Shown piece by piece: positions 1-64,000 of a stretch of 64,000 bases of DNA. The translations under genes and the position numbers were made by a program. Each line of letters begins with the position of its first letter. Position 1 is the stretch's first letter. Where the stretch lies: positions 62,001 through 126,000 of the forward strand of contig JAKITV010000002.1 of NCBI GenBank assembly GCA_021647885.1, in the 5' to 3' direction. This DNA comes from Flavobacteriaceae bacterium (GTDB lineage Bacteria > Bacteroidota > Bacteroidia > Flavobacteriales > Flavobacteriaceae). The notes below the pieces were generated by a model, which saw only the letters and a program-made list of their open reading frames with translations, ran no database searches and had not been told where the DNA came from.

Positions 1-52
1 GTTAAACGAAATTAGTTGTTTTTCTTGCAAAGTCAAAAAGAGGTACAAATAA

Positions 53-84
53 AAACCTCATAACCAATATTGGTTATGAGGTTT
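53..84 (-). terminator. Rho-independent terminator of metK
   Basis: A perfect 32-base palindrome with 16-base arms (AAACCTCATAACCAAT and its complement) lies just past the metK stop codon. On the minus strand it is followed by a U-rich run. Its position and shape fit an intrinsic terminator for metK. The symmetric A/T flanks mean it could also stop transcription arriving from the left. Confidence 0.8.
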
Positions 85-109
85 AAAATACTTTAAAATG
101 TTAAGTGTT

Positions 110-1363
110 TTATAATCCAAATACTTCTTTCACTTTATCTACATAATCTAATTTTTCCCAAGTAAAGAGTTCGATTTCAAGTGTTTTGGTTTCTCCATTG
201 GGTTGGGTAAATGTTTTGGTAACGACTTCATTTTGGCGTCCCATATGTCCGTAAGCTGCAGTCTCTAAATACATAGGCTGACGTAGTTTTAAACGCTCTT
301 CTATTGAAGCTGGTCGCATATCGAATATTTGCGATACCTTTTTTGCAATTTCGCCATCTGTCATATTAAAAGGGCAAGTACCATAAGTATCTACAAAAAT
401 TCCCATAGGCTCAACGACTCCAATAGCATAACTTACTTGTACTAAAATTTCATCACAAACACCAGCAGCAACTAAATTTTTTGCTATATGCCGTGTGGCA
501 TAAGCTGCACTTCTATCTACCTTGCTTGGATCTTTACCAGAAAAAGCACCTCCACCATGAGCACCTTTTCCGCCATAAGTATCAACTATAATTTTTCGTC
601 CCGTAAGTCCTGTGTCTCCATGAGGACCTCCAATTACAAATTTTCCTGTTGGGTTTATGTGATACTCAATATTTTCAGTAAATAACACTTTAATAGCATC
701 AGGAAGTTTTGCAACAACTCTTGGTATTAAAATCTCAACAATATCTTTTCTGATTTTTGCAAGCATTGCTTCATCTTCATCAAAATCGTCATGCTGTGTA
801 GAAACTACAATTGCATCTATGCGTTGAGGTATGTTGTCATCGCTATACTCAATAGTGACTTGACTTTTAGAGTCTGGTCTTAAATAGGTAATGTCTTTAT
901 TTTCTCTGCGTAAAGCGGCAAGTTCTATTAAAATACGATGTGCCAAATCTAAAGCCAAAGGCATATAATTATCGGTTTCACGAGTAGCATAGCCAAACAT
1001 CATGCCTTGATCTCCAGCACCTTGTTGCTCTTTTTCATCTCTATCTACTCCACGATTAATATCATCGGACTGTTCATGAATTGCAGAAAACACACCGCAG
1101 GAATTACCATCAAACATATATTCGCTTTTAGTATAACCAATAGCATTTATAGTGTCTCTTGCAATTTTTTGAACATCTAAATAGGTGTTGGATTTAACCT
1201 CTCCTGCAAGTACGACTTGCCCAGTGGTTACAAGTGTTTCACAAGCGACTTTAGAATCTTTGTCAAACGCTAAAAAATGATCGATTAAAGCATCACTAAT
1301 TTGATCTGCTACTTTATCTGGATGTCCTTCAGAAACGCTTTCCGAAGTAAATAAATATGACAT
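110..1363 (-). CDS. metK: S-adenosylmethionine synthetase
   Basis: MetK makes S-adenosylmethionine from methionine and ATP in the cytoplasm, releasing phosphate and pyrophosphate. The 417-residue product has the family signatures: GHPDK at residues 13-17, GAGDQG at 115-120 (ATP-binding hexapeptide) and the glycine-rich GGGAFSGKD at 270-278. It is somewhat longer than the roughly 385-residue proteobacterial enzymes, which is normal for Bacteroidetes. The gene is monocistronic: a strong hairpin follows the stop codon, and upstream are a -7 box and a leader of about 130 bases that holds a candidate SAM-II aptamer. The enzyme would therefore be regulated by its own product. Family assignment is essentially certain. 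Confidence 0.98.
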
Positions 1364-1437
1364 ATTTTCCTTTTTAAATTTTAGTAATAATAAGGAAATA
1401 TTTGAAGGATTACAAGGTTACTAAAGAAGTTGGTGAT

Positions 1438-1489
1438 TAACTGCTTTAGCATTTTTTTATGAGGTTGCAATCAGACAAATTTTTCCTCT
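1438..1489 (-). ncRNA. Candidate SAM-II riboswitch in the metK leader
   Basis: Read on the minus strand, this stretch has the ordered conserved blocks of the SAM-II aptamer. There is a short P1 (GAGG at 1488-1485 with CCTC at 1464-1461), a loop with ATTTG (1480-1476) and TTGCAACCTC (1470-1461), an A-rich joint, and GCTAAAG (1450-1444). An H-type pseudoknot can form: CTG (1474-1472) pairs with CAG (1443-1441), and GC (1468-1467) pairs with GC (1450-1449). The SAM-II sequences I remember pair different bases at the first helix (ACC with GGU), so this would be covariation. The aptamer starts a few bases after the predicted transcription start and lies about 75 bases before metK. P1 is only 4 bp, which is short for the class. 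Confidence 0.75.
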
Positions 1490-1500
1490 TTTTAAAGACA

Positions 1501-1508
1501 CAAAAGTA
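1501..1508 (-). promoter_or_regulatory. metK promoter, -7 box
   Basis: TACTTTTG on the minus strand is a perfect match to the Bacteroidetes -7 consensus TAnnTTTG. No clear TTG -33 element is present about 20 bases further upstream. Transcription would start near 1494-1497, immediately before the candidate riboswitch, which supports both calls. Confidence 0.6.
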
Positions 1509-1540
1509 CATATAATATTATAACTATAAAATAAAGCTTA

Positions 1541-1771
1541 TAAGAGTTTACAGGGCAGACTCATACTTTGTTAAAAAAGCCACTAATTCACGAATTTTTT
1601 ATTTCATATGAAGAATATTGAGAAAATTACACAAATTTTTAAAAATCCTACGGATTTTTTATTAGTGAAATTATAATTTTATTGTTTTAAACAAATTATT
1701 AGTGCATTTGTGGCAAAAAAACATGATAAATTTACTCAAATAAAAGTATGAGTTTGCCCTGTAAGAGTTTA
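1541..1771. mobile_element. MITE-like element with terminal inverted repeats and 10-bp target duplication
   Basis: The ends 1551-1569 and 1743-1761 are inverted repeats, 18 of 19 matching (CAGGGCARACTCATACTTT). Outside them lie identical 10-base direct repeats, TAAGAGTTTA, at 1541-1550 and 1762-1771, as expected for a target-site duplication. The 211-base body is A/T rich and codes for nothing. Inside the ends a second, weaker inverted similarity begins GCCAC on each side. Ends starting CAGGG and 8-10 base duplications are what I recall for the ISAs1 family, so a non-autonomous derivative of such an element is plausible. No transposase is nearby. This element fills most of the 477-base gap between metK and the aldo/keto reductase. 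Confidence 0.55.
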
Positions 1772-1840
1772 CTTTTTAATTGATTTGTTTAATTTAAACC
1801 ATTTGCACGCTGGTTCTAAAACAAATTTATCGTTTAAATT

Positions 1841-2878
1841 TTAAGGTGCTGGATTTGGTATAGCAGCATGTACTGTATTAATATCTTCTATAATTTCTTT
1901 ACTCAATACTACATTAATACTTGAAATATTTTCTTTAAGTTGATTTAAATTTGTAGCTCCAATAATAGTACTTGTAATAAATGGTTGTTGATTTACAAAA
2001 GCTAAAGACATTTGAGTTAAACTTAAATTATTGTTTTCAGCAATTTTAAGATATTTTTGTGTTGCTTCGGTTGATTGCTCACTGCTATATCTTGCAAATG
2101 TTGGAAACAATTTTAATCTAGAATTTTCTGCTGCTGTTCCTCTAATATACTTGCCAGAAAGCACTCCAAATGCTAATGGCGAATAGGCTAATAAGCCTAT
2201 ATTTTCGCGTATAGCAACTTCAGCCATATCGCCTTCAAAAGGTCTGTTTAATAATGAATATGCATTTTGAACAGTAATCATTCTCGGAAGGTTATGTGTT
2301 TTAGATTCTTCTAAATAACGCATTGTTCCCCAAGCTTTTTCGTTAGATAAACCTACTTGACGAATTTTTCCTTCTTTGATAATACTATCTAAAGTTTGTA
2401 AAATGGTTTTAAAATTATCTTCCCAAGCATCATTTGGATTATGACTGTAATCTCTAATCCCAAACGTATTTGTTTGTCGTTCTGGCCAATGTAATTGATA
2501 TAGATCAATATAATCGGTTTGAAGTCTGATTAATTCTTTATTAACAGCATCTTTTATAGCATCTGGGCTAAATCCGGTTGTTCGAATATGAGCTGTATAT
2601 TCACCTGGACCTGCAATTTTTGAAGCCAAAACTACTTTATCTCTATTTCCTGTTTTTTGTAACCAAGTTCCAATAATTTCACTAGTCCTTCCGCTTGTTT
2701 TTGCTTCCGCAGGAACAGGATATAATTCTGCTGTATCAATAAAGTTCACACCTTGTTCAAAAGCGTAATCTAATTGTTCATGACCTTCAGCTTCTGTGTT
2801 TTGGTTTCCCCAAGTCATGGAACCCAAGCATATTTTACTAACTTTTATATTGGTATTTGGAAGTGTGGTGTATTTCAT
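1841..2878 (-). CDS. Aldo/keto reductase (Tas-like)
   Basis: This is a 345-residue NADPH-dependent aldo/keto reductase with the TIM-barrel family layout. The catalytic set is visible: Asp48 and Tyr53 in FIDTAELYP, Lys87 in LASKIAG and His130 in YQLHWPER. Length and the early GSMTWG motif match the Tas/YajO-type subgroup, whose physiological carbonyl substrates are mostly unknown. The start at 2878 gives the expected N-terminal beta strand. The gene stands alone between a MITE-like element and a cluster of REP-like palindromes. Family is secure; substrate cannot be told. Confidence 0.9.
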   Translation of the reverse strand: MKYTTLPNTNIKVSKICLGSMTWGNQNTEAEGHEQLDYAFEQGVNFIDTAELYPVPAEAKTSGRTSEIIGTWLQKTGNRDKVVLASKIAGPGEYTAHIRTTGFSPDAIKDAVNKELIRLQTDYIDLYQLHWPERQTNTFGIRDYSHNPNDAWEDNFKTILQTLDSIIKEGKIRQVGLSNEKAWGTMRYLEESKTHNLPRMITVQNAYSLLNRPFEGDMAEVAIRENIGLLAYSPLAFGVLSGKYIRGTAAENSRLKLFPTFARYSSEQSTEATQKYLKIAENNNLSLTQMSLAFVNQQPFITSTIIGATNLNQLKENISSINVVLSKEIIEDINTVHAAIPNPAP

Positions 2879-2882
2879 ATAT

Positions 2883-3004
2883 TTCCTGCGAAAGCAGGAA
2901 TCTCATCCTACTTTTTGTTTTTTTGTCATTTCCGCGAAGGCGGAAATCTTACATAATTTAAAACTTAATTTAAAAATAGGTTTCGATTGCGCTCAACCTG
3001 ACAC
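2883..3004. repeat. Cluster of REP-like intergenic repeats
   Basis: Two small palindromes lie in tandem: TTCCTGCGAAAGCAGGAA (2883-2900) with trailing TCTCAT, and TTTCCGCGAAGGCGGAAA (2929-2946), preceded by GTCA and followed by TCTT. A third unit (2981-3004) reads TTTCGATTGCGCTCAACC then TGACAC. All are higher in GC than the surrounding spacer and do not code. The second has a diverged inverted copy at 41293-41315 in this window. They look like dispersed flavobacterial intergenic repeats; any regulatory role is unknown. Confidence 0.6.
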
Positions 3005-3008
3005 CTAG

Positions 3009-3968
3009 TTAAATCTCATTCAAAAGTTTAGATATCTCATCCAACTTTGGCGTTAAAATAACTTCAATACGTCTGTTCTTTGCTTTCCCTTCTGCTGTAT
3101 CGTTAGTTGCTATTGGTGCAAATTCTCCACGTCCAGCTGCTGTTAAATTTTCAGGATTAATTGAAGTGTTTTCTCTAAGAATATTAACAATTGCTGTAGC
3201 ACGTTTGGTTGATAAATCCCAATTACCACTTAATTGTGCACTTCCTTTGTAAGGCACATTATCTGTATGTCCTTCAATTAAAACTGCTATGTCTGGATTA
3301 TCTCCTAACACGTTTCCTAATTGTTGTACAGCTCTACGTCCTTCTGCACCAACTGCCCAACTGCCAGAACCAAATAAAAGTTTGTTTTCCATAGAAACAT
3401 AAACTTTTCCATCGCGTTGCTCGATGGTTAATCCTTTACCTTCAAAATCGGTTAAAGCTCTGGAAATTGCATTTTTTAAATTAGTCATTGCTGCATCTTT
3501 TGCTGCGATAAGACTCTCTAATTCTTCAACACGTTTCGACCTATTTTCTAATTCCTTTTTTAGTTTCTTTAAGCGTGCATTTTCAGTAGCAAGTGCCTGT
3601 TCTTTAACTTCTAATTGAGCTAATAATTCCCTGTTCTTTTTTGCGTTTTTGGCAATAGAAACCGAACTGTTTTCTTCTAATGCATCATATGATGCTTTTA
3701 AATTTTCATAATTTGACTTTGTTGCTTTGTAATCGCTTTGCAATTTATCGCGTTGCGCTACGGCTTCATCATATTCTTTTTGAAGTTGTTTTAAACTGTT
3801 TTCAGCCTTGTTTTTTGCACTTAAGAGCGTTTCATTTTCATCGGAAAGTGTTCTGTTCTCCTTTTTTAAATTATTATACTTTCCTTCTAAATCCTTATAT
3901 ACTTTTGGTGATACACAACTTGTAAATAAAAAAGTTAAGAATAACAAAAGTGAAATGTTTTTTTTCAT
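3009..3968 (-). CDS. OmpA-family peptidoglycan-binding lipoprotein with coiled coil
   Basis: The 319-residue protein begins with a lipoprotein signal peptide whose lipobox ends FTSC (Cys18). Residues about 25-165 form a long heptad-rich coiled coil of Lys, Glu and Leu. Residues about 195-310 are an OmpA/MotB-type peptidoglycan-binding domain with EGHTDN (His234) and a later NWDLSTKRA motif. It should sit in the outer membrane facing the periplasm and tether it to the cell wall. The gene has REP-like repeats downstream and a CAGT-rich repeat upstream. Similar proteins are common in Flavobacteria and usually lack a specific name. Confidence 0.88.
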   Translation of the reverse strand: MKKNISLLLFLTFLFTSCVSPKVYKDLEGKYNNLKKENRTLSDENETLLSAKNKAENSLKQLQKEYDEAVAQRDKLQSDYKATKSNYENLKASYDALEENSSVSIAKNAKKNRELLAQLEVKEQALATENARLKKLKKELENRSKRVEELESLIAAKDAAMTNLKNAISRALTDFEGKGLTIEQRDGKVYVSMENKLLFGSGSWAVGAEGRRAVQQLGNVLGDNPDIAVLIEGHTDNVPYKGSAQLSGNWDLSTKRATAIVNILRENTSINPENLTAAGRGEFAPIATNDTAEGKAKNRRIEVILTPKLDEISKLLNEI

Positions 3969-4002
3969 GATTGATTTGATTTTTAAATTTATAAAGCTTG
4001 CC

Positions 4003-4066
4003 GTATTCAGTTTACAGTATCCTAAATTGTTAAAAACTGCTTACTGCAAACTGAGAACTGTTTACT
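4003..4066. repeat. CAGT-rich intergenic repeat, copy 1
   Basis: This spacer is built of variants of GTATTCAGT, TTTACAGTAT and CTGCAAACTGAGAACTG. Bases 4044-4060 are the reverse complement of 42522-42537 with a single inserted base. A third, shortened copy lies at 46873-46890. It overlaps the 3' end of the exonuclease III gene by a few bases. It does not code. Confidence 0.5.
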
Positions 4067-4829
4067 GATTTCCTATTTCTACTAAAATCGGACAATGGTC
4101 ACTATGCACTGCTTCAGATAGTATAACGGCTCTTTTTATATTTTCTTGTAAAGGGTTTGCCACCATTGCATAATCTAATCGCCAACCCTTATTATTGGCT
4201 CTTGCATTTGCACGATAACTCCACCAACTGTAATGGTGTGGCGCATCATTTAAATGTCTAAACGAATCTATAAATCCACTGTTTATAAAATTTCCAATCC
4301 ACTCGCGTTCTATTGGCAAAAACCCTGAAGTGTTTTTTAACCCTTTTGGATTATGAATATCTATTTCTTCGTGGCAAATATTATAATCGCCACAAATAAT
4401 TAAGTTTGGATAATCTTGCTTTAACTCATTTATATACTCCTGAAACATTGCCATATATTCCAGTTTATGCTCTAAACGTGCCATATTTGTTCCTGAAGGT
4501 AAATACAAACTCATAACCGAAACACCATCAAAATCAACTCTAAGATTTCTGCCTTCAAAATCCATAGATTCAATTCCTGTTCCATATTCAATATGCTTAG
4601 GTTCTGTTTTACTTAAAATTGCAACGCCACTATAGCCTTTTTTTTGAGCACTAAACCAATAGTTATATTGGTAGCCAGCTTCTGCAAAAATATCCAAATC
4701 CAATTGTTCTTTTAAAGCCTTTATTTCCTGTAAACAAATCACGTCTGGATTAGCACTTTTAAGCCAATTTATAAAACCTTTATTTACAGCAGCTCTAATA
4801 CCATTAACATTATAAGAGATTATTTTCAA
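4062..4829 (-). CDS. xth: Exodeoxyribonuclease III (AP endonuclease)
   Basis: This is a 255-residue exonuclease III-type enzyme of base-excision repair. It cuts DNA at abasic sites and trims damaged 3' ends. The metal and catalytic residues are in place: Asn in SYNVNGIR, Glu35 in CLQEIKA, Asp147 and Asn149 in GDYNICHEE, and the terminal SDHCP motif with the catalytic His. Length matches the family. It is followed by a CAGT-type repeat and preceded by the terminator of the fulvocin C-related operon, so it is probably transcribed separately. Confidence 0.95.
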   Translation of the reverse strand: MKIISYNVNGIRAAVNKGFINWLKSANPDVICLQEIKALKEQLDLDIFAEAGYQYNYWFSAQKKGYSGVAILSKTEPKHIEYGTGIESMDFEGRNLRVDFDGVSVMSLYLPSGTNMARLEHKLEYMAMFQEYINELKQDYPNLIICGDYNICHEEIDIHNPKGLKNTSGFLPIEREWIGNFINSGFIDSFRHLNDAPHHYSWWSYRANARANNKGWRLDYAMVANPLQENIKRAVILSEAVHSDHCPILVEIGNQ

Positions 4830-4865
4830 CCTTAATTCTTTAGAATTTCAGCTAAAATAAAAAAC

Positions 4866-4880
4866 CCTGTTTAAAACAGG
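4866..4880 (-). terminator. Terminator of the fulvocin C-related operon
   Basis: On the minus strand CCTGTTT pairs with AAACAGG around a single-base loop (or a shorter stem with a larger loop) and is followed by GTTTTTTATTTT. It lies between the DUF1573 stop codon and the exonuclease III start, so it ends the three-gene operon upstream. Confidence 0.75.
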
Positions 4881-4888
4881 ACTCTTTA

Positions 4889-5263
4889 TTAGTTTACTTT
4901 TCCTTTTAAATAAAACATGTTAAAAGGAGGATTTGTGTTTGCTTCTACTACTATAGCCTTTTTAATTACTCCTTTTTCATTTGGAATGAATTGTATAGTT
5001 ATATCTACTATTTCATTTTTAAAAATTTCCTCCTTATAATATCGAAAAGTTGTACAACCACAAGCAACACCGATCGAATCTATTTTTAATGGATTATTTG
5101 TTAAGTTTTTTATTTTAAAAACCTTAATCAAAGTATCAGTCATGTTTATCTCTCCGAATTCAAATATTTCTGGAGTAATTTCAATTTCAGTGATTAGTTT
5201 TTCTGAAACTTCCTTTTTACATGATACAAAAAAAAGAAAACATATAACTATTTTTTTAATCAT
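4889..5263 (-). CDS. DUF1573 lipoprotein in a fulvocin C-related operon
   Basis: The 124-residue product has a very short signal peptide ending FVSC, so it is probably a lipoprotein, followed by one DUF1573 immunoglobulin-like (ASH/HYDIN-like) domain. The domain is recognised by FEFGEI, FKIKNLTNNPLKI and the ACGCTT loop, whose two cysteines are typical of this family. It overlaps the upstream thioredoxin gene by 8 bases, a sign of translational coupling. DUF1573 proteins have no agreed function. Here the setting suggests an envelope role beside the cysteine-rich peptide. Domain call is firm, function open. Confidence 0.8.
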   Translation of the reverse strand: MIKKIVICFLFFVSCKKEVSEKLITEIEITPEIFEFGEINMTDTLIKVFKIKNLTNNPLKIDSIGVACGCTTFRYYKEEIFKNEIVDITIQFIPNEKGVIKKAIVVEANTNPPFNMFYLKGKVN

Positions 5264-6104
5264 TTATATATTTTTCAATTAATGAGTTTATATTATTATA
5301 AAAATGATACCATTTATCATTCATTCTTCCTTTATAAACGATTCTTTGGTCTTTATTTAAAATTAATAGTTTAGGCACTGTTCTATTATCTAAAGTTTTC
5401 CATGAGCTTATTTCTATAGCAAATAGTGAATTAAACTTATAGTCTTTTACGTAAGATTTTACATCTATAATAGAATCTCTTTTTAAAGGGAGATATAGGG
5501 CGTAAAACTCTATGCTTTTATCATCTTTATATTTAAGTTTTAACGCTTCAAAATCTGGAAATTTTTTGATACAAATTCCACAAGCTGTTGACCATAAATC
5601 TAAAACAATAACTTTATCTTTTTCAAATTGGAAAGTATTATCATAGATATCATTTAGTTTTAATTTAGGAAAAGGTTTATCAATCGGATTTTCTTCATCA
5701 AAAGAAAAATTTAACCAATTTGGCATTCCAATATATCCCATAATTATAATTATGCCTACATATATTACCTTTGAATATGGTTTTGCTTTTACTTTATAAA
5801 ACAGGTAGCCAAAAAAAGCATTAACAACAGGAAATATTAAAATAGGCAAAACGTGTAAGCGTTTGAATTCAAGTAGTTTAGGAATTAAAACAAATCCGTA
5901 AATCAATAAAAAAGGAGAGATTAGAATTGCTAGACTTATTACTTTATTTTTCGGTTTGTCGTTTCTTAATATACATAAAGAGGCAAAAAAATATACTAAA
6001 CCAATACATGTAAACTGAAACACCCAATTAACAGCACCACTAAAAATTGCAATAAGCGTGGCTATTATTGTAAAAACAATTGCTTTTTTATATGTTTTAA
6101 ACAT
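5256..6104 (-). CDS. Membrane-anchored TlpA-like thiol-disulfide oxidoreductase
   Basis: The 282-residue protein has four or five hydrophobic segments (about residues 8-25, 28-47, 55-74, 86-103 and 112-127), then a periplasmic thioredoxin-fold domain from about residue 140. The redox centre is Cys175-Gly-Ile-Cys178 in WSTACGICIKKFP, and a later VPKLLIL supplies the cis-proline region. Such proteins reduce or isomerise disulfides outside the cytoplasmic membrane. It lies 20 bases after a gene for a peptide with eight clustered cysteines and overlaps the DUF1573 gene, so disulfide handling of that peptide is a reasonable inference. The membrane part is not one I can assign to a named family. 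Confidence 0.82.
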   Translation of the reverse strand: MFKTYKKAIVFTIIATLIAIFSGAVNWVFQFTCIGLVYFFASLCILRNDKPKNKVISLAILISPFLLIYGFVLIPKLLEFKRLHVLPILIFPVVNAFFGYLFYKVKAKPYSKVIYVGIIIIMGYIGMPNWLNFSFDEENPIDKPFPKLKLNDIYDNTFQFEKDKVIVLDLWSTACGICIKKFPDFEALKLKYKDDKSIEFYALYLPLKRDSIIDVKSYVKDYKFNSLFAIEISSWKTLDNRTVPKLLILNKDQRIVYKGRMNDKWYHFYNNINSLIEKYIND

Positions 6105-6124
6105 TTACTTTTTTAAAATATTAC

Positions 6125-6703
6125 CTAATCACATAATCCATTACATGGTGAAGCCCACAGTATTCCACAACCTGTATAACTTGTCTCACATTCTAAACCA
6201 CTGTCACAGGTACTCCATAAACAATAATCTTCAGAAGTATTACATGCGCAATTATTATCTCCTTCAAATACTGGTCCTCCATTGGTTACATTTAATTCAC
6301 TTAATGTGGTAAAATAATTAACAATTTGCTCTTTTACAAAATGCTCTTCAATTTTTGAAGCCCAATTTTTTACTTTTTCATCTAATTCAAAATATTCTTT
6401 ACTACCTGTATTATATAAACTTGCCTTAATATAAGTTTGCAATTCAACAACAAGTTTTTTTTGAATTGCTGTCAAATTTTGACTTTTCAAAACATTGTTT
6501 ATCTTTTTCTTCCAGAGAAAAGCTTTACTTTCATTATTCAATAATCTAAAGGCAACTCTTTGCTCATCTCCTGATAAATCTATGACACTTTGAATTTTAA
6601 CTATGTCAATTGATGAGGTTTCTAGTGAATCAAATTCAGATGTTTCACATGATTGAAAAACAATTGAAATCATAAATACAAATAACACATAATAATTTTT
6701 CAT
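6125..6703 (-). CDS. Fulvocin C-related bacteriocin-like lipoprotein precursor
   Basis: The 192-residue product has a lipoprotein signal (FQSC, Cys19) and a charged helical middle (about 35-135). Its C-terminus is cysteine-rich, with Cys at 152, 154, 161, 166, 172, 179, 187 and 191. The spacing CACNTSEDYC...C...C...TGCG...C..C resembles fulvocin C, the small disulfide-rich bacteriocin of Myxococcus fulvus, as I recall that sequence. Proteins of this build are annotated as bacteriocin fulvocin C-related in Bacteroidetes. It is the first gene of an operon with a thioredoxin and a DUF1573 lipoprotein. No ABC exporter or immunity gene is evident. Whether the tail is cut off, and whether it is toxic, cannot be told. 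Confidence 0.7.
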   Translation of the reverse strand: MKNYYVLFVFMISIVFQSCETSEFDSLETSSIDIVKIQSVIDLSGDEQRVAFRLLNNESKAFLWKKKINNVLKSQNLTAIQKKLVVELQTYIKASLYNTGSKEYFELDEKVKNWASKIEEHFVKEQIVNYFTTLSELNVTNGGPVFEGDNNCACNTSEDYCLWSTCDSGLECETSYTGCGILWASPCNGLCD

Positions 6704-6888
6704 AACTAAATAAGTTTTAAAGTTAATTTCTATAAAGCTCCTTTAAAAAAAATGTAATTACAAATTATTAAATTCATTTTTTCGATTATTGGAAGAATTT
6801 ACGGTTTTTGCGTAATTATTTTTAAGAAATGTATTACAAAACTATTGCGTTAACTATAAGTATAAATTTTGGTTTTTTATTTAGAGAA

Positions 6889-6896
6889 TACTTTTG
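6889..6896 (+). promoter_or_regulatory. -7 box of the giant outer-membrane protein gene
   Basis: TACTTTTG matches TAnnTTTG exactly. A TTTG at 6868-6871 could serve as -33 element, although the 17-base spacer is shorter than the usual 19-21. Transcription from here would begin near 6901, downstream of the longest possible start codon and upstream of the ATG at 6932. Confidence 0.5.
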
Positions 6897-6931
6897 CAAT
6901 AATTTCATTTCTTAACTGTTATTTTTACTTT

Positions 6932-9900
6932 ATGAGAATTGTTATCTTTTTTATACTTTTTTTATTTAGTTTTTGCGCTTTTGCACAAGACCAAACTTCC
7001 AATTATAGAACTAAAAAAGTTGCTGTAAAAGATTCTATTGTTATAGATAGTGTGAGCATAAACTCGAGCAAGTTTATACTTCGACAAAAAGATAACACTA
7101 TAATAGATTCTTCTTTTTATAAAATAGATTTTGTAAAAGCATTACTGATTTTTAAAAAACCTATTGAAACCGATTCCATAATTATAGAGTATTTGCGTTA
7201 TCCAGAATTTTTAACAAAAACGTATAAGCAATTAGACGAGAGCATTATTGTAGAAAATACGAGTAATCTTGACAAGTTATATAAATTATCACAACCAAGC
7301 GAAACTAGGATTTTTACACCTTTTGATGGTTTAACAACTTCGGGAAGTATTTCTCGAGGTGTTACGATTGGCAACAATCAAAACTCGGTTTTAAACAGCG
7401 AATTGGATTTACAAATTACAGGTAAATTAAACGATAAAGTGTCTTTAAGAGCATCGATTCAAGATGCCAATATTCCGCTTCAGGAAAGTGGTTATTCACA
7501 ACGATTGGATGAATTTGATCAAGTGTTTATCGAGTTGTTTAGTAAGGATTGGAATATTAGAGCAGGAGATATCGACTTGCTAAATACAGATTCCTATTTT
7601 GCTAACTTTTCTAAGCGTGTACAAGGTCTTTCTGTTAATATAAATTTAGACCATCCAGAATCTAAATCTAATCTTTTTGCTTCAGGTGCTATTGTTAGAG
7701 GACAGTTTGAAACCAGTCAGTTTACTGCTCAAGAAGGCAATCAAGGTCCTTATAAATTACAAGGTTCAAATGGTGAATTATTTGTGCTTATTGTTTCAGG
7801 AAGTGAAACCGTTTATGTAAATGGTGTTGTTGTAGAGCGTGGCGAAAACAAGGAATATATTATAGATTATAACGCTGGAGAAATTATTTTCAACTCTACA
7901 TTTCCAATAACTTCCGAAATGCGGATTACTGTAGATTACCAGTTTAGCGACCGTAATTATTCTCGTTTGGTGGCTTATGGTGGAGGAAAACATGAAGGCG
8001 AAAAACTAAACATTGGTGTTTCGGTATATTCTGAAAATGATGCTAAAAACCAACCCTTACAACAAAATTTATCGCCTGAACAAGTACAAATTTTATCGAA
8101 TGCTGGAGATAATAGTTCATTAATGGTTGCTCCTTCTGGTGTTCCTGAAATTTTTAATGAAAATAGAATCTTATATAGAAAAGAATTCATAAGTGGTATA
8201 GAAGCTTTTGTGTTTTCAAACAATCCAGATGATGAATTATTTAGTGTGAAATTTTCTTTGGTTGGGGAAAATCAAGGCAATTATATTATAAGTAGCATTA
8301 ATGCCATTAGTAATATCTATGAATATGTTGAACCTGTAGCTGGAATTCCACAAGGTAATTATGAACCTATTGTACAGCTAATTGCCCCAACAAAACTTCA
8401 AATTGCTGTGGTTAACGGAAGCTATAAACCCACAGAAAAAACGACTGTTAATTTTGAAATTTCAGGAAGTAAAAACGATTTAAATTTATTTTCTGCTTTA
8501 GATGATGCTAATAACGATGGCTTTGCAGGACGTTTAAAAGTAGAGCAAAGCATTGTTAAAAATGATAGTCTTTGGAATTTAAACGCTATTATAGATGGTA
8601 ATTTTATTCAAAATGATTTTAGAACCATAGAACGCTTATATCGTGCCGAATTTAATCGGGATTGGAATATAGAAAACCCTCTTGGTGACCAACAATTATT
8701 AATTTCAGGATTACAATTATTTCATCCTAAAAAAGGAATAGCCAGTTATCAATTTGAGCACTTAAACTATTCTGAAAATTTTAACGGCAATCGACATGTA
8801 GCTAGTGCTAATTTACAATTAAACAGGTTTAATATTTTTTCAAACTCCAGTATATTAAATGCTAAATCCGACTTGAATACCTCAACTTTTTTTAGAACAT
8901 TTAATAAAATTACATATAATTATAATAAAGGTTGGGTAGGCACAAAACTCGCTGTTGAAGACAACGAACAAAAAGACAAAATCACTGAAGAATTAACGCC
9001 TTTAAGTCAGAAATTTTCGTCTTACGAGTTTTTTGTAGGTGTTGGTGACAGCACTAAAGTATTTGCAGAAATTGGTTATAAAAACAGGGTTAATGATAGT
9101 ATTAGAAATAACAATTTACAAAAAGTTAATACGTCTAACACGTATTATATAAATTCTAAAATTGTTCAAAATGAAAGCACAAATCTTTCACTTTATATAA
9201 ACTATAGAACGCTTAAGAACGAAGACGAAACTATTGAGGATGAACAATCATTAAATTCAAGATTACAATACAGTCAGCGGTTTTTTAAACAGCTTGTACA
9301 ATGGAATACTGTTTTTGAAACCAATTCTGGTTCTTTGGCTCAACAAGATTTTACTTATGTAGAAGTTGAAGCTGGACAAGGCACTTATACATGGATTGAT
9401 TATAACGAAAATGGCATACAAGAATTAGAAGAGTTTGAAATAGCACAATTTCAAGATCAAGGCAGTTATATTAGAGTGTTGTTGCCAAATCGAGTATTTA
9501 TAAAAACATATCAAAATAGGTTGAGCCAAACCTTAACCATTAACTTTCAACAATGGATTGGAGAGGAAAATGGAGTAAAAAAATTCTGGTCTCATTTTTA
9601 TAACCAAACGTCTTATTTGGTCGATAGAAAAATAAAACGTGATGGCAATAATTTTAACATCAACCCTTTTAAAAGTGATGCCGAAAATCAATTAGGATTA
9701 CAATTAAATTTCAGAAATGTGTTGTTCTTTAATAGAGGAAAACAAAACTATACAACATCTTACACTTATTTGTCTAACAAATCTCGCAACATCTTATCTA
9801 TTGGATTTATTGAAAATAATTTAAAAAGCCATCAACTAGACTTTAATCATAAGTTTGCAACAAGTTGGCTTATTAATTTACATTCTAGTTTTGATGTAAA

Positions 9901-10342
9901 CGAAAGTGTTAGCGAGAATTTTTTGAGCAAAAATTTTAATATTGATGAAGTGCGTTTCAATCCAAAACTATCCTATTTATTAAATGATAACACGCGTTTT
10001 GATGTCTTTTATCAATATACAAATAAGGATAACACTATTGAAGGTTTTGAAAGCTTAGAACAACAAAAATATGGAGTGTCATTTACTTTTGCTAACAACC
10101 AAAAAGCTGCTGTGAGTGGTGAATTTAATGTCTTCTCCAATACATTTGAAGGTAATCCAAATTCTCCTGTTGGTTACCAAATGATGGAAGGCTTACAGCC
10201 TGGAAAAAACTTTACGTGGAGTTTATTGGCACAAAAGAAACTAACCAAATTTTTAGATCTCAACCTGACCTATTTTGGTAGGAAAACCGAAACCAGTAAA
10301 ACCATACATACAGGAACAGTACAGTTAAGGGCATATTTTTAG
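6932..10342 (+). CDS. Giant outer-membrane beta-barrel protein, function unknown
   Basis: I choose the ATG at 6932 because it directly opens a signal peptide (ends CAFAQ) and because a -7 box lies at 6889-6896. The open frame extends upstream to 6869, but that start would precede the promoter. The mature protein is about 1,120 residues, rich in Asn, Ser and aromatic residues in alternating patterns, and ends RAYF, the terminal aromatic signature of outer-membrane barrels. A segment near residue 290 (VYVNGVVVERG, then YIIDYNAGEIIF and ITVDYQF) resembles a motif I recall from SprA-type surface proteins, but the protein is far shorter than SprA. A diverged 264-base copy of the gene's 3' end lies at 16369-16632. 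Probably a surface or translocation barrel; no specific function is claimed. Confidence 0.7.
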   Translation: MRIVIFFILFLFSFCAFAQDQTSNYRTKKVAVKDSIVIDSVSINSSKFILRQKDNTIIDSSFYKIDFVKALLIFKKPIETDSIIIEYLRYPEFLTKTYKQLDESIIVENTSNLDKLYKLSQPSETRIFTPFDGLTTSGSISRGVTIGNNQNSVLNSELDLQITGKLNDKVSLRASIQDANIPLQESGYSQRLDEFDQVFIELFSKDWNIRAGDIDLLNTDSYFANFSKRVQGLSVNINLDHPESKSNLFASGAIVRGQFETSQFTAQEGNQGPYKLQGSNGELFVLIVSGSETVYVNGVVVERGENKEYIIDYNAGEIIFNSTFPITSEMRITVDYQFSDRNYSRLVAYGGGKHEGEKLNIGVSVYSENDAKNQPLQQNLSPEQVQILSNAGDNSSLMVAPSGVPEIFNENRILYRKEFISGIEAFVFSNNPDDELFSVKFSLVGENQGNYIISSINAISNIYEYVEPVAGIPQGNYEPIVQLIAPTKLQIAVVNGSYKPTEKTTVNFEISGSKNDLNLFSALDDANNDGFAGRLKVEQSIVKNDSLWNLNAIIDGNFIQNDFRTIERLYRAEFNRDWNIENPLGDQQLLISGLQLFHPKKGIASYQFEHLNYSENFNGNRHVASANLQLNRFNIFSNSSILNAKSDLNTSTFFRTFNKITYNYNKGWVGTKLAVEDNEQKDKITEELTPLSQKFSSYEFFVGVGDSTKVFAEIGYKNRVNDSIRNNNLQKVNTSNTYYINSKIVQNESTNLSLYINYRTLKNEDETIEDEQSLNSRLQYSQRFFKQLVQWNTVFETNSGSLAQQDFTYVEVEAGQGTYTWIDYNENGIQELEEFEIAQFQDQGSYIRVLLPNRVFIKTYQNRLSQTLTINFQQWIGEENGVKKFWSHFYNQTSYLVDRKIKRDGNNFNINPFKSDAENQLGLQLNFRNVLFFNRGKQNYTTSYTYLSNKSRNILSIGFIENNLKSHQLDFNHKFATSWLINLHSSFDVNESVSENFLSKNFNIDEVRFNPKLSYLLNDNTRFDVFYQYTNKDNTIEGFESLEQQKYGVSFTFANNQKAAVSGEFNVFSNTFEGNPNSPVGYQMMEGLQPGKNFTWSLLAQKKLTKFLDLNLTYFGRKTETSKTIHTGTVQLRAYF

Positions 10343-10401
10343 AGTGTTGTAATTTAGGTTGCTTTGTTAAATTGTAATTTTTTGTACCTTCGCAAACTAT
10401 T

Positions 10402-10779
10402 ATGAGTAAAATAGCTGCCATATTATATTCGAGTTTGATACTTATTCAAAGTTTTAACATTGGTTTTGAAGATGTTTCAAAATTCAAGGTCTTATTAGAA
10501 CATGCTGAATATCATCAGGAAAATTATGGCGATAGTTTTTTTGAATTTTTAACAGAGCATTATGGTAATTCCAAAATTGCTTATGGCAACAGCCATGAAG
10601 AGCATGACGATTTACCTTTTAAAACTGGTGTTCATACTAATGCTTCATTTACATTCAACACACCGACTTTTGATATAGAACTTCAAACATTTACCAAATT
10701 TCCTTTTAATTTCTTTTACAAAGAATTCTTTTCTTCTTTTGAAAGACCATCCATTTTCCAACCTCCTAAATTCTCATAG
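10402..10779 (+). CDS. Small His/Asp-rich protein leading the metal-efflux cassette
   Basis: The 125-residue product opens with a hydrophobic stretch that may be a signal peptide, then carries many His, Glu and Asp residues (LLEHAEYHQENYGD, EHYGN, SHEEHDD). I do not recognise a named domain. It lies 71 bases before a CusA-type efflux pump gene, a place where small putative metal-binding proteins are often found in Flavobacteria. A periplasmic metal-binding or sensing role is inference from composition and position only. An imperfect promoter-like TAATTTTTTGTACC stands 17 bases before the start codon. The small stem-loop AAGCTATT/AATAGCTT at 10808-10827 separates it from the pump gene. Confidence 0.6.
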   Translation: MSKIAAILYSSLILIQSFNIGFEDVSKFKVLLEHAEYHQENYGDSFFEFLTEHYGNSKIAYGNSHEEHDDLPFKTGVHTNASFTFNTPTFDIELQTFTKFPFNFFYKEFFSSFERPSIFQPPKFS

Positions 10780-10850
10780 CTCATTACTGATTAAAATCGT
10801 TTTTTAAAAGCTATTCATCAATAGCTTACATCACTTTTTATCTATGGATC

Positions 10851-13800
10851 ATGTTAGAAAATATTATAAAATTCAGCTTAAAAAATAAGCTCATTGTTCT
10901 TCTTTTTATTGCTTTTGTCATTGGCTTCGGGATTTTTTCTTTAACCAGAATATCCATTGGAGCAGTTCCAGACATTACTAATAACCAAGTGCAGGTTATT
11001 ACCACATCACGAAATTTATCCACTCAAGATGTGGAGCAGTTTATCACTTATCCCATTGAGCTTGAAATGGCAAATTTGCCTGGAGTTATTGAAATCCGTT
11101 CAATTTCAAAATTTGGGCTTTCGGTAGTAACCATTGTTTTTGATGATGATTTAGGAACCTATTTACCACGACAACTTATTGCCGAAAAAATAAAATCGGC
11201 TTCAGAGAAAATCCCAAAAGAATTTGGAACACCTAAAATGGGGCCAATAACCACTGGTTTGGGAGAAATTTACCAATACATTTTAGATGTAAAACCAGGT
11301 TATAAAGACAGATACTCAATTACCGAACTTCGTACCATTCAGGATTGGATTGTAAAACGGCAACTGTCTGGTATTCCTGGAGTGGTAGAAATCAATACTT
11401 GGGGTGGGTTTTTAAAACAATACGAAGTCGCCATAAATCCGCAAAAGCTAAAAGCCATGAACATTGTTCTTTCAGATATTTATATTGCTCTGGAAAAGAA
11501 CAATAGTGTTGCAGGTGGTGGTTATATTGAAAAAACAAATGAAGCCTTTTTTATTCGTGGTGAAGGATTGGTTACATCATTAAACGACATTGAAAACATT
11601 GTTGTTAAAAATGACGGCTTACCAATTTACATTAAAGATATTGCTAAAGTTGGCTTTGGAAGTGCTACAAGATTTGGTGCCATAACTGGAAATGGCGAAG
11701 GCGAAAAAGTGCTTGGGCAAATTATGATGCTTAAAGACGGAAACTCAAAACAGATTATAGATGCTGTTAAAGAACGTATCGCTTCCATACAAAACACCTT
11801 GCCTGAAGGTGTTTATATCAATGGGTTTTTAGAGCGAAGTGAATTGATTAACAAAACCACTTTTACAGTTGCCGAAAACTTAATATTAGGTTCACTTATC
11901 GTTATTTTTGTAGTGGTTTTATTATTGGGCAATTGGCGCTCTGGTTTGGTGGTGGCTTCAGTAATACCTTTAAGTTTACTGTTTGCCATTTCATTTATGA
12001 ATATTTTTGGAATAGATGCTAATTTAATGAGCCTTGGAGCCATAGATTTTGGAATCATTATTGATGGAGCTGTGATTATTGTAGAATATATTGCCTTTCA
12101 AATTACCTCTCAAAGTGCAAAAATAAAATCACTTTCTAAAGAAGATCAACAAGCTAATATTGATGCAATTACTCAAAAAAGCGCCTCCAAAATGATGAAT
12201 TCTGCAATATTTGGCCAACTCATCATTCTCATCGTTTTCATTCCTATTCTATCATTAAGTGGTGTGGAAGGAAAAATGTTTAAACCTATGGCATTAACCT
12301 TCAGTTTTGCACTTATTGGAGCCATGATTTTTTGTTTAACCTATGTTCCTGTAATTTCCTCAATGTTTTTAAAACCCAACAAACAAAGCGAAAAAAATAT
12401 TTCTGTTCGTTTAATGAAATTCTTTACAAAATGGTATAACCCAGTTATTCATTGGGCTCTTTCCAATAAAAAAGTTGTGATTTCGCTTTCAGTAATTTTA
12501 TTGGCTTCAAGTATTTTTGTTTTTAGTAGAATGGGAGGCGAATTTGTGCCCACTTTAGACGAAGGGGATTTTGTTATTCAGCCCGTTTTAAAAACAGGGA
12601 CATCATTAAGTAAAACCATAGAAATCACAACTAAAATTGAACGAATCTTATTAGATAACTTCCCAGAAGTTGACCAAGTTGTAAGTAGAATTGGTGCTGC
12701 CGAAGTCCCAACAGACCCAATGTCTATGGAGGAAAGCGATGTTATTATCAAATTAAAACCCAAAAAAGAATGGACTTCGGCTTCAAGCAAAGATGAATTA
12801 GCCGATAAATTTAAAGAAGCTTTAGCTGTTATTCCAGGAATGGAAGTTGAATTCACACAACCAATTGAGATGCGTTTTAATGAGTTAATTACTGGAGTAA
12901 GGGCAGATGTCGCTATTAAAATTTTTGGTGAAGATTTATCTGTTTTGGCAAAGAAAGCAGATGAAATAAAAACACTTATTCAGGATGTGGAAGGTGCTTC
13001 AGATATAACAATTGAAAAGGTTGAAGGCTTACCACAAATGAGCGTGACATACAACCGAAGTAAAATTGCGCGCTATGGTTTAAATATTGCCGATTTGAAT
13101 CAGTATATTTCTATGGGATTTGCAGGTGAAGCTGTTGGCAGTGTATTTGAAGGCGAAAAACGTTTCGATCTGGTAATTCGATTAGATGAGCAATACCGGA
13201 AAAACTTAGGAAGTCTTCAAAATTTGTATGTCGATACACCAAATGGAACTAAAATTCCGTTAAGCGAATTGGCAGACATAAAATATACTACTGGTCCTGC
13301 AAAAATTTCGAGAGATGATACAAAACGACGAATTGTTGTGGGTGTAAATGTTAGAAATCGAGATTTACAATCGGTTGTAGATGATGTTCAAGCTATTATA
13401 GAAAACAAAGTGAAGCTTCCGACGGGCTACACCATTGCGTATGGAGGGCAATTTAAAAATCTTCAAAGTGCAAAAGCACGATTAATGGTTGCCGTTCCTG
13501 TTGCTTTATTGCTCATTTTTATTATGCTCCATTTTGCCTTTGGCTCAATAAAAGAAGCACTTATAGTATATTCTGCGATTCCGTTGTCGGCAGTTGGAGG
13601 CATTTTGTTATTGTGGTTAAGGGATTTGCCTTTTAGTATTTCTGCCGGAGTTGGGTTTATTGCTCTTTTTGGTATTGCAGTACTTAACGGAATCGTATTG
13701 ATAGAGCATTTTAAAGAGCTGAAAAAGCAAGGCATTATGAATATTGAAGAACGCATTAAAAGAGGGACTTCTGAACGTTTACGTCCCGTTTTGTTAACTG

Positions 13801-15164
13801 CTGCTGCAGCTGCTTTAGGCTTTTTGCCAATGGCTGTCTCTACAAATGTCGGAGCCGAAGTACAGCGTCCTTTGGCAACAGTCGTAATTGGAGGTTTAGT
13901 ATCAGCAACCGTATTAACACTTATTGTTCTTCCAGTATTATATGCTTGGTTTGAAGAAAAAACTGAAGTTAAGCTGAATAAAAAAGGAATTGTTTCAGTA
14001 ATTGTTATACTGTTTTCATTTACAATAAATGCACAGCAAAAACCTTTAACCATTAATGAAACCATTGCTTTGGCAATAGAAAACAATGCAGGTTTAAAAG
14101 CATCATCTTTACAAGTAGATGAAGCAGATGCATTAATTGGAAGTGCTTTTACTTTTGATAAAACCTCTGTGTATTATAATTACGATGAAAATAATCTTAC
14201 AGCAAATAATGAGCCTTTAAAGGTCTTCGGCATTCAGCAGGATTTTAAATTTCCAACGGTTTATTTTGCAGATAAAAAAGTGAACAAAGCACAATATAAC
14301 TTACGGAAAACTAATCATAACATCAAGTTACAGTCCTTAAAACGTGATGTTTATTTAGCGTATTACAAGTTGAGTTATTCTAAAGACAAAGCTAAAACTT
14401 ATAAGTTTTTAGACAGTTTGTATCAAAATTTTGCGCATGCAGCAAAACGCAGATTAGAGTTAGGAGAAAGCAATTATTTAGAAATGATTACCGCAAAGTC
14501 TAAACAAAAGCAATTAGAAACACTTTACAAACAAGCAGAACAAGAGGTTATATTAATGACCGCACAATTGAAAAAAGTGGTTCAAGTTGATAGCCTGTCG
14601 ATTATAGACGGATCATTAAAAAAATTAGAGTTACAATCTATTTCAACTGAAGAAAACGTCGGACTATCATATTTTGAAGATTCTAAATCCTATTATAAAG
14701 CATTAAATCAACAGGAAAAACAAAATTTACTGCCAGATTTAAGTGTGGAGTATTTTCAAGGCACAAACAGTGGTTTGAACACGAACATTAAAGGCTATCA
14801 ATTCGGATTAAAAATTCCGTTATTGTTTAGTGGTAATGCATCAAAAATAAAAGCATCAAAAATAGCGCAAGATGTTGTTGAGCAGCAAAAGCAGGAATAT
14901 AAAGTGAAATTGAATATAGAATATCAGTCACTATTGGCTAAACTTAAGCAGTATAATGAGGCTGTTAATTATTATGAAATTCAAGGAAAAACACTTTCAG
15001 AAGAAATTATAAAAACCGCAGAACGAACTTTTAAAGAAGGGGAGATAGATTTCTTTCAATACATTCAAAGTATTGAAACCGCCAAAGACATTGAGCTCAA
15101 TTTCCTTGAAAACCTTAATAAATACAATCAAACCATTATTGCCATCAATTATTTAATCTTATAA
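10851..15164 (+). CDS. CusA/CzcA heavy-metal RND pump fused to a TolC-type outer-membrane factor
   Basis: Residues 1 to about 1035 are a heavy-metal-efflux RND permease: the LIVLLFIAFVIGFGIFSL first helix, two six-helix blocks, large periplasmic loops, and acidic residues of the proton path in DFGIIIDGAVIIVEY of the fourth helix. Residues about 1062-1437 are a TolC/CzcC-like outer-membrane factor with long coiled-coil helices (YLAYYKLSYSKDKAK, RRLELGESNYLEMITAKSK). Between them, residues about 1044-1061 form a hydrophobic stretch ending INAQQ, exactly like a signal peptide. Normal CusA is about 1,040 residues and CusC a separate protein; this fused form is known in Bacteroidetes. The metal (Cu, Ag, Zn, Co, Cd) cannot be read off. 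It is followed after 9 bases by the adaptor gene. Confidence 0.92.
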   Translation: MLENIIKFSLKNKLIVLLFIAFVIGFGIFSLTRISIGAVPDITNNQVQVITTSRNLSTQDVEQFITYPIELEMANLPGVIEIRSISKFGLSVVTIVFDDDLGTYLPRQLIAEKIKSASEKIPKEFGTPKMGPITTGLGEIYQYILDVKPGYKDRYSITELRTIQDWIVKRQLSGIPGVVEINTWGGFLKQYEVAINPQKLKAMNIVLSDIYIALEKNNSVAGGGYIEKTNEAFFIRGEGLVTSLNDIENIVVKNDGLPIYIKDIAKVGFGSATRFGAITGNGEGEKVLGQIMMLKDGNSKQIIDAVKERIASIQNTLPEGVYINGFLERSELINKTTFTVAENLILGSLIVIFVVVLLLGNWRSGLVVASVIPLSLLFAISFMNIFGIDANLMSLGAIDFGIIIDGAVIIVEYIAFQITSQSAKIKSLSKEDQQANIDAITQKSASKMMNSAIFGQLIILIVFIPILSLSGVEGKMFKPMALTFSFALIGAMIFCLTYVPVISSMFLKPNKQSEKNISVRLMKFFTKWYNPVIHWALSNKKVVISLSVILLASSIFVFSRMGGEFVPTLDEGDFVIQPVLKTGTSLSKTIEITTKIERILLDNFPEVDQVVSRIGAAEVPTDPMSMEESDVIIKLKPKKEWTSASSKDELADKFKEALAVIPGMEVEFTQPIEMRFNELITGVRADVAIKIFGEDLSVLAKKADEIKTLIQDVEGASDITIEKVEGLPQMSVTYNRSKIARYGLNIADLNQYISMGFAGEAVGSVFEGEKRFDLVIRLDEQYRKNLGSLQNLYVDTPNGTKIPLSELADIKYTTGPAKISRDDTKRRIVVGVNVRNRDLQSVVDDVQAIIENKVKLPTGYTIAYGGQFKNLQSAKARLMVAVPVALLLIFIMLHFAFGSIKEALIVYSAIPLSAVGGILLLWLRDLPFSISAGVGFIALFGIAVLNGIVLIEHFKELKKQGIMNIEERIKRGTSERLRPVLLTAAAAALGFLPMAVSTNVGAEVQRPLATVVIGGLVSATVLTLIVLPVLYAWFEEKTEVKLNKKGIVSVIVILFSFTINAQQKPLTINETIALAIENNAGLKASSLQVDEADALIGSAFTFDKTSVYYNYDENNLTANNEPLKVFGIQQDFKFPTVYFADKKVNKAQYNLRKTNHNIKLQSLKRDVYLAYYKLSYSKDKAKTYKFLDSLYQNFAHAAKRRLELGESNYLEMITAKSKQKQLETLYKQAEQEVILMTAQLKKVVQVDSLSIIDGSLKKLELQSISTEENVGLSYFEDSKSYYKALNQQEKQNLLPDLSVEYFQGTNSGLNTNIKGYQFGLKIPLLFSGNASKIKASKIAQDVVEQQKQEYKVKLNIEYQSLLAKLKQYNEAVNYYEIQGKTLSEEIIKTAERTFKEGEIDFFQYIQSIETAKDIELNFLENLNKYNQTIIAINYLIL

Positions 15165-15173
15165 AATCATAAA

Positions 15174-16325
15174 ATGAAACATCTATATATCTTACTCATT
15201 TCACTTGTTTTAGCAGCTTGTGGAAATTCAGAAAAAAATAAAGAAACTACTATTCAGGAACAGCTTAACACAAATGAAATTGTAGTTTCAAAACAGCAAT
15301 TTGAAGGCGAAAAAATGCAATTAGGTTCATTGACCAATCAGGTTTTTAACGAAACCATCAAAACCAACGGAATGATAGATGCACCACCAGAAAATAAAGC
15401 AAGTGTAAGTACTTTTTTAGGTGGTTATGTTAAGAGAACGCCTTTGCTTATTGGAGATAGGGTTAAGAAAGGGCAACTTTTGGTTACACTTGAAAACACT
15501 GAATTTGTTGAAATACAGCAACAGTATTTAGAAGTTACCGAACAGCTTAATTATTTAAAGTCTGAATTTGAAAGGCAACAAACGCTTTACAATGAGAACA
15601 TAAGCTCGCAAAAAAACTTTTTAAAGGCTGAAAGCACTTATAAAAGCTCGTTGGCACGTTATAATGGCCTACGCAAAAAGTTAATTATGATAAACATCAA
15701 TCCAACTTCTGTAGAACAGGGCAATATTTCTACAACAATTAATTTATATGCACCAATACAAGGGTTTATAACTAAAATCAATGTGAGTACGGGAACCTAT
15801 GTTTCGCCAACAGATGAAATTATTGAAATCATTAATACAGAGCATATTCATTTAGAATTAATGGTTTTTGAAAAAGATGTTTTAAAGGTTAAAAAAGAAC
15901 AATCCATTAATTTTAAAATCCCAGAAGCATCAAAAGATATTTTTAAAGCAAAAGTGCATTTGGTAGGAACATCTATTGACGAGGAAAACAGAACCGTTAA
16001 AGTTCATGGACATATTCTCGATGAAGAACAAATGAATTTTATTGTTGGGATGTTTGTAGAAGCTGAAATAATAAGTGATTCTAAACAAAGTTTAGCACTT
16101 CCAAAAGATGCTATCGCCAAAATCGATAATGATTATTTTGCTTTAGTATTAAATAATAAAGAAGAAGGTGCCTATAATTTTGATAAAGTAAAATTGGATG
16201 TTGGCAAACAAACTGAAAATTTTATAGAGGTTTTAAACTCGGGAAGTATTAAAGACCGAGAAATTTTAATAAAAGGAGCGTACATGATTTTAATTGATGG
16301 CATAGATGGAGAGCGCAGCCATTAA
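15174..16325 (+). CDS. RND efflux periplasmic adaptor lipoprotein (HlyD/CusB-type)
   Basis: The 383-residue membrane-fusion protein has a lipoprotein signal peptide (VLAACG), a barrel-sandwich lipoyl-like part (TFLGGYVKRTPLLIGDRVKKGQLL), a coiled-coil hairpin (about 115-165) and later beta-barrel regions. It links the inner-membrane pump to the outer-membrane factor, both encoded by the fused gene 9 bases upstream, so this two-gene operon supplies all three parts of the pump. No His/Met-rich metal-binding N-terminal extension is obvious. It is the last intact gene of the cassette bounded by the diverged repeat. Confidence 0.92.
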   Translation: MKHLYILLISLVLAACGNSEKNKETTIQEQLNTNEIVVSKQQFEGEKMQLGSLTNQVFNETIKTNGMIDAPPENKASVSTFLGGYVKRTPLLIGDRVKKGQLLVTLENTEFVEIQQQYLEVTEQLNYLKSEFERQQTLYNENISSQKNFLKAESTYKSSLARYNGLRKKLIMININPTSVEQGNISTTINLYAPIQGFITKINVSTGTYVSPTDEIIEIINTEHIHLELMVFEKDVLKVKKEQSINFKIPEASKDIFKAKVHLVGTSIDEENRTVKVHGHILDEEQMNFIVGMFVEAEIISDSKQSLALPKDAIAKIDNDYFALVLNNKEEGAYNFDKVKLDVGKQTENFIEVLNSGSIKDREILIKGAYMILIDGIDGERSH

Positions 16326-16356
16326 AATAAAGTATTTTTATTACGTAACCATTTAA
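16324..16356 (+). repeat. 33-base imperfect direct repeat, left copy
   Basis: This copy begins on the adaptor gene's stop codon. Twenty-nine of 33 bases match 16871-16903 in the same orientation, sharing AAAATAAAG, TTTTT, TTACG and AACCATTTAA. The two copies bracket the truncated gene remnant at 16369-16632 and its terminator. Confidence 0.6.
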
Positions 16357-16368
16357 AAAATAGGGTGC

Positions 16369-16632
16369 GTCGTTTACTTTTGCTAACAATCAAAAAGCTA
16401 CTGTAAGTGAAGAATTTAATCTCTTCTCCAATACATTTGAAGGCAGCCCTAATTCTCCTGTGGTTACCAAATAATGGAAGGCTTACAGCTTGGAAAAAAC
16501 TTTACGTGGAGTTTGTTAGCACAAAAGAAACTAACCAAATTTTTAAATCTCAACCTCACCTATTTTGGTAGGAAAACCAAAACCAGTAAAACCATACATA
16601 CTGGAACAGTACAGTTAAGGGCTTATTTCTAA
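16369..16632 (+). pseudogene. Truncated, frameshifted copy of the 3' end of the giant outer-membrane gene
   Basis: These 264 bases align with 10078-10342 at roughly 90% identity by hand alignment (about 22 substitutions and one deleted T). The deletion in CTCCTGTGGTTACC shifts the frame, and no start codon or 5' part is present, so it cannot make the protein. About half of the substitutions are silent third-position changes relative to the intact gene (for example AAC/AAT, GTG/GTA, GCA/GCT, TTT/TTC), which suggests that the copy diverged as a working gene before being cut off. It keeps the stop codon and is followed by a good terminator, whereas the intact gene at 10342 is not. Confidence 0.85.
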
Positions 16633-16636
16633 TGTT

Positions 16637-16668
16637 AAAGCCTGAACTTTTATTTAAGTTCAGGCTTT
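16637..16668 (+). terminator. Terminator after the gene remnant
   Basis: AAAGCCTGAACTT (16637-16649) pairs with AAGTTCAGGCTTT (16656-16668), followed by TGTTT. This was probably the native terminator of the giant gene's second copy and may now end transcripts of the efflux operon, which has no closer terminator. Confidence 0.75.
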
Positions 16669-16670
16669 TG

Positions 16671-16792
16671 TTTACGGTTTAGATTTGGAAATTATGCTAC
16701 CCATAACATAATTTTATTGTAATAAATCTCTTTTAGATTCTATGCTAAAGCTACAACAAAATCTTGACTTTTTGTTATGGTAAAACCGTAAA
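16671..16792. repeat. Nested inverted repeats in a non-coding spacer
   Basis: TTTACGGTTT (16671-16680) is inverted at 16783-16792, and inside it CCATAACA (16701-16708) is inverted at 16773-16780. The stretch between the remnant's terminator and the next gene, about 300 bases, otherwise shows nothing coding. The nesting could be the outline of a decayed small element or a long hairpin RNA. Evidence is weak. Confidence 0.3.
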
Positions 16793-16870
16793 TTTTATGT
16801 GGTATTTTCCTATAAAACTGAGGCTTATAAAATCATTCCAGATTGAATAGTACGGTTAAAATCCGATTTT

Positions 16871-16903
16871 AAAATAAAGGCTTTTTCTTACGCAACCATT
16901 TAA
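16871..16903 (+). repeat. 33-base imperfect direct repeat, right copy
   Basis: This is the partner of 16324-16356, with 29 of 33 bases identical. It ends right at the -7 box of the downstream gene, so this copy is part of a promoter region. The left copy lacks a -7 box. Confidence 0.6.
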
Positions 16904-16911
16904 TATATTTG
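16904..16911 (+). promoter_or_regulatory. -7 box of the DUF3575-like gene
   Basis: TATATTTG is an exact TAnnTTTG match 56 bases before the start codon at 16968. No TTG stands at the usual -33 distance; the region there reads CTTTTTCTTA. Confidence 0.45.
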
Positions 16912-16967
16912 GTATCTTATAATGGTATAATTATTGTTAACCTTATGTGAACATTTAAACTTAAACT

Positions 16968-17489
16968 ATGAAGAGAATTATTTTATTATCCATTTTAGTA
17001 TTGTCTGTCTTTTCTGCAAAAGCACAAAACAATGAAACAAATGATACTGATTTCAAAAAAAATGAATTAAAAATTAACGGTCTCTATTTAATCCTTGGAG
17101 CATTTGAAGGCACTTTTGAAAGAATTTTAAATGAGGAATCTGCTATTGGAATCTCTCTGTTTTTACCAATTGATAGTGACGTTAAAGACGATATTGACTA
17201 TTATATTTCTCCTTATTACCGAATGTATTTTGGCAAAAAACATGCAGCAGGATTTTTTGTAGAAGGCTTTGGTATGCTAAATTCTGCAAGAGAAGATTCT
17301 AACTTCTTCTCCATCGGAAATAAAAAAACTGATTTTGCACTTGGTCTAGGCGTTGGAGGTAAATGGATAACTAAACGAGGATTTCTAGCAGAGTTAAATT
17401 TTGGTGTGGGTAGAAATCTCTTTAACACTAAAGAAAATGGAAATGAAATTATAGGCAAAGGAGGAATAACCATTGGCTATCGCTTTTAA
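16968..17489 (+). CDS. Small outer-membrane beta-barrel protein (DUF3575-like)
   Basis: The 173-residue protein has a clear signal peptide (ends SAKAQ) followed by about 150 residues of alternating beta strands ending GITIGYRF, the terminal aromatic typical of outer-membrane barrels. Segments such as YYRMYFGKKHAAGFFVEGF and LGLGVGGKW fit the DUF3575 and small porin-like families. It should be an eight-stranded barrel in the outer membrane; the role is unknown. It has its own -7 box and is separated from glyS by a strong hairpin. Confidence 0.7.
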   Translation: MKRIILLSILVLSVFSAKAQNNETNDTDFKKNELKINGLYLILGAFEGTFERILNEESAIGISLFLPIDSDVKDDIDYYISPYYRMYFGKKHAAGFFVEGFGMLNSAREDSNFFSIGNKKTDFALGLGVGGKWITKRGFLAELNFGVGRNLFNTKENGNEIIGKGGITIGYRF

Positions 17490-17536
17490 AATAAAACAAA
17501 ACCCCAAACTTGGGTTCATTTATATTAGATTTATTC

Positions 17537-17569
17537 AAACCTCACAGGTTTTTAAAACCTGTGAGGTTT
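17537..17569. terminator. Bidirectional terminator between convergent genes
   Basis: AAACCTCACAGGTTTT (17537-17552) pairs with AAAACCTGTGAGGTTT (17554-17569), followed by TTTT on the plus strand and rich in U on the other. It separates the DUF3575-like gene (plus) from glyS (minus), whose stop codon is 3 bases away. A similar ACCTCACAGGTTT palindrome is, from memory, a common flavobacterial repeat. Confidence 0.8.
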
Positions 17570-17571
17570 TT

Positions 17572-19116
17572 TTATAGCATCCTCATCAACCAAGTTTTAA
17601 CATCTACCTCTTGCTTTATAATATCTCTTAAATCTTCAATCTTAACACGTTGTTGTTCCATAGTATCTCGATGTCTTATCGTAACTGTATTATCATCTAG
17701 AGTATCGTGATCTACTGTTATACAAAAAGGTGTTCCAGCAGCATCTTGCCGTCTGTAACGTCTTCCAACGGCATCTTTTTCGTCGTAAGCCACATTAAAA
17801 TCCCATTTTAAATCTTCAACAATATTATGAGCAATTTCTGGTAAGCCATCTTTTTTAACCAATGGTAAAATGGCTGCTTTTGTTGGCGCTAAAACTGCTG
17901 GTAATTTTAAAACTGTTCTTGTGGTGCCATTTTCTAATTCTTCTTCTACTAATGAATGTGAGAATACGGCTAAAAACATTCGATCTAAACCAATTGAAGT
18001 TTCAACTACATAAGGCACATAACTTTTGTTTTCTTCATGATCGAAATACTGTAATTTCTTCCCTGAAAATTCTTCGTGTGCTTTTAAATCGAAATCTGTA
18101 CGCGAATGTATGCCTTCCAGTTCTTTAAAACCAAATGGGAATTTAAATTCGATGTCAGAAGCTGCATCAGCATAATGTGCTAATTTTTCGTGGTCATGGA
18201 AACGATAGTTCTCTGCTCCCATTCCTAAAGACAAATGCCATTTTAACCTGTCTTCTTTCCATTTTTCGTACCATTCGGCTTGTGTTCCCGGTTTTACAAA
18301 AAATTGCATTTCCATTTGCTCAAACTCACGCATTCTAAAAATAAATTGCCTTGCAACAATTTCGTTCCTAAATGCTTTTCCTGTTTGTGCAATCCCAAAT
18401 GGGATTTTCATGCGTCCTGTCTTTTGCACATTCGAAAAGTTTACAAAAATACCTTGAGCAGTTTCTGGACGTAAATACAAATCCATTGCAGTTTCGGCAG
18501 AAGCACCTAATTTTGTTCCAAACATTAAGTTGAACTGCTTAACATCAGTCCAATTTTTACTTCCAGATAAAGGATCGGCAATTTCTAATTCTTCAATCAA
18601 TGCTTTTACATCTGCTAAATCTTCATCCTCTAAAGATTTAGCCATTCTGGAAAGAATAGCGTTTATTTTTTCTTGATAAGCAACAACGCGAGGGTTTGTA
18701 GAAATAAATTCATCTTTATTAAAAGCATCACCAAAACGTTTTGCTGCTTTGTTTACTTCCTTGTTTATTTTGGTTTCAATTTTAGCACAATAATCTTCAA
18801 TTAAAACATCTGCTCTATATCGTTTTTTAGAATCCTTATTATCAATTAAAGGATCACTAAAAGCATCTACATGCCCTGATGCTTTCCAAGTTGTTGGATG
18901 CATAAATATTGCTGTATCTAAACCTACAATATTATCGTGCATTTGCACCATAGCTTTCCACCAATAGTCGCGAATATTATTTTTTAGCTCTACTCCGTTT
19001 TGTGCATAATCATAAACTGCACTTAATCCGTCATAAATTTCGCTACTCTGAAACACATAACCATACTCCTTCGCATGAGAAATTACCTTCTTAAATTTAT
19101 CTTCTTGATTTGCCAT
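17572..19116 (-). CDS. glyS: Glycyl-tRNA synthetase (alpha2 type)
   Basis: The 514-residue enzyme charges tRNA-Gly with glycine. It is the single-chain dimeric class II form, not the bacterial alpha-beta tetramer. Class II motif 2 appears in FIFRMREFEQMEMQFF, a motif 3-like segment in ETSIGLDRMFLAVF, and an anticodon-binding domain at the C-terminus (APTKAAILPLVKK, RRYRRQDAAGTPFCI). The form is usual in Bacteroidetes. Its start codon lies only four bases after a perfect -7 box, so the message may be leaderless. Convergent with the gene at 16968 across a strong terminator. Confidence 0.97.
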   Translation of the reverse strand: MANQEDKFKKVISHAKEYGYVFQSSEIYDGLSAVYDYAQNGVELKNNIRDYWWKAMVQMHDNIVGLDTAIFMHPTTWKASGHVDAFSDPLIDNKDSKKRYRADVLIEDYCAKIETKINKEVNKAAKRFGDAFNKDEFISTNPRVVAYQEKINAILSRMAKSLEDEDLADVKALIEELEIADPLSGSKNWTDVKQFNLMFGTKLGASAETAMDLYLRPETAQGIFVNFSNVQKTGRMKIPFGIAQTGKAFRNEIVARQFIFRMREFEQMEMQFFVKPGTQAEWYEKWKEDRLKWHLSLGMGAENYRFHDHEKLAHYADAASDIEFKFPFGFKELEGIHSRTDFDLKAHEEFSGKKLQYFDHEENKSYVPYVVETSIGLDRMFLAVFSHSLVEEELENGTTRTVLKLPAVLAPTKAAILPLVKKDGLPEIAHNIVEDLKWDFNVAYDEKDAVGRRYRRQDAAGTPFCITVDHDTLDDNTVTIRHRDTMEQQRVKIEDLRDIIKQEVDVKTWLMRML

Positions 19117-19120
19117 AGTG

Positions 19121-19128
19121 CAAAAATA
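19121..19128 (-). promoter_or_regulatory. glyS -7 box four bases before the start codon
   Basis: TATTTTTG on the minus strand matches TAnnTTTG. Its final G is separated from the glyS ATG by just CACT. Because this element is centred near -7, transcription should start at or next to the A of ATG. No TTG is seen at -33. Confidence 0.5.
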
Positions 19129-19205
19129 AAAAACCCATTGATACTATAAGCATGTTTTTTTAGAACTATGTTTCTTTTTTTAGTATTTTAAATCTTTTTA
19201 ATTTT

Positions 19206-19883
19206 ATGTACAACTCAATTGTTAATTTATTCTTTCCTAAAGTATGTTACGCTTGTAGCCATTTATTAACAGACAACGAAATCCACATTTGTACCACTTG
19301 CAGACACAATTTACCTGTTACCAATTATCATTTTGAAAATAATGATGCTGTAGAAAAAGTGTTTTATGGTCGAATAAAATTAGAACAAGCCACAGCTCTT
19401 TTAAGATTTGAAAAGAAAGGAATTGTGCAGCAGCTACTACATAATCTAAAATATAGAAGCCATGAAACCATAGGTGCAATTTTAGGCGAATGGTTAGGGA
19501 ATGAACTAAAAACCATTGAGGCATATAATAATATTGATGCTGTGATTCCTGTGCCATTACATAAAAACAAACTCAGAAAAAGAGGCTATAATCAAGTGGC
19601 AAAATTTGGGGTTGAAATTGCTAAAGCCTTAAACGCAGAATACATAGACTCGGTTTTAATTAAAACTACTGCAACAAAAACGCTAGTGTTTAAAAAACGC
19701 ATTTCACGCTGGGACAGCACTAACGAGATGTTCATAATAACAAATACAAATCTTATTGAAGGAAAACATATTTTGTTGGTTGACGATATTATTACAACTG
19801 GAGCAACCATAGAAGCTTGTGCTAATATACTTAACAAAGCCAATAGTATTAAAATTAGTATAGCTACTATGGCAATTGCTTAA
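19206..19883 (+). CDS. comF: ComF family protein (phosphoribosyltransferase fold)
   Basis: The 225-residue protein has an N-terminal four-cysteine zinc finger (Cys14, Cys17, Cys29, Cys32) and a C-terminal phosphoribosyltransferase domain with the PRPP loop HILLVDDIITTGATIEAC at about 187-204. ComF proteins help take up transforming single-stranded DNA in competent bacteria, although the phosphoribosyltransferase activity is not established. KKISRWDSTN-like text (KKRISRWDST) replaces the common KTQxxLxxxxR motif region. The gene stands alone and is divergent from glyS. Confidence 0.9.
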   Translation: MYNSIVNLFFPKVCYACSHLLTDNEIHICTTCRHNLPVTNYHFENNDAVEKVFYGRIKLEQATALLRFEKKGIVQQLLHNLKYRSHETIGAILGEWLGNELKTIEAYNNIDAVIPVPLHKNKLRKRGYNQVAKFGVEIAKALNAEYIDSVLIKTTATKTLVFKKRISRWDSTNEMFIITNTNLIEGKHILLVDDIITTGATIEACANILNKANSIKISIATMAIA

Positions 19884-19939
19884 ACACTTTTTCGTTAGTC
19901 CTAAATAAGTTGTTTCTTTGTGCAAAATCCTAATTGGTA

Positions 19940-21550
19940 ATGAGCAAAACCCTTTCAAATTTAATTTTTATAGTAGTTATAAGTTTTTGTTTTGCTAATT
20001 GCTATAATCCTGGGACACCAACTGGTGGAGATAAAGACATTACACCTCCAGTAATTGTAAAATCTATTCCTGAAAATTTCTCAATTAATTTTACAGACAA
20101 TGAAATAGAAATCTATTTCGACGAATATATAAAAATTAAAAACCTGCAAAAACAACTTATAATTTCCCCTCCAATGGATCCAGAACCCGAAATTACACCT
20201 TTAGGTTCTGCTAGTAAACACATAACCATTAAAATTTTTGATACGCTTCAACCCAATACAACTTATGCTTTTAATTTTGGTGAAAGTATTGTAGATAACA
20301 ACGAAGAAAATCCTTATCCTTATTACAGATATGTGTTTTCTACAGGTGATTACATCGATTCTTTAAGTGTAAGAGGAACAATAATAGATGCCGTAAATCG
20401 AAAAGCAGACGAGTTTGTTTCGGTGTTATTGTATGATGTAGATTCTACATTTACAGATTCCATAATTTACAAGCAAAAACCAAAATATATTACCAATACA
20501 TTAGATAGTACAACTACATTTAAACTAGAAAATTTAAAAGCAGGAAAGTATTTAATGATTGCCTTAAAAGACGAAAACAGCAATTATACGTTTCAGCAAA
20601 AAACGGATAAAATAGGGTTTCTAAAAGATTATATAACTGTTTCGACAGATACTTTAACTACTTACACTTTAAAACTATTTAATGAAGACATAGATTTTAA
20701 AGCTACACGACCAAGTCTAATTGCTGAAAACAAAATTGCTTTTGGATATGAAGGCGATTATAAAAACATGAAAATTAACTTACTCTCAAATACACCTGAA
20801 GGTTACGAAAGTAAAATAACAAAAGACCAAGAAGCAGATTCGTTATTGTATTGGTATAAGCCAAAATTTGAAGCAGATTCGTTATTGTTTTTAGTGTCTA
20901 ACAAATCTTACACAGACACATTAACTGTTAAATTAAGAACGCTAGAAAAAGATTCTTTAGTAATTAAGCAGCTTCAAAATCGCACACTTTCATTTAATGA
21001 GAATTTCGAGATTGAAGCCAATATTCCTTTAACTACAATTGATAAAGAAAAGATAAGTCTGCTGGATAAAGATTCTACAAAAGTGAATTTTACAACAGCT
21101 TTTGATGAACTTAATAATCGATATACATTTATTTTTGAAAAAAAGGAACAAGAACGATACAAAATGCAGATGCTCCCCGAAACGTTTACTGATTTTTTCA
21201 GAAACAAAAACGACACTTTAAACTATTCGTTGAGCACAAAATCTTACGACGATTATGGTAATGTAAGAGCGACTCTTAAAAACGTAGCTTATCCAGTAAT
21301 TGTGCAGCTTACTAGTGAGAATGGAGAGGTGAAAGAAGAACAATATTCAACCAAACCAGAAGTATTGGATTTCTTAAATGTAAGTCCTGGCAAATATTAT
21401 TTAAGAGTAATCTTTGATGCAAACGGAAATGAAAAATATGATACTGGAATTTATCTTTTAAAAAGACAACCAGAGCGCATTAGTTATTATCCAGAACTAT
21501 TAGATGTAAGAGCAGGTTGGGATGAAATAATCGAATTTACGTTACAATAA
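19940..21550 (+). CDS. Ig-like domain lipoprotein
   Basis: I prefer the ATG at 19940 over the TTG at 19934, since it begins the signal peptide directly. The product (about 536 residues) has a lipobox (CFANC), a TPTGGDKD linker, and an SbsA-type Ig-like domain (PPVIVKSIPENFSIN ... IEIYFDEYI ... YAFNFGESIVDNNE) at about residues 35-135. The remainder is beta-rich repeats of unclear type, with a calcium-like DANGNEKYDTG near the end. Proteins of this build are widespread in Flavobacteria as outer-membrane lipoproteins of unknown function. The end overlaps the convergent omega-amidase gene by 14 bases. Confidence 0.8.
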   Translation: MSKTLSNLIFIVVISFCFANCYNPGTPTGGDKDITPPVIVKSIPENFSINFTDNEIEIYFDEYIKIKNLQKQLIISPPMDPEPEITPLGSASKHITIKIFDTLQPNTTYAFNFGESIVDNNEENPYPYYRYVFSTGDYIDSLSVRGTIIDAVNRKADEFVSVLLYDVDSTFTDSIIYKQKPKYITNTLDSTTTFKLENLKAGKYLMIALKDENSNYTFQQKTDKIGFLKDYITVSTDTLTTYTLKLFNEDIDFKATRPSLIAENKIAFGYEGDYKNMKINLLSNTPEGYESKITKDQEADSLLYWYKPKFEADSLLFLVSNKSYTDTLTVKLRTLEKDSLVIKQLQNRTLSFNENFEIEANIPLTTIDKEKISLLDKDSTKVNFTTAFDELNNRYTFIFEKKEQERYKMQMLPETFTDFFRNKNDTLNYSLSTKSYDDYGNVRATLKNVAYPVIVQLTSENGEVKEEQYSTKPEVLDFLNVSPGKYYLRVIFDANGNEKYDTGIYLLKRQPERISYYPELLDVRAGWDEIIEFTLQ

Positions 21551-22316
21551 AACGATCTCTATCATCTAAAAATTTCAATTTTTCTTTAATAGTAGTTAAA
21601 TTATCTTTAGATAGAGTTACAATTTCTATCATCTCTTTGTCTTCTATAAAATTTGACAGTTGCTTTCCTAAACCATCATAAACTGCCGAATGTCCTGAAT
21701 ATTCATTCTTTTTTTCATCTAAACCAACACGATTTACACCAATACAATAGCTCATATTTTCTATGGCTCTTGCTTTTAACAACGTATCCCAAGCCATAAT
21801 TCTTGGTTTTGGCCAATTGGCCACATAAATTAACACCTCATAATCTTCTACATTTCTTGACCAAACAGGAAAGCGTAAATCGTAACAAATTAAAGGGCAC
21901 ATTTTCCAGCCTTTATAATTTACAATCAGTTTTTTTTTGCCAGAAGCAAATACTTTGTGTTCTCCTGCAAGCGTAAACGTATGTCTTTTATCGTAATATT
22001 CTACTTTTCTTGAAGGATGCACAAAAAACAATCGGTTGTAAAAGTTATTATTTTCTTTAATAATAATACTTCCTGTAATTGCAGCTTTCATTTTAACAGC
22101 CAAATACTGCATCCATTTTAGAGTGTCTCCTTCCATGGTTTCGGCAACAGAAGAAACGTTCATTGTAAACCCTGTTGTAAACATTTCTGGCAAAACAATT
22201 AAGTCAATATCTTCAGGAAGAGCTTCGATTTTACCTAAAAAAGCATATCTATTTTTTAATGGGTTTTCCCAAACCAAATCGGCTTGGATAATTGCTGCTT
22301 TTAATTCGTCTTGCAT
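21537..22316 (-). CDS. Omega-amidase / nitrilase-family amidohydrolase (YafV/MtnU-like)
   Basis: The 259-residue enzyme carries the nitrilase catalytic triad: Glu44 in LPEMFTTGF, Lys110 in YYDKRHTF and Cys144 in CPLICYDLRFP. This signature and length match YafV/Nit2-type omega-amidases, which hydrolyse 2-oxoglutaramate and 2-oxosuccinamate left by glutamine or asparagine transaminases. The next gene downstream in the genomic order is a methionine aminotransferase, the partner expected in methionine salvage. Convergent overlap of 14 bases with the Ig-like lipoprotein gene. Confidence 0.88.
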   Translation of the reverse strand: MQDELKAAIIQADLVWENPLKNRYAFLGKIEALPEDIDLIVLPEMFTTGFTMNVSSVAETMEGDTLKWMQYLAVKMKAAITGSIIIKENNNFYNRLFFVHPSRKVEYYDKRHTFTLAGEHKVFASGKKKLIVNYKGWKMCPLICYDLRFPVWSRNVEDYEVLIYVANWPKPRIMAWDTLLKARAIENMSYCIGVNRVGLDEKKNEYSGHSAVYDGLGKQLSNFIEDKEMIEIVTLSKDNLTTIKEKLKFLDDRDRFIVT

Positions 22317-22330
22317 GGTTGTTATTTTTT

Positions 22331-22415
22331 TGTCATTCTGAATGTCCCAATAGTAATCAGAACAAAGAAATAATCATTAAATATAAACAGATTGCTTCAC
22401 TCTGTTCGCAATGAC
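22331..22415. repeat. Intergenic repeat bounded by TGTCATT and AATGACA
   Basis: The spacer begins TGTCATTCTGAATG and ends ATTGCTTCACTCTGTTCGCAATGACA split over its last part, so the ends are inverted. The ending resembles a dispersed Bacteroidetes repeat of the form ATTGCTTC...CGCAATGACA that I know from other genomes. It separates the omega-amidase gene from the aminotransferase gene on the same strand. Confidence 0.45.
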
Positions 22416-22418
22416 AAG

Positions 22419-23561
22419 TTAAATATTATTTAAAATTTCTGCTGCCTTTTTTAAAGTATCTTCCGTTTTAGCAAAACAAAAACGCAACATCTTATTATCT
22501 AAATTATTATAATTAAATACTGATAACGGAATTGAAGCAATTCCCTTTTCTATCGTTAATCGCTTTGCGAAATCAATGTCAAGTTCATTAGTGATTTCTG
22601 AATAATCCAACCCTTGAAAATACGTGCCCTTTGAAGCTGTAAATCTAAATCTTGAATCCTTTATTAAACTCAAAAACAAATCTCTCTTTTCCTCATAAAA
22701 CTCCGATAGTTCTAAATAATGTTTTGGCTCTTGTAAATATTCGGCCAATGCTTTTTGTATGGGATGATTTATACAAAACACATTAAACTGATGCACTTTT
22801 TTAAACTCTTCCATCAACTCTTTTGGTGCGCAACAATATCCTATTTTCCAGCCTGTATTATGAAATGTTTTGCCAAAAGAAGCCACCACAAAACTTCGTG
22901 ATTTTAAATCGGGAAACAAACATACACTTTGGTGTTTTTCGCCATCAAAAATAATATGTTCATAAACCTCATCACTCAAAATAATAATGTTTGTGCCTTG
23001 AGTCAACTTTTGAAGTTGAAGCATATCAGTTTCAGAAAAAATAGTACCACTTGGATTTTGAGGCGTATTAATGATAATCATTTTGGTCTTATCATTAATT
23101 TTTTGCTTTACGGCTTCCCAATCTACTTTATAATAAGGTGCTTCCAACTGAACAGATATGGTTTTCCCTCCATTAAGTTCGATGGTTGGTTCGTAACAAT
23201 CGTAAGCTGGACGAAAAATAATAACCTCATCATTTGGTCTTATAAATGCTGAAATGATTGTGTAGATGGCTTGAGTTGCTCCTGCTGTTATAGTAATTTC
23301 GGTTTCTGGATGATAACTCGTATTGTAGAGCAATTCAAATTTATTGGAAATGGCTTCACGCAATTCTAAAACCCCAGCCATTGGCGCATATTGATTGTAA
23401 CCGGAATTCATTGCGTTACTTACCAAATCAATCAGTTTTTGGTCGCTCTTAAAATTCGGAAAGCCTTGCGATAAATTAATCGCATTATGCTTATGTGCCA
23501 ATGTACCCATTACAGTAAATATATTGGTCGCTACATTTGGGAGTTTGGATTTGTGTTGCAT
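22419..23561 (-). CDS. ybdL: Methionine aminotransferase (YbdL-like, PLP-dependent)
   Basis: The 380-residue class I/II aminotransferase has the PLP-binding lysine at residue 231 in SFGKTFHNTGWKIGY, and the NxPQNPSG motif at about 165-172 (INTPQNPSG). Sequence style (LSQGFPNF, ITAGATQAIY, FRPAYDCYEP) matches E. coli YbdL, which prefers methionine and other large residues and transaminates 2-oxo-4-methylthiobutyrate. With the omega-amidase gene next door it may close the methionine salvage route using glutamine as amino donor. It follows the MutS-like gene after 10 bases and is probably in one transcript with it. Confidence 0.88.
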   Translation of the reverse strand: MQHKSKLPNVATNIFTVMGTLAHKHNAINLSQGFPNFKSDQKLIDLVSNAMNSGYNQYAPMAGVLELREAISNKFELLYNTSYHPETEITITAGATQAIYTIISAFIRPNDEVIIFRPAYDCYEPTIELNGGKTISVQLEAPYYKVDWEAVKQKINDKTKMIIINTPQNPSGTIFSETDMLQLQKLTQGTNIIILSDEVYEHIIFDGEKHQSVCLFPDLKSRSFVVASFGKTFHNTGWKIGYCCAPKELMEEFKKVHQFNVFCINHPIQKALAEYLQEPKHYLELSEFYEEKRDLFLSLIKDSRFRFTASKGTYFQGLDYSEITNELDIDFAKRLTIEKGIASIPLSVFNYNNLDNKMLRFCFAKTEDTLKKAAEILNNI

Positions 23562-23571
23562 AACTTTATAA

Positions 23572-25341
23572 TTATATTATCTCCATTTTCTTCAACAAAA
23601 AAGAAGCATTCATGTTTTGGCAAACACCTACTTTAAAAGTGTAATCAAAATAAAGTTCGTCGTTTACGATTTCTACATCAAAATAGTAATTTTTTACTTC
23701 ATCGAGTTCCTTCTCAATTTCACATAAACTTAAGTCGTGAGTTGCTATAATTCCTGTGGCGTTTGAAGCGACTAATTTCTCGACAAACTTGCGAGAACCA
23801 ATGGCTTTATCTGTGCTATTCGTTCCTTTTAAAATCTCGTCAAGTACAATAAAATAAGGCTCTTTTGCAATAGCATCTACAATAAATTTTAAACGTGTTA
23901 ATTCGGAAAAGAAATACGAACTGTCGTCCGTTAACGAATCTGTGGTTCGCATACTTGTTATAAGTTTTACAGGCGAATATTCACTCGTTTTTGCACAAAC
24001 AGGCAATCCAACATTAGCCATTACTATATGTAATGAAACGGTTCTTAAAAACGTACTTTTTCCTGCCATATTTGCTCCAGTAACGATAAAAAATTGCTGA
24101 TCGTTTATTAAAAGGTCACTATCAATCCTTTTATCAACATCTAATAAAGGATGACCTAAATCTTGAGCATTAATTACAGTTTTGTTTCCTGTAATTTTAG
24201 GAAATACATAATTAGGATGATTAAATGCAAAATTGCCCAAACTGTTACAGGCATCAAAAAAGGAAACGACTTCAAACCAATCTTCAACCTTGTTGTTGTA
24301 TTGCATAATCCACTGCTCAACTTTATAAGCGTTCTTGATGTCTGATAATAAAAATCCATTTCCAAAAATGCCAGAAATTAAATTGTTTCTATTGTCTAAG
24401 GCATCTAAAGATTTTGAAAATGCACTAAAAATTGCGGAGGCTTTCTCTTCTTCTGAATTGATTTGTTGCTGTTTTTGCTTTAATAATTCTGAAGTGAATT
24501 TTTCATTTTCAATTTTATCTAACAATAAGGCATATTGCTTAAATGTATCTTTTACTTTATCTGTTTTTGATGATAAGCTGTTCGTCTTTTTTACATAGTT
24601 CCCAGTAATTAACAACCCTAAAAGCAACCAAAAACCTAACAATGACCCATCTATAATATTAAAAAAAAGTAACACAAATAATCCTATTGAAGCTATTGTA
24701 AATACTAACGGAATCCATCGCATTGCTTTTGGCAAAAATGGTTGATAGTTTTTTAACCAATCAATAATTTTTACAGATGGAGTTTCAGCATGAATTAATG
24801 TTGCTATAGCAGAAAAATGTTGTCGCCATTCTGGTTTTGAAGCCAATTCTTTTATCGCTTCTTGACGTGTAACAATACCATCAACATTATTGGCTGTTAA
24901 TTCGTTTACCAGTTTTTCTGTCCCTTCATTTAAAGAAGTCCGATTAATAAATTGAAAAAAAGAACCACGTCCAAATAAATCGATATCCAAACTGTAAAAG
25001 TGATTTGGGTCTTGAAATTTCAAGCCTTCATCTCTATGATAAAAATCGCTAGAAGCAATTTTAATTTCGTCTTCATTTATAGCGACTAAAGCTTTGTTTA
25101 AATTTTGCTTAGATTTTGTGTCTGTATATTTTGAAAGCAGGTAAATAAATAGAATTACACCAGACACAACAATAAATATTGCTAATTGCCATTGGTTGAA
25201 TGTAAAATAGAGTCCTACTGAAGTTGCTAAAAAAACAAGTAGCCTTAAAGTGCTTAATCGTATTAACTTTTGATTAAGGCTTTTTACTTTAAGCTGGTAT
25301 TTTTTAAGCTGATTTTGGTAATATGATATCGGGTTTTTCAT
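23572..25341 (-). CDS. Membrane-anchored MutS-like ATPase
   Basis: I take the ATG at 25341 (MKNPISYY) rather than the longer frame to 25371. The product, about 589 residues, has paired transmembrane segments near the N-terminus (about 33-75) and around 210-250, a MutS core-like helical region, and a MutS-type ABC ATPase at the C-terminus. There the Walker A GANMAGKST lies at about 421-429, followed by TDDSSYFFSELTR, Walker B FIVLDEILKGTNS and ATHDLSLCE. It lacks the mismatch-recognition domain of MutS1, so classical mismatch repair is unlikely. Such proteins are common in Bacteroidetes and their role is unknown. Confidence 0.85.
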   Translation of the reverse strand: MKNPISYYQNQLKKYQLKVKSLNQKLIRLSTLRLLVFLATSVGLYFTFNQWQLAIFIVVSGVILFIYLLSKYTDTKSKQNLNKALVAINEDEIKIASSDFYHRDEGLKFQDPNHFYSLDIDLFGRGSFFQFINRTSLNEGTEKLVNELTANNVDGIVTRQEAIKELASKPEWRQHFSAIATLIHAETPSVKIIDWLKNYQPFLPKAMRWIPLVFTIASIGLFVLLFFNIIDGSLLGFWLLLGLLITGNYVKKTNSLSSKTDKVKDTFKQYALLLDKIENEKFTSELLKQKQQQINSEEEKASAIFSAFSKSLDALDNRNNLISGIFGNGFLLSDIKNAYKVEQWIMQYNNKVEDWFEVVSFFDACNSLGNFAFNHPNYVFPKITGNKTVINAQDLGHPLLDVDKRIDSDLLINDQQFFIVTGANMAGKSTFLRTVSLHIVMANVGLPVCAKTSEYSPVKLITSMRTTDSLTDDSSYFFSELTRLKFIVDAIAKEPYFIVLDEILKGTNSTDKAIGSRKFVEKLVASNATGIIATHDLSLCEIEKELDEVKNYYFDVEIVNDELYFDYTFKVGVCQNMNASFLLKKMEII

Positions 25342-25372
25342 TCTTAATAATAATGAAATATAAAGAAACAAA

Positions 25373-25398
25373 AAATCCCAAGATAAAACTTAGGATTT
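25373..25398 (-). terminator. Terminator of the M28 peptidase gene
   Basis: On the minus strand AAATCCTAAG pairs with CTTGGGATTT (one G-U pair) and is followed by TTTTGTTTC. It lies between the peptidase stop codon and the MutS-like gene start. Confidence 0.65.
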
Positions 25399-25424
25399 CT
25401 GTTTTTGATGACACTTTTTTTTAT

Positions 25425-26348
25425 CTACAATAAATCTATTTTTTTAAACACCGAAAAAATAAGGTTTACCGCTTCTTTATAAAATTCAGGATGAATATTT
25501 TCGTAATCGTCTGTAGGCTTATGGTAATCTTTATGGTCTTCTACACTAAAGAACAGAAAAGGAATTTCTTTTCTATAAAAAGAAGCATGATCGGAAGAGT
25601 AGGTCCAATCGTGTTTTTTATCTGTTCCGTCATGTCCAATAAGAAGTTTTATGTTTTCCAGCTGATTAAAACTTGTAATCAATTCTTTAAAAGATGGATT
25701 ATAACGTGTACCTATAACAAATAATTCATTTTTATCACTCCGACTGATCATATCCATGTTAATATTGACAACTATATTATTTAATGGAATAATTGAATTG
25801 TCAACAAAATATTTAGACCCTTTTAGTCCAAATTCTTCGCCATCAAAAGCAGCTAAAACAACTGAATGTTTAGGCGGATATTTTTTAAAATATTCGGCAA
25901 AACTAAATAATGCACTTATACCTGAAGCATTATCATCTGCTCCATTATATATTTTACCATTCTTAATACCTTCATGATCATAATGCGCACTAATAACAAT
26001 ATACTTGTCTGGAAAAGCACTTCCCTTAATGAATCCCAATACATTAACACCATTGTACGTTTTATTTCTACTTGAGAAAGAAAACGCCTGCTCATAAGTT
26101 TCTCCAAGTGGTAATATATCTAATTTACTAAACTCATTAATAATATATTGCTTAGTCTTTGTTGCACCTTGTGTTCCTGTTTGTCTTCCTTCAAATTCAT
26201 CTGAAGATAATATTTTTACATGTTGCAGTAACAGCTCACCATCAAATAAAGTTGGATTCTTTATTTCCTTTTCAGATGTTGTTTGCCCATTACATGGAAC
26301 ACATAAAAAGAATATTAAAATGTTTAGGATGATTATTTTATTGTTCAT
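25425..26348 (-). CDS. Secreted M28-family metallopeptidase
   Basis: The 307-residue protein has a signal peptide (possibly a lipoprotein, LCVPCNG) and an M28 di-zinc aminopeptidase domain. Zinc and catalytic motifs are visible: SAHYDHEG, GADDNASG, AFDGEEFGLKG, NINMDMISRS and SSDHASFYR near the end. Such enzymes remove N-terminal residues from peptides outside the cytoplasm and serve peptide nutrition. It is flanked by two hairpin terminators and has its own -7 box, so it is transcribed alone. Confidence 0.9.
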   Translation of the reverse strand: MNNKIIILNILIFFLCVPCNGQTTSEKEIKNPTLFDGELLLQHVKILSSDEFEGRQTGTQGATKTKQYIINEFSKLDILPLGETYEQAFSFSSRNKTYNGVNVLGFIKGSAFPDKYIVISAHYDHEGIKNGKIYNGADDNASGISALFSFAEYFKKYPPKHSVVLAAFDGEEFGLKGSKYFVDNSIIPLNNIVVNINMDMISRSDKNELFVIGTRYNPSFKELITSFNQLENIKLLIGHDGTDKKHDWTYSSDHASFYRKEIPFLFFSVEDHKDYHKPTDDYENIHPEFYKEAVNLIFSVFKKIDLL

Positions 26349-26365
26349 TTTTTTTTATTGGGCGT

Positions 26366-26373
26366 CAAATCTA
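26366..26373 (-). promoter_or_regulatory. -7 box of the M28 peptidase gene
   Basis: TAGATTTG on the minus strand matches TAnnTTTG. It lies 17 bases before the start codon and just beyond the sdhB terminator, giving a short leader of about 12 bases. A -33 element is not obvious. Confidence 0.45.
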
Positions 26374-26379
26374 ATAAAA

Positions 26380-26409
26380 AATCCTAAAACTAAAATTAGT
26401 TTTAGGATT
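26380..26409 (-). terminator. Terminator of the sdhCAB operon
   Basis: AATCCTAAAACTAA and its perfect complement face each other around two bases, followed on the minus strand by TTTTTATTAG. It closes the succinate dehydrogenase operon. Confidence 0.8.
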
Positions 26410-26436
26410 CATTTAAGAATTTTAAATCTTATTATT

Positions 26437-27180
26437 TTATTTTAAACTCGCTTTCATCAATTCTCTATTCATTCGGGCTATATTATCTAAAGAAATGCCT
26501 TTAGGGCATTCTATCTCACAAGCGCCAGTATTAGTACAGTTACCAAAGCCTTCTAAATCCATTTGAACCACCATATTTTGTACACGATCTACAGCTTCAA
26601 TTTGTCCTTGTGGTAATAATGCATATTGCGATACTTTTGCTCCTACAAATAACATGGCTGAAGAGTTCTTACAAGTAGCTACACAAGCACCACAACCTAT
26701 ACAAGCGGCTGCATCCATAGCTTCATCTGCTGCATGTTTAGAAATTAGTATGTTATTAGCGTCTTGTGTATTACCAGATGTATTTACCGAAATATAACCT
26801 CCTGCTTGTTGGATACGTTCAAAAGACATTCTATCAACAACTAAATCTTTAATAACAGGAAATGCTTTTGCCCTAAATGGCTCAATAGTAATGGTGTCTC
26901 CATCTTTAAACATTCGCATATGTAACTGGCAAGTTGTAATCCCTCTATCTGGACCATGTGCCTGACCATTAATATACAAAGAACACATACCACAAATACC
27001 TTCACGACAGTCGTGATCGAAAGCAACAGGCTCGTCACCAGAGTTTACTAATTGTTCATTTAAAACATCCATCATTTCTAAAAAAGACATATGTTCTGAA
27101 ATATCGTTTACTTTATAATCGACCATTCGACCTTTGTCTTGTGGCCCTTTTTGCTTCCAGATTTTTAATGTTAAATTCAT
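26437..27180 (-). CDS. sdhB: Succinate dehydrogenase/fumarate reductase iron-sulfur subunit
   Basis: The 247-residue subunit carries electrons from the flavoprotein to the quinone site through three Fe-S clusters. Ligands are seen as CREGICGMC...C for the 2Fe-2S cluster, and [11 protein letters not shown] with [15 protein letters not shown] for the 4Fe-4S and 3Fe-4S clusters. It is the last gene of sdhCAB, 8 bases after sdhA, and sits at the inner membrane. The clusters it needs would come from the SUF system encoded further along the window. Confidence 0.97.
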
Positions 27181-27188
27181 AATGCTTT

Positions 27189-29201
27189 TTATTTGTATGA
27201 ACGCTGCTTTAATTCAATATCTTTAAACTCTAATTCTTCTTTATGTAAAACTGCATCTGCAGGTTCGCCTTTATATTCCCAAGCTGAAACATATGCATAA
27301 TCTTTATCATTACGCTTAGCTTCTCCTTTTTGTTCGCCTTCTAACTCTACAGATTCTTCTCTAAAATGTCCTCCACAAGATTCGTTTCTATCTAAAGCAT
27401 CTTTAGCAAATAATTCTCCTAATTCTAAAAAGTCTGCAACACGTCCCACTTTTTCTAGTTCAAGGTTCATTTCGTTAGCATCTCCAGGCACTTTTACCTC
27501 TTTCCAAAATTCTTCACGAATAGCTTTAATTTCAGCCATTGCTTCTTTTAATCCTTCCGCATTTCTTGCCATTCCTACTTTGTCCCACATTATTTTCCCT
27601 AATTTCTTATGAAAATAATCTACAGACTTGCTTCCATTATTATTCATAAAGAAAGTAATTCTGCCTTTCACTTCTTTTTCAGCTTCTTCAAACTCTGGAG
27701 AATCTGTCGAGATTTTTCCTGTACGAATATCATCCGATAAATAATCTCCAATAGTATAAGGCAACACAAAATAGCCATCTGCTAAACCTTGCATTAATGC
27801 CGAAGCTCCCAAACGATTTGCACCATGATCGGAGAAATTGGCTTCACCAATACAATACAATCCTTCAACAGTAGTCATTAAATTGTAATCTACCCAAACG
27901 CCTCCCATTGTGTAGTGTGTTGCTGGATAAATCATCATTGGAGTTTCGTACGGATTTTCAGCAATTATTTTCTCATACATTTGGAATAAGTTCCCGTATT
28001 TTTCTTCAATAATGGCCTGTCCTAATTCAATAATTTTTTCTTTAGATGGGTTTGAAATACCATGAATTTTTGCTTGTTCTTTTCCGTAGCGTTCAAAAGC
28101 AAAAGCAAAATCCAAATACACAGCTTCTCCAGTTGCATTTACTCCATAACCTGCATCGCAACGTTCTTTTGCAGCTCTTGAAGCCACATCACGAGGTACA
28201 AGGTTTCCAAAAGCTGGATAACGACGCTCTAAAAAATAATCTCTGTTTTCTTCTGTTATCTCTGTTGGTTTAAGTTTCCCTTGCTGAATTGCTTTGGCAT
28301 CATCCAAATGTTTTGGTACCCAAATACGTCCATCGTTACGCAATGATTCAGACATCAATGTTAATTTAGACTGATAATCTCCAGAACGCGGAATACATGT
28401 AGGGTGAATTTGAGTGAAGCAAGGGTTAGCAAAATACGCTCCTTTTTTATGAATCTTCCATGCTGCCGTAACATTAGATCCCATTGCGTTTGTAGATAAG
28501 AAATACACATTTCCGTAGCCTCCTGTAGCAATTACTACTGCATGAGCCGAATGCCTTTCTATTTCTCCAGTAATTAAATTACGTGTAATAATACCTCTGG
28601 CTTTACCATCTACTAAAACAACATCAAGCATTTCGTGACGGTTAAACATTTCAATTTTACCACGTGCAATTTGTCTGTTCATTGCAGAGTATGCACCCAA
28701 TAATAATTGTTGCCCTGTTTGTCCTTTGGCATAAAACGTTCTTGATACTAAAACTCCTCCAAACGAACGATTATCTAAAAGCCCTCCATAATCACGCGCA
28801 AAAGGAACGCCTTGTGCAACACATTGATCGATTATATTTCCTGATACTTCTGCCAAACGATATACATTTGCTTCACGAGAACGATAATCGCCTCCTTTTA
28901 CTGTATCGTAAAACAAACGATAGTTAGAGTCGCCATCTCCCATATAATTCTTTGAAGCATTAATTCCACCTTGAGCAGCAATAGAATGTGCACGTCTTGG
29001 CGAATCTTGATAGGCAAAAGCCTTTACATTATAGCCTAATTCGGCTAAAGTTGCTGCAGCAGAACCTCCTGCTAAACCTGTGCCTACTACTATAATATCG
29101 ATATTACGTTTGTTTGCAGGATTTACTAAATCAATTTTATCTTTATAAGTTGTCCATTTATCTTTAATTGGACCTTTTGGTACTTTTGAATCTAAAGCCA
29201 T
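27189..29201 (-). CDS. sdhA: Succinate dehydrogenase/fumarate reductase flavoprotein subunit
   Basis: The 670-residue subunit oxidises succinate to fumarate (or the reverse) using covalent FAD. The dinucleotide fold [16 protein letters not shown] is at about 37-52, the His-FAD region is [15 protein letters not shown], and the active-site HPTCIPRSG and late SCGGHFREE segments are present. Its length, with an unusually late Rossmann motif and long C-terminus, is typical of the Bacteroidetes di-haem type B enzymes. Operon order is sdhC, sdhA, sdhB with 11- and 8-base gaps. Confidence 0.97.
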
Positions 29202-29212
29202 ATATAATAAGA

Positions 29213-29890
29213 TTAATGGTTAAAGTGATGATATAATGCAATAAAAATAAATCCTAAAGGGATAATAATAGAATAGGCTTTCCCTAAATTTTGTAGTACT
29301 TTTTTTCGTCCTGCAGTTACTCCCATCGATTGAAATGCCGAAGTAAATCCGTGTAATAAGTGCAGTGCTAAAAACACAAAAGCAAGAACATAAGCTCCAA
29401 CTCTTAAAGGGCTTTCAAACTTGTGCGTTAATTCTTCGTAATATCTCAACCCTTCAACACCATCTATTGTTCCAGACATATCTCCTAGAATATATTTTGT
29501 ATTAATTTCTGGAATCCAAAAATCGATAAAATGCAATACGATAAATGCTAAAATAGCAGCGCCACTATATATCATGTTTCTACTCATCCATGTAGAATTT
29601 GCACCTCCATTATTTTTAGCATAGCTTACACCAACTGCTCTCCTGTTTTGTAACTCTAGTACAAATCCCATAATAAAATGAAAAACCACGCCAAAAATTA
29701 ATACAGGTTGCATCCCAAACTGTATTAAAGGATTTGTCCCCATAAAATGAGAAACTGTGTTAAATGTCTCTTCACTAAAAACAGATATTAAATTTATAAT
29801 AATATGTATTAATAAGAAAAACATGAGGAAGAATGCAGAAAGCGCCATGGCTACTTTTCTTCCAATCGAAGATTTAAAAAATCCGCTCAT
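29213..29890 (-). CDS. sdhC: Succinate dehydrogenase cytochrome b subunit
   Basis: The 225-residue membrane anchor has five hydrophobic segments, with histidines in several of them ([47 protein letters not shown]) that can ligate two haem b groups. It fits the single-subunit type B anchor of Bacteroidetes, which binds quinone and holds sdhA and sdhB on the membrane. It is the first gene of the operon, and a TACATTTG promoter box lies 26 bases before the start codon. Confidence 0.95.
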
Positions 29891-29916
29891 TATTTAAAAG
29901 TTAATTTTATAGACAA

Positions 29917-29924
29917 CAAATGTA
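29917..29924 (-). promoter_or_regulatory. sdhCAB operon -7 box
   Basis: TACATTTG on the minus strand matches TAnnTTTG exactly. Predicted transcription start is near 29912, about 20 bases before sdhC. No TTG was seen at the -33 position. Confidence 0.5.
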
Positions 29925-30009
29925 AGACTTCTTGTGCTGTGTGAAAAATGATTTTAGTCATTAATTATTTATTTAAAATGAATTTAAAAGAGATAGATAA
30001 TTCTTTGTT

Positions 30010-32853
30010 TTATTTCACTTCAAAAGTTGTTTTTTCAGAACCTATTTGAATGGTATATTCCCCTTTTGGCAAATAATGTTTTCCGTTTTTGGCCTTATTG
30101 ATTTCTATATTCGTTTTTTCTTTAAGTAATTCTTTTTTACCTGATTCGGTAAGTGTTAAATCATAGTTTACGTAATTAAACCCTTTGTCTGCTTCAACGG
30201 TTATTGAATTTAATTCTACATTGCTTTCTGACAATATTTTAATTATGTGTGTTCCTGAAGCATTCACATAAAATTTAAATGTGATTGATGGCTCAAAAGC
30301 ATCACTCCATTTACTCCAAGAATTTCCCCATCGTTGCGAAAAACGTACACTTTCAGTTTCAAAAAGTGTTATCGCTTTAGTTTTCATAGAAGGATTCATT
30401 TTTTGCAATGCTGACACATTAGCTTTATAAATACTTCTTCCGTGAGTTCCTAAAAGCAAATCTTTTGCTTCAGCTTGTACAGCAATATCGTGAACAGCTA
30501 CACTTGTTAATCCTTTACTAAACGCTTCCCAAGAAACGCCTTTGTTAAAAGAGACATAAGCACCATTATCTGTTCCGAGATATAAAACATTTTCGTTTTC
30601 AGAATCTTCTCTAATTACATTTACTGGTGACATTGGAATATTTGAGCTAATGCTCTTCCACGTTTGTCCATAATCTTCACTCACATACACATAGACTTTA
30701 AAATCGTCCCAACGATATCCATTTAAAGTTACATAAACACGTTCCTTTTTGTGTTGCGAAGCTACAGCTCGCGATACCCAAAGATCTTTTGGAAAAGAAG
30801 CAGAAATATTATCCCAACTTCCTCCTCCATTTTTTGTTATATGTAATAACCCATCATCACTTCCTGCATAAATCAATCCAAATTGAAATGGAGATTCACT
30901 AATTGCTGTTAGAGTCCCATAAGCCACATTTCCTTTCTTTCCTCCTTGTGTCAGATCGTCACTTATAGCTTCCCAATCATCACCTTGATTCATAGAACGC
31001 ATGAGTTTATTCCCTCCTAAATACAAAATGTCTTGGTTATGAGGCGATAATAAAATTGGTGTTTGCCAATTAAATCGATACGGATTATCTCCTAACTCGT
31101 GTTTTATAGATAATCGTGTAGTTTTGTTTGTTTCTCTATTAATTCTAAAATAATTCCCAAATTGAAATCCTGTATAAACAATATTCGCGTTTCGGGAATC
31201 TACTTGTACTTGCATACCATCGCCTCCCATAATACCTTTCCATGGATATTGACCTGATTGATGCCACGACTTATTTTCTCTTGCATTATTTGCCCCAACC
31301 CAAACACCATTATCTTGCAAACCTCCATACACATTATATGGCTTTTCATTATCGACTGCGATTGCATAAAACTGTCCTACAGATGGCGAATTGTTCTTAA
31401 TCCAGTTCTCCCCATCGTCGTATGTTATATTTATTCCTCCATCGTTACCATCAATTAAATGATTGGGATTGTTTGGGTTTATCCAAAGAGCTTGGTGATC
31501 TGCATGTACATTTTCTCTGCTAATTGATGTAAAACTCTTTCCGCTGTTTTTAGATTTTAAAAGTGGTACACCCAAAATATAAATATTATTTTCATTTTGA
31601 GGATCTACACGTATTTCCCCAAAATAATAGCCATAACTATAGTACAAATCGTCTAAATAACCATCATTTGTTTTATTCCAGGTTATTCCACCATCTGTAC
31701 TTTTATATACTTCAGCTCCGATAACAGGAGTATCAAACAACATGGAATTTGCATCTTCTAAATACTTAGCGAGATCGATAGGTTTTACGCTTCCGCTTCG
31801 TACTAGTTGCTTTACATTTGCTGCACGATATTTTTCTTGAAAACCATTTGTTTTTAAAAAAGTGTTTAGTTTTTTATCTTCTAAACTCAAAAATGCTTCA
31901 GCAGTCATTGACTTAAAATCTTCTTTTGTTAAGTCGTTTGTCTTTTGCTTTTCTTCTTCTGAAGATCTTCTAAATTGGCTATCGTGTATTGCATAAATTA
32001 TATTATCATCATAAACTGCCAATCCAATTCTACCAACACCTTGCCCTATTGGAAAACCACTCTTTTCGGTTGAAACTTTTGTCCATGTTTCTCCAGCATC
32101 TGTACTTTTATATATTGCTGAATTGTTTCCGCTTCCATTAAAATTCCATGCTTTTCTATTTTTTGTCCATGAAGATGCAAACATGATGTTGAAGTTATTT
32201 GGTACATGTTGCACATCAATAATGCCGCTCATATTGTCAACAAATAATTTTTGGAACCAAGTTTTTCCTCCATCAACAGTTTTGTATATGCCACGTTGGT
32301 TATTAGGAGAATATAAATGTCCTGTAACTCCAATTACTACTTCATTTGGATTGTTTGAGTTGATAAGAATTCGCCCTATATGATGCGAATCCGGAAGTCC
32401 AACGTTCTCCCATGTTTTACCATTATCGTTAGATTTTAAAATTCCAATTCCTGCGTAAGATGAACGTGAAGCATTATTTTCGCCAGTACCAACCCAAATG
32501 GTTTTCGTTTCCCAATGCACAGCAATATCTCCAACATTTTGTGTGTTTGACGAATCGAGAATTGGAGTAAATGTTGTTCCGTTATTTACTGTATGCCATA
32601 CACCTCCTGAAGCATACGCTACATAAAACTCGGTTGGATCATTTGGATTTACAGCCAAATCGGTTACTCGGCCACTCATAATTGTTGGCCCTATATTTTT
32701 AAAAGGGACATTTTTAACAATTGAGTTTTGTTGCATTTGTTCTTTTTGCAGTAATGCTTTTTGAACCAATTTTGCTGTAGAAGATGGTTGTTGAGCATTA
32801 ATTTGAAACGTAAAAAGAAGGCTTAATGATAGAAGAAATTTAATGGTTTTCAT
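30010..32853 (-). CDS. Secreted BNR-repeat (VPS10/sortilin-like) beta-propeller protein
   Basis: The 947-residue protein has a signal peptide (FQINAQQ) and many Asp-box/BNR repeats of the form SxDxGxTW, for example SNDNGKTWENV, STDAGETWTKV, STDGGITWNKT and SEDYGQTWKSI. They form a large beta-propeller such as those of sortilin-like proteins and xyloglucanase-type glycosidases. No glycosidase catalytic motif stands out, so the glycosyl hydrolase label often given to this family is unsupported here. A short beta-rich domain closes the chain, without a recognisable T9SS sorting signal. Probably periplasmic or surface-exposed. Confidence 0.85.
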   Translation of the reverse strand: MKTIKFLLSLSLLFTFQINAQQPSSTAKLVQKALLQKEQMQQNSIVKNVPFKNIGPTIMSGRVTDLAVNPNDPTEFYVAYASGGVWHTVNNGTTFTPILDSSNTQNVGDIAVHWETKTIWVGTGENNASRSSYAGIGILKSNDNGKTWENVGLPDSHHIGRILINSNNPNEVVIGVTGHLYSPNNQRGIYKTVDGGKTWFQKLFVDNMSGIIDVQHVPNNFNIMFASSWTKNRKAWNFNGSGNNSAIYKSTDAGETWTKVSTEKSGFPIGQGVGRIGLAVYDDNIIYAIHDSQFRRSSEEEKQKTNDLTKEDFKSMTAEAFLSLEDKKLNTFLKTNGFQEKYRAANVKQLVRSGSVKPIDLAKYLEDANSMLFDTPVIGAEVYKSTDGGITWNKTNDGYLDDLYYSYGYYFGEIRVDPQNENNIYILGVPLLKSKNSGKSFTSISRENVHADHQALWINPNNPNHLIDGNDGGINITYDDGENWIKNNSPSVGQFYAIAVDNEKPYNVYGGLQDNGVWVGANNARENKSWHQSGQYPWKGIMGGDGMQVQVDSRNANIVYTGFQFGNYFRINRETNKTTRLSIKHELGDNPYRFNWQTPILLSPHNQDILYLGGNKLMRSMNQGDDWEAISDDLTQGGKKGNVAYGTLTAISESPFQFGLIYAGSDDGLLHITKNGGGSWDNISASFPKDLWVSRAVASQHKKERVYVTLNGYRWDDFKVYVYVSEDYGQTWKSISSNIPMSPVNVIREDSENENVLYLGTDNGAYVSFNKGVSWEAFSKGLTSVAVHDIAVQAEAKDLLLGTHGRSIYKANVSALQKMNPSMKTKAITLFETESVRFSQRWGNSWSKWSDAFEPSITFKFYVNASGTHIIKILSESNVELNSITVEADKGFNYVNYDLTLTESGKKELLKEKTNIEINKAKNGKHYLPKGEYTIQIGSEKTTFEVK

Positions 32854-32974
32854 GTGTTGGTTAGTTTAAGGTTTTGAAATTACTTAAACTTGATGAAAGC
32901 ATCAAAATTCATTGGAGAAAAAAAGTGATTTTAACATATTATTTACTTTTCTAAAAAGTAACTGATAAAGTAAA

Positions 32975-33017
32975 AGTCGTAATTAAAAGAACTTATAACT
33001 ATCCTTTAATTACGACT
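32975..33017 (-). terminator. Terminator of the matrixin gene
   Basis: AGTCGTAATTAAA (32975-32987) is complementary to TTTAATTACGACT (33005-33017) across a 17-base loop. It lies just past the stop codon of the metalloprotease gene. The U-run is weak. Confidence 0.6.
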
Positions 33018-33029
33018 CTTGAAAATTAA

Positions 33030-34784
33030 TTATTCTAATATGATTTTTTTAGTTACTACTGCATTTTCAGAATAGATACTCACAAAATACATGCCTTTTG
33101 AGATACTCTCTAGATTAATAGTTTTAATATTTAACCCATCCGAAATATCATGTGTAGATATTAGCCTTCCACTTATATCATATACAATAGCTTTTTCAAG
33201 ATTAATAAATGAGGTTTTCTTTATGAAAAACTCTCCATTATTAGGATTGGGATAAACATTAATAAAAGAATTTAATTCTTCTTCGCTAGTACTTAAAGAG
33301 CAAGAAGAGTCTGTCATTAATGGATAAGTGCAATTTTGTATTGTTGTACTTCTATTTTGAACAAAACCTCCACCGTTTATATCATTAGTACTTAAGGCTC
33401 TACTATTCTGTGAAGGACCAATACTATAATGCATAATTGCACCAGAATCTATTATATGACCTAATTGATGTGCATGTCCAAGTTCATGTACCGCAACACT
33501 CTCAAAATCAAATTGTCCAGCTATTGCATTTGCTGGTCCAAATTGCCAATTTGTATCATTATCGAATACCAAATCTAGTTCAGAAACTACCCATTCTGTT
33601 CCACAAGTTGTTGCAAAATATGTAAAGGAAACACCTAAAACACCAACAGGAAGTTGTGAAGAAACACTATCGAATGTAATTATATTAGTCCCATCAGAAG
33701 AATTAGCATTAATCCCTATGGGAGTTCCTATTTCCCAATTAACTCCCGTTTCACAGACCCAAGTCTCAAAAGCTCGAATAAAAGATTCGTTTGCTGGTGT
33801 ATTAGTATCAAACCCTGTAAACATTTGCCAAGTATATCCTCCACTACCATTTTCATTATAATGTTGACTAATAAAAGCGTTACCTCCTGTTTCAATATTT
33901 AAAATAGAATATGAAACCGTTAAAATTTGAGATGAAAAACCGAAAGTTCCATCAGAATTATGGGTTACTCTAATATTACCCGAACCTGCGCTTTGAGGCA
34001 CTTTAACTTCTATTTGTGTGTCATTCCAACTAACAATTTGTGAATCTAGTGCGTCAATAAACGATACACCTCCATCATCTGCATCTCTAAAACTTACTGT
34101 TCCTTGTACTGTGCCAAATCCAAAACCACTAATAGTTAGTACAGATTCTGTACCTGCAGTTATGGCAGTAGGTAAAACATTTGTAATAATGACTACCTGT
34201 GGTTCTAGAATTGAATTATTGCTTATTGAAACATCTTTTTTTTTAAATTCAAACAAATTAGTTTTAGTTATTGACTTTAGTTCTTGGTAAAAAACATTTT
34301 CAATCCCATTATAAGATTTAAACACATTATGTGCACTATTAGTAATGATATCATATTTATAGAACCCTTGTATTCCGCTATATGCTTTAAATTTTTGTAA
34401 ATTACTTTTCTCATTTAGCAATTGAGTGTTCGAATTAATAAGTGTAAAAACTCCTTTATCTTTTAAGGAAAGTTGTAAGCTATGGGTAACTGTAAGTGCG
34501 TTATTATCTACAACACCACCAATAGTGATAATTTCAATTGTTTCTATTGGTGCTCCTTTAAAAACCTTAAACACTTCAACCGTGTTTTTTGTGTATATGT
34601 TTTTATATTGAGAATCCCAAAACGATTGTTTAGAGATTACTTTCCCTTCTACTACCAAACTAGAGGCTTCAATTTGTTTTTGTAGAGATATTTCCACAAG
34701 CCCAACTTGAGCAAATACATTCTCAAAACTTGTAAGGTTAAATAATAAGACAAAAACTAAATTTATAAGTGTAATTTTTTTCAT
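33030..34784 (-). CDS. T9SS-secreted matrixin-type metalloprotease with IPT/TIG domain
   Basis: The 584-residue protein has a signal peptide (ENVFAQ), a region of about 160 residues of unknown fold, an IPT/TIG Ig-like domain at about 195-285 (VLTISGFGFGTVQGTVSF), and a metzincin domain. The zinc motif HELGHAHQLGH lies at about 432-442, with a following AIMHY that resembles a Met-turn. The last 75 residues (NVYPNPNNGEFF ... MYFVSIYSENAVVTKKIIL) are a type A T9SS sorting domain. It should cross the outer membrane through the type IX system and be released or anchored on the surface. A likely extracellular protease; substrate unknown. Confidence 0.88.
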   Translation of the reverse strand: MKKITLINLVFVLLFNLTSFENVFAQVGLVEISLQKQIEASSLVVEGKVISKQSFWDSQYKNIYTKNTVEVFKVFKGAPIETIEIITIGGVVDNNALTVTHSLQLSLKDKGVFTLINSNTQLLNEKSNLQKFKAYSGIQGFYKYDIITNSAHNVFKSYNGIENVFYQELKSITKTNLFEFKKKDVSISNNSILEPQVVIITNVLPTAITAGTESVLTISGFGFGTVQGTVSFRDADDGGVSFIDALDSQIVSWNDTQIEVKVPQSAGSGNIRVTHNSDGTFGFSSQILTVSYSILNIETGGNAFISQHYNENGSGGYTWQMFTGFDTNTPANESFIRAFETWVCETGVNWEIGTPIGINANSSDGTNIITFDSVSSQLPVGVLGVSFTYFATTCGTEWVVSELDLVFDNDTNWQFGPANAIAGQFDFESVAVHELGHAHQLGHIIDSGAIMHYSIGPSQNSRALSTNDINGGGFVQNRSTTIQNCTYPLMTDSSCSLSTSEEELNSFINVYPNPNNGEFFIKKTSFINLEKAIVYDISGRLISTHDISDGLNIKTINLESISKGMYFVSIYSENAVVTKKIILE

Positions 34785-34801
34785 AATGTAAAGTGTTTTT
34801 T

Positions 34802-34809
34802 CAAAAATA
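34802..34809 (-). promoter_or_regulatory. -7 box of the matrixin gene
   Basis: TATTTTTG on the minus strand matches TAnnTTTG and lies 17 bases before the start codon. No -33 TTG is apparent. Confidence 0.45.
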
Positions 34810-34868
34810 GTAAAAAGTCTGCATTAGTTTGGTTTGTTTTTTTAATTTTATCTATTAAACTTTTCAAT

Positions 34869-36158
34869 ATGAAATACAATTCAATAGAAAAAACTCTTTT
34901 TATAAAAAACCGCAAAAATTTTACAGCTCTAATGAAACCTAACAGTTTAGCTGTTTTTAACTCTAATGATATTTATCCAATTAGCGCAGATAGTACAATG
35001 CCTTTCGAGCAGCATCGCGATATCTTTTATTTAAGTGGTGTCGATCAAGAAGAGAGTATTTTAGTGTTGTTCCCTGATTGCCCAAAAGAAAAACATCGTG
35101 AAATTTTATTCTTAAAAGAAACGAATGAGCATATCGCTGTTTGGGAAGGCGAAAAATTAACAAAGGAGAAAGCTTTTGAAACAAGTGGAATTAAAACGGT
35201 GTATTGGCTTCAAGATATGGAAAAGACAATGTTTGAAATCATGACACAGTGTGAAACTATTTACATTAATACTAACGAACATTATCGAGCTACAGTAGAA
35301 ACTGAAACACGTGAAGACCGTTTCACAAAATGGTTAAAAGACAAATATCCTGCTCATGCTGTAGCAAAAAGCAATCCTATTTTACAACGACTTCGTTCAG
35401 TAAAAGATCAAATAGAACTAGACTTAATTCAGAACGCTTGTAATATTACCGAAAAAGGATTTCGTCGTGTTTTAAATTTTGTAAAACCAAACGTTTGGGA
35501 ATACAATATTGAAGCAGAATTTATGCATGAGTTTTTAAATAATAAATCTAAAGGCTTTGCTTATACACCTATTATAGCTTCTGGGAACAATGCTAACGTA
35601 TTACACTATATTGAAAACAATCAACAATGTAAAGCGGGAGATTTAATACTTATGGATGTTGGTGCTGAATATGCCAATTACTCTAGTGACATGACGCGAA
35701 CCATTCCTGTTTCCGGACGCTTTACCGACAGACAAAAAACAGTTTATAATGCTGTTCTTCGCGTAAAAAATAAAGCCACTAAATTATTGATTTCTGGAAC
35801 AGATTGGGCAGATTATCATGTAGAAGTTGGTAAACTTATGACCTCGGAATTATTGGATTTAGGATTGCTTGATAAAGCTGATATACAAAACGAAAACGCA
35901 GATTGGCCAGCTTATAAAAAATATTTTATGCATGGCACTTCACATCATATGGGATTAGACACACACGACTATGGTATTTTAACCGAACCTATGCAAGCTA
36001 ATATGGTATTTACTGTGGAGCCTGGAATTTACATTCCTGATGAAGGTTTTGGAATTCGTTTGGAAGACGATGTAGTAATACAAACACAAGGTGAGCCTTT
36101 TAATTTAATGAAAAATATTCCTATTGAAGTTGAGGAAATTGAGGATTTGATGAGTTAG
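34869..36158 (+). CDS. pepP: Xaa-Pro aminopeptidase (M24B)
   Basis: The 429-residue enzyme removes N-terminal residues next to proline. An aminopeptidase P N-terminal domain (about 1-130) precedes a pita-bread metallopeptidase domain. The di-manganese ligands are visible: Asp in MDVGAEY, Asp in SSDMTRTIP, His in HGTSHHMGLD, Glu in VEPGIYIP and Glu in IRLEDDVV. No signal peptide, so cytoplasmic. It is monocistronic and divergent from the matrixin gene. Confidence 0.95.
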   Translation: MKYNSIEKTLFIKNRKNFTALMKPNSLAVFNSNDIYPISADSTMPFEQHRDIFYLSGVDQEESILVLFPDCPKEKHREILFLKETNEHIAVWEGEKLTKEKAFETSGIKTVYWLQDMEKTMFEIMTQCETIYINTNEHYRATVETETREDRFTKWLKDKYPAHAVAKSNPILQRLRSVKDQIELDLIQNACNITEKGFRRVLNFVKPNVWEYNIEAEFMHEFLNNKSKGFAYTPIIASGNNANVLHYIENNQQCKAGDLILMDVGAEYANYSSDMTRTIPVSGRFTDRQKTVYNAVLRVKNKATKLLISGTDWADYHVEVGKLMTSELLDLGLLDKADIQNENADWPAYKKYFMHGTSHHMGLDTHDYGILTEPMQANMVFTVEPGIYIPDEGFGIRLEDDVVIQTQGEPFNLMKNIPIEVEEIEDLMS

Positions 36159-36446
36159 TTCTTGAATAAAGTTTTTTGTGAAATAATTTTTGTGAAACAA
36201 AAGTAATTAACCAGATGTAGCTTAAAAACAATCAACCTGTTCTAAAAAATGATTAAATTCCCTATTCCAAAAAAAGACACAAATACTGAAGTATACGTTC
36301 GAGAATTTCTTTTTAAGTATAAAAAATCCTATTAAAATTTTAGAAGTTTTTCTTACAATTTATTGCACTTCATCGAAAACTTATGTCTTTTAAACGTTTT
36401 TCGTTTATTTATTTTTATGTTTACTACTCCTTAATTCCACCTACTT

Positions 36447-36701
36447 ATGAAAGCAACTACTTCAACCACAGGATCTTTTTCAAAATTGTATTGTAATGTT
36501 TTTGGGCATCAATATGATGTTACAAAAAAAGTAACTAAACATGTTAAAGAATACACATGTAAATGCTGCAAAAAACAATTAACTACAAATAGCAATGGAT
36601 ATTTAACCGAGCTAACACCAACCTTTAGGGAAATAAATTTCCTTTTAGAGCGTATTCATACAAGAAGAATGATGCGTTTAAACCAAAAAATAGCCTCTTA
36701 A
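36447..36701 (+). CDS. Zinc-ribbon mini-protein, paralogue 1
   Basis: The 84-residue product contains a compact cysteine/histidine pattern: YCNVFGHQY, then EYTCKCCKKQLTT. This could bind one zinc. The next gene (36779) encodes a clear paralogue with the same frame of residues: FGH.Y.VTKKVT.HVKEYTCK.C, then NGNG-type turn, LTP.. EIN..LERIH. I do not know a characterised relative; it may be related to small zinc-finger families such as DUF1660, but this is not certain. The upstream 288 bases (36159-36446) hold no gene I can support. Confidence 0.65.
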   Translation: MKATTSTTGSFSKLYCNVFGHQYDVTKKVTKHVKEYTCKCCKKQLTTNSNGYLTELTPTFREINFLLERIHTRRMMRLNQKIAS

Positions 36702-36778
36702 TCGATTTATTAGCCAGTTAAACAAACGCGTAAAAGTATTTTTCATATATTTAATGTCTTTCAAATATTTAGAAATAT

Positions 36779-37003
36779 ATGAAACACATATACTGTTCCT
36801 TATTTGGTCATAACTATATTGTAACTAAAAAAGTTACTTTCCACGTTAAAGAGTACACTTGCAAACAATGTAATCAACAAGTTACAACAAATGGTAATGG
36901 AAAATTAACCATTTTAACTCCAAAGTATAAAGAAATCAATTCTGTTTTAGAAAGGATTCATTATAATAGACTTAAACGAAAATCACTTATTCTTAATCAG
37001 TAA
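36779..37003 (+). CDS. Zinc-ribbon mini-protein, paralogue 2
   Basis: The 74-residue protein is a tandem duplicate of the preceding gene. It keeps YCSLFGHNY, KEYTCKQCNQQ, LTPKYKEIN and LERIHYNR, so the Cys, His and CxxC pattern and the basic C-terminal helix are conserved while linkers differ. Conservation of exactly these residues argues that both are real genes. The stop codon overlaps the 3' end of the convergent thiL gene by 11 bases. Function unknown; RNA or DNA contact by a basic zinc ribbon is only a guess. Confidence 0.65.
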   Translation: MKHIYCSLFGHNYIVTKKVTFHVKEYTCKQCNQQVTTNGNGKLTILTPKYKEINSVLERIHYNRLKRKSLILNQ

Positions 37004-38039
37004 GCGCGTTCCAGCCTTGTGCAGTAATTGGAATTTTAGTTTCTGCTCTAGTAATAAGATGCATACCTTTACTTTCTTCTGTCATATAACCAATAACTGT
37101 TAAATTAGGATTTGCCTTAATTTTTGGATAATCCTCTTGCGAGATGGTCATTAACAGTTCGTAATCTTCACCTCCATTTAAAGCAATTGTTGTACTATCA
37201 ATTTTAAATTCTTCACATGTTGAAATTACTTGTGGATCTAATGGTATTTTGTTTTCATACAAATCACATCCAACCTTGCTTTGCTTGCATAAATGCATAA
37301 TTTCTGAAGACAAACCGTCACTTATATCAATCATTGCAGTAGGCTTAACTTCTAAATCTTTAAGCAATTTAACAATATCTTTCCTAGCTTCTGGTTTTAA
37401 TTGGCGCTCTATTATATATGAATATTGATCTAAATCTGGTTGATTTTTTGGATTTACTTTAAACACTTCTTTTTCTCTTTCTAATACTTGCAGCCCTAAA
37501 TATGCAGCTCCCAAATCTCCAGTAACAACTAGCAAATCATTAGGTTTGGCTTCATTTCTATAGACTATATCATCTTTATTTACTTCTCCAATAGCAGTAA
37601 TAGAAATTAATAATCCCGATTTAGAAGACGTTGTATCTCCTCCAACCACATCCACGTTATAAATATTTGAAGCAGTTTCAATTCCAGAATATAACTCTTC
37701 AAGAGCTTCTAAAGGAAATCTATTGGAAACTGCAATAGAAACAGTAATTTGAGTAGCAGTTGCATTCATTGCATAAACATCAGACAGGTTAACGATAACC
37801 GCCTTATATCCTAAATGTTTTAAAGGCATATAACTCAAGTCAAAGTGAACACCTTCAACCAGCAAATCTGTTGTTATTACCATTTGTTTGGTATTGCATC
37901 CTATAACTGCAGCATCATCTCCAATTCCCTTTATTGTTGATTCTTGTTTTATTTTTAAGTTTTTAGTAAGGTGATCAATTAATCCAAACTCACCTAAATC
38001 ACTTAATGGTGTATGTTGTTGACTTTTGTCCTCTATCAT
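36993..38039 (-). CDS. thiL: Thiamine-monophosphate kinase
   Basis: The 348-residue enzyme phosphorylates thiamine monophosphate to thiamine pyrophosphate with ATP, the last step of thiamine synthesis. It has the AIRS/PurM fold motifs: GDDAAVIG, TTDLLVEGVHFD, VNLSDVYAMNA, GGDTTSSKSG and GDLGAAYLGL. Its start codon lies four bases after a -7 box, as for glyS. It overlaps the zinc-ribbon gene tail-to-tail. No TPP riboswitch was seen before it, and there is no room for one if transcription starts at the ATG. Confidence 0.95.
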   Translation of the reverse strand: MIEDKSQQHTPLSDLGEFGLIDHLTKNLKIKQESTIKGIGDDAAVIGCNTKQMVITTDLLVEGVHFDLSYMPLKHLGYKAVIVNLSDVYAMNATATQITVSIAVSNRFPLEALEELYSGIETASNIYNVDVVGGDTTSSKSGLLISITAIGEVNKDDIVYRNEAKPNDLLVVTGDLGAAYLGLQVLEREKEVFKVNPKNQPDLDQYSYIIERQLKPEARKDIVKLLKDLEVKPTAMIDISDGLSSEIMHLCKQSKVGCDLYENKIPLDPQVISTCEEFKIDSTTIALNGGEDYELLMTISQEDYPKIKANPNLTVIGYMTEESKGMHLITRAETKIPITAQGWNALTD

Positions 38040-38043
38040 GCTG

Positions 38044-38051
38044 CAAAAATA
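38044..38051 (-). promoter_or_regulatory. thiL -7 box four bases before the start codon
   Basis: TATTTTTG on the minus strand matches TAnnTTTG, separated from the ATG by CAGC only. The spacing is the same as at glyS, and would put the transcript start on the start codon. Confidence 0.5.
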
Positions 38052-38106
38052 ATATCCTTTTTGAGTATTGCCAATAAATAAATATTAAATTGCATAAAAA
38101 TTTGTT

Positions 38107-39342
38107 TTGAAACTCCCCAAAAGTTTAATTAAAGTAGCTTCATTACTTGCCGTTTTTGTTTTAATTACAAATTGTTCAAATGAAACACTAAACCCGAATG
38201 ATTTAAATACGTTTGCTCCACAATTTAGATGTGAAAACGGTTTTGCAGATATTTATCCTTGTAACGATTATGATTTAATGGGACACATTCCTATTGAAGA
38301 TTTAGGAGGTTCTGGAGCAGAAGGTAATGATTCTTGGGGATGGACTGACTCAACAACAGGAAAAGAATATGCATTAATAGGCACAACAACTGGTTCTGCA
38401 TTTGTTGATATTTCAAATCCGACTGAACCTTTATTACTAGGCACACTTCCTACAGAAACGATAAACAATTTATGGAGAGATATTAAAGTATATAATAATC
38501 ACGCTTTTATAGTAGCTGATAATGCTGGATCTTATGGTATGCAAGTATTCAATTTAACGCGTTTAAGAAATGTAGCAAATCCTCCAGAAATTTTTACTAA
38601 TGATGCGCTCTATACTGGATTTGGAAGTGCTCACAATGTTGTTATTAATGAAGATAGTGGTTATGCGTATGTTGTAGGTAGTTCTACTTTTAGTGGTGGC
38701 CCTCATTTTATTAATATTCAAAACCCAACAAATCCAATTCTGGCGGGAGGCTATTCGGCAGGTGGTGATTCACACGATGCGCAAGTTGTTACTTATAATG
38801 GTCCAGACAGTGATTATTCTGAGCAAGAAATATATATTGGGAGTAATGGCAATGAAATTGTTATAGTTGACATTACTGATAAAAATAATCCTGTAAATAT
38901 TTCTACAATTAGTTATAATAACATAAGTTATGCGCATCAAGGATGGCTTGATGAAAATCAAACTTACTTTTTTATTGGAGATGAAGGAGATGAAATAAGC
39001 ACTGGCACAAACACAAGAACAATAATTTTAGATTTTACTGATTTGGACAATCCAACGTTTCATATGGATTACTTTGGTGCTTCTGTCGCGATAGATCATA
39101 ACGGTTATATTAAAGACAATATATACTATCAAGCTAGCTATACAGCAGGAATTAGAATGTTAGACATTTCAAATATCTCAAGCAAGTCAATAAATGAGAT
39201 TGGTTTCTTTGACACATACCCAGAAAACAATGCTACTGCTTTTAATGGTGCTTGGAGTGTATATCCTTATTTCCCAAGTGGGAATATTATTATAAGTGAT
39301 ATTGAAGGAGGATTATTTATTATTCGTAAAAGTCCTAATTAA
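38107..39342 (+). CDS. Choice-of-anchor B family lipoprotein (LVIVD-type beta-propeller)
   Basis: The 411-residue product starts at a TTG codon; no nearer ATG would preserve the signal peptide, which ends with the lipobox LITNC. The body has repeated blades of the LVIVD/YVTN type, such as FVDISNPTEPLLLGTL, FINIQNPTNPILAGGY and MLDISNISSKSINEIGFF. A His- and Asp-rich set (GSAHNVV, GDSHDAQV, YAHQGWL, IDHNGY) is typical of the choice-of-anchor B family. It is probably an outer-membrane lipoprotein propeller. Function unknown. Confidence 0.85.
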   Translation: MKLPKSLIKVASLLAVFVLITNCSNETLNPNDLNTFAPQFRCENGFADIYPCNDYDLMGHIPIEDLGGSGAEGNDSWGWTDSTTGKEYALIGTTTGSAFVDISNPTEPLLLGTLPTETINNLWRDIKVYNNHAFIVADNAGSYGMQVFNLTRLRNVANPPEIFTNDALYTGFGSAHNVVINEDSGYAYVVGSSTFSGGPHFINIQNPTNPILAGGYSAGGDSHDAQVVTYNGPDSDYSEQEIYIGSNGNEIVIVDITDKNNPVNISTISYNNISYAHQGWLDENQTYFFIGDEGDEISTGTNTRTIILDFTDLDNPTFHMDYFGASVAIDHNGYIKDNIYYQASYTAGIRMLDISNISSKSINEIGFFDTYPENNATAFNGAWSVYPYFPSGNIIISDIEGGLFIIRKSPN

Positions 39343-39444
39343 ATAAAAAGAACGCAAACTCTATCTTACTTTTTAATAAAAAAATCTTATCAAACCATTT
39401 ATTAATATAATGTTAGGTTCTTTCAAAATACAAGACTTAAATTG

Positions 39445-39452
39445 TATATTTG
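39445..39452 (+). promoter_or_regulatory. SUF operon -7 box
   Basis: TATATTTG matches TAnnTTTG exactly, with TTTC (39421-39424) one base off the TTTG -33 element at the ideal 20-base spacing. Transcription would start near 39457, about 30 bases before the first gene of the SUF cluster. Confidence 0.6.
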
Positions 39453-39485
39453 CACTCTATTTAGAATTAATCTATATAAAAATTT

Positions 39486-39818
39486 ATGATTAAAGTTTCT
39501 GAAACAGCCAAAAAGAAAGTTATCGAACTCATGCATGATGATGGCTACAATTATACAACCGACTTTGTTAGAGTTGGTGTTAAAAGTGGTGGTTGCTCTG
39601 GCTTATCTTACGATTTAAAATTTGATAAACAGAAAGAAGAAGAAGAAGATAAAGTATTTGAAGATAATGGCGTGAAAATTATTGTTGACAAGAAAAGTTT
39701 TTTATACCTAATAGGAACTACTCTAGACTATTCAGGAGGATTAAATGGAACTGGATTTGTATTTAACAATCCTAACGCCAATCGCACTTGCGGTTGTGGA
39801 GAAAGTTTCTCTTTATAA
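39486..39818 (+). CDS. A-type iron-sulfur carrier (SufA/IscA/HesB family)
   Basis: The 110-residue protein carries nascent Fe-S clusters to target enzymes. The three cluster-binding cysteines are present: SGGCSGLSY near residue 38 and CGC in NRTCGCGESFSL at the C-terminus. It is the first gene of the SUF cluster, 9 bases before sufB, and has a good promoter upstream. SufA, IscA and ErpA cannot be separated by sequence alone; position favours the SufA role. Confidence 0.93.
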   Translation: MIKVSETAKKKVIELMHDDGYNYTTDFVRVGVKSGGCSGLSYDLKFDKQKEEEEDKVFEDNGVKIIVDKKSFLYLIGTTLDYSGGLNGTGFVFNNPNANRTCGCGESFSL

Positions 39819-39827
39819 TTTAAGATA

Positions 39828-41276
39828 ATGGGTAAGTACACAGAAGACGATTTAAGAGAAGAACTTAAAACTCAAGAGTATGAGTATGGATTTTATACTG
39901 ATATTGAGTCGGATACATTTCCAAAAGGATTAAATGAAGGTGTTGTTCGAGCGATTTCTAAAAAGAAGAATGAGCCAGAATGGATGACCGAATGGAGACT
40001 TGAAGCATTTCGAATCTGGGAGAAAATGGATGAACCTGAATGGGCAAATGTAACCTACAAAAAACCCGATTTTCAAGACATCAGTTATTATTCTGCACCA
40101 AAATCAGTTGATCCAAATAAAACATTAGACGATGTAGATGAAGACCTTTTGGCTATGTATAAAAAGTTGGGCATATCTATCGATGAACAAAAAAAGATGA
40201 ACAATATTGCAATAGACATTATTGTAGATTCTGTTTCTGTTGCAACAACTTTTAAAAAAACATTAGAAGAAAAAGGCATCATTTTTTGTCCTATTTCTGA
40301 AGCAATTCAAGAACATCCCGAATTGGTAAAAAAATATATGGGAACCATTGTTCCGAGAACAGATAATTTTTATGCAGCACTCAATTCAGCAGTATTTACC
40401 GATGGTTCTTTTTGCTATATTCCAAAAGGCATAAAATGCCCAATGGAACTATCAACCTATTTCAGAATTAACGAAGGTGGTACTGGTCAATTTGAGCGTA
40501 CACTTCTTATTGCTGATGAAGGTAGTTATGTAAGTTACCTCGAAGGTTGTACAGCTCCAAGTCGTGACGAAAACCAATTACATGCGGCTGTTGTAGAGCT
40601 TATTGCACTGGATGATGCCGAAATAAAATACAGTACAGTACAAAATTGGTATCCTGGAAATGCTGAAGGCAAAGGTGGTGTTTATAATTTTGTAACCAAA
40701 CGTGGTTTGTGCGAAAACAATGCAAAAATCTCTTGGACACAAGTAGAAACTGGAAGTGCTATAACCTGGAAATATCCTAGTTGCATCTTAAAAGGCGATA
40801 ATTCGGTTGGTGAATTTTATTCTATTGCTGTAACTAATAATTACCAGCAAGCAGACACTGGAACCAAAATGATTCATTTGGGTAAAAACACAAAATCAAC
40901 AATTATAAGTAAAGGTATTTCTGCAGGAAAATCTCAAAATAGTTATAGAGGATTAGTACAAATACATTCTCGAGCAAAAAATGCACGTAATTTTTCGCAA
41001 TGTGACAGTTTGTTAATGGGAAATGAATGCGGTGCACACACGTTTCCATACATTGAAGTAAAAAACAAATCGGCACAAATAGAACATGAAGCCACAACCA
41101 GTAAAATTGGTGAAGACCAAATTTTTTACTGCAATCAACGAGGCATCGATACAGAAAAAGCCATCGCTTTAATTGTAAACGGATTTAGTAAAGATGTGTT
41201 AAATAAGCTTCCTATGGAATTTGCCGTTGAAGCTCAAAAATTATTAGAAATAAGTTTAGAGGGAAGCGTAGGATAA
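39828..41276 (+). CDS. sufB: Fe-S cluster scaffold subunit SufB
   Basis: The 482-residue SufB is the scaffold of the SufBC2D complex, on which Fe-S clusters are built from sulfide delivered by SufS and SufE. Signature text is present: [45 protein letters not shown] and [18 protein letters not shown], which holds a conserved functional cysteine. Size and sequence are canonical. It sits 9 bases after the carrier gene and 53 bases before a lipoprotein gene that interrupts the usual sufB-sufC order. Confidence 0.98.
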
Positions 41277-41292
41277 AAGAAGTTTAATTAAA

Positions 41293-41315
41293 AGATTTCC
41301 GTTTTCACGGAAATG
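41293..41315 (-). repeat. REP-like palindrome inside the SUF operon
   Basis: AGATTTCCGTTTTCACGGAA is the inverted, slightly diverged copy of the repeat at 2927-2949, with about 21 of 24 bases shared and the stem TTTCCG/CGGAAA kept. It lies in the 53-base gap between sufB and the lipoprotein gene. Confidence 0.55.
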
Positions 41316-41329
41316 AAAATAAATTTTCA

Positions 41330-41752
41330 ATGAAAAAAATAATTTTATTAGTATTAGTGCTTTCAGCATTTATAAGCTGTAAAAACGATTCAAAATCGAA
41401 TACAAACAAAGAAACAATTACCGCTGATGGTGTAGAAAAAACTTCTAAACAAAATGATGGGCTAACCCTTTTAAAAGGTGACTTTATTTATTTTGCTGAT
41501 GCTGCCGTGTTGCAAACACACAAAGAAGTTTACGGAGTAATTATTAACGAAAAAATGCATGAGCTCAATGACCAAATTCAAAAATATAAAGTAGAGGTTA
41601 CAGATATGGTTCCTGTAGAAATTCGCGGAAAAATAACACCTAAACCAGAAGGCGAAGAAGGCTGGCCTTTTAGAGTAGAGATTAAAGAAATATTAAACGT
41701 TAGTAAACCAAACCCACAAGACAACGAAGTTATTAAAGTAGGAAAAGAATAA
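41330..41752 (+). CDS. Small lipoprotein encoded inside the SUF operon
   Basis: The 140-residue product has a lipoprotein signal peptide (FISC), a Lys/Ser/Asn-rich linker, and a beta-rich domain of about 90 residues (LKGDFIYFADAAVLQTHKEV ... IRGKITPKPEGEEGWPFRVEIKEI). I do not recognise a named domain. It lies 1 base before sufC, so it must be cotranscribed, and I have the impression that similar lipoproteins occur in this place in other Flavobacteriaceae. Its role in Fe-S assembly, if any, is unknown; as an envelope protein it may just be a passenger. Confidence 0.75.
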   Translation: MKKIILLVLVLSAFISCKNDSKSNTNKETITADGVEKTSKQNDGLTLLKGDFIYFADAAVLQTHKEVYGVIINEKMHELNDQIQKYKVEVTDMVPVEIRGKITPKPEGEEGWPFRVEIKEILNVSKPNPQDNEVIKVGKE

Positions 41753-41753
41753 T

Positions 41754-42506
41754 ATGTTAAAGATAACTAATTTACACGCAAGTATTGATAATAAGACCAT
41801 TTTAAAAGGTGTGAATCTAGAAGTGAAAGCTGGAGAAGTTCATGCCATAATGGGGCCAAATGGCTCTGGGAAAAGCACATTGGCATCAGTAATTGCCGGC
41901 AAAGAAGATTACGAAGTGTTAAAGGGCAAGATAACTTTTGAAGGTCAAGATATAGCTGATTTAGCTCCTGAAGATCGCGCACATAAAGGTATATTTATGT
42001 CGTTTCAATATCCAATAGAAATTCCTGGAGTTACAGTTACAAATTTTATAAAAACAGCCATTAACGAAACCCGTAAAGCAAAAGGCTTAAACGATATGCC
42101 AGCAAACAAAATGCTGAAACTAATTCGAGATAAAGCCGAACTTTTAGAAATCGATAGAAGGTTTTTATCCCGTTCTTTAAATCAAGGGTTTTCTGGAGGA
42201 GAAAAAAAACGAAATGAAATTTTTCAAATGGCAATGCTAGAGCCAAAATTGGCAATTCTTGACGAAACCGATTCTGGGCTGGATATTGATGCACTTCGCA
42301 TTGTTGCTAATGGTGTAAACAAACTAAAAAGTAAAGACAACGCAGTTGTTGTAATTACACATTATCAACGTTTACTGGACTATATTATTCCTGATTTTGT
42401 TCATGTTATATATGATGGGAAAATAGTAAAATCTGGCACAAAAGAATTAGCACATGAGCTTGAAGAAAAAGGCTACGATTGGATTAAAGAAGAAGTGAAC
42501 GCGTAA
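41754..42506 (+). CDS. sufC: SUF system ATPase SufC
   Basis: The 250-residue ABC-type ATPase powers the SufBCD scaffold. Motifs are complete: Walker A GPNGSGKST at about 35-43, signature GFSGGEKKRNE, Walker B LAILDETDSGLDID and the switch His in VVITHYQRLLDY. Cytoplasmic and not a transporter despite its fold. It follows the lipoprotein gene by 1 base and precedes sufD across a 142-base spacer filled with CAGT repeats. Confidence 0.98.
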   Translation: MLKITNLHASIDNKTILKGVNLEVKAGEVHAIMGPNGSGKSTLASVIAGKEDYEVLKGKITFEGQDIADLAPEDRAHKGIFMSFQYPIEIPGVTVTNFIKTAINETRKAKGLNDMPANKMLKLIRDKAELLEIDRRFLSRSLNQGFSGGEKKRNEIFQMAMLEPKLAILDETDSGLDIDALRIVANGVNKLKSKDNAVVVITHYQRLLDYIIPDFVHVIYDGKIVKSGTKELAHELEEKGYDWIKEEVNA

Positions 42507-42514
42507 TTAGTTAG

Positions 42515-42622
42515 CAGTATTCAGTCTCAGTTTGCAGTTGTTCACCCAAAACTGAATACTCAAAGATTTAGAAAACAGTAAACAGTTTCAAATATAGTAA
42601 ACAGCTTTTTCACTGAATACTG
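42515..42622. repeat. CAGT-rich intergenic repeat, copy 2
   Basis: The spacer between sufC and sufD is made almost entirely of variants of CAGTATTCAGT, CAGTTTGCAGT and their complements. CAGTATTCAGT at 42515-42525 is perfectly inverted at 42612-42622, so a long hairpin can form. CAGTCTCAGTTTGCAG (42522-42537) matches the inverted copy at 4044-4060. The stretch does not code. Confidence 0.6.
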
Positions 42623-42648
42623 TACACTGCGACTGAAAACTTAAAACA

Positions 42649-43962
42649 ATGGATTTAAAAGAAAAATTAATATCATCTTTTCTTGCCTTCGAAAATCAAG
42701 TCGATGTAGATACTTATGTACACGATATTAGAAGTAAAGCTATACAAACTTTTGAAGACAAAGGGTTTCCTTCAAAAAAAGATGAAGATTGGAAATACAC
42801 GTCACTAAATCGAATTTTAAAAGAGGACTATACCGTTTTTCCTAAACAGGAATACGATATAGAGTATCGAGATATAAAGAAATATCTTATACACGATATA
42901 GATTCCTACAAAATTGTATTTATAGATGGAAAATATTCTTCACATCTTTCTGAAACTACACACGATGGCATGGATATTTGTTTAACATCTGCAGCGCTTT
43001 CTAAACCAAAATATCATTTAATAATTGAAAATTATTTTAATAAAATTGCGCCAAAAGATAGCTTAACTTCTTTAAATACCGCATTTTCGAGTGAAGGTGC
43101 GTATATTCATATTCCAAAAAATAAATTGGTACAAAAACCAATTCAAATCTTACACTTTTCGACAGGAAATGAATCTGCAACAATGCTACAGCCACGTAAT
43201 TTAATTATTGTTGACGAGAACTCGCATGTGCAAATTATAGAACGTCATCAAAGTTTAACAGAAAACCCTGTATTAACCAATAGTGTAACAGAAATTTTTA
43301 CCAATAAACGCGCTATAGTAGATTATTATAAAGTGCAAAATGACAATCTAAATGCATCCTTAATAGACAATACATTTATTAAGCAAAAACAAGAAAGCAT
43401 TTGTTCGGTTCACACTTTTTCTTTTGGAGGTAAATTAACACGTAACAATCTTAGGTTTTTTCAACATGGTGAACGCATAAATTCAATTTTAAAAGGGATT
43501 ACCATTATAGGAGATAAACAACATGTAGATCATAGTACCTTGGTGCAACATATTGAGCCAAATTGCGAAAGCCATCAAGATTACAAAGGTATTTTTGGAG
43601 ATAATGCTGTTGGTGTTTTTAACGGTAAAGTTATTGTTGAAAAAGAAGCGCAAAAAACCAATGCGTTTCAAACCAATAATAATATTTTGCTTAATGATAA
43701 AGCGACCATAAACACAAAACCTCAACTGGAAATTTTTGCCGACGATGTAAAATGTTCTCATGGTTGCACTATTGGACAATTAGACGAAAATGCACTGTTT
43801 TATTTACGTGCACGAGGCATTCCAAAAAAAGAAGCTAAAGCATTATTAATGTATGCTTTTGCCAATAATGTTTTAGAAAGTGTAAAAATCCCTAAACTTA
43901 AACAACGTATCAATAAACTTATTGCTAATAAATTAGGTGTAAATATTGGGTTTGATCTTTAA
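42649..43962 (+). CDS. sufD: SUF scaffold subunit SufD
   Basis: The 437-residue SufD pairs with SufB to form the scaffold. It shows the SufBD beta-helix core (HVQIIERHQSL, FQHGERINSILKGI, HVDHSTLVQHIEPNCESHQDYKG written here in parts) and the conserved CSHGCTIGQLDENALFYLRARG near the C-terminus, also in parts. The N-terminal domain includes the typical KDEDWKYTSL. Only 2 bases separate it from sufS, so the two are coupled. Confidence 0.96.
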   Translation: MDLKEKLISSFLAFENQVDVDTYVHDIRSKAIQTFEDKGFPSKKDEDWKYTSLNRILKEDYTVFPKQEYDIEYRDIKKYLIHDIDSYKIVFIDGKYSSHLSETTHDGMDICLTSAALSKPKYHLIIENYFNKIAPKDSLTSLNTAFSSEGAYIHIPKNKLVQKPIQILHFSTGNESATMLQPRNLIIVDENSHVQIIERHQSLTENPVLTNSVTEIFTNKRAIVDYYKVQNDNLNASLIDNTFIKQKQESICSVHTFSFGGKLTRNNLRFFQHGERINSILKGITIIGDKQHVDHSTLVQHIEPNCESHQDYKGIFGDNAVGVFNGKVIVEKEAQKTNAFQTNNNILLNDKATINTKPQLEIFADDVKCSHGCTIGQLDENALFYLRARGIPKKEAKALLMYAFANNVLESVKIPKLKQRINKLIANKLGVNIGFDL

Positions 43963-43964
43963 TA

Positions 43965-45203
43965 ATGAAATCCACAAATCAACATATAACTTTTAAAGTC
44001 GATAAAATCCGTAAAGATTTCCCAATACTATCTCGAAAAGTCAATGGGAAACCTTTGGTTTATTTTGATAATGCTGCGACATCGCAAACGCCACAAGTTG
44101 TAATCGATGCCATTGTAAATTATTACAGTAATTATAATGCTAACATACATCGTGGAGTACATACGTTAAGCCAAGAAGCAACTGATGCTTATGAGCAAGC
44201 GCGACAAAAAATCCAGAAACATTTTAATGCTCAACATTCTCACGAAATTATTTTCACTTCTGGCACAACACACGCAATTAATTTAGTTGCCAACGGGTTT
44301 TCTTCCTTATTAAAAAAAGATGACGAAATTATAGTTTCTGCTTTAGAGCATCATAGTAATATCGTGCCTTGGCAAATGTTATGTGAGCAGACTGGAGCAA
44401 TTTTAAAAGTGATTCCTATGAATCAAGAGGGAGAATTGATTATTTCAGCATATGATAAATTGCTTTCAGAAAATACCAAATTGGTTTTTGTAAATCATAT
44501 TTCTAATGCTCTAGGAACCATTAATCCAATAGAAGAAATAATTAAAAAAGCACACGATGTTAACGCAGCCGTTTTAGTGGATGGAGCACAAGCATGTCCA
44601 CATTTAAAACCAGATGTACAAGCATTAGATGTGGATTTTTATGTAGCTTCGGCTCATAAAATGTGTGGTCCAACTGGAATTGGAATGCTCTACGGAAAGT
44701 CAACATGGCTCAACAAATTACCGCCTTATCAAGGTGGTGGAGAAATGATTGAAGAAGTCACTTTTGAAAAAACCACTTACGCTGATTTACCTTATAAATT
44801 TGAAGCTGGAACACCAAATATTTGTGGTGGTATTGCCTTTGGAGTTGCAATAGATTACTTAAATTCTATTGGATTTGATGCAATTGCTTCATATGAAAAC
44901 GAATTGCTTAATTATGCAACCCAAAACCTTCTGGAGATAGAAGGCTTAAAAATTTACGGTACATCACCAAATAAAACTTCTGTCATTTCATTTAATATTG
45001 AAGGAATTCATCCTTACGATATAGGGACTATCGTAGATAAATTAGGAATTGCAGTAAGAACAGGACATCATTGTGCTCAACCTATAATGGATTTCTATGA
45101 AATTCCGGGAACTGTTAGAGCTTCGTTTTCTTTTTACAACACTAAAGAAGAAATAGATGCATTAGTTTATGCCGTAAAAAAAGCTAAAACAATGCTATTA
45201 TAA
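43965..45203 (+). CDS. sufS: Cysteine desulfurase SufS
   Basis: The 412-residue PLP enzyme takes sulfur from cysteine and passes it to SufE. The PLP lysine is in SAHKMCGPTGIG, and the active-site persulfide cysteine is in RTGHHCAQPIMDF. It also has the group II signature HHSNIVPWQ. It is cytoplasmic and acts with SufE, encoded 0.9 kb downstream beyond a META-domain gene. Confidence 0.97.
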   Translation: MKSTNQHITFKVDKIRKDFPILSRKVNGKPLVYFDNAATSQTPQVVIDAIVNYYSNYNANIHRGVHTLSQEATDAYEQARQKIQKHFNAQHSHEIIFTSGTTHAINLVANGFSSLLKKDDEIIVSALEHHSNIVPWQMLCEQTGAILKVIPMNQEGELIISAYDKLLSENTKLVFVNHISNALGTINPIEEIIKKAHDVNAAVLVDGAQACPHLKPDVQALDVDFYVASAHKMCGPTGIGMLYGKSTWLNKLPPYQGGGEMIEEVTFEKTTYADLPYKFEAGTPNICGGIAFGVAIDYLNSIGFDAIASYENELLNYATQNLLEIEGLKIYGTSPNKTSVISFNIEGIHPYDIGTIVDKLGIAVRTGHHCAQPIMDFYEIPGTVRASFSFYNTKEEIDALVYAVKKAKTMLL

Positions 45204-45251
45204 ATTTTTGGCTCCTTTTTTGTATATTAATTAAGTCTAAAACACTTTAAA

Positions 45252-46070
45252 ATGAAATTTTTATTAAGCTTGTTTATATTGGTAATAATAACCAAAGAGT
45301 GCAATAACAGTAAAGATGCTTCAGCAACAAATTCTGTAAATAATATTAAAGAAGATATTTTATCCCAAAAACAACACCTTCCCGGAACATATTACGTAAC
45401 ATTTTTAAAAGAGGATAACATTAAATCTTTAAATCTAACATTAACTTTTGATGAAAGTTCCAATAGGGTTTCAGGATTCTCAGGTTGTAATCGTTACTCT
45501 GGAGCTTATATTATAAAAGAGAATTCTATTTTATTTAGCGAATTAATCGCTACTAAAATGTATTGTGAAAAAACCCAAGAAATAGAAAATTCAATGCTAG
45601 AATACTTATCTGAAATAAATGCATTTTCACTAAAAGAGGATACTTTAATCCTTAAAAATGGAGACACAAATTTATTAACAGCTCAAAAAGAAAGCATTGA
45701 AAAAGTTAAAAATGATATGGTTCTTGAATACACAACACTCTCAAGAGGAGGAGCTTACAAAATGATACAAATTTCAAATAAAACTATTTCAGTTCAAAAA
45801 AGCAGAGACTCAAAAGCAATAACAAAATCTTGCAGTAATGAGGAGTGGAATAAAATTATTTCTTTGTTTAAAAATATTAACCTTGACAATTTATCTACCC
45901 TAAAAGCACCTTCTCAAGCTCGATTTTACGATGGTGCCGACATCGCTAATTTAAAAGTGATTTATAAAGGAATGACCTATGATGTGCCAAGTTTTGATCA
46001 TGGAAATCCTGCAAAAGAAATAAAAGTACTGGTTAAAGAAATCTTAAGTCAATCTAAAAACATTGAATAG
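45252..46070 (+). CDS. META-domain envelope protein
   Basis: The 272-residue protein has a hydrophobic N-terminus and a META domain at about 40-145 (HLPGTYYVTFL ... VSGFSGCNRYSGAY ... ATKMYCEKTQEIE), typical of HslJ-like proteins. A second half (about 150-272) includes GADIANLKVIYKGMTYDVPSF. The lipobox-like ITKEC has Glu before the cysteine, so lipidation is doubtful. It lies between sufS and sufE. Family proteins are linked to heat-shock and drug resistance in other bacteria; its tie to Fe-S assembly is unproven. Confidence 0.75.
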   Translation: MKFLLSLFILVIITKECNNSKDASATNSVNNIKEDILSQKQHLPGTYYVTFLKEDNIKSLNLTLTFDESSNRVSGFSGCNRYSGAYIIKENSILFSELIATKMYCEKTQEIENSMLEYLSEINAFSLKEDTLILKNGDTNLLTAQKESIEKVKNDMVLEYTTLSRGGAYKMIQISNKTISVQKSRDSKAITKSCSNEEWNKIISLFKNINLDNLSTLKAPSQARFYDGADIANLKVIYKGMTYDVPSFDHGNPAKEIKVLVKEILSQSKNIE

Positions 46071-46093
46071 CAATAATTCTTATTGTATTTTTG
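46063..46093 (+). promoter_or_regulatory. Internal promoter for sufE
   Basis: TTG (46063-46065) and TATTTTTG (46086-46093) match the -33 and -7 elements at the ideal 20-base spacing. The start site would be near 46098. This leaves the GTG at 46109 as the likely sufE start, while the upstream TTG at 46091 lies within the -7 box. Confidence 0.6.
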
Positions 46094-46108
46094 CTTAAAA
46101 TTGAAAAC

Positions 46109-46531
46109 GTGAACATAAAAGACATACAAAACGAAATTATTGATGAGTTTTCGATGTTTGACGATTGGATGCAACGTTATGAATATATGATCGAACTCGG
46201 TAAGTCTTTACCGTTAATTGACGACCAATACAAAACCGAAGACAATATTATAAAAGGTTGCCAAAGTAAAGTTTGGGTTCATGCTGAAATGAAAGATGGC
46301 AAAATAATATTTACAGCAGATAGTGATGCCATTATTACTAAAGGGATTATAGCCATATTAATAAGAGTATTCTCTAATCAGCAACCAAAAGATATTATTG
46401 AGGCAGATACTAGCTTTATTGACGAAATTGGGTTAAAAGAACATTTATCTCCAACTCGTGCAAACGGATTAGTAAGTATGATAAAACAAATAAAAATGTA
46501 TGCTCTTGCGTACCAAACACAACTTAATTAA
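46109..46531 (+). CDS. sufE: Sulfur-transfer protein SufE
   Basis: SufE takes the persulfide from SufS and delivers it to SufB. The acceptor cysteine is in NIIKGCQSKVWV. I choose the GTG start at 46109 (reading MNIKDIQNEIIDEF) because SufE proteins start right before this helix, and because the only earlier start, TTG at 46091, falls inside a perfect -7 box. The product is then 140 residues. The sufT-like gene follows after 1 base. Confidence 0.93.
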   Translation: MNIKDIQNEIIDEFSMFDDWMQRYEYMIELGKSLPLIDDQYKTEDNIIKGCQSKVWVHAEMKDGKIIFTADSDAIITKGIIAILIRVFSNQQPKDIIEADTSFIDEIGLKEHLSPTRANGLVSMIKQIKMYALAYQTQLN

Positions 46532-46532
46532 G

Positions 46533-46856
46533 ATGAGTAATACAATAGACACCCAAGCATTGGGAGAAAAAATAGTACGTGTAATAAAAACCATATTCGA
46601 TCCCGAAATTCCTGTAGATATTTACGAACTAGGATTGATATATGATGTTTTTGTAAACGAAGATTATGATGTAAAAATCCTTATGACTTTAACAACACCA
46701 AATTGTCCTGTTGCAGAAACGCTTCCGTTAGAAGTTGAAGAAAAAATAAGATCTATTGACGAAGTTAAAAGTGCCAAAGTGGAAATTACATTCGATCCGC
46801 CTTGGAGTCAGGACTTAATGAGCGAAGAAGCTAAATTAGAATTAGGAATGCTTTAA
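46533..46856 (+). CDS. SufT-like DUF59/MIP18 family Fe-S assembly protein
   Basis: With the ATG at 46533 the protein has 107 residues and one DUF59 (MIP18/PaaD) domain: TIFDPEIPVDIYELGLIYDV, then TLTTPNCPVAETLP with the conserved cysteine, and DPPWSQDLMSEEAKLELG. Members in SUF operons are called SufT and aid Fe-S cluster maturation. The frame is open up to 46500, but that start would overlap sufE by 32 bases. Tightly linked to sufE. Confidence 0.9.
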   Translation: MSNTIDTQALGEKIVRVIKTIFDPEIPVDIYELGLIYDVFVNEDYDVKILMTLTTPNCPVAETLPLEVEEKIRSIDEVKSAKVEITFDPPWSQDLMSEEAKLELGML

Positions 46857-46872
46857 TTGAGTTGATAGTCCA

Positions 46873-46890
46873 CAGTATTCACTTTGCAGT
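46873..46890 (+). repeat. CAGT-rich intergenic repeat, copy 3 (shortened)
   Basis: CAGTATTCACTTTGCAGT resembles the start and end of copy 2 (CAGTATTCAGT and TTTGCAGT) with the middle missing. It lies in the 55-base gap before the DUF2480 gene. Confidence 0.4.
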
Positions 46891-46911
46891 AATTTCACAA
46901 TAAACATTTAT

Positions 46912-47418
46912 ATGTCTGACGAAATCATAAATCGCGTTGCGAATAGTAAACTAATTACTATAGACTTAGAAGATTTTTATCCAGAAGGGAAACGTATCCT
47001 TTTTGATATTAAAGATTGGCTGTTTGAAGGTTTAGTGCTACGCGAAAAAGACTTTAGACAAAATGTAAAAGCACACGATTGGCCTCAATATCAAGGCAAT
47101 TATATTGCGCTTACTTGTTCTACAGATGCAATCATTCCGAGTTGGGCTTTCATGTTACTTACAACAAATTTAGCTCCATTTGTAAAAAAAGTGCTTGTTG
47201 GAAATCTGGAAACCCTCGAAACTTCAATCTATCAAGATATAATTACAGATTTAGATGTTTCAGAATATAAAGATAAGCCTGTTATAATAAAAGGATGCTC
47301 CAACAAACCTGTGCCAAAAAACGCTTACATATTACTAACTTCTACACTTATGCCTGTTGTTAAGTCTATAATGTTTGGTGAAGCATGTTCTTCGGTTCCA
47401 CTCTATAAACGCAAATAA
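46912..47418 (+). CDS. DUF2480 family protein
   Basis: The 168-residue cytoplasmic protein belongs to DUF2480, a family limited mainly to Bacteroidetes and often placed at the end of SUF operons. Typical stretches are IDLEDFYPEGKRILFDIKDW (in parts), WPQYQGNYIALTCSTDAIIP and GCSNKPVPKNAYI. Its function is unknown. The gene position suggests cotranscription with the sufE/sufT genes and a role near Fe-S metabolism, but this is by association only. Confidence 0.85.
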   Translation: MSDEIINRVANSKLITIDLEDFYPEGKRILFDIKDWLFEGLVLREKDFRQNVKAHDWPQYQGNYIALTCSTDAIIPSWAFMLLTTNLAPFVKKVLVGNLETLETSIYQDIITDLDVSEYKDKPVIIKGCSNKPVPKNAYILLTSTLMPVVKSIMFGEACSSVPLYKRK

Positions 47419-47467
47419 TTTATTATTTTTATCTCACTAACAACCAAATTATTGTGCTGAAAAAATA

Positions 47468-47499
47468 TTTGAATAAAATTCTTATAAAAACTATATTTG
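47468..47499 (+). promoter_or_regulatory. Promoter of the DUF3078 gene
   Basis: TTTG (47468-47471), a 20-base spacer and TATATTTG (47492-47499) match the full Bacteroidetes promoter consensus. Transcription should start near 47504, giving a leader of about 18 bases before the ATG at 47522. This is the best promoter in the window. Confidence 0.78.
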
Positions 47500-47521
47500 C
47501 GCCACAATTAAAACCCTAAAC

Positions 47522-48451
47522 ATGAATAAAAAATTATTATTTACATCACTATTTTTGTTGTCAATCTCTTTTAGTTTTTCACAAACCAAGGAAGAGTTAA
47601 AAGTTGAACAACAAACAAAAAAAGATTCAATTGCAACACTACAGAGTAAAGCTAATGCATTACAAGCCAAAATAGATGCGCTCCCTGGGTGGAGAACAGG
47701 AGCATTTGGCACTATTGGAGGAAGCATTTCTAACTTTAACAATTGGTATGCACAAGGAATCCCTAATAACTCTTCAGGAAATATTGGCTTTACAGTTAAT
47801 GCTTATGCCAATTTAATTCAAGAAAAATTCTTTTGGAGAAATGCTTTAACAACAAATTTAAATTGGGTAAAATTAGATGACAAGGACAACCTGACTGATG
47901 GTGATAGTTTTAATCCTACTACTGATGTGTTTAACCTATCATCTCTTTATGGAAGGAAACTAAACCAAAAATTGGCCGTTTCTGGTTTACTTGAATATAG
48001 AACAACACTTTTAAATAACTTTAATGATCCTGGTTATTTAGACCTTGGTGTTGGTGCAACATGGACACCAATCACAGATCTAGTTGTTGTAATACACCCT
48101 TTAAACTATAATTTTGTGTTTAGTAATGAAAGTAATATTTTTGATTCTTCTTTAGGCGCAAAAATATTAGCAGATTATACAAGAAAAATAGGTAATATTA
48201 GTTTCAAATCAAATCTTTCAATGTTTCAAAGCTATAAAAGCTCTGACTTATCAAACTGGACATGGACCAACTCTTTTAGTTATACACTCTGGAAAATGAT
48301 TGGTGTAGGATTTGATTTTGGATTAAGAAGTAGCAAGCAAGAGGCTTTAAACTATGCCATCAATACTTTAGGTAATACAAATGCGACATTTGATACCATT
48401 GACAATAGTTTACAAACATACTGGACTTTAGGGCTTAGTTATAGTTTCTAA
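47522..48451 (+). CDS. DUF3078 outer-membrane protein
   Basis: The 309-residue protein has a signal peptide (FSFSQ), a short Lys/Gln-rich helical part (about 22-55), and a DUF3078 beta-barrel region with GWRTGAFGTIGGSISNFNNW at its start (written in one stretch of 20), many alternating aromatic residues, and a terminal GLSYSF. It should be an outer-membrane barrel; function unknown. Its promoter is near-perfect, so it is probably well expressed. It converges on hflX with a shared terminator. Confidence 0.85.
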   Translation: MNKKLLFTSLFLLSISFSFSQTKEELKVEQQTKKDSIATLQSKANALQAKIDALPGWRTGAFGTIGGSISNFNNWYAQGIPNNSSGNIGFTVNAYANLIQEKFFWRNALTTNLNWVKLDDKDNLTDGDSFNPTTDVFNLSSLYGRKLNQKLAVSGLLEYRTTLLNNFNDPGYLDLGVGATWTPITDLVVVIHPLNYNFVFSNESNIFDSSLGAKILADYTRKIGNISFKSNLSMFQSYKSSDLSNWTWTNSFSYTLWKMIGVGFDFGLRSSKQEALNYAINTLGNTNATFDTIDNSLQTYWTLGLSYSF

Positions 48452-48467
48452 AAATTTTATAACGTAC

Positions 48468-48497
48468 AAAAAGGGCATCAAATTGATGCCTTTTTTT
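48468..48497. terminator. Bidirectional terminator between the DUF3078 gene and hflX
   Basis: GGCATCA pairs with TGATGCC, flanked by A-rich sequence on the left and T-rich on the right, so it works in both directions. It overlaps the hflX stop codon by a base or two. Confidence 0.78.
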
Positions 48498-49710
48498 ATG
48501 CTTGATTTTCATCATAATCGGGATACAAAAGATGATTATATGGAAAACGTGTAATATGTATTTGCCGCACTTCATCATAAACTCGTTTTTTAAAATCATC
48601 AAGGTTTTCCTTTTTTAAAGCAGATATGAATAATGCATTATTCCCTATTTTACTCATCCAAGTATTTTTCCATTCTTGTAAAGTGTAATTCGCTTTGGTT
48701 CTTACGGCAATTAAATCTTCATCATCAAAAGGTTCTGGTTTATAAGTATCAATCTTATTAAAAACCATAATAGTTGGTTTTTCAGCACCATTAATTTCGC
48801 CTAATGTTTTATTTACAGCTTCAATATGTTCTTCAAAATTTGGATGGGCAATATCTACAACATGCAATAATAAGTCGGCTTCTCGAACTTCGTCTAAAGT
48901 ACTTTTAAAAGAATCTACAAGTTGCGTTGGTAGTTTTCTAATAAACCCAACAGTATCACTCATTAAAAAAGGGAGGTTTTTAATAACCACTTTTCTAACT
49001 GTAGTATCTAAAGTAGCGAACAGCTTGTTCTCGGCAAAAACTTTACTTTTACTTATTACATTCATTAATGTTGATTTTCCAACATTGGTATAACCAACCA
49101 AAGCCACACGAACCATTTTACCACGATTTCCTCTTTGGACAGCCATTTGCTTATCTATGGTCTTTATCTTCTCTTTAAGCAACGCGATTTTATCTCTTAC
49201 AATACGTCTGTCTGTTTCTATTTCAGTTTCACCAGGTCCACGCATTCCTATTCCACCCTTTTGTCTTTCAAGATGTGTCCACATTCCCTTCAAGCGTGGC
49301 AGTAAATATTCGCATTGTGCCAACTCTACTTGAGTTCTTGCATAGCTTGTTTGTGCACGTTGCGCAAAAATATCCAGTATTAAATTCGTTCTGTCCAATA
49401 CTTTACAATTAAGAATCTCGCTAATATTTCGCTCTTGGGCTGGAGATAATTCATCATCAAAAATAGCAGTCCCTATATCATTATCCTTAATAAATCGTCC
49501 TACATCTTCCATTTTTCCTTTACCAATAAAAGTTTTAGGATGAGGCATATCTAGTTTTTGAGTAAATCGTTTAAAGACTTCTCCTCCAGCAGTATAGGTT
49601 AAAAACTCCAATTCGTCTAAATATTCTTTAGATTTTTCTTCGTTTTGATCTCTAGTAATAATACCTATTAAAACTGTTTTCTCTAATGCTATGTCCTTTT
49701 TTTCTATCAT
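48496..49710 (-). CDS. hflX: Ribosome-associated GTPase HflX
   Basis: The 404-residue GTPase splits stalled or heat-damaged ribosomes. It has the HflX N-terminal domain (AIFDDELSPAQERNI), the glycine-rich GGIGMRGPGETEIETDRR linker, and G motifs GYTNVGKST, DTVGFIRKLP and FNKIDTY. Cytoplasmic. A promoter-like CTATTTG lies about 20 bases upstream, one base short of the -7 consensus. It is divergent from the nuclease remnant. Confidence 0.95.
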   Translation of the reverse strand: MIEKKDIALEKTVLIGIITRDQNEEKSKEYLDELEFLTYTAGGEVFKRFTQKLDMPHPKTFIGKGKMEDVGRFIKDNDIGTAIFDDELSPAQERNISEILNCKVLDRTNLILDIFAQRAQTSYARTQVELAQCEYLLPRLKGMWTHLERQKGGIGMRGPGETEIETDRRIVRDKIALLKEKIKTIDKQMAVQRGNRGKMVRVALVGYTNVGKSTLMNVISKSKVFAENKLFATLDTTVRKVVIKNLPFLMSDTVGFIRKLPTQLVDSFKSTLDEVREADLLLHVVDIAHPNFEEHIEAVNKTLGEINGAEKPTIMVFNKIDTYKPEPFDDEDLIAVRTKANYTLQEWKNTWMSKIGNNALFISALKKENLDDFKKRVYDEVRQIHITRFPYNHLLYPDYDENQA

Positions 49711-49774
49711 TATTTAATATAAGTCGTAAAGGTACAAATAGAATGCTTTTGTTTTTAGTGTTTTAGATTTATAT

Positions 49775-50000
49775 ATGGATAAATATTTCACAATAGCATT
49801 TTATAATCTTGAAAATTTATTTGATACATTTGATAATAAACATGCTCATGATGACGCCTTTTTGTCAACTTCTGAAAAGAAATGGACACCAAAATACTAT
49901 AAAAAAGATATGGAAATTAGGATATACAATATCTAAAATAAGATTTAAAACTTCTGGTAAATTGCCTGTGATTGTAGATTTAGCTAAAGTAGAACTATCT
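49775..50000 (+). pseudogene. Remnant of an endonuclease/exonuclease/phosphatase gene
   Basis: The first reading frame (49775-49936) gives MDKYFTIAFYNLENLFDTFD and about 30 more residues before a stop. This start closely matches the intact nuclease at 62575 (IAFYNLENLFDTIND). After about 49905 the homologous text continues in a different frame (KLGYTISKIRFKTSGKLPVI, then VDLAKVE), then similarity fades near 50000. So there is a frameshift and loss of at least three quarters of the gene, including all catalytic motifs. It lies divergent from hflX, where, as far as I recall, relatives keep an intact copy. Confidence 0.75.
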
Positions 50001-50286
50001 GAAATGTTTCCGATTAATCTTTTTGGCAAAATTTTATTTACGTCCAATTTTTAGAATAAGACTAAAGCGTCTTTAATCGGTGAAAAAATACTTTTAATCT
50101 ATTAAAGTCCTGTTAATAATACGTTAGAATTCATTTTTTTTATCTTCGAAACCCACTTCTACTTTAAAATTTCATAACAGGCTGAAATTGAATATAAATC
50201 AAAATTTACTTATAGTTTGCGTTAGTATATAAACCATCAAAATCAATTTAATAGATTGACTTTTAATATTTAATAAATCTAATCCA

Positions 50287-53200
50287 ATGAAGAAAACTAC
50301 TTTACTACTGTTTTTATTAACATTGTCTTCTCAAGTTTCTGCACAAATTTTAAATAGTCCCGCTAACTGGCCAAATATTAACTGGACATTATCAGGAACT
50401 TATAATACAGACCCGACTGCTTTTGAGGCAGATCCAACTGTTTCAGCCAATTTTGCTTTTGATGATGATGATGCTGGATCTGGAAGTGATGATGACATAG
50501 CAGCTGAGTCTCCAATAATTGACTTATCTGCTGCATTTACAGGTGGAGAAACATGGCTTTTTGTAGATGTAAATTATACATACAACATGTTAGCTGATTT
50601 ATTAACTCTTGAATACTGGGATTCTGATAATAATTCTTGGGCACTGTGGCAACAATTTTTAGAAACAACTGCAACACCTACCAATAATTTTTGTTCTGGT
50701 GCTAGAGATGCTTTTACAAGTAATTCATTAAACATTGCTGGATTTACTGCAATACAACTTTCTGGTTTTAAATATAGAATTTCTTTTTTAGACGATGGTG
50801 GAAATGGTGGCGCAGGTTGGGAATGGGGTTTTTGTTTTGACTCTCCAACTATATATTCAGTTACACCTCCAACTTGTCCAGATATTAGTGGGTTAAATGC
50901 TACAAATGTTACTGGTGATTCAGCTGATATTAGTTGGCAAGCAGCAGGATCTGAAACTGAATGGGAATATGTTGTGCAAACGGCAGGTATTGGAGAACCC
51001 GTTGGATCAGGTAATAGTACAATTGTAACAACTTTTACTGAAACAGGACTAAGCTTTTCTACTGATTATGAGATTTATGTAAGAGCTAATTGTGGAGCAA
51101 ATGGTTTTAGCAATTGGGTTGGCCCTGTTAACTTTACAACAACACCCCAAACAGACTTTACTGTGGATTGTACACAACCTCCACTTCAAATGAATTATTG
51201 TTATGGTAACAATGATACTATATCTTGGTTATTTACTACCAATGATGGCAGTCCAGTTAGATTAATATTTAATTCTGGAACCATCGAATCTTGTTGTGAT
51301 GACATTTTGATCTATGATGGGACCAACAATACGGGGACACTATTATATCAGGGGAATAATGGTGGTGATTTGGCAGGTTTGACTTTCGATTCCACTGGAG
51401 ACTCTTTGTTCATGGAAGTCGATAGCGATTCCTCTGTAAGTTGTGCGTCGGGATCAAGAACAGAATGGGATTTTACCGTTTCCTGTGCAACTTGTGTAAA
51501 CCCAGTTGCAGCATATTCTGTTGTTGAAGACTGTGTTAATGGTCCTCAGTTTCTTGTTGATGTAGATTTGACAGATTTAGGTTCTGCCAATTCAATTACT
51601 ATTTCTGACAATCAAGGAAGTGCTCCTCAAACAACTTCTGCCACAGGCATATTTACTTTTGGACCTTTTGCTAACAATACTGACATTGTTATTACCGTTG
51701 CCAATGATGATGATGCTAATTGTGCTTTAACAAGCGGTTCGCTAACTCAAGAACAATGTGTTCTTAATATTATAGATTGTAATGCTGGCCCTGTTGATTT
51801 CTTATATTGTTATGGCAATAACGATACTACATCCTGGTTATTTACTACCAATGATGGCAGTCCAATCAGATTAGTGTTTAATTCTGGCACCATTGAATCT
51901 TGTTGTGATGACATTTTGGTCTATGATGGGCCCAACAATACAGGGACACTATTATATCAAGGAAATAATGGTGGCGATTTGGCAGGTTTGACTTTCGATT
52001 CCACTGGAGATTCTTTGTTCCTCGAAGTAGACAGTGATGGATCCATTAGTTGTGCGTCGGGATCAAGAACCGAATGGGACTTTACTGTTTTCTGTGCAAC
52101 TTGCGTCAATCCACAAGCAACATATCAAGTAATAGATGATTGCAATAATGGTGACCAATTTTTAATTGATGTTAATATTACAAGTTTGGGCGATGCTACA
52201 TCATTAACAATTTCTGATAATCAAGGATCTACTCCTGTCCAGACAACCACAACAGGTATTACTCAATTTGGACCTTATCCTTTTTTAACAGATATCATTA
52301 TTACGATTAGTAATGACCAAGATGTAAATTGTGTTATCAATAGTAGTGCAATACAGCTATTAGCCTGTCCTCCAGATAATGATAATTGTGTTAATGCTAC
52401 CATTGCTGGTGTAAATGACAACGCTCTTTGTTCAATTTCAACATCTGGAACTATATTAGCCGCTACAGACTCTGGAGTACCATCTTTCTCTTGTACAGGA
52501 ACTCCCGATGATGATGTTTGGTTTGAATTTATAGCACTCAATGAGGTTCAAGTTATTTCTTTGTTAAACATTAATGGAGGCACTGGAGATTTAGGTCATG
52601 CCCTTTATGATGGTAGTTGCGAAAACTTAAATGAATTGTACTGTGTGTCAGATACAAGTAGTTTAGCAATAAGCTTAATAGTTGGAAACACCTATTACAT
52701 AAGAGTATTCTCTAACACATCCCAACCAGATCAAACCAGTAATTTTGAATTATGCATTAGAGTAGCTCCAGAAAACACAGAGTGTGCTGGTTCTTCGCCT
52801 TTCTGTGCTGATGAAAATGGCTCTATTATTTTTCCTAATACAACTGGAATAGCTGACGATACTGATATTGCTTGTTTATTTTCTGCACCAAATCCAGCAT
52901 GGTATTTCATCCAAATTCAAGATCCAGGAGAAATTGTTGTTGATGTTATCCAAAATACGGGTTTTGATGCTAATGGAAATCCAATAGGAACTGGATTAGA
53001 TGTAGATTTTGTGCTTTGGGGTCCATTTGCTCCAGGAGAAGCTTTTTGTGGCAATTTAGATCAAGGGTGTCCAAATCCTGCAAATTGTCCTAACAATACT
53101 TCAAATCCTAATTTTTACCCTTATGGTAATATTATAGACTGTAGTTTTCATCCTCAAGACGTAGAAACATTTACCATAGACAATGCACAAACTGGTGAAA

Positions 53201-54645
53201 TCTATGTGTTATTGGTTACTAACTACTCCAATGATCCTGGTTTTATACAGTTGGTTCAAACAAATACTGGGCAAGTAGGATCTGGCTCTACAGATTGTTC
53301 TATTTTATGTGATGTGGATTTAGGTGAAGATCAGGATTTATGTGGATTTACATCCTATACATTAATAGCAGAATCTGCATATGCAGATACTTATACATGG
53401 TATTTAGATGGGTTCGTAATTAATGGTGAGTCATCAAATACATTAGAAGTGACCGAATCCGGAGTTTATACGGTTGTGATTGATAACAATATCTGTGAAG
53501 AGCCGGCACAGGCTTCTGCAACTATAACATTCTACCAAGAAGCTGTAGCAAATGCTGTAGATGATATTGTAACTTGTGACGATGCCAGTGGCGATGAAAT
53601 TGAAGATTTTAATCTTGATTCTCAAACCTCAACAATTCTTGGCACTCAAGATGCTTCAGAATTTGTTGTGACTTACCACCTATCATTAGCTGATGCGCAA
53701 GCAGCAATTAACCCATTAGCTTCCCCATATTACAATGTTGTTAATCCTCAAACAATATATGTTAGAGTAGAAGATGTTAATGCTGTAGGCTCTAATTCTG
53801 GTTGTTTTAGTACAACAAGTTTTGATTTAATTATATCAGGCCCTACACCAACAGCAACAAGTGTAAATTTTGAATTATGCGACGATAGCTCAAGAGATGA
53901 AATAGAGAGTTTCGACTTAGATAGTCATTCTTTGAACATTTTAGATGGACAAGACGATTCTATTTACACTGTAACTTACTATGTTAACGAAGCTAATGCC
54001 GTAGCTGGAACGAATGCATTAACACCGATTTACGAAAATATTTCCAACCCTCAAACAATCTATGCAAGAGTTGAAAGCAATCAGGCAATAGATTGTTATT
54101 CTGTGACCAGTTTTAATCTAATTGTTAATGATGTTCCTTTTACGTCTTTTGATAACTCTACTGTTTATGAGGTCTGTCCTAATGCAACTGTACCAATCGA
54201 TGTTGTCGCTATTGCAGAAAACTACACTGAGTCTGACGTTTCAATTAACTGGTATCAAGATGGCGTCCCGATTTCAGGTCAAAATGGGTTGTCAATTCCT
54301 GTGCTTACTGAAGGAAACTATACTATTGAGGTAACATTTAACAATACAGAGTGTTTATCCTCTGCAGATGTAACTGTTTTTGAATTGGAAACTTGCGTAA
54401 TCCCTCAAGGAATTTCTCCAAATGGAGATGGTTATAATGATAGTTTTGACTTGAGCAGTTATGATGTTCACAAATTAGAAATATATAACCGATATGGCAA
54501 TCTGGTTTACTCAAAAGAAAATTACACTAACGAATGGGTTGGCCAATCTAAAGAAGGGGACAAACTTCCAGTAGGCACCTATTTTTATGTCATGAGATAT
54601 CAAGATAATAAACAGCGAGCCGCTTGGATATACTTAAATTATTAA
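50287..54645 (+). CDS. Giant T9SS-exported surface protein with CUB-like repeats (type B sorting domain)
   Basis: The 1,452-residue protein has a signal peptide (SQVSAQ), a lectin-like N-terminal part (about 30-195), a fibronectin type III domain (about 198-290), two tandem CUB-like plus beta-sandwich units of 203 residues each (about 297-700), further Cys-rich Ig-like domains, and a gliding-motility-type C-terminal domain (type B T9SS signal: ISPNGDGYND ... LEIYNRYGNLVY ... YFYVMRY). It should be exported by the type IX system and held on the cell surface as an adhesin or matrix protein. Downstream genes encode a PorP/SprF protein and a PorE-like protein, the usual partners of type B cargo. 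The 232-base region upstream has no gene; TATCTTCG at 50141 is one base off a -7 box. Confidence 0.88.
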   Translation: MKKTTLLLFLLTLSSQVSAQILNSPANWPNINWTLSGTYNTDPTAFEADPTVSANFAFDDDDAGSGSDDDIAAESPIIDLSAAFTGGETWLFVDVNYTYNMLADLLTLEYWDSDNNSWALWQQFLETTATPTNNFCSGARDAFTSNSLNIAGFTAIQLSGFKYRISFLDDGGNGGAGWEWGFCFDSPTIYSVTPPTCPDISGLNATNVTGDSADISWQAAGSETEWEYVVQTAGIGEPVGSGNSTIVTTFTETGLSFSTDYEIYVRANCGANGFSNWVGPVNFTTTPQTDFTVDCTQPPLQMNYCYGNNDTISWLFTTNDGSPVRLIFNSGTIESCCDDILIYDGTNNTGTLLYQGNNGGDLAGLTFDSTGDSLFMEVDSDSSVSCASGSRTEWDFTVSCATCVNPVAAYSVVEDCVNGPQFLVDVDLTDLGSANSITISDNQGSAPQTTSATGIFTFGPFANNTDIVITVANDDDANCALTSGSLTQEQCVLNIIDCNAGPVDFLYCYGNNDTTSWLFTTNDGSPIRLVFNSGTIESCCDDILVYDGPNNTGTLLYQGNNGGDLAGLTFDSTGDSLFLEVDSDGSISCASGSRTEWDFTVFCATCVNPQATYQVIDDCNNGDQFLIDVNITSLGDATSLTISDNQGSTPVQTTTTGITQFGPYPFLTDIIITISNDQDVNCVINSSAIQLLACPPDNDNCVNATIAGVNDNALCSISTSGTILAATDSGVPSFSCTGTPDDDVWFEFIALNEVQVISLLNINGGTGDLGHALYDGSCENLNELYCVSDTSSLAISLIVGNTYYIRVFSNTSQPDQTSNFELCIRVAPENTECAGSSPFCADENGSIIFPNTTGIADDTDIACLFSAPNPAWYFIQIQDPGEIVVDVIQNTGFDANGNPIGTGLDVDFVLWGPFAPGEAFCGNLDQGCPNPANCPNNTSNPNFYPYGNIIDCSFHPQDVETFTIDNAQTGEIYVLLVTNYSNDPGFIQLVQTNTGQVGSGSTDCSILCDVDLGEDQDLCGFTSYTLIAESAYADTYTWYLDGFVINGESSNTLEVTESGVYTVVIDNNICEEPAQASATITFYQEAVANAVDDIVTCDDASGDEIEDFNLDSQTSTILGTQDASEFVVTYHLSLADAQAAINPLASPYYNVVNPQTIYVRVEDVNAVGSNSGCFSTTSFDLIISGPTPTATSVNFELCDDSSRDEIESFDLDSHSLNILDGQDDSIYTVTYYVNEANAVAGTNALTPIYENISNPQTIYARVESNQAIDCYSVTSFNLIVNDVPFTSFDNSTVYEVCPNATVPIDVVAIAENYTESDVSINWYQDGVPISGQNGLSIPVLTEGNYTIEVTFNNTECLSSADVTVFELETCVIPQGISPNGDGYNDSFDLSSYDVHKLEIYNRYGNLVYSKENYTNEWVGQSKEGDKLPVGTYFYVMRYQDNKQRAAWIYLNY
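51190..52110 (+). repeat. 609-base tandem internal repeat in the surface protein gene
   Basis: The CUB-like blocks starting near 51196 and 51805 repeat with a period of 609 bases (203 codons). Over about 300 bases they are close to identical in DNA (TTTACTACCAATGATGGCAG, TTGTGATGACATTTTG and GACTTTCGATTCCACTGG occur in both). The linker halves that follow are recognisably related only in protein (ISDNQGS, FGP). This contrast suggests recent duplication or gene conversion limited to the CUB part. Confidence 0.8.
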
Positions 54646-54665
54646 TCACTAGATACAACAAAACA

Positions 54666-55583
54666 ATGAGAAAAATATATATTATCTTTTTGGTATTCTT
54701 GTTTGCTTACAATGCAAAAGCACAGCAAGATCCTCAATATACTCAATATATGTATAATATGAATGTCATCAATCCTGCTTATGCTGGATCGACTGAAGGG
54801 CTTGCTATAGGAGTTTTATATAGAAGCCAATGGGTTGGTCTTGATGGAGGACCTAAAACAGGCACCTTTAATATTCATGCTCCTGTTGGAAGTCAGGTAG
54901 GTCTGGGCTTCTCAATCATCGCTGATGAAATTGGCCCTGTAAAAGAAACCAATGCTTATGCAGATTTCTCTTATACAATTCCTGTTAATGACGAAACTAA
55001 ACTTGCCTTTGGACTTAAAGCAGGCTTTACATTCCATGATATAGGTATTCGTGCAGATCAAATAGATCTTATTGATCCCGACGATCCTTTCTTTGCCAAT
55101 AACATTAATGAAACAACCGCAAATATTGGTGCTGGTATTTACCTATATAAACCTAACAGATATTATATCTCTGTATCCATGCCCAACATGCTTGATGCTG
55201 TGCATTTAGATGCTAATGGCACTAAAATAGGGTCTGAATCACAGCATCTGTTTACTGCTGCTGGTTATGTTTTTGACCTTTCTGAAAATTTTAAACTCAA
55301 ACCAAGTGGCTTTTTAAAATATGCCTTTGACACGCCTATTAGTTTTGACCTTAATGCAAACCTGTTTATGTATGACGTGGTAGAAGTTGGTGTAGGTTAT
55401 CGTTTGGACGATTCGTTTAGCGGAATGGTTAATTTTCTTATTTCACCTAACTTAAGAATTGGTTATGCATACGATAGTATACAATCCCAACTCAATATCG
55501 TAACAAATGCTTCGCATGAAGTATTTATTAATTTCGACCTTAATTTCTCAAAGAAAGTTTCTCGTTCACCTCGTTATTTTTAA
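54666..55583 (+). CDS. PorP/SprF family type IX secretion membrane protein
   Basis: The ATG at 54666 is chosen because a signal peptide (YNAKAQ) follows directly; the frame opens at 54624, inside the preceding gene. The 305-residue protein has the family start QDPQYTQYMYNMNVINPAYAG (quoted in part: QYTQYMYN, NPAYAGS) and a PorP/SprF outer-membrane barrel with WVGLDGGPKTG. SprF-type proteins are needed for surface display of their neighbouring type B sorting-domain protein, here the giant protein directly upstream. The PorE-like gene follows after 22 bases. Confidence 0.92.
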   Translation: MRKIYIIFLVFLFAYNAKAQQDPQYTQYMYNMNVINPAYAGSTEGLAIGVLYRSQWVGLDGGPKTGTFNIHAPVGSQVGLGFSIIADEIGPVKETNAYADFSYTIPVNDETKLAFGLKAGFTFHDIGIRADQIDLIDPDDPFFANNINETTANIGAGIYLYKPNRYYISVSMPNMLDAVHLDANGTKIGSESQHLFTAAGYVFDLSENFKLKPSGFLKYAFDTPISFDLNANLFMYDVVEVGVGYRLDDSFSGMVNFLISPNLRIGYAYDSIQSQLNIVTNASHEVFINFDLNFSKKVSRSPRYF

Positions 55584-55605
55584 TTAAGTTAAGCTAAAGA
55601 ACATT

Positions 55606-57516
55606 ATGAAAAATATAATTACACTTTTTACAATAGCAATGTTAAGTTGTTTAAGCTTAACTGCCCAAAATAAGGCTACTAAAAACGCCGATAAACATTT
55701 CTCCAGATTTGAATTTATTGAAGCTGCTGAAGATTATGAAAAATTAGTTATAAATGGCAAGGCTGATGGCTATGTGTACGCACAATTGGCAGAATGTTAC
55801 TTTAACATTTTCAAAACAGTTGAAGCCGAACGTTTTTATGCAAAAGCTCTTGAATCTTCAAGTAATCCAGAATTAATCTACAAATATTCTCAAATGCTCA
55901 AAGCTAATGGAAAATATGAAGAATCAAACCAGCAAATGGATAAGTTTGCATCAATGCGACCTGGTGACGATCGCGCTACCGCATTTAGAAAAAACCCTAA
56001 TTATCTTCTAAAGATCCTAGAAAAAGGAAAAAAATTCAATGTTCAAAATTTAGGGATAAATACTCCCTCTTCTGACTTTGGAGGCACGCTTAATAATGGA
56101 AAGCTTTATATCACTTCGGCTAGGAATACTGCTAGACGTACTTATGGCTGGAACGATGAACCATTTTTGGATATCTACGAATTTACGGTTTCTAATGATG
56201 GTTCGTATATAGGAGAAGCACTCTTAAGCAATAAAATAAACACTAAGTATCATGAAGGTATAGTGGCTTTTTCTCCAGATGGAAATACAATGTATTTTTC
56301 TCGTGAAAGCTTCTATGACGATATGTATGTTAAAGATTCTATTACCAAAAACAAAGTAAGTGTACTAAATTTATATAAGAGCATTAAACTATCTGATGGA
56401 TGGAGCGATGTCGATCCGCTTCGTTTTAACAATAGTAATTACTCTGTTAAAAACCCTTCGGTAAGTGCAGATGGCAAAATGCTTTATTTTGCTTCCGATA
56501 TGCCTGATGGCTATGGTAACTTTGATATTTATAAAGCTACTATTGCTGAAGATGGCTCTCTTGGAAGTGCCATTAATTTGGGTCAAAAAGTAAATACCGA
56601 AGGTCAAGAAATGTTCCCTTATATAAGCAGTAACGGTACATTATATTTTTCTTCTGATGGGCATTTAGGTCTTGGTGGTTTAGATGTGTTCTATACCAAA
56701 GAAATAGATGGGAAGACAGCACCTATTAGAAATGTTGGTGTTCCTGTAAACAGTAATGCAGATGACTTTGCATTTAATATCAATGAAGATTCGGGTAAGG
56801 GCTTTGTGTCTTCCAACAGAGATGGTGGGCTGGGAAGCGACGATGTCTATGCTATTAAAAAATTACAACCTCTTTGTGATGTACTGATTATTGTAACAGT
56901 AACAGATTCCAAAACAGAAAATCCATTAAGCGGTGCAACTGTTGGCATATATGATACACAAGGCAATATGATTAGCTGGAAATCAACAGATGAAAAAGGT
57001 ATTGCCGAGTTTATTGTTGAATGCGAAACAGATACACAGCTTAATGTTACTATGACTGATTATGAAAGTAATTCAGTAAATGTAGCTGGATCAAATGAAG
57101 AAGAAGTGTTAGTTTCTATCGTTCTTGACCCTATTGAAAAGATAATAGTCGCTGATCAAATTGAACTGAATCCAATCTATTTCGATTTTGATAAATCTAA
57201 TATTACAGCAAAAACTGCCTTCGAATTGGATAAACTCGTTCAAATAATGAATAAATATCCTGAAATGGTTATCACTGCCGAATCGCATACAGATAATAGA
57301 GGATCTGCTCAATATAACCAGAGATTATCAGAGAGGCGTGCTCAAACCACTGTGCAATATATTATATCCAAAGGTATTGATCCTAGCAGGATTTCTGGTC
57401 AAGGCAAAGGCGAAAGCTACCCTAATATAGATTGTAAAAACAACTGTAGTGAAGACGATCACCAACTAAATAGAAGATCGGAATTTATTATTACCAATGG
57501 TAATCCTAATTCTTAA
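55606..57516 (+). CDS. PorE-like OmpA family protein (TPR, PD40, CarboxypepD-like, OmpA domains)
   Basis: The 636-residue periplasmic protein has a signal peptide (SLTAQN), a TPR-like helical region (about 20-115), WD40/PD40 propeller blades (VAFSPDGNTMYFSRES, VSADGKMLYFASD, ISSNGTLYFSSDG), a CarboxypepD-like fold (about 430-500, SGATVGIYDTQGN) and a C-terminal OmpA domain (ITAESHTDNRG, RLSERRAQTTVQYI). This order matches PorE of the type IX secretion system, which binds peptidoglycan and anchors PorP. It is the last gene of the adhesin/SprF/PorE-like cluster and ends at a strong hairpin. Confidence 0.9.
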   Translation: MKNIITLFTIAMLSCLSLTAQNKATKNADKHFSRFEFIEAAEDYEKLVINGKADGYVYAQLAECYFNIFKTVEAERFYAKALESSSNPELIYKYSQMLKANGKYEESNQQMDKFASMRPGDDRATAFRKNPNYLLKILEKGKKFNVQNLGINTPSSDFGGTLNNGKLYITSARNTARRTYGWNDEPFLDIYEFTVSNDGSYIGEALLSNKINTKYHEGIVAFSPDGNTMYFSRESFYDDMYVKDSITKNKVSVLNLYKSIKLSDGWSDVDPLRFNNSNYSVKNPSVSADGKMLYFASDMPDGYGNFDIYKATIAEDGSLGSAINLGQKVNTEGQEMFPYISSNGTLYFSSDGHLGLGGLDVFYTKEIDGKTAPIRNVGVPVNSNADDFAFNINEDSGKGFVSSNRDGGLGSDDVYAIKKLQPLCDVLIIVTVTDSKTENPLSGATVGIYDTQGNMISWKSTDEKGIAEFIVECETDTQLNVTMTDYESNSVNVAGSNEEEVLVSIVLDPIEKIIVADQIELNPIYFDFDKSNITAKTAFELDKLVQIMNKYPEMVITAESHTDNRGSAQYNQRLSERRAQTTVQYIISKGIDPSRISGQGKGESYPNIDCKNNCSEDDHQLNRRSEFIITNGNPNS

Positions 57517-57535
57517 GAAAGATAAATCAACATTA

Positions 57536-57564
57536 AAAGCCTTAACTAAAAAAGTTAAGGCTTT
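57536..57564 (+). terminator. Terminator of the surface-protein operon
   Basis: AAAGCCTTAACT pairs with AGTTAAGGCTTT around a short A-rich loop, followed by TTTTTA. Confidence 0.85.
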
Positions 57565-57595
57565 TTTTATGCTCTAATAGGAAAGGATATGCGTC

Positions 57596-57976
57596 TTAAA
57601 GAAAACTACGTAATAAAATTATAGAAAGTGCAGTACTAGCTATTGGAAGCAACCAAAGCAATATAATATTATAACCTAACTTTTTTTTCTTACTCAACTT
57701 AGCATTTATAATCATTCGATTCCTACCATTATAAGATATCCAATTTTTAAAGTAGATGAAAATTGAAATCACAATAAACAATGTCCAAGCATTTCCAGAA
57801 GTTAGAGTCTCTACATGCATTTGTTTAAAAAACGCTGCAAAGAAGCTTCCTAATAATAAAACCAGACTTATTTGTAGCAGCGATATATAAAATAAAGCTA
57901 TAGTACTTGCCTTCTTTTTATAAGTCGTTTTATAAAAAGAGTAAACTGAAAAAAATAATTGGTTGAATCCTGTCAT
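57596..57976 (-). CDS. Small membrane protein of unknown function
   Basis: The 126-residue product has three hydrophobic segments (about 25-50, 62-80 and 100-122) with a basic loop RNRMIINAKLSKKKK between the second and third. I do not recognise the family. It stands alone between two terminators, facing the PorE-like gene. The open frame, membrane pattern and separate transcription unit support a real gene. Confidence 0.6.
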   Translation of the reverse strand: MTGFNQLFFSVYSFYKTTYKKKASTIALFYISLLQISLVLLLGSFFAAFFKQMHVETLTSGNAWTLFIVISIFIYFKNWISYNGRNRMIINAKLSKKKKLGYNIILLWLLPIASTALSIILLRSFL

Positions 57977-57999
57977 GTTTTTAAGTACTGCTTTAAAAA

Positions 58000-58034
58000 A
58001 TAAAACCTGCTAAATAGTTTTTAGCAGGTTTTAT
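58000..58034 (-). terminator. Terminator of the TonB receptor/DUF5689 operon
   Basis: ATAAAACCTGCTAA (58000-58013) pairs with TTAGCAGGTTTTAT (58021-58034) with a 7-base loop. On the minus strand it follows the DUF5689 stop codon and leads into a TTTTTT-containing stretch. Confidence 0.8.
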
Positions 58035-58057
58035 ATTATTCTATAACTACTTTGTGA

Positions 58058-59488
58058 TTATTCTGAATCAATACTTATTTCATCCAACTCATAAGTACCA
58101 TCAAAAGCAGACTCTCCACTTCCTGTATATTTAAATGCTATATGAATTGTTCCTGTGCCGCAGGATAAATCTACAAATCCAGAATCAAACCAAGCGCCAT
58201 AAAAGTCGCTGTCTTGTACAATATATGCTGCTGGTAAAACACCCCAAGTCGCACTGGTAATATTGGCTACTGTTCCGTCCCAATCTGGAGAGAATAATAG
58301 TTCTAGTTCACTACTATCTGAAAAACTGTTAGACGATTTGAATGAAAACGTCTCTCCGCTTTGAGCGTCTAGATCAATTGCTGGTGTAATTAACCATGCG
58401 ATAGAACTTGTGTCTCCAGAATTATAAGATCCTACTCTACATGAGATTCCTAATGAAGAATTTGTGCCTCCTTGAGAATAGGCTTCAAAACCTTCAGTAC
58501 CTTCTTGAATATAATTGGTCCATCCATTGCCAGAGATTAATGATCCTACAGATTGCGTTTCAAAATCATCTGCAAAAATATTATTTGGTGCTTGCGAACT
58601 AGCCAACCCACAATCTAACTCAACTGGGTCGCAACGTTCTGAATTATTAAACTTTATGTCTTCAGGAGAGTTAATGACAAGTGTATAGAAATCATCAAAA
58701 TAATCTCTAGTTAAAATGCCATCAATACTTCCTCTATTTGCAGGCAACAATAGTGATTTGAAATCTGAAAAAGTACTTGTACTTAGAATAACCGTTGACC
58801 CATTTGAGCAGCTTTCCAGTATACGCTCTCCATCAAACTGGTCGTCGTCTTCAGCTGCAAAAGTTAATACGTTTTCTCCTAAAACATCATTTCTATTAAA
58901 CTGAACGTCGTTTAATCTTATAAATAAATTTTCTAATTCATTTGAAAAATCACTTATACTAACCTCTAACGGAACTATTGTAGCAACTTCTGGGTCTCTA
59001 AGAATATGCTCGTTTCTTTGAGTGGCAGATAATTTATCTAAATCATTTCCGTTTGCTCTACCTAATTGAATAACACCATTGTCTTCACTAACTGATAGGC
59101 CATCGAGTTTTATATATACTTTTCTACCAAATTCATAAAGTGTGAATAAAGGATTGACATCTACTTGTATTACAATTCCTGCAGTTGGGTTTTCTGCTTT
59201 ATCTTGCAATACAATTTCTTCAAAAAAGTTTCCACCTTCGTCTGTAGAAATTACGTATGCTTCCATATACAAATCTCCATTAGGTAGATTATCGAAAGTT
59301 GTCAATTCTCCTGCTTGGTTATATATTCCTAATACAGCGTCTATATCTGTAAATGTGTCACCACTACCAAATTCTATTGGTAGAACAGAAACATTTGGTG
59401 TATCGAAATCATCATCTTCAACACAAGCGTTAAATACTACAAAGCTTAATAGTAGTATAACAAGTTTGTTTAATTTAATTGTTTTCAT
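58058..59488 (-). CDS. DUF5689 lipoprotein with choice-of-anchor J-type C-terminal domain
   Basis: I take the ATG at 59488 since it directly begins the lipoprotein signal (VVFNAC); the longer frame to 59548 adds 20 polar residues. The 476-residue protein has a DUF5689 region (about 30-260, OB-fold-like: YMEAYVISTDEGGNFFEE, ANPTAGIVIQ-like text, LNDVQFNRNDV) and a C-terminal beta-sandwich resembling choice-of-anchor J (DDFETQSVGSLISGNGW, WLITPAIDLDA). It lies 62 bases after a TonB receptor gene, the arrangement seen for surface lipoproteins paired with receptors. The OB-like domain suggests ligand or nucleic-acid binding, but no substrate is shown. Confidence 0.82.
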   Translation of the reverse strand: MKTIKLNKLVILLLSFVVFNACVEDDDFDTPNVSVLPIEFGSGDTFTDIDAVLGIYNQAGELTTFDNLPNGDLYMEAYVISTDEGGNFFEEIVLQDKAENPTAGIVIQVDVNPLFTLYEFGRKVYIKLDGLSVSEDNGVIQLGRANGNDLDKLSATQRNEHILRDPEVATIVPLEVSISDFSNELENLFIRLNDVQFNRNDVLGENVLTFAAEDDDQFDGERILESCSNGSTVILSTSTFSDFKSLLLPANRGSIDGILTRDYFDDFYTLVINSPEDIKFNNSERCDPVELDCGLASSQAPNNIFADDFETQSVGSLISGNGWTNYIQEGTEGFEAYSQGGTNSSLGISCRVGSYNSGDTSSIAWLITPAIDLDAQSGETFSFKSSNSFSDSSELELLFSPDWDGTVANITSATWGVLPAAYIVQDSDFYGAWFDSGFVDLSCGTGTIHIAFKYTGSGESAFDGTYELDEISIDSE

Positions 59489-59550
59489 AGTTTTTATTTT
59501 TTTTTCGTTTCCTTGGATAAGAAAATTGTTTTCATTTTGTGTTTTCATTT

Positions 59551-62436
59551 TTAAAATCTTACGTAAAGGTTAAGGTAATATGTTGTCCCATTACCATAAA
59601 AGTAACGATTTCCAAATATAGGTCCTGCGTTATTAGATTGTTCTGTAATTTGGCTTCTGTAATCTACTCGTCTCGATTGTTCAAAACCACCTGTTCTATA
59701 TTCTTTGTTAAAAACATTATTGATTGCTGCAAAGAACCCAACAAAGTAATCCTTGATTTTCCAAGATTTCCCTCCAACAATATTTACCAACATGTAGTCT
59801 TCAAACTGTTCTTGTTTTAATAATTGCCTTGCAACATTAGGGTCATAATCATTAAAAGGACTTCCACTAATGTTACCTCCTTGACTAAATAGATTTTCAT
59901 CAATTAAATCGGTATCCATAGTAAACGCATCTGAACGTTTTAAAGCACTAACATCGACATAAGCATTAGAGAACTGGTTGGCTGTTGCTCCAATCCACCA
60001 ATAGTTTGGATCTCTATACTCAAAGCCTAATTGAAATGCACGTTCTGGACCACCTGCAACACGATAATTTTTTAATTGTGTTGTTCCGCTTCCATAGGTT
60101 AATCTATTTTGAAGGTCTGCACTTGTATAATATAAATTTGGATTGTTAGTAAATATGTATTGACCAACAGATGCAGCTCCTTTTAGTTTAATAGTAGGAG
60201 TAACTTGTGCTTCAATACCTAGCTCTGCTCCTATATTGCGTCTTTCGATATTGGTCTGTATTTCTTGAACAAAAAAACCAGAAGAGGATTCGGTAAAAAA
60301 GAAACCTATATCTGTACCATTTTTAAAACCACTATAAAAACTTGTTAATCTCGCTTTTACTATTGGGCTTCTAAATATATAACTTACATCGATAGATTGT
60401 ACTTTTTCACTCTCTAATCCAAAAACTGTTTCATTGCTTTGTCTGGCATTACCAAATGAGTTTCTAATTGAAGGCGCTTTTGTAAAATAACTAGCATTAA
60501 CATCTATTAAATGACGACCAGTAATTTTATAAGTAAATCCACCTTTTACACCATAGTTAGAAAAATTTAATTTTTCACTTTTACCAAATGAATTTGCTCT
60601 ATTGGAATTTATAGTGTTAGGGAAGTATCCATTTTCGTACAAACCATTCCTTTGATATGAGGTTTGAGAGATATTAGCACCTAAATAAAAATCTACTTTG
60701 TTGTATTTAAACTGTGCTTGTACAAATCCGCTTACAACATCAGCATCAATTTCATAATTATATTTATAACGATCGCCTTCTCTTGCTATTCTATTAGGGT
60801 TTCTAAGATTACTTTGTGCAAGAGTAGCCAATACTTGATCCTGAGCCTCTTCTTCAGCAAACGCATCAATATCTAAATAACCTGTTCCTCCTAAAAGGTC
60901 TGTAATTACTGCATAGTTTTCACTTTTTAGTTTCCTATAACTAAGCGTAGCGTTTAATTTAATGTTTTCTGATAGTTCTGTGTCAAAAATAGTATTTATA
61001 GATAATTGTTTGTCATCATTTCTATCTTCTTGTACAATGTACGTTGAGTTACCTCCTTGTGCTACTACAGTTGCATTAGCTGTATATAAATCATTCCAAT
61101 TTAATTGACCATCGTTAATAAATTCTTGTTGAGCCAAATACGCTAATTCATAATCATAAGCTGTTGGGTTTTGATCTCTTAAAAGATAGCTTGGTAAGTT
61201 TTGATAATACTCTGGCGTAGGGTTTCTTGCGCCTCCAATATAGGTGTCTTGCCCATTGAATGTTACTAAACGTGTTCCGTTATTGTCAATTCTAGAATTG
61301 CCTATACTACCAAACTGGTAAGCAATGTTTGTATTTAGCCTCGTTTTAGATGAAATATCCCAATAATGATTTAGCATTATAATTGGTTCTTCAATTTTTC
61401 TAACTCTAGAGTTCCTAAGTGTCCCATCAACTTCTCCCCAAAATGGGTTGTATGTTCTTCCTTTAAGATTATATACCTCTTCTGTTATTGCTGTAGATCT
61501 TCCTCTTCTATTTTGAGCATACATGCCTGTGAAATTAAGGCTATGCTTATCATTAATTCTCTTCTCTACCGAAGCAAAAAACGAATTAGAATCATATAAT
61601 GTTCCATCTACAAAACCTTCATTTCCATATCGTCTTGAAGCTAAAATAGAATAAGACCATCCACCTTCTAATAGTCCAGAACTATAACTTCCCATAACAC
61701 GTCCTTGATAGCTTCTGTTTGCGCTCGCAAAAGAAACCCTTCCTCCTTTTCTATATTTAGAAGCTCGCATTACTATATTATTTGTACCTGCAAGATCACC
61801 AAAAATATAATCATTAGCAGACATACCCATAGTAAACTCTCGGTTACGTTGAACATCATTTAATCCTCCCCAATTTGCCCATTGCGGTCTTCCATTAAAT
61901 TGTTTGTTCATTTCAATACCATTGATAAGTACTTTACCATTGGCATTATCTAAGCCTCTAGGTCTAAAAAAGGTTGCACTAAAATCAAACGCTGCAGCGT
62001 TTAAAAACACGTCTCTTGATGCTTGTAATAATCCTGAGATATTGTCTGTTAAACCATCATCTTCACTATTCAACTCGTCATCAGAAATTGAAATAATAAA
62101 TGAATCTTTTTTGTCACTATTGTCAAACTCTAAAGTCATTCCGCTAATATCAACGGTTTTGCCTTCATTAATAACAATAGGGTAACGCTTGGTGACATAC
62201 CCTATTTTCTCAATTTTCAACACTTGTTCTCCTAAAGGAAGAATTGCTGTAAATTGAAACTCCCCATTTACATTGGTTGTAGCGATTTGCGAGGTTTCTT
62301 CAATAGTAATTGTTACATCTGGAATGGGTTTTCCTGTGGTGGCATCAAGCACACTACCTTTTACTATTGTTTCTTGAGCAAAGGTTGTAAACGCAGAAAA
62401 AATCCCTAATAAAATAATAAATAAACGTTTCTTCAT
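59551..62436 (-). CDS. TonB-dependent receptor with CarboxypepD-like N-terminal domain
   Basis: The 961-residue outer-membrane transporter has a signal peptide (FTTFAQ), a CarboxypepD-regulatory-like domain (about 22-105, GSVLDATTGKPIPDVTI), a plug domain (about 120-230, FFRPRGLDNANGKVLING) and a large beta-barrel ending NLYVRF. It imports a large or scarce nutrient with energy from TonB. The following gene encodes its likely lipoprotein partner, and a secreted nuclease/phosphatase gene is divergent, so the substrate may be released by that enzyme. It is not a clear SusC: no typical SusD partner is present. Confidence 0.92.
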   Translation of the reverse strand: MKKRLFIILLGIFSAFTTFAQETIVKGSVLDATTGKPIPDVTITIEETSQIATTNVNGEFQFTAILPLGEQVLKIEKIGYVTKRYPIVINEGKTVDISGMTLEFDNSDKKDSFIISISDDELNSEDDGLTDNISGLLQASRDVFLNAAAFDFSATFFRPRGLDNANGKVLINGIEMNKQFNGRPQWANWGGLNDVQRNREFTMGMSANDYIFGDLAGTNNIVMRASKYRKGGRVSFASANRSYQGRVMGSYSSGLLEGGWSYSILASRRYGNEGFVDGTLYDSNSFFASVEKRINDKHSLNFTGMYAQNRRGRSTAITEEVYNLKGRTYNPFWGEVDGTLRNSRVRKIEEPIIMLNHYWDISSKTRLNTNIAYQFGSIGNSRIDNNGTRLVTFNGQDTYIGGARNPTPEYYQNLPSYLLRDQNPTAYDYELAYLAQQEFINDGQLNWNDLYTANATVVAQGGNSTYIVQEDRNDDKQLSINTIFDTELSENIKLNATLSYRKLKSENYAVITDLLGGTGYLDIDAFAEEEAQDQVLATLAQSNLRNPNRIAREGDRYKYNYEIDADVVSGFVQAQFKYNKVDFYLGANISQTSYQRNGLYENGYFPNTINSNRANSFGKSEKLNFSNYGVKGGFTYKITGRHLIDVNASYFTKAPSIRNSFGNARQSNETVFGLESEKVQSIDVSYIFRSPIVKARLTSFYSGFKNGTDIGFFFTESSSGFFVQEIQTNIERRNIGAELGIEAQVTPTIKLKGAASVGQYIFTNNPNLYYTSADLQNRLTYGSGTTQLKNYRVAGGPERAFQLGFEYRDPNYWWIGATANQFSNAYVDVSALKRSDAFTMDTDLIDENLFSQGGNISGSPFNDYDPNVARQLLKQEQFEDYMLVNIVGGKSWKIKDYFVGFFAAINNVFNKEYRTGGFEQSRRVDYRSQITEQSNNAGPIFGNRYFYGNGTTYYLNLYVRF

Positions 62437-62492
62437 GTTTAATTTTATAATTAGTATTTCTTTTTCTTAAATATTTTCATATTTAAGGCTAA

Positions 62493-62500
62493 CAAATTTA
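62493..62500 (-). promoter_or_regulatory. -7 box of the TonB receptor operon
   Basis: TAAATTTG on the minus strand matches TAnnTTTG, 56 bases before the receptor start. The divergent nuclease promoter box lies only 20 bases away, so the two units share a compact control region. No -33 TTG is clear. Confidence 0.4.
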
Positions 62501-62520
62501 AGATATTTATTATTAATATT

Positions 62521-62528
62521 TACTTTTG
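62521..62528 (+). promoter_or_regulatory. -7 box of the secreted nuclease gene
   Basis: TACTTTTG matches TAnnTTTG, 46 bases before the start codon at 62575. It overlaps the area where the divergent receptor promoter would have its -33 element. Confidence 0.45.
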
Positions 62529-62574
62529 GTGTAAGATTTGATTGAATCTTAATAAACAAACTATACATTACTAA

Positions 62575-63627
62575 ATGAAACAAAGGCAACATTGGTTAAT
62601 TATGCTTTGCATTCTAACTTTTTTGAATGTAACTGCACAAGAAAAAAAGAGGTTTAAAATACATACTATAGCATTCTATAATTTAGAAAATCTATTTGAT
62701 ACCATTAATGACACAACTAAGTTTGATGAGCGTAGCCCTATCATGGAAATGAAGGCTAATCGTGCAGAAGTCTATAAGAAGAAGGTACATAATATGGCTC
62801 GTGTTATTGCAGATATTGGTTCGGATGTTACTCATAACACACCTGCCATTATTGGAGTTTCTGAAATAGAAAACAGAGAAGTGCTTGAAGATGTTGTTAA
62901 TGACCCTTTTTTGTTGCAAAAAGATTATGGTATTGTACATTTTCATTCGCCTGATGTTCGTGGTATTGATGTGGGTTTATTATATCAGAAATCATTATTT
63001 ACGCCTATTTATACCAGCTCACATGAGCTTAAAATTTACGATGATCTTACTAGAAAACGTAGATATACAAGAGACCAATTATTAGTTAGTGGTAAATTAG
63101 AAGGTGAGATGATTCATATTATTGTTAGCCATTGGCCGTCACGAAGTGGTGGTGAAGCACGAAGCAGACCTAAACGTATTGCAGCAGCCAAACTAACTAA
63201 AAGGATTATGGATTCGCTTCAATCTATCGATCCTTATGCTAAGATTTTTACTATGGGAGATTTTAATGACAATCCAACCAATGCAAGTATAAAAGATATT
63301 TTAAAAGCGAAAAAAGACAGGAAAGATGTTGGACTAAAAGGCATCTATAATCCTATGGAGGCTATGGCTAAAAAAGGCTTAGGCTCTAATGCTTATAGAG
63401 ATTCTTGGAGTTTGTTCGATCAAATTCTAATTACTAAACCACTGCTTGAAAAAGATTATTCTTCGTTTCGGTTTTATAAAGCTGGTATTTTTGGAAAAAA
63501 TTATTTAATCAATAAAAAAGGACGCTGGAAAGGCTATCCTTTTAGAAGCTTTGCTGATGGTGGTTTTACAAATGGGTTTAGTGATCACTTTCCAGTTTAT
63601 GTATATGTAATTAAAGAGGTTAAATAA
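62575..63627 (+). CDS. Secreted endonuclease/exonuclease/phosphatase family protein
   Basis: The 350-residue protein has a signal peptide (LNVTAQ) and a complete EEP fold. Motifs are FYNLENLFDT (Asn near residue 41), GVSEIENREVL (metal-binding Glu), SHWPSRSGGEARSRP, MGDFNDNPT and the terminal GFSDHFPVYV with the catalytic His. Enzymes of this fold cut phosphodiester or phosphomonoester bonds in DNA, RNA or phospholipids; being exported, it may gather phosphate or nucleosides. It is divergent from the TonB receptor/DUF5689 genes. A broken relative lies at 49775. Confidence 0.9.
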   Translation: MKQRQHWLIMLCILTFLNVTAQEKKRFKIHTIAFYNLENLFDTINDTTKFDERSPIMEMKANRAEVYKKKVHNMARVIADIGSDVTHNTPAIIGVSEIENREVLEDVVNDPFLLQKDYGIVHFHSPDVRGIDVGLLYQKSLFTPIYTSSHELKIYDDLTRKRRYTRDQLLVSGKLEGEMIHIIVSHWPSRSGGEARSRPKRIAAAKLTKRIMDSLQSIDPYAKIFTMGDFNDNPTNASIKDILKAKKDRKDVGLKGIYNPMEAMAKKGLGSNAYRDSWSLFDQILITKPLLEKDYSSFRFYKAGIFGKNYLINKKGRWKGYPFRSFADGGFTNGFSDHFPVYVYVIKEVK

Positions 63628-63680
63628 ACGCTTTCTTTATAATGAGTCGCCCTAAAATAAACTGATTCAACCTTTACAAA

Positions 63681-64000
63681 ATGAAAAAGGCATTATTCAT
63701 ATTACTAACATTAGTAAGTTTTCAATCTATAATTGGGCAAACCGAAATTATTAAAGAAACCGATAAGCTTTATAGAGAAGATCAATTTTATTTTGGAGTT
63801 ACCTATAACCTATTAGGGAACATGCCGCAAGCCATGTCACAAAATGGGTTCTCAAGTGGTTTTCATTTAGGCTTTATTAGAGACATGCCTATTAATAAAA
63901 GTAGAACTTTGGCATTTGGTTTAGGGTTAGGATATTCGGCAAATTCGTACAATCAAAACCTGTTAATTTCCAAAGATCAGTCAGGGAACTTAAATTATAG
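63681..64000 (+). CDS. Porin-like (PorT-type) outer-membrane protein, 5' part only
   Basis: The frame opens at the ATG at 63681, 53 bases after the nuclease gene, and runs off the window after 106 codons. It has a signal peptide (SIIGQTE) and then beta-strand text (FYFGVTYNLLGN, GFHLGFIRDMPIN, LAFGLGLGYSANSYN) typical of the PorT-like outer-membrane barrel family of Flavobacteria. It may be cotranscribed with the nuclease gene. The 3' end is outside the window, so the family call is tentative. Confidence 0.75.
   Translation, partial: MKKALFILLTLVSFQSIIGQTEIIKETDKLYREDQFYFGVTYNLLGNMPQAMSQNGFSSGFHLGFIRDMPINKSRTLAFGLGLGYSANSYNQNLLISKDQSGNLNY

Follow-up and report, generated by a model that had tools for sequence, protein, structure and literature searches.

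A fulvocin C-related precursor neighbouring a membrane thioredoxin: a candidate accessory cassette for a disulfide-stabilised peptide in Bacteroidota

What does a cell make from a gene whose product starts like a lipoprotein, ends like a bacteriocin and is encoded next to a membrane-bound thioredoxin? The locus lies in a 64,000-nucleotide stretch of DNA (hereinafter the window) from a Flavobacteriaceae bacterium, the source assembly of which comprises 2.59 Mb in 67 contigs at 87% completeness. Minus-strand open reading frames between 4889 and 6703 bear out the three-gene arrangement, closed by a terminator-like hairpin, that an initial annotation had described. The features used below are as follows.

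4830-6931, no strand assigned: interval from exonuclease III to the next large gene, with the cassette inside (same-genus comparison)
6125-6703, minus strand: fulvocin C-related lipoprotein-like precursor, 192 aa (open reading frame; NCBIfam NF033852)
6647-6703, minus strand: signal peptide with lipobox-like VFQSC and putative lipid-anchor Cys19 (sequence)
6311-6604, minus strand: helical leader, residues about 34-131, six predicted helices (AlphaFold, block pLDDT 53-84)
6128-6250, minus strand: eight-cysteine core, residues 152-192, CxC-x6-C-x4-C-x5-C-x6-CG-x6-C-x3-C (per-protein cysteine spacing)
5256-6104, minus strand: membrane-bound thioredoxin/ResA-like protein, 282 aa (open reading frame; hydrophobic segments and CGIC)
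5571-5582, minus strand: CGIC active-site motif of the thioredoxin (sequence)
4889-5263, minus strand: DUF1573 lipoprotein-like protein, 124 aa (open reading frame; Pfam PF07610)
5054-5062, minus strand: C-G-C motif of the DUF1573 protein, Cys68 and Cys70 (sequence)
4866-4880, minus strand: terminator-like hairpin with U-rich tail at the end of the cassette (fold z-score; consensus scan)

The DUF1573 and thioredoxin genes overlap by 8 nt (5256-5263). Exonuclease III occupies 4062-4829 and the next large gene starts at 6932, the hairpin standing between exonuclease III and the cassette. The region around the hairpin (4845-4895) has a fold z-score of -3.06; the consensus scan assigns the hairpin at 4866-4880 to the plus strand, while its U-rich tail lies on the minus strand. 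No exporter, immunity gene or protease is recognisable in the window's list of open reading frames (exporter and immunity gene judged by eye), in line with the original remark that an ABC exporter and an obvious immunity gene are missing.

Precursor, leader and eight-cysteine core

The precursor matches NF033852, 'bacteriocin fulvocin C-related protein', with 107.4 bits (E 1.2e-30) over model positions 1-149 of 150, well above the curated cut-off of 35 bits. This match places it clearly in a family that already has a name; NF033852 covers the precursor alone, whereas the paired or fused redox module, the presence as a block and the division into leader and core were worked out here. The precursor has nine cysteines, Cys19 and eight more at residues 152-191, which places these eight in the last 41 residues, as first noticed.

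Fulvocin C is a disulfide peptide of Myxococcus fulvus, reportedly described by Tsai and Hirsch in 1981. The sequence that we take to be mature fulvocin C aligns with precursor residues 151-189 with 18/41 identities (E 7e-10 in a single comparison), and with positions 108-148 of 150 in NF033852 at 29.5 bits, below the cut-off of 35. Both alignments fall at C-terminal positions, so the mature bacteriocin would correspond to the C-terminal core of the precursor. The proposed link to fulvocin C is thereby upheld by a curated family as well as by a C-terminal alignment to the presumed peptide, and fulvocin C, compared through that presumed sequence and the curated name, is the strongest functional anchor that analogy offers. 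Both the peptide and the window core have eight cysteines and a GCG-x-x-W motif. By eye, all cysteine spacings but the last agree within one residue, the last two being 6 and 1 in the presumed fulvocin C versus 7 and 3 in the window. In the window, the peptide forms the end of a lipoprotein-like precursor, whereas fulvocin C was compared as a mature peptide only.

The fulvocin C peptide spans only the last third of the NF033852 model, which, judged from the sequences, is mostly leader.

In the AlphaFold model of the full precursor (mean pLDDT 50.2) the helical leader alone emerges, and the core modelled by itself (mean pLDDT 41.7) gives no usable model. A Foldseek search of the PDB with the full-precursor model returned no match at E<=0.001, and a sequence search of solved structures returned no significant relative. 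The best hit of the latter, Vps25 (E 0.47), was dismissed as a chance helical match, as was the Pfam ESCRT-II family (E 0.0018, 19 bits against a cut-off of 27). The surface-export signal of Capnocytophaga lipoproteins is C-X-K-(D/E)2-X in the available text of PMC5080379. The window precursor reads C-E-T-S-E-F and lacks an exact C-X-K-(D/E)2, leaving surface export through a Capnocytophaga-type signal unsupported there; other species use other signals, and one of the 17 precursors with a lipobox readable by eye has the exact motif (L050).

The core is strictly conserved in its cysteines. All eight are present in 19/19 core-bearing loci of the same phylum (Bacteroidota), in the order CxC, C, C, C, CG, C, C each time, and in 5/5 actinobacterial copies measured, giving 24/24 overall. 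The count is based on per-protein spacing, not on MAFFT columns, of which seven of eight align in all rows and the Cys161 column is shifted in some. It includes L023 and L026, which have broken leaders, and L053, which scores below the cut-off (32.8 bits); it leaves out L034 (G557), where the core is present in a broken frame, and four weak matches lacking an eight-cysteine core (three from G057, one from G266). Likewise, the five actinobacterial copies leave out L036 (99% identical to L035), L082 and L083 (eight cysteines each, by eye) and further plasmid records. Cys6 and Cys7 are seven residues apart in 24/24 proteins, and the distance from Cys3 to Cys4 varies from 3 to 22 residues. The case named beforehand as fatal to the idea, a gene that stays while its cysteine pattern is lost, is absent from all 19 core-bearing loci; the four weaker leader relatives below the cut-off (G057, G266) have a different cysteine pattern.

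The gene is rare. At a precursor-profile threshold of E<=0.001, in overlapping genome draws that count the window's own genome where drawn, matches occur in 2/99 relatives, 13/397 genomes of the same family, 4/395 of the phylum and 9/395 of the class, in 1/92 and 3/12 genomes of two other families, and in 0/14 control genomes of each draw. The 19 core-bearing genomes derive from the family draw (11), the phylum draw (1) and the class draw (7), G1137 among them being below the cut-off. The window precursor has no relatives among phage records or among viral contigs searched with six short patterns; its plasmid matches are six records, all from Streptomyces.

Redox partners beside and within the precursors

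The 282-aa partner contains five hydrophobic segments within residues 4-129, followed by CGIC at 175-178. A basic N-terminus on the inside and five membrane crossings would place the thioredoxin domain outside the inner membrane. Compared on its own with the Redoxin and ResA models, the partner gives matches below their cut-offs; a profile of nine partner relatives matches ResA structures at 7.8e-12. Like ResA/TlpA-type oxidoreductases, it combines a thioredoxin domain with a CxxC motif, but it differs from them in the several hydrophobic segments ahead of that domain. Set against the ResA/TlpA type, the partner family has proline as the third residue of the motif in 3/15 members.

In 14/19 core-bearing loci, representing 12/17 genera, a membrane thioredoxin is encoded immediately after the precursor, on the same strand: the window, L017, L019 (two copies), L020, L021, L023, L025, L026, L047, L048, L049, L050, L052 and L053. 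In the partner proteins, which measure 272-339 aa as called, hydrophobic segments at the N-terminus lead into a CxxC thioredoxin domain. The remaining five loci (L018, L022, L024, L033 and L051) have no thioredoxin directly downstream, L033 being a divergent cluster with two ResA-like proteins (one by Pfam, one by eye) and an ABC transporter. No adjoining thioredoxin was seen in L034 (G557), where bases downstream are masked; with this locus the count becomes 14/20. Only the fulvocin profile was used to find the loci, and the count is therefore unbiased by the partner, with the loci being partly dependent (L048-L050 are one genus; the window, L017 and L025 are one site). The synteny check proposed in the initial annotation thus speaks for the pairing of precursor and thioredoxin. 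The three-gene unit survives in this part only: a DUF1573 gene is adjacent in just 5/19 loci (the window, L017, L018, L023 and L025), which rules it out as an obligatory component.

Searching from the partner's side gave a compatible picture. Within its own genome, no protein except the partner matches the partner profile over its full length; five others cover at most 201 of 286 positions. Across 395 genomes of the family, with six candidates per genome scored in the rows listed, 11 genomes match the profile at E<=1e-25, and weaker relatives may have escaped. Ten places reach E<=1e-80, of which nine adjoin fulvocin genes and one (G353) stands by itself; the profile was built from those nine, so this count shows just how few other partners exist. 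The only independent matches are G353, which shows no fulvocin core within 300 bases upstream of its thioredoxin, and the weaker G261 and G345, which show none in the stretches read.

Where present, the DUF1573 protein may be a further redox component. The 124-aa product is lipoprotein-like and matches PF07610 with 67.9 bits against a cut-off of 26.1. Beside fulvocin-related genes, both motif cysteines are retained in 5/5 DUF1573 proteins and the middle glycine in 4/5 (C-S-C in L018). The available text of two reviews, PMC9312934 and PMC13188914, names DUF1573 as one of the selenoprotein families that carry a U-G-C motif, and by analogy with those members the C-G-C motif is probably redox-active.

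In actinobacterial relatives, the two modules mostly appear within one protein. In Streptomyces plasmids, Glycomyces and Actinopolyspora, a single reading frame runs from a CxxC domain into leader and core; this N-terminal head carries SCGTC, SCALC, SCGKC or SCRVC along with a stretch that, by eye, resembles a Tat signal or a membrane span. The entire fusion is included in the publicly annotated gene of S. goshikiensis, and two other annotations start the gene later. With a fused query, 10/13 Streptomyces plasmid records match over at least 97% of its length, and the matches of the other 3/13, all from S. clavuligerus, begin at residue 142 and leave out the head. Most actinobacterial relatives seen thus have, from their sequences, a thioredoxin-like CxxC domain fused to the precursor, where 'thioredoxin-like' refers to the CxxC motif together with weak matches to Pfam Thioredoxin (E 0.068) and to thioredoxins as the best PDB hits (E 0.1). 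A DCC domain was rejected as the identity of the head (hhalign against the DCC protein of L053, probability 4.3).

Pairing in one lineage and fusion in another is a classical indicator of a common task. Precursor and redox domain are neighbours in one phylum and fused in another, which argues for a shared task; orthology of the redox domains is not assumed. The same head also precedes unrelated cysteine-rich tails in Rubrobacter (L080:3989-5152; 42.7% head identity, E 3e-21) and Thermomicrobium (L081:4013-5032; 43%, E 3e-7). Fulvocin C could be a single branch within a broad class of exported peptides rich in cysteine that travel with a redox enzyme, as neighbours in Bacteroidota and as fusions in Actinomycetota, with the cargo swapped on a constant folding-and-export chassis and, in at least one lineage, a precursor possibly switched by a repeat. 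We advance this wider reading tentatively.

Block-like presence and the role of the cassette

The cassette is present or absent as a block. Exonuclease III was found in 2/4 genomes of the same genus (G002 and G003), and both have an empty site, wherein exonuclease III is followed after 123 or 179 bp by the large gene, with no cassette between them (L058, L059). L017 holds the cassette at the same site as the window, as does L025, whose cassette is flanked by the large gene and, on the other side, by the beginning of the exonuclease gene, where the contig ends. Precursors are broken in three loci, by an in-frame stop in L023, loss of the leader in L026 and a broken frame in L034, assembly errors being possible in each. 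L023, L026 and G353 retain an intact thioredoxin although their precursor is broken or absent.

Leader and core can differ in their degree of conservation. In the tandem precursors of L037, a plasmid of Streptomyces sp. NBC_00012, the leaders are 97% and the cores 52% identical. At the DNA level, identity is 60/60 per alignment segment over columns 240-839 and then drops to 46, 31 and 31 of 60; two related plasmids have one match place each for the same query. The window and L017 behave in the opposite way (leader 46%, core 80% identical), and this pair, with a core more conserved than its leader, does not have the look of an arms race. As a general rule, diversifying cores are accordingly unsupported. 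A leader-like stretch also occurs in proteins with other tails (L027-L029). In the four weak leader relatives of G057 and G266, it comes with a different arrangement of cysteines, and the gene downstream is also a different one; a Pfam scan of three of these four neighbouring genes gave no match above the cut-offs. The same leader with other tails in G057 and G266 suggests that the leader seems to be a carrier.

We consider it somewhat probable that the locus is an accessory cassette for a disulfide-stabilised peptide, wherein the tail of an exported precursor is folded by a dedicated oxidoreductase and is most likely antibacterial. The precursor would be exported by Sec, putatively lipidated at Cys19 and held in an envelope membrane, its helical leader bearing the eight-cysteine core at the C-terminus. 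The thioredoxin domain of the downstream membrane protein would then form or shuffle four core disulfides outside the inner membrane, assisted in the window's lineage by the DUF1573 protein with its C-G-C motif as a possible second redox partner. The core may then be released by a protease of the envelope whose gene lies elsewhere, perhaps by the cut near residues 140-151 that the initial annotation suggested, or it may act while anchored at the cell surface. By analogy with fulvocin C, the most likely use would be antibacterial competition, with toxicity presumed.

The most serious alternative, which we regard as unlikely but deserving of weight, is a surface or periplasmic lipoprotein that carries a structural disulfide-rich domain, has its own folding enzyme and serves in attachment, in redox sensing or in repair of the envelope, but does not kill. 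The lipoprotein-like anchor, the 80% core identity between the window and L017, the lack of a visible immunity gene or exporter in the window (by eye) and the general envelope redox work that DUF1573 and ResA-like proteins would suit are all consistent with such a protein. It fits less well with a core homologous to a known bacteriocin, with the rarity and block-like presence and absence of the gene, with tandem copies that share one leader but differ in their cores, and with precursors broken in three loci, if these are not assembly errors. A self-protective thioredoxin, which would mainly reduce and thus disarm incoming core peptide while general Dsb-type enzymes fold the peptide, is improbable: its retention beside broken or absent precursors (L023, L026, G353) is what immunity would predict, but 5/19 precursors have open frames and no thioredoxin directly downstream, and fusion of the redox domain to the precursor in most actinobacterial relatives seen would be odd for an immunity function. 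Binding of a metal (zinc, copper or an iron-sulfur cluster) by the eight cysteines, kept reduced for loading by the redox proteins, is suggested by the C-x-C and C-G spacing and by the fact that ResA/TlpA relatives prepare the cysteines of haem or copper sites, but is very improbable given that fulvocin C is a disulfide peptide and that a Cys3-Cys4 spacing of 3-22 residues is unusual for a metal site.

If the accessory-cassette reading is correct, proteins named after NF033852 acquire a testable biosynthesis, in which an eight-cysteine peptide is folded on its precursor by a dedicated oxidoreductase, and the partner gene becomes a handle to find and produce such peptides. It would also mean a peptide weapon of Bacteroidota that has no dedicated exporter gene. 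SitA toxins are lipoproteins with variable C-termini, and we liken them to the window precursor by description, not by sequence. In the available text of PMC5562445 (eLife 2017), they form a myxobacterial toxin family transferred by outer-membrane exchange. The accessible portion of PMC8708641 counts fulvocins among the few known myxobacterial ribosomal peptides, and that of PMC12333140 uses the fulvocin-related annotation as a keyword. Among the matches listed for fulvocin C and myxobacteria, for Bacteroidetes bacteriocins with thioredoxin and for DUF1573, with most subscription papers lying outside them, the pairing is undescribed.

One locus carries a candidate switch. In L021, the ATG is directly followed by (AACA)17 and then by the signal peptide in another frame. 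A frame-shifting repeat after the start codon is the usual anatomy of translational phase variation, and this tetranucleotide repeat could switch the precursor on and off. L021 is the one gene with such a start repeat among the 24 scanned.

Leader relatives with another cysteine pattern

At three loci (L027-L029, from genomes G057 and G266), relatives of the fulvocin-type leader precede a cysteine pattern that differs from the fulvocin-related core:

L027:2842-3276, leader relative with differing cysteine pattern
L027:9426-10019, leader relative with differing cysteine pattern
L028:7902-8531, leader relative with differing cysteine pattern
L029:7854-8462, leader relative with differing cysteine pattern

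The downstream gene at these loci is also different, encoding a product of 272-290 aa, and one genome holds three copies. Adjoining the leader-type paralogues, a recurring repeat (L027:19-1556; LLPIHNQTRIET when translated) looks like a CRISPR array.

Repeats at precursor starts and a short gene

In the same-phylum locus L021, about 17 AACA repeats (L021:260-331) directly follow an ATG upstream of the signal peptide of the fulvocin-related precursor, and this lipoprotein signal peptide lies in a different frame from that ATG, an anatomy typical of phase variation. Nine GTT repeats lie immediately 5′ of the fulvocin-related start codon at L018:7814-7880; being a triplet, this repeat is not frame-shifting. 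At L053:6693-8659, a fulvocin-like gene of only 105 aa with the leader nearly absent adjoins genes for a DCC1-like oxidoreductase and the usual membrane thioredoxin, and a 131-aa neighbour shares its N-terminus without its core.

Other neighbours and fusions

Near another fulvocin-related gene, a 70-aa ORF (L024:7500-7712; C-terminal end CPCPDGGWSWLCCP) resembles, by eye, a modified-peptide precursor. Divergent from the fulvocin-related gene of L033, an ABC-2 type transporter and two ResA-like proteins (L033:4763-7605) form a possible alternative set for export or protection.

The thioredoxin-like head of the actinobacterial fulvocin precursors is fused to an unrelated cysteine-rich tail in Rubrobacter (L080:3989-5152) and Thermomicrobium (L081:4013-5032). 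Both fusions lie close to a gene for an S8 serine peptidase, and downstream of the Thermomicrobium fusion a series of small hydrophobic proteins is encoded.
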